A DNA stretch of 38,856 nucleotides from a virus. A model generated the notes under the pieces. The model saw only the letters and a list, made by a program, of their open reading frames with translations. It searched no databases and was not told the DNA's origin. Positions 1 through 38,856 of the stretch are shown piece after piece (position 1 is the first letter of the stretch; each line of letters opens with the position of its first letter). The translations under genes and the position numbers were made by a program. The stretch covers positions 1 to 38,856 of IMG/VR virus record IMGVR_UViG_3300031673_000201. One strand, written 5' to 3'.

Positions 1-102
1 GGTAAATGCATTGCGAAAAGCGGCTGCTTATATATTTTTTTAAATTGACTTCCTTCCCCTTTGTAAATTACTGAAATATAGAGAGTTACAGAAAGTACTA
101 AA

Positions 103-1467
103 ATGAAAGCAAAAAAGTTAGTTAAGAGAGTTCGGAAGAAGTCGGTTAACCAAAAAGCAACCCGTCGTATAGGTATCCCCGGGGTAAGTATGTTTCGTCT
201 GGATCAGTTGAAGCCGGCTCCTTACAACCCGCGTGTGATAGTCGCTGAAGCGTTGGAAGGTCTGACGAATTCGATAAGCCGGTTCGGCTGTGTTGAGCCG
301 ATCGTGGTCAATACCCGGGGCCGGAAGAATGTTATTATCGGAGGCAATCAAAGATTCAAAGCACTTCGAAGTCTGGGGATCACTGAGTGTTTGTGTGTCA
401 CCGTCGACTGCAGCAAGGTCGATGAAAAGCTTCTGAATCTCACATTGAACAATCCGCAGATCCAGGGACAGTTTGCTAAAAAAATCGTTGAATATATCGA
501 GCAGCTAAGACAGGAGCTGCCGGATGACACCGATTTTTTGAATCTGAGGATTGCCGAGCTGCAGATGGATTTAGGCCAGGGAAAAAGAGGCAGGATCCCC
601 GATGATGATATCCCAAAGATTCATGGGAAGGCCAAGACGCGGCCCGGGGACTTATGGCTTCTCGGCAAGCACCGGCTATTGTGCGGAGACAGCACAAAAG
701 AAGATGATGTCAGCCGGCTGATGAATGGACAGAAGGCAAGTCTGTTTGCTACGGACCCGCCATATGGTGTTGATTATACCGGCGATGATCGTCCGAAGGC
801 GGGTAAGGATTGGTCGGATACGTTTCACGATATTGACGTAGACAAGGTAAAGAAGTTTATGAAGGATTTCTTTTTGGCTGGGTTAAAACATTTAAAGAAA
901 AACTCGGCTTTATATTTGTGGCATGCCAGCGCACGAAGGAGAGATATAGAAAATGTCTGCGACGAAATCGGGATTTTAATCCACCAGCAGATTATCTGGG
1001 AAAAGCCCTGTGCCACGATGACTTACTCTTTTTATATGTGGCAGCATGAACCCTGCGTGTTGATGTGGGTCAAGGGAAACAAGCCGAAATGGAAGGCACA
1101 TGAAATCAATGGCAAACGTCTTGGTACCGTCTGGCCCATTGGATATATCAGGTCCGGAGATCCGACCACACCGGAATATTACACGGATGTATGGCCGTTG
1201 GATTATGACGGCAAGAAAAGACCGGCCGGCATCGAGCATCCGACAGTTAAGCCGGTTGAAATCTTTGCTATTCCCATGCGGGTCCACACCAGGACAGGTG
1301 ATATCTGCTATGAGCCGTTCTGTGATTCCGGCTCACAGATTATAGCTGCAGAAAAACTGGACAGGCGATGTTTTGCTATGGAGAAGGAACCGGTCTTTGT
1401 GGATGTGGCGATTGAACGCTGGGAGCAATGGACTGGCCGAAAGGCGAAGCTGGAAAAGACGAGGTAG
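103..1467 (+). CDS. ParB-like nuclease domain fused to a DNA methyltransferase
   Basis: 454 aa. An N-terminal ParB/Srx-type domain (about residues 28-95, with the GGNQRFKALRSLGI stretch typical of that fold) is followed by an N4-cytosine/N6-adenine type methyltransferase. The catalytic DPPY motif is at residues 218-221 and the SAM-binding loop is EPFCDSGS at 404-411. The order catalytic motif first, SAM motif last, is that of beta-class enzymes. Such fusions are common next to phage terminase genes, where they modify phage DNA, perhaps against host restriction; target specificity cannot be read from sequence. The ATG has only a weak GAAAG upstream. A hairpin terminator follows, so the gene may form its own transcription unit. 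Confidence 0.9.
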   Translation: MKAKKLVKRVRKKSVNQKATRRIGIPGVSMFRLDQLKPAPYNPRVIVAEALEGLTNSISRFGCVEPIVVNTRGRKNVIIGGNQRFKALRSLGITECLCVTVDCSKVDEKLLNLTLNNPQIQGQFAKKIVEYIEQLRQELPDDTDFLNLRIAELQMDLGQGKRGRIPDDDIPKIHGKAKTRPGDLWLLGKHRLLCGDSTKEDDVSRLMNGQKASLFATDPPYGVDYTGDDRPKAGKDWSDTFHDIDVDKVKKFMKDFFLAGLKHLKKNSALYLWHASARRRDIENVCDEIGILIHQQIIWEKPCATMTYSFYMWQHEPCVLMWVKGNKPKWKAHEINGKRLGTVWPIGYIRSGDPTTPEYYTDVWPLDYDGKKRPAGIEHPTVKPVEIFAIPMRVHTRTGDICYEPFCDSGSQIIAAEKLDRRCFAMEKEPVFVDVAIERWEQWTGRKAKLEKTR

Positions 1468-1517
1468 GATACCAATATAAAGAGCCGACGCGAGCGGTTA
1501 GTATCGGACTGACCGCC

Positions 1518-1548
1518 TCAGCTGCAGGTGATAGCTGCAGCTGATTTT
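1518..1548 (+). terminator. Intrinsic terminator-like hairpin
   Basis: A perfect 10-bp stem (TCAGCTGCAG / CTGCAGCTGA) with a 7-nt loop is followed by TTTT. It lies between the methyltransferase gene and the terminase small subunit. The U-run is short, so termination may be partial. Confidence 0.6.
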
Positions 1549-1607
1549 AACACGCCGGCTTAATCATAAAATTGTAAATAATAGTATCGGGGAAAGTCAG
1601 GGGCGAC

Positions 1608-2870
1608 TTGACAGAACTTTCGGCCGTTGAGATAGCCAAAAAGCAGAGGTATCTATTTCTGCTGCAGAAGGTCAAGGAAAACAAAACGCTTTCAAAGGTC
1701 GAACTGGACGAATTGAGCAGATACGAGCGAAAAATGACCGGCAAGGTTCTTTTGGGAAATTTGAGGAAGCGGTCGACCAGACCATCGACCAAGCGGTCGA
1801 CCAGGCCATCGACCAGACGGTCGACCAAGCCATCGACCAGACGGTCGACCAAGCAATCGACCAGACGGTCGACCAAGCAATCGAAGAAACGAACGAAAAA
1901 AAGCAAAAAGAAAATCCTTGTGGCGAAGCGAGTGCGGTTGCCTGTCGAGGAAGCGGAGATCCGAAGATTAGGTCTCGAATGCGAAAACCTGACCGAGGCA
2001 GATGCAGCAATCAAGAAAAGCAAGTCTTTGAAGGAAATATTCAAGAAACATCCGCAGCTCAGGCAGGCCTGGGACCGCGGCCGGTTTCTGCGGAATCTCA
2101 GGGGCCTGGCCAGGACCGGGGCAAGTATATCGGAGGCGTCAAAGAAGTTAGGGCTTGCGAGCGGCCAGGTCCTGCGGGCGATGATAGATGAGGATCAGGA
2201 AGTTGGTGACTTGTGGGATCAGACGCAGCTTGAAGTTTACATCGAGATTAAATCGGCCATTATTGAGGCCGCCAAGGAAGGCAAGGCGGATGCGGTCCGG
2301 GCGGTGGAGAGTTTTCTGCTGGACGAAAAAGAACGTCCCGAATTTGACCCTTCTCGTATAACAAAACTTCAGCTTGTCGAGATAACGGGCAAAACAAAAA
2401 GAACAATTACCACTTGGCTTGATAAGTTCGGCTTGCCGCGTAACGCTGATAATAAGACATTTGACGTGGGCATTGTCTGGGCATGGTACGAGGAGTTTCT
2501 GCTTAAAAAGGCACCGGTGGGAAAAGAACCGGCAGTTATCCTGGACCCGCTAAAAGCCATGAAGGCTGAGAAGCTGAAGGTGGAGCTGGCCAGTCATCGA
2601 AACGAATTGCTCGATAGGAACGAGGTAGTCATCGGCCAGATTGCATGGGTCCAGAATATCAAATCTTTCTGCGAGCGCGGTAATGATGAGCTATCGAGGC
2701 TTTGCTGTAACCAGCCTCGGGAGAAGATCGCGGAGATTCACCGAAGATTTTTTCGAGATTTACTTGCTGAAACGGCCAAGTACCCGAAAGAGTTCCGCCT
2801 GCCGGCAGAGCTGGGACGGGAACTTGTCAAAATTTTGCAAAAGTTAAAACCACATAATGACAGAGGATAA
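1608..2870 (+). CDS. Putative terminase small subunit (Nu1-like)
   Basis: 420 aa from a TTG start preceded by AGGGGCG. Residues about 55-100 are a highly basic Ser/Thr-Lys/Arg low-complexity tract encoded by a DNA tandem repeat. A winged-helix segment resembling MerR/Nu1 lies at about 254-298 (LVEITGKTKRTITTWLDKFG), followed by a charged helical region (MKAEKLKVELASHRNELLDR) typical of Nu1-type proteins. The gene lies just upstream of, and overlaps by 14 nt, the large terminase subunit, the expected position. Its role would be recognition of the packaging start on phage DNA and recruitment of the motor subunit. It is longer than usual for Nu1 because of the N-terminal extension. The exact start is uncertain. 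Confidence 0.7.
   Translation: MTELSAVEIAKKQRYLFLLQKVKENKTLSKVELDELSRYERKMTGKVLLGNLRKRSTRPSTKRSTRPSTRRSTKPSTRRSTKQSTRRSTKQSKKRTKKSKKKILVAKRVRLPVEEAEIRRLGLECENLTEADAAIKKSKSLKEIFKKHPQLRQAWDRGRFLRNLRGLARTGASISEASKKLGLASGQVLRAMIDEDQEVGDLWDQTQLEVYIEIKSAIIEAAKEGKADAVRAVESFLLDEKERPEFDPSRITKLQLVEITGKTKRTITTWLDKFGLPRNADNKTFDVGIVWAWYEEFLLKKAPVGKEPAVILDPLKAMKAEKLKVELASHRNELLDRNEVVIGQIAWVQNIKSFCERGNDELSRLCCNQPREKIAEIHRRFFRDLLAETAKYPKEFRLPAELGRELVKILQKLKPHNDRG
1770..1889 (+). repeat. Ten 12-bp tandem repeats inside the terminase small-subunit gene
   Basis: The stretch reads as ten consecutive 12-mers alternating CGGTCGACCARG-like and CMATCGACCARA-like forms, i.e. five 24-bp units. GTCGACC or ATCGACC recurs every 12 bp. 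It encodes repeated (R/P/Q)-S-T-(R/K) tetrapeptides. Its location in terS makes it a candidate packaging (pac/cosB-like) site; that role is inference. Confidence 0.85.
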
Positions 2871-4782
2871 ACTAACAATCATATTAGAAGCTAAGCCTGT
2901 CCAGCAGGAAGTACTCGAGTCATGTGCGAGCCACGATGTCCTTTCGCTGGCTGATTGGGCCGAGGACCGCTACATACTGCCCAAGGAAACCGCCGAGCTC
3001 GCGGGCCCCTGGTCCAACGACTATGTCCCGTTTATGCTGGAACCGATGCGGTGGCTTTCGGATATGGCAACCCGCCAGGTGACGGTATGTGCCTGCAGCC
3101 AATCGGCCAAAACTGAGCTGAGTAATATCTTGATCGGCCGGACCGCCGATGTCGCTCCGGCGCCGACGCTTATCGTCATGCCCCGGGAGAACGATGCCAA
3201 TCGCAGGCTTGCTACGCGCTTACGGCCGATGTTCAAATCGACGCCGTCCCTATTGCATCACCTGGGCGGCAAGCTCGATAATCTGAACATCGGCAAAGAA
3301 ACGATCCTCGATAATATGATTTTATACATTGCATGGGCAAACAGTCCGGCCGCCCTGGCTGACAACCCGGTATGTATCGTGATTCTCGATGAGGCGGCCA
3401 AGTTTCCGCAATCCACGGGTAAAGAGGCAGATCCGTACAGCTTGGCAAAGAAAAGGCAGCGGACATTTCGCACCCGCTCGAAGCTGCTGATCATGTCGTC
3501 ACCCGTGGGCGAAGGTGACATATTCGATGCGGAATTCGAGAAAGGTGACAAGAACGAATGGCACGCGAAATGTCCCTGTTGTGGTGTGTATCACATTATG
3601 AAATGGGCCAACGTGGAGCTGGACAAAGATGCTGACGGCAATCTGCTCGGTGCCGAAAAATATAGGACCGGGGATCACGCCAGATATGTTTGTCCGGCGT
3701 GCAAAAAGCCATGGAACGAATATCAGAGATGGGATGCGGTAAGCAGCGGCCGTTATGCTCCGGAAGGATGCTCGGTGAACCCGTCCGGCCGGATTATGGG
3801 CGACGTCCCTGTAACCAGTCACCACAGCTGCAGGATCACGGCGCTCATGCTGCATCCGGCATTTCAGACTATCGATGACCTGGCCGGCGACTGGGCGGCC
3901 GCAATCCTGGCAAAAAAGGCGGGCAATGTTAAGCCGCTGCAGGATTTCGTCAACTCTCAATTAGCTGAGCCCTGGAAAGAAACAGAGAAAGCGACGTCCA
4001 GGAAACAGTTGAGATTCCACATCGGCACTTACAGACAAGGGACAGTGCCGGCCGGCGTTCAAATGCTGAGCTGTGGCGTCGACATTCAAATCGACCACGT
4101 CTGGGTGACCGTGGACGGCTGGGGATATCTGTCCGAGGTCTGGAGCATTTTCGAGGGCCGTTTGGAGACCGGCGATACGAGTGAGCTTGAGAACCTTGAG
4201 GTCCTTCGAAGGTTTCTCAAGACGCCGTGGGTTTCTCCGGATAATCCGGACATACCATTCTTTATTTACAGGACGGCCATCGATGTCGGTTATCGGCCGG
4301 AAGTGATCAAGGATTTCTGCAGACAATGTACCGAGCTTAATCTTATGCAGGTGCGGGGTGACGATAGTGTTCGGACCCGGCCATTCAGGGCAACCAAGAT
4401 CGCAGGCGGGACGATGATCCGATACGATCTTAATGTGAAAGAATATAAAAACCGGCTATACCGGTTGTTATTTGACTCGGCCGTCCCTGGCCCGGGCTAT
4501 TGGCATCTTAACGCAGATACGACCGAGGAGACGTTAAATCACCTGACAGCTGAAGAGCAGCGTCCGGTACGTACTCGGAGAAAGCAAAGGTACGAGCTGG
4601 TATGGGTACTGAAGAAAGAGCACCTGCCCAATCACCTCTGGGACTGCAAGGTGTACTCATCGGTTGCGGCTGAGCTGAGCGGTGCCCATTCGCTGCAGAG
4701 CCTGGAGGAGATAAAGCCGAAACAGCCGAAAAAGAGACGCGGGCGGTCAGGATTCCTGGATGACCTGCCGGCTTTGACGTAG
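2857..4782 (+). CDS. Terminase large subunit, GpA family
   Basis: 641 aa ATPase/nuclease motor that packages DNA into the procapsid. A deviant Walker A is at residues 79-87 (ACSQSAKTE, lysine 85), Walker B ILDEAAKF has D178 and E179, and a zinc-ribbon-like insert has CPCC at 239-242 and CPAC at 279-282. The nuclease domain starts at CGVDIQIDHVWV with D409. All of this fits lambda gpA-type terminases and the length is normal. The C-terminus is a basic linker ending GFLDDLPALT; nearly the same motif opens a small protein encoded 0.4 kb downstream. It overlaps the upstream small-subunit gene. Confidence 0.95.
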   Translation: MTEDKLTIILEAKPVQQEVLESCASHDVLSLADWAEDRYILPKETAELAGPWSNDYVPFMLEPMRWLSDMATRQVTVCACSQSAKTELSNILIGRTADVAPAPTLIVMPRENDANRRLATRLRPMFKSTPSLLHHLGGKLDNLNIGKETILDNMILYIAWANSPAALADNPVCIVILDEAAKFPQSTGKEADPYSLAKKRQRTFRTRSKLLIMSSPVGEGDIFDAEFEKGDKNEWHAKCPCCGVYHIMKWANVELDKDADGNLLGAEKYRTGDHARYVCPACKKPWNEYQRWDAVSSGRYAPEGCSVNPSGRIMGDVPVTSHHSCRITALMLHPAFQTIDDLAGDWAAAILAKKAGNVKPLQDFVNSQLAEPWKETEKATSRKQLRFHIGTYRQGTVPAGVQMLSCGVDIQIDHVWVTVDGWGYLSEVWSIFEGRLETGDTSELENLEVLRRFLKTPWVSPDNPDIPFFIYRTAIDVGYRPEVIKDFCRQCTELNLMQVRGDDSVRTRPFRATKIAGGTMIRYDLNVKEYKNRLYRLLFDSAVPGPGYWHLNADTTEETLNHLTAEEQRPVRTRRKQRYELVWVLKKEHLPNHLWDCKVYSSVAAELSGAHSLQSLEEIKPKQPKKRRGRSGFLDDLPALT

Positions 4783-4861
4783 GAATAAAATTGCGCATAT
4801 TTTTGCGCATATTTTGGGAAGAAAGTGTTTTTTGGTGCGAAAAGTGGCAGAACTGAAAATT

Positions 4862-4918
4862 AGGGCGTTTATTGGTGGCAGGGGGGATAGAAAATGGAAC
4901 ACAGGGCATACTGGGGGT
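4862..4918 (+). repeat. 57-bp dispersed repeat, copy A
   Basis: Intergenic sequence after the large terminase gene, 52 of 57 positions identical to 25079-25135 in the same orientation, without gaps, by hand alignment. Shared core: GTTTATTGGTGGCAGGGGGG and GAACACAGGGCAT. No gene is evident here. Just upstream (4795-4815) is a small direct repeat, TGCGCATATTTT twice. Confidence 0.85.
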
Positions 4919-4961
4919 CCTAAATGGGCGAATATGGGGTTAAATTGAGGGATTAGTGACA

Positions 4962-5180
4962 ATGGATGATTTATACGAATATTTGGGTGCTGTCTACGGA
5001 TGGTCCTGGTGTAAGCATTGCAGGGAAAATATTTGGAAATTGTTGTATTGGCCGGCGCTCGAGTTCTGTGGTCGGCCGCCGCAAGTGAGCGAGGTCCGCG
5101 CTGGTGGTTTTTGGTCGGGCTTCATGTCGGAGGCCCGGGGCTTGAGCTGGGACAGGAAGTCACGCTATGGCAAAAAATAA
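4962..5180 (+). CDS. Small hypothetical protein
   Basis: 72 aa starting with MDDLYEYLGAVYGWSW. The ATG is chosen because GAGGGA lies 9 nt upstream; an in-frame GTG six bases earlier is too close to that site. It is Trp-rich with two Cys near the start (CKHC) and no domain I recognise. It lies between the large terminase and a small zinc-ribbon protein in the packaging/head cluster. Another reading frame overlaps the second half, so coding status is only moderately supported. Confidence 0.4.
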   Translation: MDDLYEYLGAVYGWSWCKHCRENIWKLLYWPALEFCGRPPQVSEVRAGGFWSGFMSEARGLSWDRKSRYGKK

Positions 5181-5196
5181 TACACGGATGTGAAAA

Positions 5197-5442
5197 ATGA
5201 CGAACGGATTTTTGAATGATCTGCCTGATCTGAATATGCCGGGCCGGCGAAAGAAAGAGAAGTCACCTGAGCCGAAGGATCAGCTGGTGCGCTATGTAAG
5301 ACTCCGGTGCCCGAAATGCAGAAGTATTCAGGTCCCTGCGCAACATACAAATCCGGAGATTGATGGTAATATAATAAGGCATCATAAATGCGCTGATTGC
5401 GGACATACGTTCAAGAGCATCGAGGAAGGTTACCAGACATAA
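5197..5442 (+). CDS. Small zinc-ribbon protein
   Basis: 81 aa. Residues about 38-70 contain CPKC and CADC with a HH pair before the second Cys pair, a typical zinc-ribbon layout, suggesting DNA or RNA binding. The N-terminus (GFLNDLPDLNMPGRRKKEK) echoes the C-terminal tail of the large terminase, GFLDDLPALT preceded by a basic tract. It may bind the same partner as the terminase tail or derive from a duplicated terminase end. Function unknown. It sits between terminase and portal genes, where small head-completion or packaging accessory proteins are common. Confidence 0.7.
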   Translation: MTNGFLNDLPDLNMPGRRKKEKSPEPKDQLVRYVRLRCPKCRSIQVPAQHTNPEIDGNIIRHHKCADCGHTFKSIEEGYQT

Positions 5443-5643
5443 GATGAATTTTTTTTTGCGAAAATCACGGAAACCCCGTTTTTGAGCCGTTAAGCAGGAT
5501 ATCGGCTTAAAAAAATCTTCAACTACGTTCCAACAGTTGGAAAGTACCCCCTTTCATCTCTGGGGCTCATCTTGTAGTTTGTTATTCGATGATTCATCTA
5601 TTTGCGTAATTGAAGAAAGGGGCTCGTCATGTGAGGTGAAATA
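5443..5643. other. 201-bp non-coding gap in the head cluster
   Basis: No ORF supported. It contains an inverted repeat CCCCTTTC / GAAAGGGG spaced by about 58 bp (near 5550 and 5616), and GGGGCTCATC / GGGGCTCGTC as an imperfect direct repeat. It could be a structured leader for the following short Cys-rich ORF. No clear promoter seen. Confidence 0.4.
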
Positions 5644-5799
5644 ATGGCAAAGGAAAAGCTAAAAAAACGGGCACCCAGGCGTTACATCAAACCGGTGTTT
5701 ATCAAGCAGACGAGGATGACATTTCCCATGGATATCATTGCCAAGTTCAATGGCGGCCGGTTTTGTGTTCAGTGCAGCGGCTGCCATGGATGTAGATAA
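5644..5799 (+). CDS. 51-aa peptide ending in a CxxCxxCxxC cluster
   Basis: Short ORF with ATG preceded by GTGAGGTG. The first half is basic (MAKEKLKKRAPRR), the middle is conserved-looking (MTFPMDIIAKFNGG) and the last residues are RFCVQCSGCHGCR, with Cys at 41, 44, 47 and 50, one residue before the stop. Four Cys at exact 3-residue spacing at the very C-terminus suggest a metal or Fe-S ligand set, or the core of a modified peptide. It lies immediately upstream of, and in the same frame as, the gpW-like gene. No family recognised. Confidence 0.55.
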   Translation: MAKEKLKKRAPRRYIKPVFIKQTRMTFPMDIIAKFNGGRFCVQCSGCHGCR

Positions 5800-5814
5800 G
5801 CGAAAGGATTTATC

Positions 5815-6009
5815 ACGGCTACGTTAGCAGCACAACTTGCAAGCGTGCAGGCGGCAATAGCGGCGATTGAGGCCGGCGCCCAGAGCGCAACAGTGGATGG
5901 TCAAACTGTGAACCGGGCGGAGCTGCGAACACTTTATGCCCGGGAACAAAGGCTGCTTAACAAAATCGACAGGGGAGACAGAGGCAGGATCACGGTAGCT
6001 GAATTCTGA
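5815..6009 (+). CDS. gpW-like head-tail joining/head completion protein, non-AUG start
   Basis: About 64 aa, beginning with the LAAQLASVQAAIAAIEAGAQ helix, then VDGQTVNRAELRTLYARE and a basic C-terminus, the pattern of small gpW/DUF6148-like proteins encoded just before lambda-type portals. No ATG, GTG or TTG occurs in frame between the preceding in-frame TAA (5797-5799) and a GTG at 5845, which would cut away the first helix. A good Shine-Dalgarno, AAAGGA (5803-5808), points to ACG at 5815 (6-nt spacing) or ATC at 5812. The stop overlaps the portal ATG (TGATG), indicating translational coupling. Confidence 0.6.
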   Translation, partial: TATLAAQLASVQAAIAAIEAGAQSATVDGQTVNRAELRTLYAREQRLLNKIDRGDRGRITVAEF

Positions 6010-7472
6010 TGAGAGAAACGAGCCGAAAATCAAATCCGTTTTTACGCCGCTGTTCGATGGCTTTGGATGACGTCGTGGGAGTATTGTCACCACGTGCGGC
6101 CATGATGCGAAAATCGTACCGGTTCGGCTATGATATTCTGGACAAGCATCGAAGCCGGAAGAAACGTTCGGAGGAAGGCGGTACCGGGGACTGGCATTTG
6201 AGCCAGGAGAAGCTCGATAAGTTACGGGAGATCTGCCGTGACTTGGGACGTAATAATCCGCTGGTCAAAGGAATATTTCGCAAGCTGGCGACAAAGGTAG
6301 TCGGGACCGCCACGAAGATTCAGGCAAAGACCGATGATGAGGGGTGGAATCAGGCGGCCGAGCAGCTCTGGAAGGAAGAAATGGTCAACGTATCATGCGA
6401 TGTGACCGGCCGATTCAATATTCACGCGTACCTGAAGAAAATGTATTATACTTATTGCCGGGACGGTGACATGTTTACGGTCTTCGCCGATGAGGGGATC
6501 CAGGCGATCGAAGGAGATCAGGTGGGCACGCCATACGGTAAAAAGAAAGCCGAACATTTTGAGGTGGTTAACGGTGTGGCGGTAAGCAAAAAGACCAAGA
6601 AAGTTATCGGCTATTATATCGGCAGGCCGAACAAGTGGGGTTACATCGCAAATGAATCCGTTCAAAAATACACCGCCGACGTGGTCCATCATGCTTTTAA
6701 CTCGGACCGTTTCAGCTGTTCCCGCGGTGAGCCGGTTTTGATTAGTGCGGTCGATACGATTGATAAACTTTTTGGCTACATCGATGCCGAGCTGGTAGCC
6801 GCGAAGATCAATGCCTGCTTTCCGATGATGATTACGACCAAGGACACCAGCGGTCAGCCGCCGCCTTTTACCAAGGGCGTAAGCTCGAGCGGCAAAGATG
6901 AGTTTGACAGGCCGCTCGAGAAGATAGATCCCGGAATGATCTGGCATGGAGAGCCGGGAGAAAAAGCTGATGCAATAGGAGCGGCCCGGCCGACGTCGGC
7001 TTTTGACCCGTTTATTTTGCGCATCCTGATGATCATCGGCCAGCCTGTGAATCTTCCGCTTATGCTGATGACCGGTGATTATTCCGGGGCGACTTTTATG
7101 AATTCCCGGGTTGCCTATCAGGAGGCCCGGGACACCTGGTATGATGAGCAGGAGCTGGTTATAAAACCGTTTGTGAGACGGCTGTATTTGCTGAAACTGC
7201 AGCAGTGGATCCAACGGAAGGCCTTGTCGGAACGCGAAGACTCGGGCCGGTTTGAAATCTTATGCAAGCGCTGGCCTTATGTGGACCCCTGGAAGGAAGC
7301 CAAGGCCGATGAGCAGCAGCTGAAGAACGGTACAACCACGCGCTCGGTAATAAGTGCCAGGCAGGGACATGATTTTAAGAACCTTACGGATCAAAGGGCG
7401 GAGGAGGAAAAATATCTTAAAGAAAAAGAAGTGGTCCTTGTTCCCCCGAAAACGGAAAAACCAGCGGCTTGA
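6009..7472 (+). CDS. Portal protein, lambda family
   Basis: 487 aa, normal length for lambda gpB-type portals. Recognisable segments include the N-terminal region with MMRKSYRFGYD, RDLGRNNPLVKGIFRKLAT, YYTYCRDGDMF, AVDTIDKLFGYIDAELVAAK and the PVNLPLMLMTGDYSGATFMNSR stretch (split here across the pore-domain region) that is characteristic of this family. It forms the dodecameric ring at the capsid vertex through which DNA is packaged. It starts on the last base of the gpW-like stop codon and is followed after 11 nt by the protease-scaffold gene. Confidence 0.93.
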   Translation: MRETSRKSNPFLRRCSMALDDVVGVLSPRAAMMRKSYRFGYDILDKHRSRKKRSEEGGTGDWHLSQEKLDKLREICRDLGRNNPLVKGIFRKLATKVVGTATKIQAKTDDEGWNQAAEQLWKEEMVNVSCDVTGRFNIHAYLKKMYYTYCRDGDMFTVFADEGIQAIEGDQVGTPYGKKKAEHFEVVNGVAVSKKTKKVIGYYIGRPNKWGYIANESVQKYTADVVHHAFNSDRFSCSRGEPVLISAVDTIDKLFGYIDAELVAAKINACFPMMITTKDTSGQPPPFTKGVSSSGKDEFDRPLEKIDPGMIWHGEPGEKADAIGAARPTSAFDPFILRILMIIGQPVNLPLMLMTGDYSGATFMNSRVAYQEARDTWYDEQELVIKPFVRRLYLLKLQQWIQRKALSEREDSGRFEILCKRWPYVDPWKEAKADEQQLKNGTTTRSVISARQGHDFKNLTDQRAEEEKYLKEKEVVLVPPKTEKPAA

Positions 7473-7483
7473 AAGGAGATATT

Positions 7484-8863
7484 ATGCCTTACGAAAATGA
7501 GCATTCAGCAAGGCTGAAAAATCCGAAGGATTTCGAGCCTGATAGTTTTCGGCGGACCAACGGTGGGACGATATACGGCACTAAAAAGGTGCCCAAGACG
7601 ATCGCTATTATCTGGGCCAAGCTCAAAGGCAAGAGCAAGCCCAAAGATCCGGTAATTCCGCAGGCCTTGAGATTTTCGACCAAGAACTGGACGGTCCAGA
7701 AGGCCAAAAAATGGCTCAAGGACAACAACATAAAATATCAGAGCTTCGAGCCGGCCAAGAAAAAGGAGAAAAGCTCGATGTCAAACGATACCGCACCCGT
7801 CAATGCATGTATATTTAATGATAGTGCCGAGGTGACTTTCGCCAAGGGCGATGATGATAAAAAAAGCAATAACTTCCGGATAGTCGGCTATACCGGCGTG
7901 ATCATGAAGGGTCATTGGTTCTGGGGCAACGTTGCCTTTGATTTGGAAGGGATGAAGTTTGCTAAAAGACGCACGCCGGTTCTCGCTGAGCATTTCAGAG
8001 ATGTCCGGATCGGTTTCACGACCAAACAGGATATTAAAGACCAGGTGATTGTCGAAGGACCGTTCCTCGATAATGACGATGCTCAAAAACTCAAGGCCGA
8101 TATGGAGAAAGGCTTTCCGATGGAGGCATCTTTGCTGGTGCCGCCTTTGATAGTTGAACATGTTAAGGAAGGTGAAAGTGTCAAGGTAAACGGGCATACC
8201 TTGAAAGGCCCGGGTGCTGTTTTTCGCAAATCGACCATCTTGGAAGTGAGCATGTGTGTGTTCGGTTTTGACAGCAATACGAAGTCCTCAGCGTATGCTG
8301 ATAGTGATAATCAAAAAATTAAATTCAATTTAATTCAGGAGACCAATATTATGGCTGGTACAGAAGAAACACAAACAGTAACCGAAATCGAAAGTGTCGA
8401 AAGTTTTGCCGAGCTGTATCCGGAATTCCATAAAGAGATACTGGCTGTGGGACTGGCCGAAGGCCAAAAACAAGAGCGTGACTTATTCGCAGAGCTCCAG
8501 GAGGCCTGTGGTGATGATCATGAGCTGCTGGTCCAATGTTTCAGCGAAAGCAAAACGGCCGCCGAGGCCATGAAGCTTCTCGCTGATAAGCTCGGGAAGG
8601 AAAATACCAAGCTTACCGAAAAGGTCACGGAGCTCCAGAAGGCAAAGCCGGCAGTGGAAGCGGCCCGGGTCGAATTCTCCGATGAGGCTAAACCGCCCGG
8701 TGAAGAGACAGAAACCGGCTCTGCTGATGAGGCGGCCTTGAAGGCGGAATTTGCAGCATCCGCAGATCTGCAGGCTGAATATGGTGGTGATGTCAAGGCG
8801 TACGTGGCGTTTAAGAAAGCTGATGCTGAGGGCCAGGTCAGGATTGCCCACCAAAATAATTAA
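7484..8863 (+). CDS. Prohead protease with C-terminal scaffold
   Basis: 459 aa. The start is ATG 7484 because AAAGGAG lies just upstream, inside a longer ORF beginning at 7469. Residues 1-95 match a module often fused to phage proteases (PYENEHSARLKNP, then FRR, then a WTVQKAKKWLKDN segment). Residues about 110-285 form a protease-like domain with the EKGFPMEASLLVPP and FRKSTILEVSMCVFG segments. The last 170 residues are acidic and helical (EKVTELQKAK), typical of scaffolding. This is the lambda C/Nu3 arrangement. An in-frame internal start makes scaffold alone. The catalytic Ser is probably in the MEAS segment, an inference. Confidence 0.75.
   Translation: MPYENEHSARLKNPKDFEPDSFRRTNGGTIYGTKKVPKTIAIIWAKLKGKSKPKDPVIPQALRFSTKNWTVQKAKKWLKDNNIKYQSFEPAKKKEKSSMSNDTAPVNACIFNDSAEVTFAKGDDDKKSNNFRIVGYTGVIMKGHWFWGNVAFDLEGMKFAKRRTPVLAEHFRDVRIGFTTKQDIKDQVIVEGPFLDNDDAQKLKADMEKGFPMEASLLVPPLIVEHVKEGESVKVNGHTLKGPGAVFRKSTILEVSMCVFGFDSNTKSSAYADSDNQKIKFNLIQETNIMAGTEETQTVTEIESVESFAELYPEFHKEILAVGLAEGQKQERDLFAELQEACGDDHELLVQCFSESKTAAEAMKLLADKLGKENTKLTEKVTELQKAKPAVEAARVEFSDEAKPPGEETETGSADEAALKAEFAASADLQAEYGGDVKAYVAFKKADAEGQVRIAHQNN
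8351..8863 (+). CDS. Internally initiated scaffold protein (Nu3-like)
   Basis: In-frame ATG inside the protease gene with its own CAGGAG (8336-8341) 9 nt upstream; the product is 170 aa, MAGTEETQTV to the shared C-terminus. Nested scaffold starts are well known in lambda (C/Nu3). The region before the ATG is a flexible linker (YADSDNQKIKF), a natural domain boundary. It shares the motif VESFAELYPEFHKEI with the next gene. Expression from this site is inferred. Confidence 0.6.
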   Translation: MAGTEETQTVTEIESVESFAELYPEFHKEILAVGLAEGQKQERDLFAELQEACGDDHELLVQCFSESKTAAEAMKLLADKLGKENTKLTEKVTELQKAKPAVEAARVEFSDEAKPPGEETETGSADEAALKAEFAASADLQAEYGGDVKAYVAFKKADAEGQVRIAHQNN

Positions 8864-8937
8864 CGGCACCCGGGCGGCATCGACTTTCAGACGTTATCAA
8901 AAAACAATATAAACAATTTAGTTAATGAGGTGGTCAA

Positions 8938-9441
8938 ATGACGGACAAAAAGGATACCGACAAAAAGGATGCCGGAAAATCTGCAGCCGGCACGCAGGAA
9001 CCCGAAAAACCTGCAGAGGACAATCAGGGTCCCACAACAGCAGAAATAAAGACGGTGGAGGATTTGGAGGCTTGTTATCCGCACCTGGTTTCGGAGATAA
9101 GAGATGAGGTAATTGAACAAGTCGGGAAGTGCACCGCCAAGAAAGTGAAAGAGAATATGCCCGAGCTCTACGAGCAGATTGTAGCGGAACTTCAAAGCAG
9201 GGGCGGTCCCGATCTGAACGTGCCCGGTTTTTTACTCAAGGTCGATGACCCGGTTGCCGCGGGCACCCTGCGGGCCTTTAAGAAACTGAAGGGGAATGAT
9301 GGATTGAGTTTGCCCTGTGTTTTGCCCTATAAAGACAAGGCGACGAGGGCTGCCCTGGAGAATTACATACTGCGAGCGGATGGCTGCGGCGATCGCAAAA
9401 GGGCTGAAGCCGGCCGGGCGGCAATGAAAAAGATAAAGTAA
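8938..9441 (+). CDS. Scaffold-like or structural head protein
   Basis: 167 aa. A charged disordered N-terminus (residues 1-35) is followed by TVEDLEACYPHLVSEIRDEV, a variant of the VESFAELYPEFHKEI motif in the upstream protease-scaffold protein. The C-terminal half (VPGFLLKVDDPVAAGTLRAFKKL) is unrecognised. Good site AGGTGG before the ATG. It lies between scaffold and decoration genes, so a role in capsid assembly is likely. It may be a duplicated scaffold start region joined to a different domain. Confidence 0.6.
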   Translation: MTDKKDTDKKDAGKSAAGTQEPEKPAEDNQGPTTAEIKTVEDLEACYPHLVSEIRDEVIEQVGKCTAKKVKENMPELYEQIVAELQSRGGPDLNVPGFLLKVDDPVAAGTLRAFKKLKGNDGLSLPCVLPYKDKATRAALENYILRADGCGDRKRAEAGRAAMKKIK

Positions 9442-9442
9442 A

Positions 9443-9471
9443 CCCCATTTTGCTTTCGCAAGAAAGCGGGG
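9443..9471 (+). terminator. Hairpin between head genes
   Basis: GCTTTC-GCAA-GAAAGC stem-loop extended by CCCC/GGGG across a 5-nt bulge. There is no downstream U-run, so it more likely protects or processes mRNA than terminates it. Confidence 0.4.
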
Positions 9472-9516
9472 ATTTGAAGAATGAACGTGAAATAATGTTT
9501 TTTAGGAGATAGTCAA

Positions 9517-10296
9517 ATGACAACATTAGATAAGGACAGTCCGCAAGTTCTGGTTACGGGCGATATGAATGCGATCGGTATTATCGCCGATGATATCGTC
9601 TACGAAGGCGCCATGGTCGGCGATGACGGTGCCGGTTACGGCCGGCCCCTGGTAGCGGGTGACAAGTTTCTCGGTCATAACATTTTTAAGGTGGACAACG
9701 CGGTTCCGGTCGGTGTGGCCGGTGCCAAGAATCTGAGGCTTCGGACGGGCGTGTATCGTATGGTTTGCTCACTGGTCGGGCTGATTACCGATGTGGGTCA
9801 GCCGGTCTACGCATCCGATGATCAGGTGCTTAGTTTCGCCGCATCGATCGCCGGGGTGAAAAATAGTTACGTGGGCAGGATATCGCGTTACGTATCGGCC
9901 ACCAAGATGGAGATCGAGTTCGTGACCTGCGGGCAGGATGAATTCGACCCTAATCCCAACCGGTTGACCGTATCCGCCGCCCATACGACTGTGGACGTCG
10001 ATAACGGCAAGATTATTTACGTTGATACCACTGCGTTAATATCATTTCTCGCAGCTATACCGGGCTACAAGATTACTATAGTAAATGGTGCTGGTTTGGC
10101 AGTTGCAGAGACCACGATAGATTTTAATGCTGCTGAGACGTCTCTCGGCGGCTGCGGTCTGGCAGCTGCTGGCACGCTGCTTACCAATACCAAGGAAACC
10201 GCCCAGCGAGGTGACTTCCTGCAGTTTATCGGTAGCCTTGCCACTACCGGCTGGAATATCGTAAACAAGCGAGGAATCTGGGTATCGTCGACTTAA
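9517..10296 (+). CDS. Capsid decoration protein (DUF2190-like) with extension
   Basis: 259 aa. The first about 150 residues have the order of motifs of small phage decoration/head-stabilising proteins: GDMNAIGIIADDIVYEGAMVG, then GYGRPLVAGDKFLGH, KVDNAVPVG, LRLRTGVYRM and GQPVYASDD. A further about 105 residues (TVSAAHTTVDVDNGKIIYVD onward) resemble a beta-rich appended domain. AGGAGATAG precedes the ATG after a T-run. It sits directly before the major capsid gene but a strong terminator separates them. Expected to bind the outer capsid surface. Confidence 0.75.
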   Translation: MTTLDKDSPQVLVTGDMNAIGIIADDIVYEGAMVGDDGAGYGRPLVAGDKFLGHNIFKVDNAVPVGVAGAKNLRLRTGVYRMVCSLVGLITDVGQPVYASDDQVLSFAASIAGVKNSYVGRISRYVSATKMEIEFVTCGQDEFDPNPNRLTVSAAHTTVDVDNGKIIYVDTTALISFLAAIPGYKITIVNGAGLAVAETTIDFNAAETSLGGCGLAAAGTLLTNTKETAQRGDFLQFIGSLATTGWNIVNKRGIWVSST

Positions 10297-10366
10297 CCGG
10301 GAGGTTTGACAAGTGAAGAGCGGGTTCTCCTTTCGGACGGCCATCTGAGAGGTGCTAAGAACAGAG

Positions 10367-10405
10367 ACGGCAGATAGGTGCCTATCCACCTATCTGCCGT
10401 TTTTT
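10367..10405 (+). terminator. Strong intrinsic terminator between decoration and capsid genes
   Basis: A perfect 14-bp stem (ACGGCAGATAGGTG / CACCTATCTGCCGT) with a 6-nt loop is followed by six T. It probably limits readthrough into or isolates the capsid gene, although no consensus promoter is obvious between it and the capsid start, so partial readthrough may set head protein ratios. Confidence 0.85.
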
Positions 10406-10450
10406 GTTGCCCGGAAAAATAGTAACAATACTTTTTTTAGGAGACTACAA

Positions 10451-11407
10451 ATGGGAGCTCAAGGTTTGGGAAGTCGTGGGATCATCGGCAGATTCTTTGC
10501 CGCACTCGAGATCTACACCGGTGTATCGTGGATCGAGTTGGTTTCGATCCTGTTTGATTCAGACCAGGAATCCGAGACCTACAAATGGCTTGGCCAATCG
10601 CCGGCCCTGCGTGAATGGATCGGAGGCCGGCACGCCAAGGGATTCCGCGAGAGCGGTATCACGATCTTCAACAAGAAATTCGAGGCAACCCTGGACATAC
10701 CCTGCGACTGGCTAAGGCGGGACAAAACCGGCCAGATCAATGTCAGGATTAACGAGTTGGCACAAAGGGCGGTCGGACATTATGGCAAGCTGCTCAGCAC
10801 GCTCATCCTCAACGGCACCACCGGTATTTGCTACGATGGAGCGGAATTCTTTGCCGCTGACCATGAGGAAGGTGAAAGCGGTGAGCAGGCGAATCTGCTG
10901 ACGTCGTCTACAGTTACTGCACTTGAAGTTGTACTCGAAACCGCGCCGACCTGTGCGGAGGCCATTAAGGCAATCCTCGGTGTTATTGCTCATATGCTGG
11001 GCATGAAGGACGATCAGGCTGAGCCGATGAATTCAGAGGCCAAGAATTTCCTGATCATGACCAGCGTAGCGCTGTGGCCTTACTTGGTCCACGCAGTAAT
11101 GGGCGAGCCATCGGCAAATGAATCCAATGTTCTCAAGGAGCTCAAGAGGCAGGGCTTTACCGTCAGTGTTGTGGCAAATCCGCGGCTGACTTATACCAAG
11201 GAATTCGTAACATTCAGGACGGATGCACCGGCCAAGTCTTTGATCCGCCAGGAAGAGGAAAAACTCTCCGTGGGTGCGAAGGCTGAAGGCAGCGAATACG
11301 AATTCGACAACGATGCGCATCAGTACGGGATCAAGGCCATTCGCAACGTAGGGTACGGTTACTGGCAATACGCTTCGCACGCGACTTTGAAAACTGCGGT
11401 AGGTTGA
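10451..11407 (+). CDS. Major capsid protein, Mu gpT-like
   Basis: 318 aa. ATG 10451 is chosen because AGGAG (10439-10443) precedes it at 7 nt; upstream in-frame codons run through the terminator. Motifs of the Mu-like major head subunit are visible: ETYKWLGQSPALREWIGGR, ITIFNKKFEATLDIP, LILNGTTGICYDGAEFFAADH, NFLIMTSVALWP and NPRLTY. It forms the HK97-fold capsid shell. Notably, a Mu-type capsid is combined here with a lambda-type portal and tail. The T-run plus AGGAG in front suggests strong initiation. Confidence 0.88.
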   Translation: MGAQGLGSRGIIGRFFAALEIYTGVSWIELVSILFDSDQESETYKWLGQSPALREWIGGRHAKGFRESGITIFNKKFEATLDIPCDWLRRDKTGQINVRINELAQRAVGHYGKLLSTLILNGTTGICYDGAEFFAADHEEGESGEQANLLTSSTVTALEVVLETAPTCAEAIKAILGVIAHMLGMKDDQAEPMNSEAKNFLIMTSVALWPYLVHAVMGEPSANESNVLKELKRQGFTVSVVANPRLTYTKEFVTFRTDAPAKSLIRQEEEKLSVGAKAEGSEYEFDNDAHQYGIKAIRNVGYGYWQYASHATLKTAVG

Positions 11408-11532
11408 TTGGTTTCTTGGTTCATAGGTGAGAATTTAACTTGTCCTGGGCATAGACTGGTCGGACCGAGGCCGGGCTGTGCCCGACTTTCACCGGTTACT
11501 TTTCACGGGTGCACCTGGCACAAGGAGCTGCT

Positions 11533-11760
11533 ATGGCACTATCAAAACAGGACCGGGCTTATATCCGCGAGGTCGCGGTCAACGCGGCTGGTGAAGTAAG
11601 TAAGCAGGTCATTGAGGACGTACTCAAGTGGCATACAGAGGCGTGTCCACATGGCAAATCGATACTTGCCTCGAAGTGGGGCTTGCTTGGGTTGTGTGTA
11701 GGCTCGGGCGTCGGCGGTGGCGGCATGGTAGCCGTGTTCATAAGAATATTTTCAGGGTGA
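11533..11760 (+). CDS. Small membrane protein, possibly holin-like
   Basis: 75 aa. ATG 11533 follows AAGGAG at 6-7 nt. An N-terminal amphipathic part (YIREVAVNAAGEVSKQVIEDVLKWHTEACPHG) is followed by one hydrophobic Gly-rich segment (WGLLGLCVGSGVGGGGMVAV) near the C-terminus. The layout recalls small phage membrane proteins of the XhlA/holin type but I cannot assign it. It sits between capsid and head-tail joining genes, an unusual place for lysis genes; a structural role is possible. Confidence 0.55.
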   Translation: MALSKQDRAYIREVAVNAAGEVSKQVIEDVLKWHTEACPHGKSILASKWGLLGLCVGSGVGGGGMVAVFIRIFSG

Positions 11761-11764
11761 CTCT

Positions 11765-12109
11765 ATGACGTTAAAAACTTTTGACGAAATTTTGCTGGAT
11801 GACGCCGATATAGTTCTCGATGTTTTTGGAGTAGCGGGTATTTACCGTCCGGACGTTCTGAACAGGGAAATACAGGTGATTGTCCGGTACGTTACGGATG
11901 ATGGCCAGGTTGCACCGGTGGTCAGGCACCGCAGCCCGGTCGTTAATATCAAAGTGGCCAATAGTTCCACTACCGGGATATCGGCCGAGGAGTTCGAGCA
12001 GGGCCACGTAATCAATATGCCTCCGCGTAAGGGTGCCGATCCACGGGACTTTCAACTGGCCAGGATTCTCAAACAGGATGCGGGGATGATTACCATCGAG
12101 GTGCACTGA
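11765..12109 (+). CDS. Head-tail joining protein, FII-like
   Basis: 114 aa beta-rich protein in the position of lambda FII. Features: DDADIVLDVFGVAGIYRP, REIQVIVRY, and RDFQLARILKQDAGMITIEV at the end, the pattern of this connector family. It starts 4 nt after the preceding gene and its stop overlaps the next ATG (TGATG). It would form the connector ring to which the tail attaches. Confidence 0.65.
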   Translation: MTLKTFDEILLDDADIVLDVFGVAGIYRPDVLNREIQVIVRYVTDDGQVAPVVRHRSPVVNIKVANSSTTGISAEEFEQGHVINMPPRKGADPRDFQLARILKQDAGMITIEVH

Positions 12110-12663
12110 TGCTGGCAATAAAAGTTACAGTTGACGAACGCAGCTTTAAAGAAGCGGCACATATTTTGCGGGCCGTGCCCCGGGCGGTGCCGCGGGTATT
12201 TCGCAGGGCTATCGGTCGCACCGTTGATATGGCGGCGACGGATCTGAAGCGCCGGGTCGGTAAGCAGATTACAGCCAAGAAGGGAGATATTGCCAAGGGT
12301 ATCAGTAAAAAAAAGACCACGTTTTACGGTTCTATAGGGGCCAAGCCGTTCCGGCCGGGACTGTTGGCATTCCCGGGCACCAAGCAAACCAAACGTGGTG
12401 TAAGCTATCGACTCAGCCGTACGGCCGGCAGGAAGAGAATAGAGCACGGTTTTATTGCGACGATGCCAAGTGGTCACCGTGGTGTATTTGTAAGAGGTGG
12501 ACCATCCAGATTGCCGATCCGGGAGGTTCGAGGGCCGTCTATTTGGAAGGTAATTACCGATACGGCCGGCCTGTTGAAGGCGTGCACCGATGCTGCAGGT
12601 AAGCGAATGGGCAAGCTCATCAATGATTACATAGATTTAGAGTTTAAACGATGGCAGAAATAA
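12109..12663 (+). CDS. Minor tail protein Z-like
   Basis: 184 aa, basic N-terminal half (RAVPRVFRRAIGRTVDMAATDLKRRV), then SKKKTTFYGSIGAKPFRPGL and FIATMPSGHRGVFVRGG, and VRGPSI, matching the gpZ/HK97 gp10-like tail completion pattern. Start overlaps the preceding stop. Its 3' end overlaps the 3' end of the inverted HNH gene by 20 bp. It functions at the head-tail interface during tail completion. Confidence 0.75.
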   Translation: MLAIKVTVDERSFKEAAHILRAVPRAVPRVFRRAIGRTVDMAATDLKRRVGKQITAKKGDIAKGISKKKTTFYGSIGAKPFRPGLLAFPGTKQTKRGVSYRLSRTAGRKRIEHGFIATMPSGHRGVFVRGGPSRLPIREVRGPSIWKVITDTAGLLKACTDAAGKRMGKLINDYIDLEFKRWQK

Positions 12664-13174
12664 CTTGTTTTTTAGGAATCTCGTTATGACATTTTATGCA
12701 AACAGGGACCACATCGAGCCAATGTTCAGGGGCATAGCCTTTGTAATGATGGTACTCTTTTGCTTGTGCCGGGCAGTAATGGCAAGGCAGAGAATCCGGC
12801 CGGGGCAATTGGCCTTTTCTGATGGCCTTCTCCACGACATTTTTTGCCTTAATTCGTTCGGGATGACGAATTTTATATTGTTTTATAGCAGCGGCTTGGG
12901 CTTTTCTGCGTTTATCGCTTTGGGTGTAACTTTTTCGCGTAGCCTTACCCTTTTCGCTTTGGTCATAGCGTTTTTTTGCGGCCTTGCCATTTTTGCTTTT
13001 GTTGTAGCGTTTTATTTTGGCCTTGCCTTTTTCGCTTTGAAGATAACATTTTTGCCGAGTCCTGCCCTTTTCGCTTTGTCGATAACGTCTTTTACGAGCT
13101 TTATCTTTTTCTGTTTGTCTAGATTTGGTTTGATTGCGAATTCGACAAGTCTTGGTTATGATTTGCTCAGCCAT
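12644..13174 (-). CDS. HNH-type endonuclease with tandem basic repeats
   Basis: 176 aa, opposite in strand to all surrounding tail genes. Residues about 18-95 are six 13-aa repeats of the type (Y)xQSEKGKAxxKR, encoded by 39-bp DNA repeats. The C-terminus carries C131, C134, H142-H143, C159, C162 and H163, a zinc-bound HNH layout (CHYC, YHHYKGY, CIKCH). The combination suggests a DNA-binding nuclease, most likely a free-standing homing-type endonuclease between tail genes. ATG has only a weak GAAGAAA site. It overlaps the Z-like gene tail to tail and occupies the gap before the U-like gene. Confidence 0.75.
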   Translation of the reverse strand: MAEQIITKTCRIRNQTKSRQTEKDKARKRRYRQSEKGRTRQKCYLQSEKGKAKIKRYNKSKNGKAAKKRYDQSEKGKATRKSYTQSDKRRKAQAAAIKQYKIRHPERIKAKNVVEKAIRKGQLPRPDSLPCHYCPAQAKEYHHYKGYAPEHWLDVVPVCIKCHNEIPKKQVISAIV

Positions 13175-13281
13175 AATCGTTTCTTCTACAAACGGTTGCG
13201 GTTAGGGCCGATTGCAAGACATTCTTGCGGTCGGCTCGATTTATTATACAAATCCCGGGGGGTCAATCAAGATTAATAATC

Positions 13282-13740
13282 ATGGAACCGATAGTTGAGA
13301 AAATCGCTGTTTGGATTGAAGAGGAAATCAACGGTGTACAGGACCCGGGTGCTACGTTGACGCTGAGAGCGGTGCGTCCGAAGATCCTCGATTGGCAGGC
13401 ATCGGATTTTAAACACAGCGATGTGATCATAGAAATCATAGACACCAGCACATTAAGCAAAACAACGAGTTCACGAACTGAATTGGCTACCTGGAAACTT
13501 TATGGCATCATCAGAACACTGCCGGCCAATACGGCAGCCGACACCACTCTTGGCCGTATGGCCGAGACAATACGAAAAACTCTTTTAGGCGGTAACAAAA
13601 GAGGCCAGGCGTGCGGAGGACTGGCCCTTAATATCGATTGCCCCGAGACCACTTACTCAATCATGTCGGGCGGGGTAGTGGCCGAGGTGACCGCCCAGGT
13701 AAAGTATGTAACCGCCCTGGCGGACGGTTATAAATCATAG
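13282..13740 (+). CDS. Tail terminator/minor tail protein U-like
   Basis: 152 aa from ATG 13282 (MEPIVEKIAVWIEEEIN); no clear Shine-Dalgarno, and an in-frame TTG at 13225 is possible. The alpha/beta pattern with KYVT near the end and its place between Z-like and V-like genes fit lambda gpU/tail terminator proteins, which cap the tail tube and bind the head. Family assignment is by context and general pattern more than by a diagnostic motif. The missing ribosome site may be a scar of the HNH insertion just upstream. Confidence 0.6.
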   Translation: MEPIVEKIAVWIEEEINGVQDPGATLTLRAVRPKILDWQASDFKHSDVIIEIIDTSTLSKTTSSRTELATWKLYGIIRTLPANTAADTTLGRMAETIRKTLLGGNKRGQACGGLALNIDCPETTYSIMSGGVVAEVTAQVKYVTALADGYKS

Positions 13741-13781
13741 GAGAAATTTCTGAAATCGAAATAAATTAGAAGGAGATTAAA

Positions 13782-14213
13782 ATGACAGCGACCAACGCAA
13801 GAGTAGCGCTTGGAACCATATTGACTTTCAATGGCAATACTATCGGTGAAATACAGAGTCTCAGCGGTACCCGGTCCCGACGTATCATCGATATTTTGAG
13901 CTGTGATAGTTCAGATGAGGCGATCGAAAAGATTGCCGGGGCTTTGAATGAAGGCGAAGTAACATTTCATTGTATTTATGATCCCACCGATGGGGGTGCA
14001 TACAATGATTTAAATACGGATTTCCAGCTTGGTACGAAAGGACTCGCAGGGAATGGGTGCTTAATTACCTATCCCACTGCCGGCAGTCATTTATGCGATG
14101 GTATTATCTCGTCGCTGAGTTTGCCCTCATTCAGCGAGGCCGACGGAGAAATCTCGATTGATGTCACCATCGCTTTAAGCGGCAAGGCAACTTTCACTGA
14201 TATCCCAGGTTAA
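13782..14213 (+). CDS. Major tail tube protein (V-like)
   Basis: 143 aa preceded by AGAAGGAGA. Residues show the typical tube-protein order: ILTFNGNTIGEIQSLSGTRS, IDILSCDSSDEAIEKIAG, GEVTFHCIYDP, GLAGNGCLITYP and the beta-rich SLPSFSEADGEISIDVTIALSG. It polymerises into the tail tube. Position and length agree with short gpV N-domain proteins; no C-terminal Ig-like domain is present. Confidence 0.85.
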   Translation: MTATNARVALGTILTFNGNTIGEIQSLSGTRSRRIIDILSCDSSDEAIEKIAGALNEGEVTFHCIYDPTDGGAYNDLNTDFQLGTKGLAGNGCLITYPTAGSHLCDGIISSLSLPSFSEADGEISIDVTIALSGKATFTDIPG

Positions 14214-14224
14214 GGAGACGAATC

Positions 14225-14635
14225 ATGTTAAGACTAGGCGATACGATTGAGTACCTGGTCGATGTGAGCAGCCCACCTAATCAGAAGGGAATCAGGGGCC
14301 AGACTAAAATCATCGACCGGGAAATACCATTGTGGACCGCGAGATTTCTTTTGCGCGGCGGTAAGGTCAGACTTTATGATCCGGCTTCACCGCTGCAGCT
14401 CGAAGAGGAAGAAACCGAGAAAAGTCCGGATGGTTCGGCCGAGGTTCCCGGGCCAGGTGCCCCCGGGCCGGATACCGAAGCCGGCACTAAAGCAAAATCC
14501 GCCACGGCGGATAAAAAAGAAAGGAGAACCAAAACCAATGGCCAACGGAAAAGTACCAACAAAAGAAATCAAACTGGCGATCATGGACCTAAGAAACCAG
14601 ATCCCCAAAGAAGAGGTGGAAGTGGCGGGGGTTAA
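14225..14635 (+). CDS. Small tail-cluster protein with disordered tail
   Basis: 136 aa. The first about 60 residues (MLRLGDTIEYLVDVSSPP through GGKVRLYDPASPLQL) are folded-looking and beta-rich; the rest is acidic then basic low complexity. The last 98 nt overlap the next gene in another frame, and the Shine-Dalgarno of that gene lies inside it. AAGGAGACGAATC precedes the ATG. Function unknown; it sits where phages often encode a small protein between tube and tail chaperone. The overlap makes the 3' coding part less certain. Confidence 0.55.
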   Translation: MLRLGDTIEYLVDVSSPPNQKGIRGQTKIIDREIPLWTARFLLRGGKVRLYDPASPLQLEEEETEKSPDGSAEVPGPGAPGPDTEAGTKAKSATADKKERRTKTNGQRKSTNKRNQTGDHGPKKPDPQRRGGSGGG

Positions 14636-14972
14636 GGTCTGGGTACACGGCCTGACATCTTATGAGCTCGAGGAGTGGCGCATGTTGAGAAACAATCCGG
14701 AGGGGATAGACACCAATCTGTCGACGGCCAAGCTCTTGCAGCTTGCGTTGCGCGATGAAACCGGGGCAAAAATTTTCACTGCCAAGGAGCTGGCTATAAT
14801 AGCTGGCTTGCCGGCAAAGGACATCGAGCCCCTGTCGAGAGTTGCATTGAGGCTCAGCGGATACGGTGTCGAGGCAGAGGCGGCTATACTAAAAAACTTA
14901 CTGAGGACACCTGGCGGCGATGGCTCGTCCGAACAGCAAGAGAATACAAATGTTCCGTCACCGAGTTCCTAA
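14538..14972 (+). CDS. Tail assembly chaperone, short (G-like) form
   Basis: 144 aa from ATG 14538, with AAGGAG about 11 nt upstream. It contains VKVWVHGLTSYELEEWRMLR and a helical region TNLSTAKLLQLALRDETG, typical of siphovirus tail chaperones. It lies between tail tube and tape measure and carries a canonical slippery heptamer at 14891-14897, making it the equivalent of lambda gpG. It binds tape measure and tube subunits during assembly and is absent from virions. Confidence 0.8.
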   Translation: MANGKVPTKEIKLAIMDLRNQIPKEEVEVAGVKVWVHGLTSYELEEWRMLRNNPEGIDTNLSTAKLLQLALRDETGAKIFTAKELAIIAGLPAKDIEPLSRVALRLSGYGVEAEAAILKNLLRTPGGDGSSEQQENTNVPSPSS

Positions 14973-15223
14973 AAAGGCACACCGGCTGGGAGCTGACAGA
15001 GCTTTACGTTGCCGAGAAGTACTGGCCAACTGGTGAGCCGGCCGATTCGCTGCGTACCTTGCTCATAGGCTTGATGCTTGCAGCTGGCTGGGGCAATAAA
15101 GAGGCTGGCAGAGAAGCTCAGAAAATTTGGCGGAAATTGACCGGCGCAGCCGAACCCGCCACGGCAAACAAAAGGGGAATGAGCGCCGAGGAAATTAAGC
15201 GCAAAATGATGGCGTTAATGTAA
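14538..15223 (+). CDS. Tail assembly chaperone, -1 frameshift (GT-like) form
   Basis: A -1 slip on A AAA AAC (14891-14897, in phase with the zero frame ATA CTA AAA AAC) continues in an open frame without stops from 14897 to TAA at 15221-15223. The extension is 108 aa, beginning LTEDTWRRWLVRTAREYKCS and containing VTEFLKRHTGWELTELYVAE and MMALM at the end. The fused product would be 228 aa. The Trp-rich start is like T-domains of other phages. The extension has no start of its own suited to separate expression, and it ends 21 nt before the next gene. Confidence 0.8.
14891..14897 (+). promoter_or_regulatory. Programmed -1 frameshift slippery site A AAA AAC
   Basis: A canonical X XXY YYZ heptamer in the correct phase for the upstream chaperone frame, followed by an open -1 frame. 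No strong downstream pseudoknot is obvious by eye, though the following sequence is GC-rich (ACACCTGGCGGCGATGG). Confidence 0.8.
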
Positions 15224-15244
15224 TAGGATTTTAGGAGATTTATA

Positions 15245-15760
15245 ATGAGTACAAACTTAACCGGTCGCACAGGTGTTGTGATCGACTTGAAGAATGTTAA
15301 CGATCTGGAAACGAAGCTGGCTGACATCCTGGATGAGCTGGGCGTCGACACAAGTATCAAGTGGTCTTTTGGGGAAGGTATCAAAGCGTGCAATGTTCTC
15401 TATCATGAAAAGCACACAATTGCGGCAACTGAACAAAAAACGTTGGACATAAATGCCGGCTCTCCCTCCTTGAAGGACGCTTTCGGCGATACCTTAACGT
15501 TGAAAGCCATCAAGTTCTTGTATATCAAGAACACGTCGGCAGATCTGAGGGTTGCAATATTTGGCAAGGGGACCCTCGATTTACTTATCATGGATGGCAT
15601 GACAGATAAGCTGTGGCTGGAAAAGGAAGGCTTTTTTCTTTGGGCATGTCCGACTGCAGCCGGGGTTGACACTACGGTCAACAAAAACCTGGAGCTGACC
15701 GTAGGGGCCGGAACAGGTTCTGCAATAATTGATGTCGTAATATTAGGGCTGAAAGTGTGA
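15245..15760 (+). CDS. Phage structural protein of unknown role
   Basis: 171 aa, beta-rich, with TLKAIKFLYIKNTSADLRVAIF and KNLELTVGAGTGSAIIDVVI at the end, a pattern common in virion surface or tail proteins. AGGAGATTTATA precedes the ATG after a T-run. It lies between tail chaperone and tape measure, not a standard lambda position. It could be a decoration or tail-surface protein; I see no diagnostic motif. Confidence 0.6.
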   Translation: MSTNLTGRTGVVIDLKNVNDLETKLADILDELGVDTSIKWSFGEGIKACNVLYHEKHTIAATEQKTLDINAGSPSLKDAFGDTLTLKAIKFLYIKNTSADLRVAIFGKGTLDLLIMDGMTDKLWLEKEGFFLWACPTAAGVDTTVNKNLELTVGAGTGSAIIDVVILGLKV

Positions 15761-15893
15761 TGTTAGGGCTCGATTAACCGGGCTGGTGGTAGAAAGCATG
15801 CGTTGATGAGCAAGCATCGCTCCTGGAGGCAGCCAGGGGCTTTCCCGGCCTTAATAGGGCATGGTTCGATAATTTTAAGCATGGGTTAAGACA

Positions 15894-17918
15894 ATGGCGG
15901 ATTTGAAGCGAAGAATAATAGCGGAGTTCTCCGCAAAAAATAAGGCCAAGGGTGAGATGGCCGGTTTTCGCAGCGATATGGATAAAACGGGCGAAGCCAT
16001 GCAGCGTATGGCTAAGGGTGCTTTGGTTGCGGCCGCTGGAATTGCCGGTAGTTTTTATGTAGCCAAGAGAGGATTTGATTACGTTACAAAGGCTGCTATG
16101 AAACAGGAGGATGCTTTATTTTTATTAGAAGCTGCATTGAAAGCTGCCGGAGAATATACAGATGAAGCGATGAGAGGATTTGAAGCATTTGCTGCTTCTA
16201 TACAAAAAGCAACCGTATATGGAGATGAGGAAGTTCTTGCCTTGATGCAGCTTATGAAATCCCTCGGAGTAACTTCGTCCGGACTTGAGCAGGCAACAAG
16301 GATGGCTATCGGTCTCGCTGCTGCTACCGGTAGGGATGTCAGATCAATGGGTATGTATATCGCTCTGGCTCAACAGGGAGAGTTTACTATGCTCAGGCGT
16401 TTTATACCAGCGCTTCGTAAAACCACTGATGCAACCGAGCAGTTGCGGATAATGACTGAATTTTGTGCGGGAGGGTTCAAAATTGCAGAAGCACAGGCGG
16501 AAACAACTTCTGGTTCTTTGAAACAAATGTGGATGGCGGTTGGTGATTTGGCAGAAGCGATGGGTAAGCCATTTTTGGATACAATGGCTGAAGACGCAGA
16601 TAATTTAAAGACTGCTATCGAGGGTTCAACAAAAGCTGTCGAAGAATGGGAAGAAACGATAACTTCTGATTTTGTAAAACCGTTAAATCAAAAAATATAT
16701 CCGGCACTTAAGGTAGTTATTACAACAGCCGGGTACTTAGTGAGTGGCATACATACCGTTCGTGCAGCCTTTACACAATTATCGGGTGGTGCCTTTGTGG
16801 CAGCCGGAGGAATTATAATTGCTTTCGGTGAAATAGAATCAGCGCTGGAAAAATTAAACAAAGTTGCGGCGAAGAGCTGGTTAGGCAAAAAATTGGATTT
16901 GCCGGTAATAGATAAAGCGGCGGGAATTTCAGCATTGGGGAAGGCCTTAATAGAAGAAGGGAAAGCTTTAGATAAAGCAGCCGGTGAAATGATGTTAGAT
17001 CTCCCTTCGCTTAAAATTGCCGAAGGTTTTAAAAAGTTCGATAAAATTATTGAAGAAAGTCGCGCCCCTAAGAAACTGTCCATCGAAGAGCAATATGAGG
17101 AAGTCCTTCGTAAAAAGATTGCTATGTTTGACGAGGAGTTGGCAGCGAACCAGAAAAAAATTGATACTTTGAAACAAACAGAGGGATTTTATCTTGAGGC
17201 GACTACCGAAGCTCATCGTAAAGCGGCCGGTGAGATAGATAAGGTGTGGACCGAGATGTGGCTTAAGGAAGAAGAAAAGGCATACCATGCAATGCGGGCA
17301 CCGATTATTGAGGCTGAAAGATTAGCAGAGGAATCGGCTGAGAGACGTAAACGAATTGCTGAAGATATTGCTCTGAGTATGGCAAGTTCATGGTCAAATG
17401 CTATAGACCAAATGATGTTTGAAAGTAAAAAGTTTTGGGATGCAATGGAAGAAATGGCCCGAAGTCTTTTACGTGAGATAACCCGGATAATTATGTACAA
17501 AACATTCGCCGAGCCAATGGCATATAATATTATGGGTTTGGAAGCACCAGGGGGCGGTCCTAACTTAGGACGATTGTTGTTGAGTGGGATTACTGGTTTG
17601 TTCGGTGGTGGACCAACAGCCGCAGCAGCGGAAGCACCTTACGTCGCAGCTTATGGTGCACCTTGGACAACTGTGCAACACGGGGGAGAAGTTACGAAAA
17701 CAGGCTTGGCTGTTATACATAAAGGTGAGAAATACTCAGGTGTAGGTGGAGGTGGTGGTAATCTTGATGTCCACATCCACAATGAAGGGGAGGGAAAGTT
17801 CGAGATTAGCGAGGTGGAGGAATATGCAATTTCAGACCAAAGAATTATCGACGTGACCATAAGGGCCGCGGCAGAGTATGGACCGTACCGGAGGAGTATT
17901 AGACAAGTGTCAAGGTGA
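15894..17918 (+). CDS. Tape measure protein
   Basis: 674 aa, the longest protein of the tail core. Typical start (LKRRIIAEFSAKNKAKGEMA, then a hydrophobic GALVAAAGIAGSFYVAK), long helical regions, a charged coiled-coil-like part about residues 385-490 (VLRKKIAMFDEELAANQKK), and a Gly-rich C-terminus (LGRLLLSGITGLFGGG, HGGEVTKTGLAVIHKGE). The HGG-VHKGE C-terminal segment is frequent in this family. Length sets tail length; 674 residues implies a rather short siphovirus tail. Codon usage becomes visibly more AT-rich here than in the head genes. Confidence 0.9.
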   Translation: MADLKRRIIAEFSAKNKAKGEMAGFRSDMDKTGEAMQRMAKGALVAAAGIAGSFYVAKRGFDYVTKAAMKQEDALFLLEAALKAAGEYTDEAMRGFEAFAASIQKATVYGDEEVLALMQLMKSLGVTSSGLEQATRMAIGLAAATGRDVRSMGMYIALAQQGEFTMLRRFIPALRKTTDATEQLRIMTEFCAGGFKIAEAQAETTSGSLKQMWMAVGDLAEAMGKPFLDTMAEDADNLKTAIEGSTKAVEEWEETITSDFVKPLNQKIYPALKVVITTAGYLVSGIHTVRAAFTQLSGGAFVAAGGIIIAFGEIESALEKLNKVAAKSWLGKKLDLPVIDKAAGISALGKALIEEGKALDKAAGEMMLDLPSLKIAEGFKKFDKIIEESRAPKKLSIEEQYEEVLRKKIAMFDEELAANQKKIDTLKQTEGFYLEATTEAHRKAAGEIDKVWTEMWLKEEEKAYHAMRAPIIEAERLAEESAERRKRIAEDIALSMASSWSNAIDQMMFESKKFWDAMEEMARSLLREITRIIMYKTFAEPMAYNIMGLEAPGGGPNLGRLLLSGITGLFGGGPTAAAAEAPYVAAYGAPWTTVQHGGEVTKTGLAVIHKGEKYSGVGGGGGNLDVHIHNEGEGKFEISEVEEYAISDQRIIDVTIRAAAEYGPYRRSIRQVSR

Positions 17919-17921
17919 AAT

Positions 17922-18413
17922 ATGGCTGATATTACAGTTACACCAGTTACGTTGCAATTGGCTTTAACGCAGCAAGCAATAACTTTGCCAGGTGCCACAC
18001 ATAAGCAAAGTGTCTCAACCCTCGAGCTTGCTTTAACGCTACCACCACCGGCAATAGTTTGTTCTTTCCCGGGCATATCACGGAAACCGAGTCAAACTTT
18101 TAGCGATGAGCCATCAGATCAAGCGGTCCTGATTGCAGATGTGGCTTCAGGTTACCCTGTGCTTAACAAACAGTTCACTTTTGATCCAAGGACGTTCAGC
18201 TTCGAACTGCCCGGTGTATCCGAAGCGGACAAACTGGTAATAATGGCGTTTTACGAAACCCACAAAGATATCCCATTTCCCTGGTACAACGCTCAAGACA
18301 AAACGTGGCATGAAGTTGTTTTTGTTAGTAAGCCCGGATGTAGGCTTGATGGCCGGGGAGATCTGTGGAGGATACAGTTAAACCTAAGACAAACAAGTCC
18401 GGAGGTAACATGA
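17922..18413 (+). CDS. Minor tail protein, M-like, with tail repeats
   Basis: 163 aa. Residues 4-46 hold two copies of a TVTPVTLQLALTQ-type repeat that recurs six times in the L-like tail protein 1.3 kb downstream. The remainder (KQFTFDPRTFSFELPG, MAFYETHKDIPFPWYNAQD, WRIQLNLRQTS at the end) has the profile of lambda gpM-like tail tip proteins. It starts 3 nt after the tape measure stop and its stop overlaps the next ATG (ATGA). It likely joins the tail tip complex. Confidence 0.65.
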   Translation: MADITVTPVTLQLALTQQAITLPGATHKQSVSTLELALTLPPPAIVCSFPGISRKPSQTFSDEPSDQAVLIADVASGYPVLNKQFTFDPRTFSFELPGVSEADKLVIMAFYETHKDIPFPWYNAQDKTWHEVVFVSKPGCRLDGRGDLWRIQLNLRQTSPEVT

Positions 18414-18601
18414 TAACGATCGATGGTAAAAACTATGTAAGAATAGGGGACAAGCTAGTTGAGGTTGACCACCTTGATGCAAGTGGGAAACCCGTGCTTA
18501 AATGTTGGTCAGAAGAAACACCGAATGCAAATGGTGGTATGGATTGTACTGTACACGTACCCTGCTTACAAATAGCAACCGAACAGCCGCCACCTAAATA
18601 G
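18410..18601 (+). CDS. Small hypothetical tail-cluster protein
   Basis: 63 aa, MITIDGKNYVRIGDKLVEVD then CWSEETPNANGGMDCTVHVPC. The start overlaps the previous stop (ATGA) and GGAGGT lies immediately upstream, so translation is well supported. It has four Cys, two of them in the MDCTVHVPC segment; function unknown. Confidence 0.65.
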   Translation: MITIDGKNYVRIGDKLVEVDHLDASGKPVLKCWSEETPNANGGMDCTVHVPCLQIATEQPPPK

Positions 18602-18613
18602 AAAGGAAATAAC

Positions 18614-19039
18614 ATGGCAAGCGGAATGTATGATAGGTTCAAAGCAAATCTAATGAACGGCGAGGTGGACCTGGGTAATGGTGGTGACGTTATCAAGGTC
18701 ATTTTGATGAAAGAGGCTCATTCGTTTACATCTACACACAATGTCATCGGTGATGTAGATGCCAATGAGCTTGATGCCGGAGGTGGTTACACGCAGAAGG
18801 ACAAAGTGTTAGCGGGTCAGGCAGTCACACAGGGTGCCTCTACCAAATGGGATGGCACTGACGTCGAGTGGGCTGGTGCAACTTTCTCGACGTGGCATGC
18901 AGTCCTTTATGATGATACACATGCGACCGATGATTTGATTTGTACGATTGATTTCGGCGGCGAGAAAGCTGTAGCTGCTGGTATCTTCAAGATAAAGTGG
19001 CATGTAAATGGTATTATTAATTTAGCCACAGCAGCGTAA
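18614..19039 (+). CDS. Conserved phage structural protein
   Basis: 141 aa. The order MASGMYDRFKANLMNGEVDL, KVILMKEAHSFTSTHN, GGGYTQKDKVLAGQAVTQ, WDGTDVEWAGATFSTWHAVLYDD and LICTIDFGGEKAV is a pattern I know from many phage and prophage proteins encoded near tail tip genes. Exact function is not known to me; probably a virion surface or tail-fibre-associated subunit. AAAGGAAATAAC precedes the ATG. Confidence 0.7.
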   Translation: MASGMYDRFKANLMNGEVDLGNGGDVIKVILMKEAHSFTSTHNVIGDVDANELDAGGGYTQKDKVLAGQAVTQGASTKWDGTDVEWAGATFSTWHAVLYDDTHATDDLICTIDFGGEKAVAAGIFKIKWHVNGIINLATAA

Positions 19040-19057
19040 TTAGACTGAGGTGGTACA

Positions 19058-20764
19058 GTGGCTGATGCTTATACGAAACTGCTGCTTCACTGTAATGGTG
19101 CAGATGAATCCACGGACATACCGGATTCTTCAGACTCTGACCATGAAATAACTTGCCACGGGACGGCAGAACTTGATACTGCTCAAAAATGGCAAGGTAC
19201 AGCTTCTGTTCTTCTTGATGGCGACAGTGATTTCTTAACCGCTCCTAACCATGTAGATTGGGATTTTGGTGCTGGAGATTGGACACTTGACATTCGGGGA
19301 AGGTTCAATGCTCTGCCTGCATTAGACACTGGGGTTAGTTTGTTTTTCCGGTGGCCCGATACTGCCGACAAAAGTTGGCTTGTGGTTATTCTGAATGATG
19401 GTGGGGTTTATAAAATCCGGTTTCGTTGTTCAACTGATGGAACAACTGAGGCAACAGCAATTCAGTCTGATGCTCTTACGTTAGCTGTAGATACCTTTTA
19501 TCATTTTGCAATAGTCAGAGACGGTAACACTTTACGCTTTTTTCACGATGGTGTGGCAAAGGGTACAGGTGACTTAACTGGCTTAACGCTTTTTGATAGC
19601 TCAACTGAAATAACCATAGGAGCACACTCCGTCCATACGACAAAGTTTTTTAACGGCTGGCTTGACGAAATCAGAGTCAGTAAGGGTATTGCAAGATGGA
19701 CTGAAGCTTTTACACCACCAACTGTAGAATATGGAGATCTTACTGTTGAAGTGTCCACTCTTGCTTTAGCTTTAGCTTTACAAGCACCAAGTTTAGCATT
19801 TGACTATACGGTTACACCACCGACATTAGCGTTAGCTTTAACACAACACGCACCAACGGCGTATCCCATTATTACTGTCACACCGGATACACTAGCTTTA
19901 GCATTAACTCTACAGACGCCAACGACGCATTCTTCTGTTACCGTTACACCCGCTACGCTGGAGCTTGCGTTGACGCAACACGCACCAAGTTTAGCATTTG
20001 ACTATACGGTTACACCACCGACATTAGCGTTGGAGTTAACTCAACATGCACCAATAATAGTGATACCCTCTGATGTGACGGTATTTCCCGTTACACTAAA
20101 TCTTGCCTTAACACAACATGCACCAATAATAACTATGCGGGTTACCGAAATACCTCCCTTCATGCAGCAGGACCTTATCGATCCTTATAGCGGGGGGGCA
20201 TGGTTATGGCTTGTCGAAGTTGCCGTGCCTGGGTATGACGTCGTAAGAATAGCGCGTAACACTGTAGCTGTTATCTATAGTGGCGCATTATTTGGAAAAG
20301 GTAACTTTAATGTCGGTAGACAAGCTTTGACAGGCGACGGTAGCGTACCTAAAATACAATTACAAGTTGCACAAGATCGTGGCCATAACTTAGAAGCTAT
20401 TGTTAACGCGACTAAAGGTGGTGAAGGTGGTCAAGTCAAAATCATCAGGACCTGCGAGAAATTTCTGGAACATGCTGTTGGTCAGCTGGAAGCTGAATAT
20501 GATGTATTGACTGCCGGAAGCGATATCCAGTGGGTAACATTTGTGCTCGGGATACCCAGTCCATTGACACAACGTATCCCATTGTGGTTGTATAGCAGCA
20601 AGGTATGTCCGTTGGCAACACCAAGTCTTTTCAAAGGCCCAAAATGCCAGTACGTTGGTTTGGATACTGTGTGTACTGGCCTCCTCGAGGATTGTTATGC
20701 GAAAGGTAATGCTGTTCATTGGGGTGCAGAGGCAGGGCTTGACCCGAATGCAGTGAGGATATAA
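19058..20764 (+). CDS. Minor tail protein: LamG domain + repeats + L-like domain
   Basis: 568 aa with three parts. Residues about 1-225: LamG/concanavalin A-like domain (LLLHCNGADESTDIPDSSD, WDFGAGDWTLDI, FFNGWLDEIRVSKGIARWT). Residues about 228-360: six VTPxTLxLALTQHAP-type repeats. Residues about 370-568: lambda gpL-like domain ending KGNAVHWGAEAGLDPNAVR. Cys 517, 530, 539 and 546 match the four-Cys arrangement of gpL, which in lambda binds a [4Fe-4S] cluster. The LamG domain could bind host polysaccharide. The stop overlaps the next ATG (TAATG). Confidence 0.8.
   Translation: MADAYTKLLLHCNGADESTDIPDSSDSDHEITCHGTAELDTAQKWQGTASVLLDGDSDFLTAPNHVDWDFGAGDWTLDIRGRFNALPALDTGVSLFFRWPDTADKSWLVVILNDGGVYKIRFRCSTDGTTEATAIQSDALTLAVDTFYHFAIVRDGNTLRFFHDGVAKGTGDLTGLTLFDSSTEITIGAHSVHTTKFFNGWLDEIRVSKGIARWTEAFTPPTVEYGDLTVEVSTLALALALQAPSLAFDYTVTPPTLALALTQHAPTAYPIITVTPDTLALALTLQTPTTHSSVTVTPATLELALTQHAPSLAFDYTVTPPTLALELTQHAPIIVIPSDVTVFPVTLNLALTQHAPIITMRVTEIPPFMQQDLIDPYSGGAWLWLVEVAVPGYDVVRIARNTVAVIYSGALFGKGNFNVGRQALTGDGSVPKIQLQVAQDRGHNLEAIVNATKGGEGGQVKIIRTCEKFLEHAVGQLEAEYDVLTAGSDIQWVTFVLGIPSPLTQRIPLWLYSSKVCPLATPSLFKGPKCQYVGLDTVCTGLLEDCYAKGNAVHWGAEAGLDPNAVRI
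19741..20136 (+). repeat. Six intragenic repeats encoding VTPxTLxLALTQHAP units
   Basis: Imperfect about 60-66 bp units. Two copies share an exact stretch of about 50 bp (near 19784-19833 and 19980-20029), so at least one recent duplication is likely. The same motif is present twice in the M-like protein at 17931-18060. Confidence 0.8.
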
Positions 20765-23643
20765 TGGAAACTATATTGGCACAAGGTATTGGGATGTCAT
20801 TGGTATTGATATTTGAAATGCTCATGCCATATGTGATAACTGTCGCTATTGGTATAGGTTTGGCTTATTTAGGAGGGGTATTATTTGGACCAGATATGCC
20901 GGAGGCTGATACAGGTCCTACACCAGATGCACAAAGCCGTAGTTGGAACCCATTCTCGACACAACAGGAAGGTCTTGCCCGTCCACGGGCCTATGGCAAA
21001 AATATGCATCATGGCAATATTGTTGCAAAATGGACAGATGTCACCCCCGGCGATGCACGTGAAATCCTCTATATGATAGTCGAGCACGGCGATGGTCCTA
21101 CAAAAGGTATTGTTCCCGGTGAGTTTTGGTTGAATGACCAACCTGCTGAAAACTTTGGTAACGTGCAGATACAGGAGCGTGTAGGTACATTTAATCAGAC
21201 CTGTATGGAGGGTTTTGAAAAATCGAAACTCGAATATGAACTGAACAACACGCTTCTAAAAGATGAGCCGATAATCTTTACTACGCATAATGACTATTTT
21301 GACGACCTGGAGTACACATTGTTGTGGCCGTATGGCCTCCGTAAATATCACAAGAGTGGTGGTATGGACTATTCTGCATGTACAATCAAAGTGCGTATAC
21401 GAGAGCACGATCCACCCACTAGCTGGACAACAATCTTTAACGAAGCTATTACAGTTCGTCAGGTTACACCGCTGTTCAAATTATATAAGGTTAGTGATTT
21501 ATGGCCTAACATAGAAAGAGGTGTACAATATGACCTCGAATTCACTAACTTGACAGGACCTAGCGAGCGTCATGTCAATGATGTCACTCTCCGCTCCGTA
21601 AGGGAAGTCATTGATATTCCTTTCACACGTCCTGGCAAAGCCTTGGTTGGTATCAGGTCAATTGCGACAGCACAACTTCATGGACGTCTCGATGTTAAAA
21701 TTGTACGTGAAGACAAGCTTATATGGACTTGGGATGGTACTAATTGGGAGATTAAATACTCCAGAAATCGTGCATGGGTTGATTATGATGTGTTAACACA
21801 ACCTGTGATCTCAGGCGACGGTTCTGAAGAACATCCTTGGGTGATTGAACATTATGAAGGTCTCGACCCATCACGGCTTGATCTTGAGTTTTTTTACAAT
21901 TGGGCAGAATTTTGTTCTACACAAGTACTTGATGGTTATGGTGGAACTGAAGACCGTATAGCATGTGATACCATACTTGATTTCCAAACAGATGTGTGGA
22001 CGTTTGCTAATGAAATTGCGAATATCGGACGGGCCCATCTGTATTGGCAAGGACACGTACTGACTGGGTGGATTGACAAAGAAGTTAGCGAAGTAACTGC
22101 GCTAGTCACAATGGACAACATAATGGCACGTAGCTGGAAGAATGCTTGGAGTGAGAAAGATGAGCTTGCAGGCAGAGTAGAAGTCTTCTTCAATGACTCG
22201 CGTCAAGGTTACGAGCGTACACATGCACCATTACCAAACGAGAGTGCTGGTCGGTATACTCGAATAATTTCAATTGAAGGTGTTGGCATTACCACCAGAG
22301 GTACCGCAATCCATGTCGCGAACCATGCACTTAAGCGTAACGAGCTGATTAGAAACGTCAACAATTTCAGGCAATATAAAGAAGCGTTTCGCTATAAGCT
22401 TGGCAATGTTATAAGGATACAACATAAGACACCGGACTGGGGTGAGAACTATCGTGTAGTCCGGCGTTCAGCTAATAATAAAGTAATCCTCGATCGTCAT
22501 CCCACAGCATCAACTGGTGAACTTGTTTACATACAGAGTTATGATACAACGCAGAAAAAAGTGCGGATAGATTGTTATACTGTCTCAATTGTGGTGGGCA
22601 AGGTATTAACAATAACAGGGACCTGGCTTAACCGCCCTGCTAAGAATTGTGCAGTAGCGATTGGTAAGGATGGTGAAATTCAGCTACGACGCATTATTAA
22701 AATTGACGCTGCGCAAACTAACTACTTTGATATCACTGTTGAGACTTATGACACAGCTTTGTTCACTGCAGACGATTTAGACCCGAACAATCCTGACCGG
22801 AATTATATTTGGTCGCAACCTGCTAGTCCGCTTCAACGTCCAATAACACTACAAGAAGTTATGGATATAATTGCCCAGACAGTGATACCACAGCTCGATG
22901 TAGACTCGCCGCGTACCTCAAATTGTACTTGGAGTGGTAATAGCGTTGATACCGTCACATGGGCTAAAACTGACGCAACCGAACCTATCCAGTTCAGCTA
23001 TAAGGGTACGACCTACGAAATAACCCCTGACTCAACAACTGACGAGTTCATCTATTGGGATCCAAACTTCAGCACGACATTTAGAACAACTAATAATGCA
23101 GCAGTTGCGGTTACATTAGGTAAGTGGTATATGTGTCGCAACGTAGCCGGTATGGCGTATGTAACAATACCTTTCTCAGCAGTTCATGCAGGTGTGCTTC
23201 AAGCTGGAACGATAACGGCTGCACTCGGGCAAATAGCTGATTTAGCAGTAGGCACCTTAAAAATACAAGATAACGCAGTAACATTTCCAGTGTCAGCTTA
23301 TACTGAAGCAGGTTGGGTAAACGGCGATGTGCAATCGGTATCTATTACGACAACCGGAGCACCACTTATTATCATAGCTTCTTGTAGAGTTAAGTGTCCA
23401 GGTACTGCAGAAGTGCTGTTCAAAGACTATTATCTAAAGTTATTTAGAGATGCTAATGAAATTTATACAAGTGGGGTGCTTAAGCTTTTTGTGTGGGGTG
23501 AGGGTATAACTGGATACACGTTGACTACAGTAGCTTTCAGAGAAACGCCTGGTGCAGGGACGTATACGTATAAATTAAATTTATCGGGTGCAGACATGAC
23601 AGGTGCACAACGTTTTTTATTCGTTATGGAAACAAAAAAATGA
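20764..23643 (+). CDS. Tail tip / host specificity protein, J-like
   Basis: 959 aa, close in size to lambda gpJ. The N-terminus has two hydrophobic segments (GMSLVLIFEMLMPYVITVAI and GIGLAYLGGVLFG), perhaps a fused gpI-like piece, followed by ARPRAYGKNMHHGN, YMIVEHGDGPTKGI and the long beta-rich central region (FTRPGKALVGIRSIATAQL, DYDVLTQPVISGDG) of central tail tip proteins. The C-terminus after the LQRPITLQEVMDIIAQTVIP segment is a fibre-like variable part and probably the receptor-binding region. It overlaps both neighbours (TAATG and ATGA). Confidence 0.85.
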   Translation: METILAQGIGMSLVLIFEMLMPYVITVAIGIGLAYLGGVLFGPDMPEADTGPTPDAQSRSWNPFSTQQEGLARPRAYGKNMHHGNIVAKWTDVTPGDAREILYMIVEHGDGPTKGIVPGEFWLNDQPAENFGNVQIQERVGTFNQTCMEGFEKSKLEYELNNTLLKDEPIIFTTHNDYFDDLEYTLLWPYGLRKYHKSGGMDYSACTIKVRIREHDPPTSWTTIFNEAITVRQVTPLFKLYKVSDLWPNIERGVQYDLEFTNLTGPSERHVNDVTLRSVREVIDIPFTRPGKALVGIRSIATAQLHGRLDVKIVREDKLIWTWDGTNWEIKYSRNRAWVDYDVLTQPVISGDGSEEHPWVIEHYEGLDPSRLDLEFFYNWAEFCSTQVLDGYGGTEDRIACDTILDFQTDVWTFANEIANIGRAHLYWQGHVLTGWIDKEVSEVTALVTMDNIMARSWKNAWSEKDELAGRVEVFFNDSRQGYERTHAPLPNESAGRYTRIISIEGVGITTRGTAIHVANHALKRNELIRNVNNFRQYKEAFRYKLGNVIRIQHKTPDWGENYRVVRRSANNKVILDRHPTASTGELVYIQSYDTTQKKVRIDCYTVSIVVGKVLTITGTWLNRPAKNCAVAIGKDGEIQLRRIIKIDAAQTNYFDITVETYDTALFTADDLDPNNPDRNYIWSQPASPLQRPITLQEVMDIIAQTVIPQLDVDSPRTSNCTWSGNSVDTVTWAKTDATEPIQFSYKGTTYEITPDSTTDEFIYWDPNFSTTFRTTNNAAVAVTLGKWYMCRNVAGMAYVTIPFSAVHAGVLQAGTITAALGQIADLAVGTLKIQDNAVTFPVSAYTEAGWVNGDVQSVSITTTGAPLIIIASCRVKCPGTAEVLFKDYYLKLFRDANEIYTSGVLKLFVWGEGITGYTLTTVAFRETPGAGTYTYKLNLSGADMTGAQRFLFVMETKK

Positions 23644-23945
23644 AATACATCATTTACAATAAGGTAGGTAACATACTCCGAGTAGTTGAATGTGTTCCAG
23701 TTATAAAACATTTACAAGTAAAAGAAGACGAGTTCATAATGGAGGGCACTGCTAACGATGTTACACAGAAAGTAGTTAATGGTAAAGTAGTCGATAAAAC
23801 ACCTAAGGAGATTGAAGTTGTACAACCACCAGAACCGAGGTTACTCAAAGAAAAACAACCTGCATATATCACCAACGAACAATGGCAAGACGTCTTGAAG
23901 AAGCTTGACAAGTTAGAAACTTGCTTAGCTAAAAACGATGAATAA
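23640..23945 (+). CDS. Small tail-fibre-associated protein
   Basis: 101 aa, MKYIIYNKVGNILRVVECVP, a proline-rich middle (VVQPPEPRLLKEKQPAYIT) and a helical end (WQDVLKKLDKLETCL). The start overlaps the J-like stop (ATGA). Length and position after J suggest a fibre assembly or tip-associated protein; no homology recognised. Its 3' end overlaps the convergent outer membrane protein gene by 17 bp. Confidence 0.6.
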   Translation: MKYIIYNKVGNILRVVECVPVIKHLQVKEDEFIMEGTANDVTQKVVNGKVVDKTPKEIEVVQPPEPRLLKEKQPAYITNEQWQDVLKKLDKLETCLAKNDE

Positions 23946-24738
23946 ATCGAAATCCGACCGCCTGGGCATCATCGGTAAGTTGAAACTCAATATTGAATTT
24001 GGTATTTTTTGCCAGGTCTGTTGACAGGCCGATGAAGCCGCCCAATTCCGAACCTTGTTCAAGGTCAGACGAACCCTGGACAGAAATCTCACCTACCTTG
24101 CCTCGAAGTTCTACGTCGCCTTTAACAAAGTGAAGAAATGGACCTCCGTATATGGAAATCTTATCTGTGACCTGATAAGTTGGTCCCGCTGCGAGCTGTA
24201 TTTCGAGCATGTTCATAGTTGCAGAAAGAGAGACGTCGGAACCGTTGACCGAATAAGTTTTCTCGTCAAAGTCAAGGCTTACGTAGCTGAGCTGAGCCAG
24301 CAGACCCCACTTTGTCTTGCCATCATTGGATTGATAAAGCGTGGTTCTAAATCCCCCGCCAATGTTAGGACTATAATCACCGTCACCGATGGAACCTCCA
24401 AGATTCTCCCGATTTTTGCCTTTGTCCGGACTGGCATCTGTTATGCCCAACCGCAAAAATAAGTCATAATTATTCCTACCAAGAAGGGACAAGATGTTAA
24501 CGTTAAATTTGTTCATCTTAATAGTTTCGATTTTAGCGGAAGGAAATTGCAGGGTTCCCAGGGGAGTTGCCACAGTCAGGCTGTCGGTATGTAGATCCAT
24601 TTCGTTATAAAGATATTCCAGGCCGGCAATAAACTGGTTCTTGTTTGAAGTTGTTACTGGCGGTCCCAGCGGATCCAGAGCAAAGGCATTCGTAATCAAA
24701 AGCAAAAAACCGATTGATGTAATAATAGTTTTTTTCAT
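23929..24738 (-). CDS. Outer-membrane beta-barrel protein (moron, Lom-like position)
   Basis: 269 aa. ATG 24738 is chosen because AAAGGAAGGTG precedes it. A signal peptide (MKKTIITSIGFLLLITNAFA) is followed by alternating hydrophobic strands and Gly turns, and the protein ends RFIHRF, with the C-terminal Phe that BAM recognises in outer-membrane barrels. Strands such as NIGGGFRTTLYQ, WGLLAQLSYVSLDF and FNIEFQLTDD support a barrel. It is encoded next to the J-like gene, as lom is in lambda, but inverted. Expected in a lysogen as a host surface change, for example superinfection exclusion; that role is inferred. Confidence 0.8.
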   Translation of the reverse strand: MKKTIITSIGFLLLITNAFALDPLGPPVTTSNKNQFIAGLEYLYNEMDLHTDSLTVATPLGTLQFPSAKIETIKMNKFNVNILSLLGRNNYDLFLRLGITDASPDKGKNRENLGGSIGDGDYSPNIGGGFRTTLYQSNDGKTKWGLLAQLSYVSLDFDEKTYSVNGSDVSLSATMNMLEIQLAAGPTYQVTDKISIYGGPFLHFVKGDVELRGKVGEISVQGSSDLEQGSELGGFIGLSTDLAKNTKFNIEFQLTDDAQAVGFRFIHRF

Positions 24739-24739
24739 T

Positions 24740-24886
24740 TTACACCTTCCTTTCATTGAGTTTTTTTAATTCATCTCGAATTTGTGACAGAAATTCTATC
24801 TGTTCATTGATACGAAAGATCCAGCGGGTTATCGCTATCATTATGGTAACGAAAATAACGAAGATTAATATACCGAAAATAATCAT
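24740..24886 (-). CDS. 48-aa single-pass membrane protein
   Basis: Starts MIIFGILIFVIFVTIMIAIT, a strong transmembrane segment, followed by a charged helix (RINEQIEFLSQIRDELKKL). AAGAGGAA lies about 6 nt before the ATG, and the stop is one base before the ATG of the outer-membrane barrel gene, whose ribosome site lies within this ORF. Co-translation is therefore likely. It could be an inner-membrane partner of the barrel or a small holin/spanin-like protein. The upstream 36-codon ORF overlaps its start (ATGA). Confidence 0.7.
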   Translation of the reverse strand: MIIFGILIFVIFVTIMIAITRWIFRINEQIEFLSQIRDELKKLNERKV

Positions 24887-24993
24887 TTTTCATTCCTCTT
24901 AAAAAACCCGCCGCCCAGGTTATGAACGCAGACCAATGCGCTGAAAGATGAACGGCGGGCAAAAGCTAATTGATTATTTTGGTCTTTGTCCAT
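24883..24993 (-). CDS. 36-codon ORF spanning the leader hairpin
   Basis: Reads MDKDQNNQLAFARRSSF...GGGFFKRNEK. Its ATG lies about 10 nt after the -10 box, so the mRNA would be nearly leaderless, and its TGA overlaps the ATG of the membrane protein. It reads through the whole terminator-like hairpin. It could be a leader peptide controlling readthrough, a small real gene, or chance. Confidence 0.4.
   Translation of the reverse strand: MDKDQNNQLAFARRSSFSALVCVHNLGGGFFKRNEK
24900..24959 (-). terminator. Terminator/attenuator in the leader of the barrel operon
   Basis: On the minus strand, CCCGCCG pairs with CGGCGGG across a loop of about 39 nt and is followed by TTTTTT. It lies between the strong promoter and the membrane-protein start. 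It may attenuate the operon or stop transcripts from the integrase side. Confidence 0.6.
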
Positions 24994-25003
24994 AACTGTT
25001 ATG

Positions 25004-25032
25004 ATTATCAACTATCGGCCCGGAAATGTCAA
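25004..25032 (-). promoter_or_regulatory. Near-consensus sigma70 promoter for the barrel operon
   Basis: Minus strand TTGACA (25032-25027), 17-nt spacer, GATAAT (25009-25004). Position and strength suggest expression independent of phage late control, as in moron genes. Confidence 0.75.
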
Positions 25033-25078
25033 GAGAAATAATTAAGTTTTGTTGCTCAGATTGCCGAAATCGCGGCCA

Positions 25079-25135
25079 AGGGTGTTTATTGGTGGCAGGG
25101 GGGGTAAAAAATCGAACACAGGGCATCCTGGGGGT
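25079..25135 (+). repeat. 57-bp dispersed repeat, copy B
   Basis: Same orientation as copy A at 4862-4918, 52 of 57 matches by eye. It lies upstream of the barrel promoter in an approximately 500-bp region between that operon and the integrase that holds no supported gene. Confidence 0.85.
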
Positions 25136-25331
25136 TTTCTGGTGTAAACTGTGGGGTAGGTTTCCGGGGGCGAAATAAAATTTATTCTTGGACAACTGCT
25201 CAAAAACGGCGATTTCGGGAAATATCTGATAAATTGGCAGATTTTTTGAAAATAATCTTTGAAGGTTTGACTTAGAGTGATACCATGACGATGTAACATA
25301 ACGGGTATCGATAGGGATATCGAGATTGTGT

Positions 25332-25410
25332 TGCTTGGCAAAGCAAGGGCGAAGCTATGCTCGGCAAAGCTAAGCGGTGCAATGCTCGGCATTGCAAAGG
25401 CGAAGCAAAG
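25332..25410 (+). repeat. GCAAAG/GGCGAAGC repeat cluster 1
   Basis: Intergenic string of short words such as GGCAAAGC, GGCGAAGC, GGCATTGCAAAGGC and AGCTAAGC. Related clusters occur at 29224-29336, 32811-32922 and 38632-38680, always between genes. Confidence 0.7.
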
Positions 25411-25414
25411 ATGA

Positions 25415-25514
25415 TTGGACCGCAGACGAAAATTTCAAAAGATTTTTTCAGGGTGAGTCGTCATGTGCCCGTGTCCTGCGGGAAGTGTGCGGTCCAACTC
25501 ACCCTGCTTTTTTT
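25415..25514 (+). terminator. Interleaved inverted repeats ending in an intrinsic terminator
   Basis: CAGGGTGAGT (25449-25458) pairs with ACTCACCCTG (25497-25506) and is followed by C and seven T: a plus-strand terminator facing the integrase 3' end. TTGGACCGCA (25415-25424) can also pair with TGCGGTCCAA (25488-25497), which interleaves with the first stem, and a small CCCG/CGGG hairpin sits in the loop. The arrangement allows a pseudoknot or alternative folds. Confidence 0.6.
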
Positions 25515-26433
25515 AATCAAGAACGTCAGTAACCCCCAGAAGATCCCTGGGCGGCCAGATATGGATATAGATTTTTTCTGTTGTTCTGGTATCGGCATGT
25601 CCAAGGCAGGCGGAAATAAACTGGACGGGGACACCTTTTGTGTAAAGAGATGTTGCGAAATAATGCCGCAAAGCCTGCGGACCAAATCGCGGTATCCTGG
25701 CGTGCCTGGCAAGTTTTTTACACAGATAATATAGGCTATTTTTTTTCTTATAGTTCTTTGTCAAGTTCAGATTGGTGGAATTAGGTTTCCGGGAAACGTT
25801 GTTCAGAATTTTCTGGCAGGTTTTATTTAAAGGAATTATGCGAAAGCGGCGGCCCTTGCCGACCAGCTTTATGAAGCGCCGGTCCTGGGAGATGTTGGAC
25901 CAGGTAAGTTGTTGAAATTCGCTGCTGCGCAAACCCGTATGGAAAAGGAAAAGTATTATGTCCCGTTCCTTTGGATTGCAAATGCTGAGGACCTTCTGGT
26001 ATTCCTGGTCATCGAGCACCCGCACTTGCGGCGGGTCCTCATCGAGCATCTTAATCTTCAGGCAGGGATTCGGCAGATCGTAATGTTCGGTCAGCCAGCG
26101 GCAGAAACTTTTCAGGGCCGTAAGATGTGCATTGGCCGTCCTGTTGATATATTTTTCCAGAACATGCTCGAGGTAGCGCTCGATGTGTATGGGCTTGAGG
26201 TCGGAGATGTAAGCCGGGGCAAATTTGGCGAACCGTCCGATAACCATTCTGTAATGGATTTGTGTGCGAAGTTTGTAACGCCGATTATAACTGAGCCATC
26301 CGATGGTTGCCTCCGTGAAGAGCATCCGTGCCCGCCATTGTAATAAGCGAGCTCTCAATTTACGCTCCTCTCTAAAAGTATTATACGGACAAGATGCCTG
26401 GAAAGTTTCAGAAAAAATCGAGGGTTTACTCAA
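25513..26433 (-). CDS. int: Tyrosine recombinase (phage integrase)
   Basis: 306 aa from a TTG start. An N-terminal SAM-like core-binding domain (about 45-120, ISDLKPIHIERYLEHVLEKY) is followed by a catalytic domain with R169 (FHTGLRSSEF), K193 (GKGRR), R256 and H257 (QALRHYFATSLY), H279 (LGHADTRTT) and nucleophile Y289. The usual first His of the HxxR box is Gln253, as in some active relatives. It would integrate the phage genome by site-specific recombination. It is transcribed directly downstream of a tRNA-Gly 5' half and a good promoter, which marks the attachment site. Confidence 0.92.
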   Translation of the reverse strand: MSKPSIFSETFQASCPYNTFREERKLRARLLQWRARMLFTEATIGWLSYNRRYKLRTQIHYRMVIGRFAKFAPAYISDLKPIHIERYLEHVLEKYINRTANAHLTALKSFCRWLTEHYDLPNPCLKIKMLDEDPPQVRVLDDQEYQKVLSICNPKERDIILFLFHTGLRSSEFQQLTWSNISQDRRFIKLVGKGRRFRIIPLNKTCQKILNNVSRKPNSTNLNLTKNYKKKNSLYYLCKKLARHARIPRFGPQALRHYFATSLYTKGVPVQFISACLGHADTRTTEKIYIHIWPPRDLLGVTDVLD

Positions 26434-26441
26434 AAAGAAAA

Positions 26442-26487
26442 GTTATCAGCTTGGGAAGCTGACGCTCTACCTCTGAGCTACGCCCGC
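26442..26487 (-). tRNA. 5' half of tRNA-Gly(CCC): probable attachment site
   Basis: On the minus strand, 46 nt begin GCGGGCGTAGCTCAGAGG and include the complete D arm and anticodon arm (stem TCAGC/GCTGA, loop TTCCCAA, anticodon CCC), then diverge at the variable loop. The T arm and acceptor 3' strand are not found nearby. It therefore cannot be a functional tRNA alone and most likely is the region of attP identical to a host tRNA-Gly gene. Confidence 0.8.
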
Positions 26488-26515
26488 GAATTTTAACATT
26501 TCTGAAACACACCGC

Positions 26516-26544
26516 ATTCTACCAAATCGGTTCGTAAATTGCAA
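26516..26544 (-). promoter_or_regulatory. Promoter ahead of the tRNA half and integrase
   Basis: Minus strand TTGCAA (26544-26539), 17-nt spacer, TAGAAT (26521-26516), 28 nt before the tRNA 5' end. It could drive a tRNA reassembled after integration, and the integrase in the circular form. Confidence 0.65.
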
Positions 26545-26558
26545 GTAATTTCTTAACG

Positions 26559-26570
26559 GTGATCCATCAC
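26559..26570. promoter_or_regulatory. Palindromic operator-like site
   Basis: GTGAT-CC-ATCAC, a perfect 5-bp inverted repeat around CC, in the divergent region between the integrase and early genes. It looks like a repressor or control-protein site. No HTH repressor gene was recognised in the window. Confidence 0.4.
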
Positions 26571-26611
26571 TCACTGGCGATTTTGTGTGGGCGGGACCGG
26601 CCATTATGGTG

Positions 26612-26621
26612 TGCGGTCCAA
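26612..26621 (+). repeat. Third copy of the TGCGGTCCAA decamer
   Basis: Identical to 25488-25497 and inverse to 25415-25424. The copies flank the integrase and attachment region, as integrase arm-type or excisionase sites would; function inferred. Confidence 0.45.
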
Positions 26622-26674
26622 TGGAGTGAGAACGCTGGGTATGGCTAATCGCCGGAAAGGAGACTTGAATTAAA

Positions 26675-27589
26675 ATGGCAAATATAGCTTACATCAAATA
26701 TCGACCTTCAGAGGTGACTGCCCGTATTTTGGGGTTTTCTAATACCATCATCGATGAATTTCAGGCGGATGGGTTTGACGTTACTCTAAGGCAGTTGTAT
26801 TACAAAATGGTAGCACGGGACCTTTTCCCGGATGAGTGGAGAGATGAGGAAGGCAACAAAAACAATCCGAAATCATACAGAAAGTTCAAGGCGGTTATCA
26901 AAAACGGCCGGCTTGGCGGATTTGTTGACTGGGATGGAATTGTTGACCGGACCCGGAAATTAGAAAGTAATTCACATTGGGAAAGCCCATCGGAGCTCAT
27001 CAATGCCTGTGCAAACCAGTTCAGGCTCGATTCGAGAAAAGACCAGGAAATCTACGTTGAGGTTTGGGTTGAAAAGGAAGCCATGGGCGGCGTGTTGAAA
27101 TCTATCTGTCCTAAGCTTGATGTGCCTTATTTTGCATGCAAGGGTTACGATTCCTTGAGCATGATATGGCGGGCAGCGATGAGGTTCAGAAAAGAGGAAG
27201 AACGCAGGGAGGTTTTGTTGTTTTATTTCGGAGACCACGATCCGAGCGGAATTGATATGGCCCGGGACATCCAAGACAGACTCGATATGTTCGGATGTTC
27301 GAATACGATGGTAGAGCGGATCGCGTTGACCATGGGGCAAGTTGAGAAATACAAACCACCGTCTTGTCCGGCGAAAATAAAAGACAGTCGCTATGAAGGT
27401 TATCGAAAAAAATATGGCGATGAAGCCTGGGAGCTTGATGCCCTGGATCCGCGAACAATAGTTGAGCTCATAGAACAAAAAGTCGGCGCTGCTACCGACT
27501 GGCAAAAAAGAGATTTGCTCCTGCAGGAACAGGGAAATTGCCGAGAGCAAATCCGCGAAATAGCTGATTCGTTAAAAAATAAAAACTGA
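26675..27589 (+). CDS. Toprim-domain protein, topoisomerase VI-A/Spo11-like
   Basis: 304 aa. The N-terminal part has DVTLRQLYYKMVARDLF, a winged-helix-like segment with a Tyr pair, then GFVDWDGIVDRTR. The C-terminal half carries the Toprim signature VEVWVEKEAMGGV (acidic Glu in EKEA) and YFGDHDPSGIDMARDI (DxD), as in TopoVI-A and Spo11. I know similar stand-alone proteins from phages and mobile elements, with no assigned function that I know. It may cut or bind DNA. AAAGGAGAC precedes the ATG. It is the first early gene of the plus strand. Confidence 0.7.
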   Translation: MANIAYIKYRPSEVTARILGFSNTIIDEFQADGFDVTLRQLYYKMVARDLFPDEWRDEEGNKNNPKSYRKFKAVIKNGRLGGFVDWDGIVDRTRKLESNSHWESPSELINACANQFRLDSRKDQEIYVEVWVEKEAMGGVLKSICPKLDVPYFACKGYDSLSMIWRAAMRFRKEEERREVLLFYFGDHDPSGIDMARDIQDRLDMFGCSNTMVERIALTMGQVEKYKPPSCPAKIKDSRYEGYRKKYGDEAWELDALDPRTIVELIEQKVGAATDWQKRDLLLQEQGNCREQIREIADSLKNKN

Positions 27590-27613
27590 TAGATTTATAG
27601 AAAGGAGATGAAA

Positions 27614-27799
27614 ATGTCACCGCATAAATCAGCTTTAGTTATCCAGCGTTATGCTAAAGAGGCCATCGAAGGATTACGCACACAAGGAGCAACAGCTGAT
27701 ACCGAACATCGCTTGGTCGATATTGAGGCCCTTGCCCACGATATTGTTACTGATCTTAAAAAAAATCTACCAGCCGATTCACCCTTGTTGAAAATATAA
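27614..27799 (+). CDS. Small helical hypothetical protein
   Basis: 61 aa (MSPHKSALVIQRYAKEAIEG). AAAGGAG ends 6 nt before this ATG, so it is preferred to the ATG two codons upstream. Predominantly helical and charged, no motif recognised. It follows the Toprim gene by 24 nt and is probably in the same transcript. Confidence 0.6.
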   Translation: MSPHKSALVIQRYAKEAIEGLRTQGATADTEHRLVDIEALAHDIVTDLKKNLPADSPLLKI

Positions 27800-27883
27800 C
27801 AATTGGCGGCCGGCACTATATTTTGTTCCCTGCCGGTGGGGCTGGGACAAATAAAAATGGAATTTAGAATAGGAAGCGAAGAT

Positions 27884-28087
27884 ATGAAAAATCCAGAATA
27901 TTTTCGGTTAATCAAAGATGAAAGTTTTGTTGGTTTTAAACGTGTGATTACCGAATATCTGCCAGCCGCTGGAACCAGGTGGCAGCTCGACGAGATAGAG
28001 CATGATCCGGAAGAGACCCAAAGATTGAGCAAACCGGCAATGGGTATAGAAACTTTGAAAAGGGAAAGGATCAACAGTAATACATAA
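27884..28087 (+). CDS. Small hypothetical protein
   Basis: 67 aa, MKNPEYFRLIKDESFVGFKR. ATG 27884 is chosen for AGGAAG 7 nt upstream; an ATG at 27857 in frame is possible. The gap before it holds TTGGCGGCCGGC and a small hairpin (GCCGGCA/TGCCGGT). No domain recognised. Confidence 0.5.
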   Translation: MKNPEYFRLIKDESFVGFKRVITEYLPAAGTRWQLDEIEHDPEETQRLSKPAMGIETLKRERINSNT

Positions 28088-28105
28088 ATCAAGCGAGGAT
28101 GCAAA

Positions 28106-28327
28106 ATGTTGTGTAAAAATGTCATAGAAAAATTCAACAAGTTAGTCCCCTTTCCGATAACATCCGAGAAAATCAAGGCTGCAGGCTACGACGTAGGCCA
28201 ATATCTCAAAAGCATAGGAGAAGAGTTAAGTCAATGCGAAGATGTTGATGAGCATCCGCTGGCAAAGCGCATTAGTGGTATGATACAAAAAACGTTAAGG
28301 ATGACAAATGAGAGTCGGCATAATTAA
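28106..28327 (+). CDS. Small hypothetical protein
   Basis: 73 aa, MLCKNVIEKFNKLVPFPITS, with a helical middle (GQYLKSIGEELSQCEDVDEH). GAGGATG precedes the ATG. The last 20 nt overlap the next gene, a radical SAM enzyme, suggesting coupled translation. Function unknown. Confidence 0.6.
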   Translation: MLCKNVIEKFNKLVPFPITSEKIKAAGYDVGQYLKSIGEELSQCEDVDEHPLAKRISGMIQKTLRMTNESRHN

Positions 28328-29207
28328 TATCGAGCCGAAAATTTTCAATACTGCGTACATGCAGATTGCGAATTATTTCAGGCGGCGGGGTGATAATGTC
28401 GAATGGTGGAGTCCAATCACGCACAGGCAATTCCACGTTGTTTTCTGCAGCTCTCTATTTGACTACACAAACAAATCGGAAATACCAGGTGACGTGATCT
28501 GTGGTGGTACGGGTTTCGATGTCACTTCAAGGCTTTCAAGGGAGATGGAGAATTGCGATCTGGATTATGATATCTATCCGAAATGCCGCAAAACTTTTTT
28601 GTGGTTTTCGAGGGGATGCAACAAGAAATGTCCCTGGTGTGTTGTGCCCGAGAAGGAAGGGGGGATCCACCCGGTGCCTGTCAAGAACCTGAACCCTCGT
28701 GGCGAATATGTGGTTGTTTGCGATAACAATTTTTTTGCAAATCCGGAATGGTTCGAGGCGGTAAGTTGTTTGCGGCACCTTAAATTTGCCCTGGATTTCC
28801 AGGGCATTGACGTAAGGGTAGTGACAGGATATCAGGCATTGACGTTATCCCGGCTGCGCCATTACAAGCGGATTAAGTTCGCCTGGGACATCCCGGAAGA
28901 CGAACGAAAAGTCCTGGCCGGCATAAATTTTCTGGTCAAATATATCAAGCCCTATCGGCTGATGTGCTATGTTCTTATAGGCTATAATTCCAGTGAAGAA
29001 CAGGATTTACATCGGATAGAAACATTGAGGAATTTGAAAATTGATCCGTTTGTCATGCCGTTTGACCGGAGCAATTTGTACCAGCGGTCGCTGGCCAGAT
29101 ATGTAAACAATAAGAAGATTTTCAAAAAGTGCACGTGGAAGGATTATCGGAAGCGGGTTTTGGAGTCAGAACGGGCGGGCCACGGATGGACGAAAGCCAG
29201 ACACTGA
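28308..29207 (+). CDS. Radical SAM protein
   Basis: 299 aa. The radical SAM cluster-binding motif is C104-xxx-C108-xx-C111 within FSRGCNKKCPWCVVPEKEG. The N-terminal about 95 residues (MRVGIINIEPKIFNTAYMQI, VVFCSSLFDYT, GDVICGGTGFD) have the shape of a truncated cobalamin-binding-like domain as in B12/MiaB-type radical SAM proteins, and the barrel continues with VVVCDNNFFANPEWFEAV, VRVVTGYQALTLSRL and CYVLIGYNSSEEQDL. It would cleave S-adenosylmethionine to start radical chemistry; the substrate is unknown. It overlaps the preceding gene by 20 nt. Confidence 0.85.
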   Translation: MRVGIINIEPKIFNTAYMQIANYFRRRGDNVEWWSPITHRQFHVVFCSSLFDYTNKSEIPGDVICGGTGFDVTSRLSREMENCDLDYDIYPKCRKTFLWFSRGCNKKCPWCVVPEKEGGIHPVPVKNLNPRGEYVVVCDNNFFANPEWFEAVSCLRHLKFALDFQGIDVRVVTGYQALTLSRLRHYKRIKFAWDIPEDERKVLAGINFLVKYIKPYRLMCYVLIGYNSSEEQDLHRIETLRNLKIDPFVMPFDRSNLYQRSLARYVNNKKIFKKCTWKDYRKRVLESERAGHGWTKARH

Positions 29208-29223
29208 TTTGTTTTTATTGGAT

Positions 29224-29367
29224 GCTTGGCAAAGGCCTAGCCGGGCACCGCACCGCGGGGCGCGGCATCGCACAGCAAAGGCGCTGCTCCGCTAAGCATT
29301 GCCTTGCGGGGCAAAGCAAAGCAAAGGCAAAGGCTTGGCGGCCGGCTGGAATTTCAGGCCGGCCGCC
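29224..29367 (+). repeat. GCAAAG repeat cluster 2 and perfect hairpin
   Basis: 29224-29336 is a string of GGCAAAGG, GCACCGC, GCATCGCACAGC and GCAAAGCAAAGC words. It ends in a perfect 10-bp stem GGCGGCCGGC (29337-29346) / GCCGGCCGCC (29358-29367) with an 11-nt loop. No U-run follows. It sits between the radical SAM and ASCH genes. Confidence 0.7.
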
Positions 29368-29389
29368 AGGAACAATTGGAAATGTTGAA

Positions 29390-29728
29390 ATGAAAATGAA
29401 GGCAATATCGCTTCACCAGCCGTGGGCATCGATGATTGTTCAGGGGTCAAAGACCATCGAGACACGGACCTGGTATACAGAGCACGTGGGGGATCTGCTG
29501 ATAGTCTCGACTCAAAAACCGGAGCTGCCCGGGTTTCTTTGTGGATATGCATTGTGTGTGGTGAATCTTATCGATTGCAGAAAGATGACTATTGAGGATC
29601 AGAGCGGCGCTCGGGTTAAATGGCGGGATGATCTGTGGGCATGGGTATTGAATGATATAAGGCCGGTCATCGAGCCGTTCAGGGTCCGGGGATATCAGGG
29701 AATTTATGAGTTGGAAGTCGAGGATTGA
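29390..29728 (+). CDS. ASCH-domain protein
   Basis: 112 aa. The start MKMKAISLHQPWASMIVQGS followed by KTIETRTWYTEHVGDLLIVS is the diagnostic ASCH motif (PUA-like fold). Such proteins bind RNA and some hydrolyse N4-acetylcytidine; they are frequent in phages. ATG 29390 or 29396 is possible and the ribosome site is weak. It follows the hairpin-bearing repeat cluster, so the start may be set by an upstream transcript structure. Confidence 0.8.
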   Translation: MKMKAISLHQPWASMIVQGSKTIETRTWYTEHVGDLLIVSTQKPELPGFLCGYALCVVNLIDCRKMTIEDQSGARVKWRDDLWAWVLNDIRPVIEPFRVRGYQGIYELEVED

Positions 29729-29756
29729 GTCATCAAAAAGTTAAGGAGAAAAAAGT

Positions 29757-29939
29757 ATGTACTATGACATAGTAATCATTCAAGAATCAGGAAGCATTTA
29801 TTCCTGGGCTCTGAGACAAGTCGCTCCTTATAAAGTAATAGCGACTTCTCAGCTTATCGGAGAAAAATATCTTGTAGAAAATGAAGCAAACGAAATAGCT
29901 AACCGGTTTGGCCTTGTTGTTTTTGTAGAGGAGAAATAA
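29757..29939 (+). CDS. Small hypothetical protein
   Basis: 60 aa, MYYDIVIIQESGSIYSWALR, with a beta-rich start and LVVFVEEK end. AAGGAG lies upstream of the ATG. Probably a small alpha/beta accessory protein in the early operon; no motif. Confidence 0.6.
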   Translation: MYYDIVIIQESGSIYSWALRQVAPYKVIATSQLIGEKYLVENEANEIANRFGLVVFVEEK

Positions 29940-29941
29940 AA

Positions 29942-30478
29942 ATGCAGGAAACGTTTTTTGATGAAGCCGGCTCGACGAATTGCGAAAGGTGCGGGGCTCA
30001 GCTCAAGGTGGATGCGGTGCCGGGCTCAAAGGCGAAGATGCTTCGCCGCTCGAAGGAGGCGAAAGGTCTTTGTGTCAACTGTGCGGTCCACGACTGGCTA
30101 AGGCATACGTACCCGCCGAATATTCTTCTTGCCCAGTCAGGTCCGAAGGTTTTGCTGTTTCCGCATATACAAGAGCAGTTCACGGAGATTATGCGAATTG
30201 GTTTCGCCGATGCCAAACCTGATGAGATTGATTGGCAAAGGATAGTCGATAACTGGGAGCTGCCGTTCCCGTCTAAGATGAAGCCGAGTGCCGCGAACCC
30301 GTGCAGCCAGGAAGAAATTGATGAGATTGCGGCCGGGAAGCGGCCAGGCCTTGGTAGCCCATCTAAAGCTGCACAGATGCTTCTCGATTGCAAGGGGGAC
30401 ATTACAAATTATGAACAGTTAAATAAATTATCGCCGGGCCTCGGCGACGAACTGAGAAAATGCTTGAGGGCGAAATGA
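29942..30478 (+). CDS. Zinc-finger-like hypothetical protein
   Basis: 178 aa. C14, C17, C44 and C47 (CERC ... CVNC) form a likely zinc site in the first third, followed by VHDWLRHTYPPNILLAQSGP. The C-terminal part is acidic and helical (EEIDEIAAGKRPG). I recognise similar proteins from phage early regions but no function. It begins 2 nt after the previous stop and overlaps the next gene (ATGA). Confidence 0.6.
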   Translation: MQETFFDEAGSTNCERCGAQLKVDAVPGSKAKMLRRSKEAKGLCVNCAVHDWLRHTYPPNILLAQSGPKVLLFPHIQEQFTEIMRIGFADAKPDEIDWQRIVDNWELPFPSKMKPSAANPCSQEEIDEIAAGKRPGLGSPSKAAQMLLDCKGDITNYEQLNKLSPGLGDELRKCLRAK

Positions 30479-30684
30479 AACTTAACAAAGATATTTTTTT
30501 GTTGCGAAACCGGATAGTGAACAGTTTCTGCATCCCGCCTCGACATACCCCGCTGCTTGCGAGTGATATAGCCGACCACAAGTGCCAGATTGAGAAGGTT
30601 TACAAGGGGATGCTCAGGGAGGTTTGCGTGGTTGATGAATGTTGTTGGCGATTCGAAAGAATATTCGGGTGGAATTGGAATTGA
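30475..30684 (+). CDS. Small hypothetical protein
   Basis: 69 aa, MKLNKDIFLLRNRIVNSFCI. The ATG overlaps the previous stop and GAGGG lies 4 nt upstream; an in-frame ATG at 30460 lacks that spacing. Cys-rich C-terminal part (CVVDECCWRFERIFG). Function unknown. Confidence 0.5.
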   Translation: MKLNKDIFLLRNRIVNSFCIPPRHTPLLASDIADHKCQIEKVYKGMLREVCVVDECCWRFERIFGWNWN

Positions 30685-30691
30685 GGCCACA

Positions 30692-30874
30692 ATGAAAAAG
30701 GGACTCTATAAATACAGCTGGGGCAATAACTTAAAACGACAAACCATGAAGGGTAGAACGTGCAGGATGTTAGCCCGGGCCAGGAAAATGAACAGCTGCA
30801 TGATTGAGTTTATCGATAACGGTCAGCGGGAATGCGTAAGCAGGTTTGCTGTGAGGAAGATTAAAAATGGCTAA
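30692..30874 (+). CDS. Small basic hypothetical protein
   Basis: 60 aa, MKKGLYKYSWGNNLKRQTMK, with RTCRMLARARKMNSCMIEFI. Very basic, with an SH3-like or RNA-binding feel, but no family recognised. GAGG lies upstream. Overlaps the following radical SAM gene by 8 nt. Confidence 0.55.
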   Translation: MKKGLYKYSWGNNLKRQTMKGRTCRMLARARKMNSCMIEFIDNGQRECVSRFAVRKIKNG

Positions 30875-31649
30875 GAAAAAAACAGGCACAAAAGAATGGG
30901 CTGAAACTAACGTGAACATTCAGCTCGGCTGTGAGCATGGCTGCCGGTATTGTTATGCCCGTTATGCTGCAGTCAAGTGGCATAAATTGTGCACGGCCGA
31001 GCAATGGAAGGACCCGGTAATTATACGATCGAAAGTTAAAAGGTCATTTTTGAAAAGGGCGGGCATTGTGATGTTCCCATCGACACACGATGTAACGATG
31101 CTGAATCTCTCGGAGTCTATTTGTGTGCTGAGTAAACTTTTGGATGCCGGCAACAAGGTCCTGCTGGTCAGCAAGCCGCACTTAGATTGCATCACGGCTA
31201 TCTGTGATTCTTTTCAGGGATATCGAAAGCAGCTGAGTTTCAGATTTACAATCGGTTCTATGGACCCCTGGGTATTAGCTTTTTGGGAGCCGGCCGCCCC
31301 ATGTTTCAAGGAAAGATTGCAATGCCTGATATGTGCCTATTCCGAAAGATATCACACGTCCGTAAGCTGTGAGCCACTTCTCGAACCTGGGCTTAATGAG
31401 GTGATTGGTCTGTTTGAGGAGTTAAAGCCATACATCACTGACAGTTTATGGTTCGGCAAGCTCAGGGAATTCGACAAACGTGTTGATATGGACAAAGTGA
31501 CATCCGAGGAAGAGGAGAGATTCGTTAACCCGTTAAAGAAGGCCCAGTCTGATCAAGCTATTTGGGCACTCTATAATCACTACAATCAGCTGCAAAAGGA
31601 GCGGATTGTCAAATGGAAGGATTCAATTCGGGAGATTATCGAGACATGA
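30867..31649 (+). CDS. Radical SAM protein, spore photoproduct lyase-like
   Basis: 260 aa. Cluster motif C22-xxx-C26-xx-C29 in LGCEHGCRYCYARYAA. Later segments (VMFPSTHDVTMLNLSESICV, LLVSKPHLDCITAICDSF, LSFRFTIGSMDPWVLAFWEP, YHTSVSCEPLLEP) match the SPL/Rv2578c-like group. Those enzymes act on DNA lesions or unknown substrates; a DNA repair or base-modification role in the phage is possible but not shown. It overlaps both neighbours by a few bases, so it belongs to a compact operon. Confidence 0.85.
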   Translation: MAKKKTGTKEWAETNVNIQLGCEHGCRYCYARYAAVKWHKLCTAEQWKDPVIIRSKVKRSFLKRAGIVMFPSTHDVTMLNLSESICVLSKLLDAGNKVLLVSKPHLDCITAICDSFQGYRKQLSFRFTIGSMDPWVLAFWEPAAPCFKERLQCLICAYSERYHTSVSCEPLLEPGLNEVIGLFEELKPYITDSLWFGKLREFDKRVDMDKVTSEEEERFVNPLKKAQSDQAIWALYNHYNQLQKERIVKWKDSIREIIET

Positions 31650-32002
31650 AAGTTGAAGATGCTCTGAAATTAGAAAGCGGGCAAAAGGTGATCCACCGAA
31701 GGTATGGAGTCTGTATCGTGAAAGAGGTAATGACAGGGTATGGTGGAGAGTTATTTGGGGTGGTGATAAGGCCCGACAATAAAAACGGCCGGGCTTTGTT
31801 ATTGCGGGATAGCGGTTTGGATGCCGATATGCTGGAGGATCAGACAAGGAATCTCTCGAGCGAGAAGGCCCCGCCCGAACCCGGCGAAAAACCCATCGAC
31901 CATTTAACTGCCTGGGGGACATCAGAAGAGGATATGCCCCAGCCAGAACACAAGAACCATTTCAGCCAATTCAATGAGAAAGTGGAAGATGATATATGTT
32001 GA
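31646..32002 (+). CDS. Small protein with CarD/Tudor-like N-terminus
   Basis: 118 aa, start overlapping the preceding stop (ATGA). Residues about 10-50 (LESGQKVIHRRYGVCIVKEV, then GELFGVVIRPDN) resemble the small barrel of CarD/TRCF-type RNA polymerase-interacting domains (G-x-x-V-x-H-x-x-Y-G-V). The rest is acidic and probably disordered. If right, it could bind host RNA polymerase. The match is by eye only and weak. Confidence 0.45.
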   Translation: MKVEDALKLESGQKVIHRRYGVCIVKEVMTGYGGELFGVVIRPDNKNGRALLLRDSGLDADMLEDQTRNLSSEKAPPEPGEKPIDHLTAWGTSEEDMPQPEHKNHFSQFNEKVEDDIC

Positions 32003-32264
32003 CGAGTTAACGGTTTGCATACGAAGCAAGAAATGGCCTTATAGACAGGCGTGTCACATGATGGCTGATTCCGTAGAGGAGCTGCATTACTTTGCCGGGC
32101 GGATGGGATTGATGAGGTCATGGTTTCAAAGAGGATCACTGCCTCACTACGACTTGACAAAGGGAATGCGGTTATTGGCCGTCAAGTTCGGCGCCATCGA
32201 AATTGACAAAAAAAAGTTTGTTGAACTTATGAGAAAGTACCGGTCAAGGAGAGCCGGACATTAA
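31989..32264 (+). CDS. DUF4031 family protein
   Basis: 91 aa, MIYVDELTVCIRSKKWPYRQ. The pattern YVD, W, CHMMADSVEELHYFAGRMGL, WFQRGSLPHYDLT and LLAVKFGAIEID is that of DUF4031, small proteins found in phages and bacteria, function unknown. Start 31989 agrees with the family start; it overlaps the previous gene by 14 nt. Confidence 0.75.
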   Translation: MIYVDELTVCIRSKKWPYRQACHMMADSVEELHYFAGRMGLMRSWFQRGSLPHYDLTKGMRLLAVKFGAIEIDKKKFVELMRKYRSRRAGH

Positions 32265-32292
32265 TCACTATTTTTTAGAAAGGAGTCACAAA

Positions 32293-32811
32293 ATGAAAAA
32301 GGAATTGTTTGTTGTAATGTTGTTGGTGTGCTTTTGCTGTACGGGCTGTGAATTTGTATCCGGCCTGGGCGCAGGGGCCGCGGGCCAGGAGACGCTCCAA
32401 TCGTGGAAGGCGAATCTCGAAGAGCAGAAAACCGCCCTGGAAGAACAGTATAAGGCGGCGTTCGCCGAGCTTGAATCGGCCCCGGATCCGAATGCTGTTA
32501 TTTTGGCGACAAAGAAGCTGGAGGAAATTCAAAGGGTACAAATCGGTATTGATGCTTCTTTGCTGACGGTGAAAACATTGTTGGAATTGCCCGAGGCAAG
32601 CGGCAAGGAAGGACGAACGGATGTGCTTGTTTCCTCGCTGTTGGGAGCTGGAGTTATCGCATTGCGAGAATGGCAGAAGCGAAATCTCGCTAAAAAGTAT
32701 TTGTCGATGAAGGTAGGTAAGGCCAACTTCGAAGCTGACGAGCCTGAGGCCGGCAAAAAATTGCATAAGGCGATTGGTATAGCACGGATAGACCGAGGGC
32801 TTTCAGTGTAG
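32293..32811 (+). CDS. Phage lipoprotein, possible spanin-like
   Basis: 172 aa. Lipoprotein signal MKKELFVVMLLVCFCCTGC with lipobox CTGC (Cys19). A charged helical region follows (SWKANLEEQKTALEEQYKAA), and a moderately hydrophobic segment VLVSSLLGAGVIAL lies near residue 115-130. An envelope-anchored coiled-coil lipoprotein in a phage suggests an outer spanin or unimolecular spanin-like role, but no partner lysis genes are nearby. AGAAAGGAG after a T-run precedes the ATG. Confidence 0.6.
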   Translation: MKKELFVVMLLVCFCCTGCEFVSGLGAGAAGQETLQSWKANLEEQKTALEEQYKAAFAELESAPDPNAVILATKKLEEIQRVQIGIDASLLTVKTLLELPEASGKEGRTDVLVSSLLGAGVIALREWQKRNLAKKYLSMKVGKANFEADEPEAGKKLHKAIGIARIDRGLSV

Positions 32812-32922
32812 CAAAGGCGTAGCTGGACGTGGCATGGCTCCGCCCAGCAAAGCAAAGGCGGGGCATTACGCGGCGGTGCGGGGCATGGCTCCGCCCAGCA
32901 AAGCAAAGGCATGGCTCCGCCT
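32811..32922 (+). repeat. GCAAAG repeat cluster 3 with exact 29-bp repeat
   Basis: 32831-32859 and 32882-32910 are identical 29-mers, containing GGCATGGCTCCGCCCAGC followed by AAAGCAAAGGC. The cluster precedes the O-like gene; upstream in-frame codons through it encode repetitive peptide and are not counted as part of the gene. Confidence 0.75.
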
Positions 32923-33010
32923 GAGTATGGGTAGTTATGCCCCGCCCGCGGGATGTAGCGGGCGGGGCTGGGACAAGTTAAAAAAGCATATTAAGAAATG
33001 GAGTTCGATT

Positions 33011-34156
33011 ATGCAAGCTTTTAGAATCACAAACTGGTGGAGATTTGAGATGTTGAAGAACGGAAAACTCGCAACGGCAAAGACGAAGATGCAATCACTG
33101 AGGATAAAACCTTTGGTCTATGTCAGGTTTCCAGTCCATGGGCATACTTTGAGTGCGAATTACCGGCGAATGGTAAAAAGGGCGGGGCCTGAGCTGGCGG
33201 CGGCTTGTGATGGACTGTATAAGATGCTGGTAGGGCTTGCCGGTAACCAGGTCAGGGAATATCGTGGATGGGTCCTTGATGACCGGCAGCGGCCTTTGAA
33301 TTCGGGCGAGGTGGCGGAGCTTTTGTGCTTATCGGAGAGGAAAGTAAGCCAGATATTAGAAATTTTGACGGATTTTGAAGTGAAATTGGTCGAATTTTTG
33401 GAGTTTCCTGAGGCTCTCCATAAGTCTTTGAACAGCAGTGATTTATCAAGCGGATCCCAAATTAAGAAATCTGGGAATAATCGGGAAAATTTAGGAAAAA
33501 AAGGGATCCCCTTTATCGAAACCGAAACCGAAGCGGTTTCTAGAAATTTAAATCGAAACGGTTTCGTATCCGAAACCGAAGAGGGGGGTGTTAGGGAAAA
33601 ATCGGGAATAGCGGAATCCCAGGGAGCCGGGGGCGGGGTGAAAAATGTGGAGCCCCAGGCCCTGCCCGCGTCCCAGGCTTCGGTTTCGGGTTCGGATACG
33701 GCTCCGGTCCCGGTTTCGGCTTCGGAAAAACTTTCGGTTCCGGCTTCGGATTCGGCCACGGTTCCGGATTCGGTTTCTCAGCCTGGGACGCGGGCAGGGC
33801 CTGGGGCTGATGGTCCGGGGCATTTGTCCAAACAGAAAATATTTGATATTATGCGGGAACGTTGTCAGGCGGAACTCAAAGCGGCGCAAATTCTCAAACT
33901 CAACCCGCGTAACAAATCAGACTCTACGACTATCTCTGACATTTACTCTCAGCTTGCGCAGCGTCTTATCGGTGGTAGCCCATACACATTATTTGAATCG
34001 TCACTCGCCACGGCCAGTCAATGTTGGCGGGGTGACAAACCAATTGCGATATTTGTCGCCGCAATGAAAAAGCCGCCTTTCTACTATGTTCCAAAAAAGT
34101 TAAGTGTAATCCCGGGTAAATTTACCCAGGCCATAAATACCAGTAGAAAATCTTAA
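33011..34156 (+). CDS. Replication initiator-like protein (O-like)
   Basis: 381 aa from ATG 33011 (TGGAG upstream). Residues about 20-150 form a basic, folded domain with a winged-helix segment (PLNSGEVAELLCLSERKVSQ). The middle (about 170-280) is low-complexity Ser/Val/Pro/Glu sequence encoded by repeat-rich DNA. The last about 100 residues form a second domain (KIFDIMRERCQAELKAAQIL, SLATASQCWRGDKPIAIFVA). A DNA-binding N-domain, a linker containing the origin and a C-domain are the layout of lambda gpO. Its partner helicase or loader is not found, so host helicase use is likely. Assignment is by architecture. Confidence 0.6.
   Translation: MQAFRITNWWRFEMLKNGKLATAKTKMQSLRIKPLVYVRFPVHGHTLSANYRRMVKRAGPELAAACDGLYKMLVGLAGNQVREYRGWVLDDRQRPLNSGEVAELLCLSERKVSQILEILTDFEVKLVEFLEFPEALHKSLNSSDLSSGSQIKKSGNNRENLGKKGIPFIETETEAVSRNLNRNGFVSETEEGGVREKSGIAESQGAGGGVKNVEPQALPASQASVSGSDTAPVPVSASEKLSVPASDSATVPDSVSQPGTRAGPGADGPGHLSKQKIFDIMRERCQAELKAAQILKLNPRNKSDSTTISDIYSQLAQRLIGGSPYTLFESSLATASQCWRGDKPIAIFVAAMKKPPFYYVPKKLSVIPGKFTQAINTSRKS
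33516..33785 (+). other. Candidate replication origin inside the O-like gene
   Basis: GAAACCG or its complement CGGTTTC occurs at 33518, 33524, 33534, 33559, 33572, 33681, 33711 and 33771. The AT-rich TAGAAATTTAAATC (33541-33554) lies among the first five. 33676-33777 is a quasi-hexamer TTCGG-rich tract. Iterons inside the initiator gene next to an AT-rich element resemble lambda ori. Confidence 0.5.
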
Positions 34157-34172
34157 GAAAGGAGAACACAAA

Positions 34173-35903
34173 ATGAGTAGTCAAACTTTACAACAAATGT
34201 CGATCGACAGCATTGTGCCGAGCAAGGACAATGCCCGTCACATCGACCAGAAGTCCGAGAGTTTTCTGGAGCTGGTGAACAGCATCGAGGCCGGCGGTGT
34301 CCAGATACCGATCCACGTCTGGCCCCATCCGAAAAGGAAAGATAAGTATGAGATCCGTGCCGGTGAACGTAGATGGCGGGCGTGCAAAAGCCTGAAACAC
34401 AAAACCATCCCGGCAATCGTTCACCGGGGAATTAGTATTCAAGTCGCTATGACTTTGACGATCACCGAGAACAAATTTCGACAGAAACTTACGCCCCTCG
34501 AGGAGGTTGAGGAGATAGCCCGCTGCATGGACCATCTCGACTCCGATGCGAAGCTCATAGCCGGTTTGATCGGACAAACTGAGCAGTGGGTCAGGCTGCG
34601 GGCAAACATTCACAGGAACTTGTCGCAGGGATGGCGCAAGGCATTTCCTGATATGGTCCGGTTTATGTTTTTTAAGAAGTGGTCGATTGGACATCTCACT
34701 TTGATTGCCCGGCTGCCACAGGTGGCTCAAAAGGAGCTGCTGGCGGAAATTGAAAAATATTATTGGCAATGGGAGGATGTTTCCGTGCAGGACCTGGATA
34801 AACGTATCGGTGGATCATTGATGCTGCTGATCAGGGCCAAGTGGAACCTTGACGATGATACGTTACTTCCGAAGGCCGGAGCGTGCTCGAAGTGCGTCAA
34901 ACGAAGCGGTGCCGATCCGGTTTTATGGTACGGTGCGGCAAGTGAACAAATCAAAACGAAGGACCGCTGCCTGGACCTGCAATGCTGGGAGAATAAGATG
35001 CAAAGATATCTGCAGCAGCGTGCCAAGGAACTGTCGGGAAAGTATTCGGATCTTGCTTACATAGCCACACAAGATTTGACGGGCGATGTGAAAGCTAAGT
35101 TATCGGAACAATTCGGCCGGGTGTTCGATAGGAATGACGTCCAAAAGTCGACTAAGGGAGCCAAGGGAGCTGTCCCGGCGTTGGTGGTCAGCGGCGATGG
35201 AATGGGTAAGGTTACTTTTGTTAAGGAAAAACAATTTGCCAGGCCTGCAGGTGGTGGTGCAAAGCGGGCCGGCAGGGTGACTCCATTAAAAGAACGCCGG
35301 GCCGGGCTTAAAGCCAAGCGCTGGGCACAGGTCCTCATAGAGCTGCGGAAAAAAGTCGATGCGGCCGGCGTGGATCAGGTCATATACGCAGACAAGATAA
35401 CGGGCATCATGGCTTTGGCCTCGCTTTACGGCAACGTGGCATGCTGGATGTTAGAAACCCCGTCGAGAGAGCGGAACCTGGGCTCAACAGATAAGGAGCT
35501 CCAAAAACAAATCGATAACCTTGTTAAGGAAGCCAGGGGCTCTGGTATCGCTGCAGGACGCGAAAAGGCCTTGAAACTTCTGTGGGCCAGTGTAAAGCCG
35601 ACGCTCAAAAATCTTTTGTCTTATGGCGGCCCGGCTTCACAAACATCGGGATATTGCATCCTTAGTGCCAGGTGGGTCGCTAAGCTGATCCAGGTCGATA
35701 TCGATAAGCTGTTCGTTCAAGTATCAGCAATGAAAGGATTCTCCGAGCCCAAATCATGGAAGGACATGAATGAGGATGGCACTCTGAAGGCCAAGAAAGT
35801 CAAAAAGGGCAAATCGAACATGAAGAAAAAAGTTGAAACTGAGGAGGTGAAGTTCGAGAAGGCCAAGAAGGCCAAGGAAGCCAGAAAAAAGAAACCGGCG
35901 TAA
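34173..35903 (+). CDS. ParB/RepB-family protein with extended C-terminus
   Basis: 576 aa. ParB N-terminal domain (about 8-110: IPIHVWPHPKRKDKYEIRAG, GERRWRACKSLKHKTIPAIV, TENKFRQKLTPLEEVEEIAR), then a KorB/HTH-like region (AGLIGQTEQWVRLRANIHRN). A middle motif has Cys at CSKC and further RCLDLQCWENK, typical of large ParB-like proteins of plasmids and phages and probably metal-binding. The tail is very basic (KKKVETEEVKFEKAKKAKEA). No ParA is present, so it may be a nuclease or DNA organiser rather than a partition protein. AGAAAGGAG precedes the ATG. Confidence 0.8.
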   Translation: MSSQTLQQMSIDSIVPSKDNARHIDQKSESFLELVNSIEAGGVQIPIHVWPHPKRKDKYEIRAGERRWRACKSLKHKTIPAIVHRGISIQVAMTLTITENKFRQKLTPLEEVEEIARCMDHLDSDAKLIAGLIGQTEQWVRLRANIHRNLSQGWRKAFPDMVRFMFFKKWSIGHLTLIARLPQVAQKELLAEIEKYYWQWEDVSVQDLDKRIGGSLMLLIRAKWNLDDDTLLPKAGACSKCVKRSGADPVLWYGAASEQIKTKDRCLDLQCWENKMQRYLQQRAKELSGKYSDLAYIATQDLTGDVKAKLSEQFGRVFDRNDVQKSTKGAKGAVPALVVSGDGMGKVTFVKEKQFARPAGGGAKRAGRVTPLKERRAGLKAKRWAQVLIELRKKVDAAGVDQVIYADKITGIMALASLYGNVACWMLETPSRERNLGSTDKELQKQIDNLVKEARGSGIAAGREKALKLLWASVKPTLKNLLSYGGPASQTSGYCILSARWVAKLIQVDIDKLFVQVSAMKGFSEPKSWKDMNEDGTLKAKKVKKGKSNMKKKVETEEVKFEKAKKAKEARKKKPA

Positions 35904-35911
35904 ATTGCAGC

Positions 35912-36109
35912 ATGGCACTAAAATTTAATATACCTCTATGTCACCTGGCATGGTTTGAGACGAGCCCGGATACCGAGGACCCGGACTGCATTTGCTCATA
36001 TTGCGGTTTTGTGATCCTGGAAGATGAGGTCCCGGTACGATTGGTCGGCGAAAGTGGTAAACTCGAGATAAGGCTGCATTCTGATTGCTTAAAATTATTG
36101 ACGAAGTAA
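35912..36109 (+). CDS. Small putative zinc-binding protein
   Basis: 65 aa. C28, C31, H56 and C59 (CSYC ... HSDC) could form a zinc site; further Cys at 10 and 26. The segment DEVPVRLVGESGKLEIRLHS is conserved-looking. It starts 8 nt after the ParB-like stop without a strong ribosome site, so it may be translationally coupled. Function unknown. Confidence 0.6.
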   Translation: MALKFNIPLCHLAWFETSPDTEDPDCICSYCGFVILEDEVPVRLVGESGKLEIRLHSDCLKLLTK

Positions 36110-36133
36110 CTGACTTTTGGAAAGGAAAACAAA

Positions 36134-36334
36134 ATGGCAAAGACCAGAATCTCAATTGAAACTACAATCACCAGTTATGCAAAGAAAAAAGGAAAAGACC
36201 GTTTCAGCCTGGGGCTCGGAATCGTGAAGCTTACCGGGAGCCAGAGAAATCAGCTTGATCCCATAATCGATGATGTATTGAAGGTTAAATTGGTGATCGA
36301 ACCGGTCCAAGAGGATTTGCCCTTTAAGCAATAA
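36134..36334 (+). CDS. Small hypothetical protein upstream of the pentamer array
   Basis: 66 aa, MAKTRISIETTITSYAKKKG, with FSLGLGIVKLTGSQRNQLDP. Its start region GGAAAGGAAAACAAA resembles the core of the downstream array units (GAAAA-GAAAA-C-AA). No family recognised; probably co-transcribed with the ParB-like gene and the RAMP-like gene. Confidence 0.6.
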   Translation: MAKTRISIETTITSYAKKKGKDRFSLGLGIVKLTGSQRNQLDPIIDDVLKVKLVIEPVQEDLPFKQ

Positions 36335-36360
36335 AAACAATTTTTGGCCTGCTCAAAAAA

Positions 36361-36503
36361 CAACAGGACTCGAGATGAGGTAACTTGAATCGAGATGAAA
36401 TGAACTGAGCAGAAAGGAGGCGAACAGACAAGAAAACAACGCGAGAGGATTTGAAGAGAATCGAGATGATCGGAATGGATGCGACACGAACAGAAATGAA
36501 AAC
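36361..36503 (+). repeat. GA-N3 pentamer array, left part
   Basis: Non-coding. From C36361 the sequence parses into pentamers, nearly all GANNN, with single extra C bases at 36361, 36437 and 36503, i.e. spacings of 76 and 66, both 5n+1. The latter two follow GAAAA and the first follows AAAAA. It ends in a T-run and the Shine-Dalgarno of the RAMP-like gene. It is the same element as 37156-38288, split by that gene. Confidence 0.85.
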
Positions 36504-36524
36504 TTTTTTTTAAGGAGAACCCAA

Positions 36525-37157
36525 ATGTACGAATTGAAATGCACAATCGAAGGGCTGGTCGAAGTTTTATATAACCGGCCGCCTATGGAAATCCCGGGTG
36601 GAAGAGCACCTAAAAAACGACAGACGAACAGGGAGGCATTGCTGAAAGAAAAGATTTACGTGGATAGGAAAGGTGTTTATATGCCTGTCGATAACATCGA
36701 GATGATGCTGATAGGAAGTACGGCCAGGACAGGTGCGGCCAAGATTCTTGGCAGTTATATCGAGACCAACAAAGGAACGGAATATACGAACTTTTGCAAA
36801 GGTTGTATATGGATTACCGCGCTGGATGGAAGTAAAAAACTATACTGGCAGCCGAATAGAAAAACCTGGGACGGCACCGATGTTAGGTCTTTTCCTGATA
36901 AAAGCCAGCAAAGGCATACCGCGGAAAGGCCCATGATAAAAACACCCTGGAAGCTGACTTTCGTTATCCACGTCACCGAGGACACATGGTCACCGGATAT
37001 GGTAAAAAGGTTTTTCGATGTGGCCGGCATGCGGGTGGGACTTGGCTCTTATGGTCCCAAGTTCGGACGGTTCCTGGTTAAGGAGTTCGTAGATTTGAGA
37101 GATGGTACAGACCATGCAAAACAACCCGGGAAAAAGAGTAAAAAGAAAGCCAGCTGA
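36525..37157 (+). CDS. Conserved phage protein, RAMP-like (Cas7-type fold suspected)
   Basis: 210 aa, AAGGAG upstream. The pattern IEGLVEVLYNRPPMEIPGG near the start, GVYMPVDNIEMMLIGSTART, then PWKLTFVIHVTEDTW and AGMRVGLGSYGPKFGRFLVK near the end is one I know from a widespread phage/mobile-element family. The Gly-rich VGLGSYGPKFGRF segment and strand order resemble RAMP proteins (Cas5/Cas7), which bind RNA. The C-terminus is a basic tail. The gene is embedded in the pentamer array: one part ends 21 nt before it and the other begins inside its stop codon. An array-binding role is inference. Confidence 0.6.
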   Translation: MYELKCTIEGLVEVLYNRPPMEIPGGRAPKKRQTNREALLKEKIYVDRKGVYMPVDNIEMMLIGSTARTGAAKILGSYIETNKGTEYTNFCKGCIWITALDGSKKLYWQPNRKTWDGTDVRSFPDKSQQRHTAERPMIKTPWKLTFVIHVTEDTWSPDMVKRFFDVAGMRVGLGSYGPKFGRFLVKEFVDLRDGTDHAKQPGKKSKKKAS

Positions 37158-38288
37158 TTCGATGGGAGGTGAGACGAATCGACTTAAGCCGAAGTGACAA
37201 GAGACGATGCGAAAAGAAAACAACCTGAACCGAGACGAAGAGAGACAAGGTGATTTGATGTGATTCGAGACGAAACGAAAACAACGTGAGATGAGTGGAC
37301 CTGATTGGAAGCGATTGGACAAGATGCGAAAAGAAAACAACATAACCGGATTTGACAGGAGGTGATTCGATTTGAACCGAGAGGACAAGACGCGAATAGA
37401 AAACAACGAGAGTAGATCGGAGGCGATATGATCGGAGTGGACAAGACGCGAACAGAAAATAATACGATATGAGCAGAAATGAGTTGATGAGAACAGAATC
37501 AACATGAGATGACGAGCGAAGAAAACAAGCTGATTCGAGAGGATTTGAATCGAGGTAAAGTGAAAGGACAGGACGCGAAAAGAAAACAACGTGAGAGGAT
37601 TGGAGGTGATGTGATTCGAGCGGATCTGAGTTGATGGAAGATGACCAGATGTGAAAAGAAAACAAGCTGAGAGGATTGGATTTGATCGGATATGAATGGA
37701 AAAGAGCTGACGCGAGACGACGCGAAAAGAAAACAAAGTGATTTGAGATAAGTCGAAGGGAGACGACATGAGCTGAACGGACAAGACGTGAAGAGAAAAC
37801 AACTGGACAAGAATCGAGAAGATTCGAGGGGAGACGAGATGATTCGAGGTGACAAGACGTGAAGAGAAAACAACTGGACAAGAATCGAGAAGATTCGAGG
37901 GGAGACGAGATGATTCGAGGTGACAAGATGCGAAAAGAAAACAAGATGATGTGAGATGACGGGCACCGAGGTGATTTGAGCCGAAGTGACAAGAGACGAT
38001 GCGAAAAGAAAACAACAGGAGCTGATTCGAGGTGAGGTGATATGATTGGATTGGAGACGAACGGACAAGATGCGAAAAGAAAACAACACAACACGACGCG
38101 ACCCGATCAGAGCCGAGACGATTTGAGCCGCGCAGACTTGACGCGAAGAGAAAACAATGTGAGATGAAATGAGTTGATTCGAGCGGAACAGAAGTGATGG
38201 GACATGACGCGAAATGAAAACAAGCAGAGAAGAGCCGAGAGGACATGAATAGAATGGACGTGACGCGAAAAGAAAACAAAAAGAAAAC
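37156..38288 (+). repeat. GA-N3 pentamer array, right part (17 main units)
   Basis: Hand parse of 37156-38277: 221 pentamers plus 17 single bases. 194 pentamers begin GA and 218 have A at the second position. Each unit has 11-15 pentamers and ends in GAYGC-GAAAA-GAAAA (or close variants) plus one extra base (C, once T). The extra bases are at 37221, 37282, 37338, 37404, 37460, 37526, 37587, 37663, 37734, 37800, 37871, 37942, 38013, 38084, 38155, 38221 and 38277, with a terminal short unit to 38288. After each extra base a pentamer AANNN starts the next unit. Plus-strand stops are frequent; unit lengths are not multiples of three, so it is not coding. Confidence 0.92.
37780..37921 (+). repeat. 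Perfect 71-bp tandem duplication of one array unit
   Basis: 37780-37850 is repeated exactly as 37851-37921, in phase with the array units. It shows that units are gained by whole-unit duplication. Confidence 0.9.
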
Positions 38289-38335
38289 AGTAGACGTGAA
38301 TCGAAGTGATACGAGTAAATGAGAAAGGAAATGAC

Positions 38336-38626
38336 ATGAGTACGTTAGATGTAAGTGAGTCGAAGGCCACAAAACTTGATGAGATGGAACACAGTGCGTT
38401 GGATATTCTGAATAGTTTTTTCAAGGGCAAACGGGCTTTCGGCGATGAGGTAAAGCTTGCCATGCAAAGTCTGAATGTGGTTGCGAAGAACCGTCAGACC
38501 TTGACGGCCAGGGAAGGAATGAGGTTCAGTATGGTATCGGCAATCACTGATGATCCGAAGGCATTGAAGAAATATGTCAATGCTACCAGCCCTGAAATCG
38601 GCAAATTACTTCCGGGCAAACCTTAG
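38336..38626 (+). CDS. Small hypothetical protein after the array
   Basis: 96 aa, MSTLDVSESKATKLDEMEHS, helical, with LDILNSFFKGKRAFGDEVKL and ending GKLLPGKP. GAAAGGA precedes the ATG; the pentamer phase of the array (GAAAT-GACAT-GAGTA-C) runs through the start codon. Function unknown. It is the last gene before the window edge; if the genome is circular the methyltransferase follows. Confidence 0.65.
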   Translation: MSTLDVSESKATKLDEMEHSALDILNSFFKGKRAFGDEVKLAMQSLNVVAKNRQTLTAREGMRFSMVSAITDDPKALKKYVNATSPEIGKLLPGKP

Positions 38627-38856
38627 CCTCCAGCGGCGCTTGCAAAGCAAAGCGTTGCACAGCAAAGACTTGGCGGCCGGTTCTTTTAACGTGGCTCTTG
38701 CCAGGACCATGGGATTTTGGGCCGGCAGCTGTGCGACTTTACATTTGTAAGTGACCTGTCTGTCATAGTTTAGGGTGTTATTGGTCATGTTAATCAGTTG
38801 TTTTCTAATAATAAATGGGTCCTTTCCAGGCTTTAAAGTCTTGCGGATAAATGCAT
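38627..38856. other. Terminal non-coding region with GCAAAG cluster 4
   Basis: 38632-38680 holds TTGCAAAGCAAAGCGTTGC and ACAGCAAAGACTTGGCGG words; its end CTTGGCGGCCGG matches the end of cluster 2. The rest to 38856 contains no supported gene. The last nine bases, TAAATGCAT, also occur at window position 3-11. Confidence 0.6.

Follow-up and report, generated by a model that had tools for sequence, protein, structure and literature searches.

VIPR systems combine a viral RAMP protein (Vipr) with vrRNAs and silence rival viruses in an RNA-guided manner (PMC13142463, 2026). In that preprint, VIPR is proposed as an ancestor of CRISPR and is described as using a gapped two-of-three code. The vrRNAs consist of pentamers that alternate between constant letters, GGY 'or a related consensus', and hypervariable bases; seven types are distinguished, and a vrRNA has 9–16 repeats that are followed by an invariable 3' tail (PMC13142463). 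A conserved secondary structure of the tail is reported there and is stated for one clade only, the SUSP1 clade. Targeting follows a 1-nt skip rule in which the skips lie at wobble positions and the targets in rival mobile elements, and the accessory genes of VIPR are named vap1–6, of which vap1 is reported to enhance repression (PMC13142463).

Here, we analysed a window that comprises the whole 38,856-nt stretch of the virus record IMGVR_UViG_3300031673_000201. It contains a gene for a 210-aa protein inside an array of pentamers, and this locus is very probably a phage-borne VIPR system with a predicted guide array, which would repress competitors by RNA-guided DNA pairing. Its membership of VIPR, with a variant repeat of GA and three variable letters (GA/NNN), is well supported by sequence and by a structure model, because the protein has the Cas7/RAMP fold and matches the SUSP1 Vipr in a profile search.

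The closest described system is VIPR type II of Escherichia phage SUSP1 (PMC13142463; PDB 36pp). Both systems are virus-borne and encode a small viral RAMP protein with a G-loop. Furthermore, in both systems guide units flank vipr, the pentamers contain fixed and hypervariable letters, the 3' tail is invariant, a small gene lies within the module and the guides are codon-aligned. The two systems differ in the repeat (GA/NNN in the window, GGY/NN in SUSP1), in the number of units (~20 compared to 4) and in the tail, which is short, A-rich and predicted to be unstructured in the window whereas that of SUSP1 is reported to fold. In addition, no family match was found for the 96-aa accessory candidate of the window, and the window Vipr is 22% identical to that of SUSP1 (alignment A3) and belongs to its own clade.

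A further comparison is to the backbone subunits of CRISPR types III and VII, Csm3 and Cas7. These share the fold with the window Vipr (Z up to 13) and presumably the binding of RNA in repeated registers, whereas their sequence identity in structural alignments is 5–13%. In the window, a 5-nt repeat is written into the predicted RNA itself, whereas the CRISPR subunits bind a guide of unrestricted sequence in a 6-nt register. Unlike CRISPR loci, the window contains no CRISPR repeats or spacers, and no cas families were found among the neighbouring genes with Pfam, PHROGs and PADLOC. The original prediction had described the locus as recalling CRISPR-type organisation without cas genes; this was right in spirit, and such an organisation now bears the name VIPR (PMC13142463).

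The protein within the array belongs to the Vipr family

The vipr open reading frame has an ATG start with AAGGAG just 5' of it, and its product contains the Gly-rich loop VGLGSYGPKFGRF, which aligns with CGVGDWRPRFGRF. Like other members of this family, which are single-domain G-loop RAMP homologues of ~20 kDa, the window protein consists of one such domain.

When the window Vipr alone was compared to the PDB with phmmer, we obtained a weak match to the 'SUSP1 Vipr protein' 36pp that covers the G-loop (E 0.32). With a profile that was built from the window Vipr together with its four direct relatives and does not include SUSP1 (A4), 36pp_D was matched over the full length (187 positions, E 4.5e-23), and with a 28-member Vipr profile the E-value was 7.7e-38. 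The former is the cleaner test, because SUSP1 had been part of the model by which the 28 members were collected.

The AlphaFold model of the protein is of high confidence (pLDDT 90.2, pTM 0.84), and all top 50 VIA-align rows for this model are CRISPR RAMP subunits. The best PDB folds are Csm3 and type VII Cas7, with Z 13.0 over 165–167 residues, in a fold library with entries to April 2026 that does not contain 36pp. By its predicted structure, the window protein thus has a RAMP/Cas7 fold, as had been proposed from its loop and strand pattern.

Among phage protein families, PHROG 4652, for which no function is recorded, matches residues 41–186 of the window Vipr (E 4.7e-8) and is probably a Vipr-related family. 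Searches of Pfam, NCBIfam and PADLOC gave no family match. Single-sequence searches found no relatives of the window Vipr in viral contigs or phages and none of the Vipr of a sister virus (L063) in plasmids or phages, and a scan of bacterial genomes with a Vipr profile of the GA/NNN clade gave no match. The relatives analysed below were first reached via the DNA pattern, that is, GA at period 5, and not by a single-sequence protein search.

The array consists of tailed pentamer units on both sides of vipr

The array flanks vipr with two units upstream (36362–36503) and 17 full units and one run-in unit downstream (37158–38335; Table 1). The original prediction of a gene embedded in a pentamer array was thus accurate. 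Ten consecutive GA at period 5 are matched 28 times in the window, compared to 0 matches in 100 dinucleotide-preserving shuffles. Among the 163 variable pentamers, the first position is G in 94% and the second is A in 99%, whereas the three variable positions have an entropy of 1.92–1.95 bits. All 17 downstream units have a length of 5n+1 (56–76 nt), and each terminates in GCGAAAAGAAAACAA or a close variant of it. The tail GAAAA[C/T]AA occurs in 18 units, and in most units it is preceded by GACGC/GATGC GAAAA.

Table 1. Features of the predicted VIPR module in the window (all on the plus strand).
Feature	Position	Strand	Description	Basis
Upstream vrRNA-like unit	36362..36439	+	CAG, then GANNN pentamers, end GAAAACAA	
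Second upstream vrRNA-like unit	36440..36503	+	end GAAATGAAAAC, then T run and vipr ribosome-binding site	
vipr	36525..37157	+	210-aa RAMP/Cas7-fold protein (predicted), G-loop residues 171–183	ORF, profile match, model, fold search
Downstream array, 17 vrRNA-like units	37158..38279	+	NNN, ~9–14 GANNN pentamers, conserved tail ~GACGCGAAAAGAAAACAA	
Last, run-in repeat unit	38280..38335	+	GTA GACGT GAATC GAAGT GATAC GAGTA...; fused to the ribosome-binding site of the gene that follows	
Candidate vap (VIPR accessory protein)	38336..38626	+	96 aa from ATG	homologues follow the array directly in three further viruses

Compared to the published vrRNAs, the repeat corresponds to a related consensus and not to a literal GGY/NN, and it has three variable bases instead of two. 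The units of the window have 10–14 pentamers, including those of the tail, and thus lie within the published range of 9–16 repeats; they also end in an invariable 3' tail. Single-sequence folding of this tail gave no structure. An Rfam search yielded no credible match, and a scan for promoters and terminators showed no excess over chance.

Two adjoining 71-nt units (starting at 37803 and 37874, together 37803–37944) have an identical guide and differ in their tails alone; therefore, they represent a recent unit duplication. A tandem-repeat scan of the array detected nothing beyond this duplication, and in particular no CRISPR-type array in which identical repeats alternate with spacers.

The array and Vipr occur together in other viruses

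Viral contigs were scanned with a DNA-only criterion, namely ten GA at period 5; we fetched at least 120 stretches and searched these for Vipr by iterated profile search starting from the window protein; many stretches were positive. A diverse GA array was defined by at least 15 distinct pentamers, which yielded 21 loci that include the window and its sisters, with some records counted twice. Vipr was found within the stretch at 19 of these loci, and the other two lie on records that carry Vipr, among the matches listed. Vipr was also present at 11 of the 102 loci without a diverse array, and most of these 11 bear GAC/NN or GGA/NN arrays of shorter length. The whole records without a diverse array, as searched, revealed one further Vipr (L081).

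Coincidence does not explain the pairing of the protein with the array, because all 21 diverse GA arrays, chosen by DNA pattern alone, are on Vipr-carrying records. The co-occurrence that the original prediction asked for in other genomes is thus observed, whereas its suspicion that related proteins exist without arrays, so that the link might be coincidental, is not upheld for this Vipr family at the 21 diverse-array loci.

In another virus (L116, IMGVR_UViG_3300037195_001613), two intergenic GA/NNN units are present on the reverse strand at ~2416–2587, with a similar tail, GAACAG(A/G)CTTTTTTAT. Vipr was sought on this 53-kb virus record and none was found; the units are possibly orphan vrRNAs.

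Vipr, the array and a candidate accessory gene travel as a module

In a protein comparison of the window and three sister viruses, vipr, the array and the gene directly after it are clearly common. The sole other shared item is a radical-SAM-like protein (28308–29207), which is weakly similar in the sister viruses. Thus, vipr, the array and this gene travel as a module between otherwise unrelated viruses. The homologues of the 96-aa product are 43–52% identical, and no further copies of the gene were found in the fetched loci. The model of the product is helical and of low confidence (pLDDT 68). This protein is a good candidate vap and probably an accessory factor. In one sister virus (L125), the last unit is arranged as it is in the window.

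The window and its sisters form a clade with a GA/NNN repeat

The majority of Vipr loci have a constant letter among the three that follow GA, resulting in GAC/GAY + NN or NN + GGA, and in most GAC/NN or GGA/NN relatives one position has an entropy of 0–1 bits. In the window and two sister lineages, L057/L125/L126 and L063/L124, GA alone is fixed and three letters vary. The variable positions of the sister arrays have 1.8–1.96 bits (L057/L126 and L063), and the sister Viprs are 44–49% identical to the window Vipr. These Viprs form a single clade on a long branch (support 100/100). The repeat of one further locus (L055) is likewise loose, but the Vipr of this locus is placed elsewhere in the tree. 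The GA/NNN variant may already be included in the seven types of the preprint (PMC13142463).

The two related 64-kb viruses L125 (10577–11340) and L126 (10577–11190) have the vap-proximal guide units in common but not those closest to vipr, a pattern that points to turnover at a single end. Their units also contain pentamer-sized insertions and deletions.

The variable triplets of the window and one sister array are in codon phase

When the NNN triplets of the window are joined, frame 0 contains one stop in 179 triplets, compared to 8.6 expected, and has a codon-usage z of 4.5, where the codon usage is that of the virus. The mirrored antisense frame is the only further frame with a high value (z 4.2). 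The phase was also found with a column-preserving null (P < 0.001) and with a distinct-triplet test that removes copy number (P 0.005). The triplets of L125 contain no stops, compared to 5.4 expected (P 0.003), and both the column-preserving and the distinct-triplet test give P 0.002; the same tests show no phase in a third array (L124). Shuffling the third variable base alone lowers the codon score of the window (P 0.004); therefore, the third base holds information linked to the other two.

The codon-like, in-phase triplets in the window and one sister suggest that coding target DNA has been copied three bases at a time. This agrees with VIPR as described, where targets are mostly in coding DNA and the skip lies at the wobble position (PMC13142463). 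Either the third base takes part in reading the target in this system, or it is just a remnant of the target copy.

Searches for the targets themselves identified none. The window's own guides have no good match in the window, that is, there are no self-targets, which is consistent with guides aimed elsewhere. No targets were found in 1.3 Mb of fetched loci, in viral contigs with wobble-masked patterns of four window guides, or in bacterial genomes with a pattern scan of one window guide. The few matches in the pattern scans looked like chance, and their third bases agree at about chance level. A search of viral contigs with a guide conserved between L125 and L126, taken as one contiguous 18-mer, also revealed no target, and the matches of this guide show little or no extension past the core. 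A BLAST search of three guides against phages gave no match.

How the array may be read

Two readings of the three variable bases refine the VIPR interpretation. According to the first, the published code is kept: two bases are read, one target base (the codon wobble) is skipped, and the protein of this clade is indifferent to the base at the skip position. Homology to the SUSP1 Vipr argues for this, as do the 1-nt skip rule at wobble positions in the published system (PMC13142463) and the codon phase of the window, which puts the wobble at pentamer position 5. A freely drifting third base should be independent of the others, which is not quite the case (P 0.004), though recently copied guides could retain such a coupling. 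We consider the chances of this reading to be evenly balanced.

According to the second reading, which we regard as possible and somewhat unlikely, all three variable bases of GANNN pair, so that contiguous target DNA would be recognised at three bases per repeat without a skip; the target information would thus be continuous even though GA interrupts the RNA. The high variability of all three positions, in the window as well as in L057/L126 and L063, is consistent with it, and so is the codon-like coupling of the third base to the preceding two, which is seen in the shuffle as well as in the column and distinct-triplet tests. However, no target was found on which the third bases could be checked, and the codon phase itself hints at one tolerant position, because a guide of which every base is read would not have to be in frame. 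Moreover, L124 lacks the phase, and the codon usage was taken from the virus and not from the target. That the guide RNAs store a full codon per pentamer with all three bases read, and thereby form a bridge from the gapped VIPR code to the continuous CRISPR guide, is a tentative idea that we hold to be rather unlikely.

It is highly improbable that the array makes no guide RNAs and is instead a DNA site for partition or replication that is bound by Vipr or by the ParB-like protein encoded nearby (34173–35903). The ParB-N gene does lie 0.6 kb upstream of vipr, and the spacing of the pentamers is about half a helical turn. However, conservation of the ParB gene does not extend to the sister viruses, a binding site has no need of hypervariable codon-like letters and tails that differ per virus, and Vipr accompanies the diverse GA arrays at all 21 loci examined, among the matches listed. 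The chance that the array is a low-complexity coding repeat is negligible: a 460-aa minus-strand frame is open across the whole array, but shuffled pentamers yield equally long frames (P 0.37) and the sister arrays are not open throughout. We thus rejected this frame as a gene, its length being a chance product of the composition of the array, and vipr is, as predicted, the only credible gene there.

Under the preferred reading of the locus as a VIPR system, the published SUSP1 system is the model from which we infer that the array is transcribed and that an RNP assembles, targets DNA and represses it. The array would be transcribed into ~20 short guide RNAs (vrRNAs), each with ~10–14 pentamers and a short A-rich 3' tail. 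Vipr would polymerise on the RNA with a single copy at each pentamer, and each copy would grip the constant GA and expose the variable bases. This complex would then pair with target DNA, each pentamer covering ~3 nt, and block the transcription of genes of a competing phage, satellite or prophage, with the 96-aa downstream protein as a probable accessory factor.

The GA/NNN clade poses the testable question of whether a gapped guide code can become continuous by relaxing one scaffold base, and the window offers a compact system with ~20 natural predicted guides. Furthermore, GA at period 5 is a DNA-only signature by which Vipr loci can be located without protein searches.

Further genes of the virus

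The terminase of the window is less than 30% identical to its best-ranked phage matches. Two ParB-N proteins are encoded (103–1467 and 34173–35903), one of which is fused to a DNA methyltransferase whereas the other is the one upstream of vipr. On the minus strand, an outer-membrane beta-barrel ORF (PF13505, 23929–24756) lies beside tail genes and is possibly a cargo gene.
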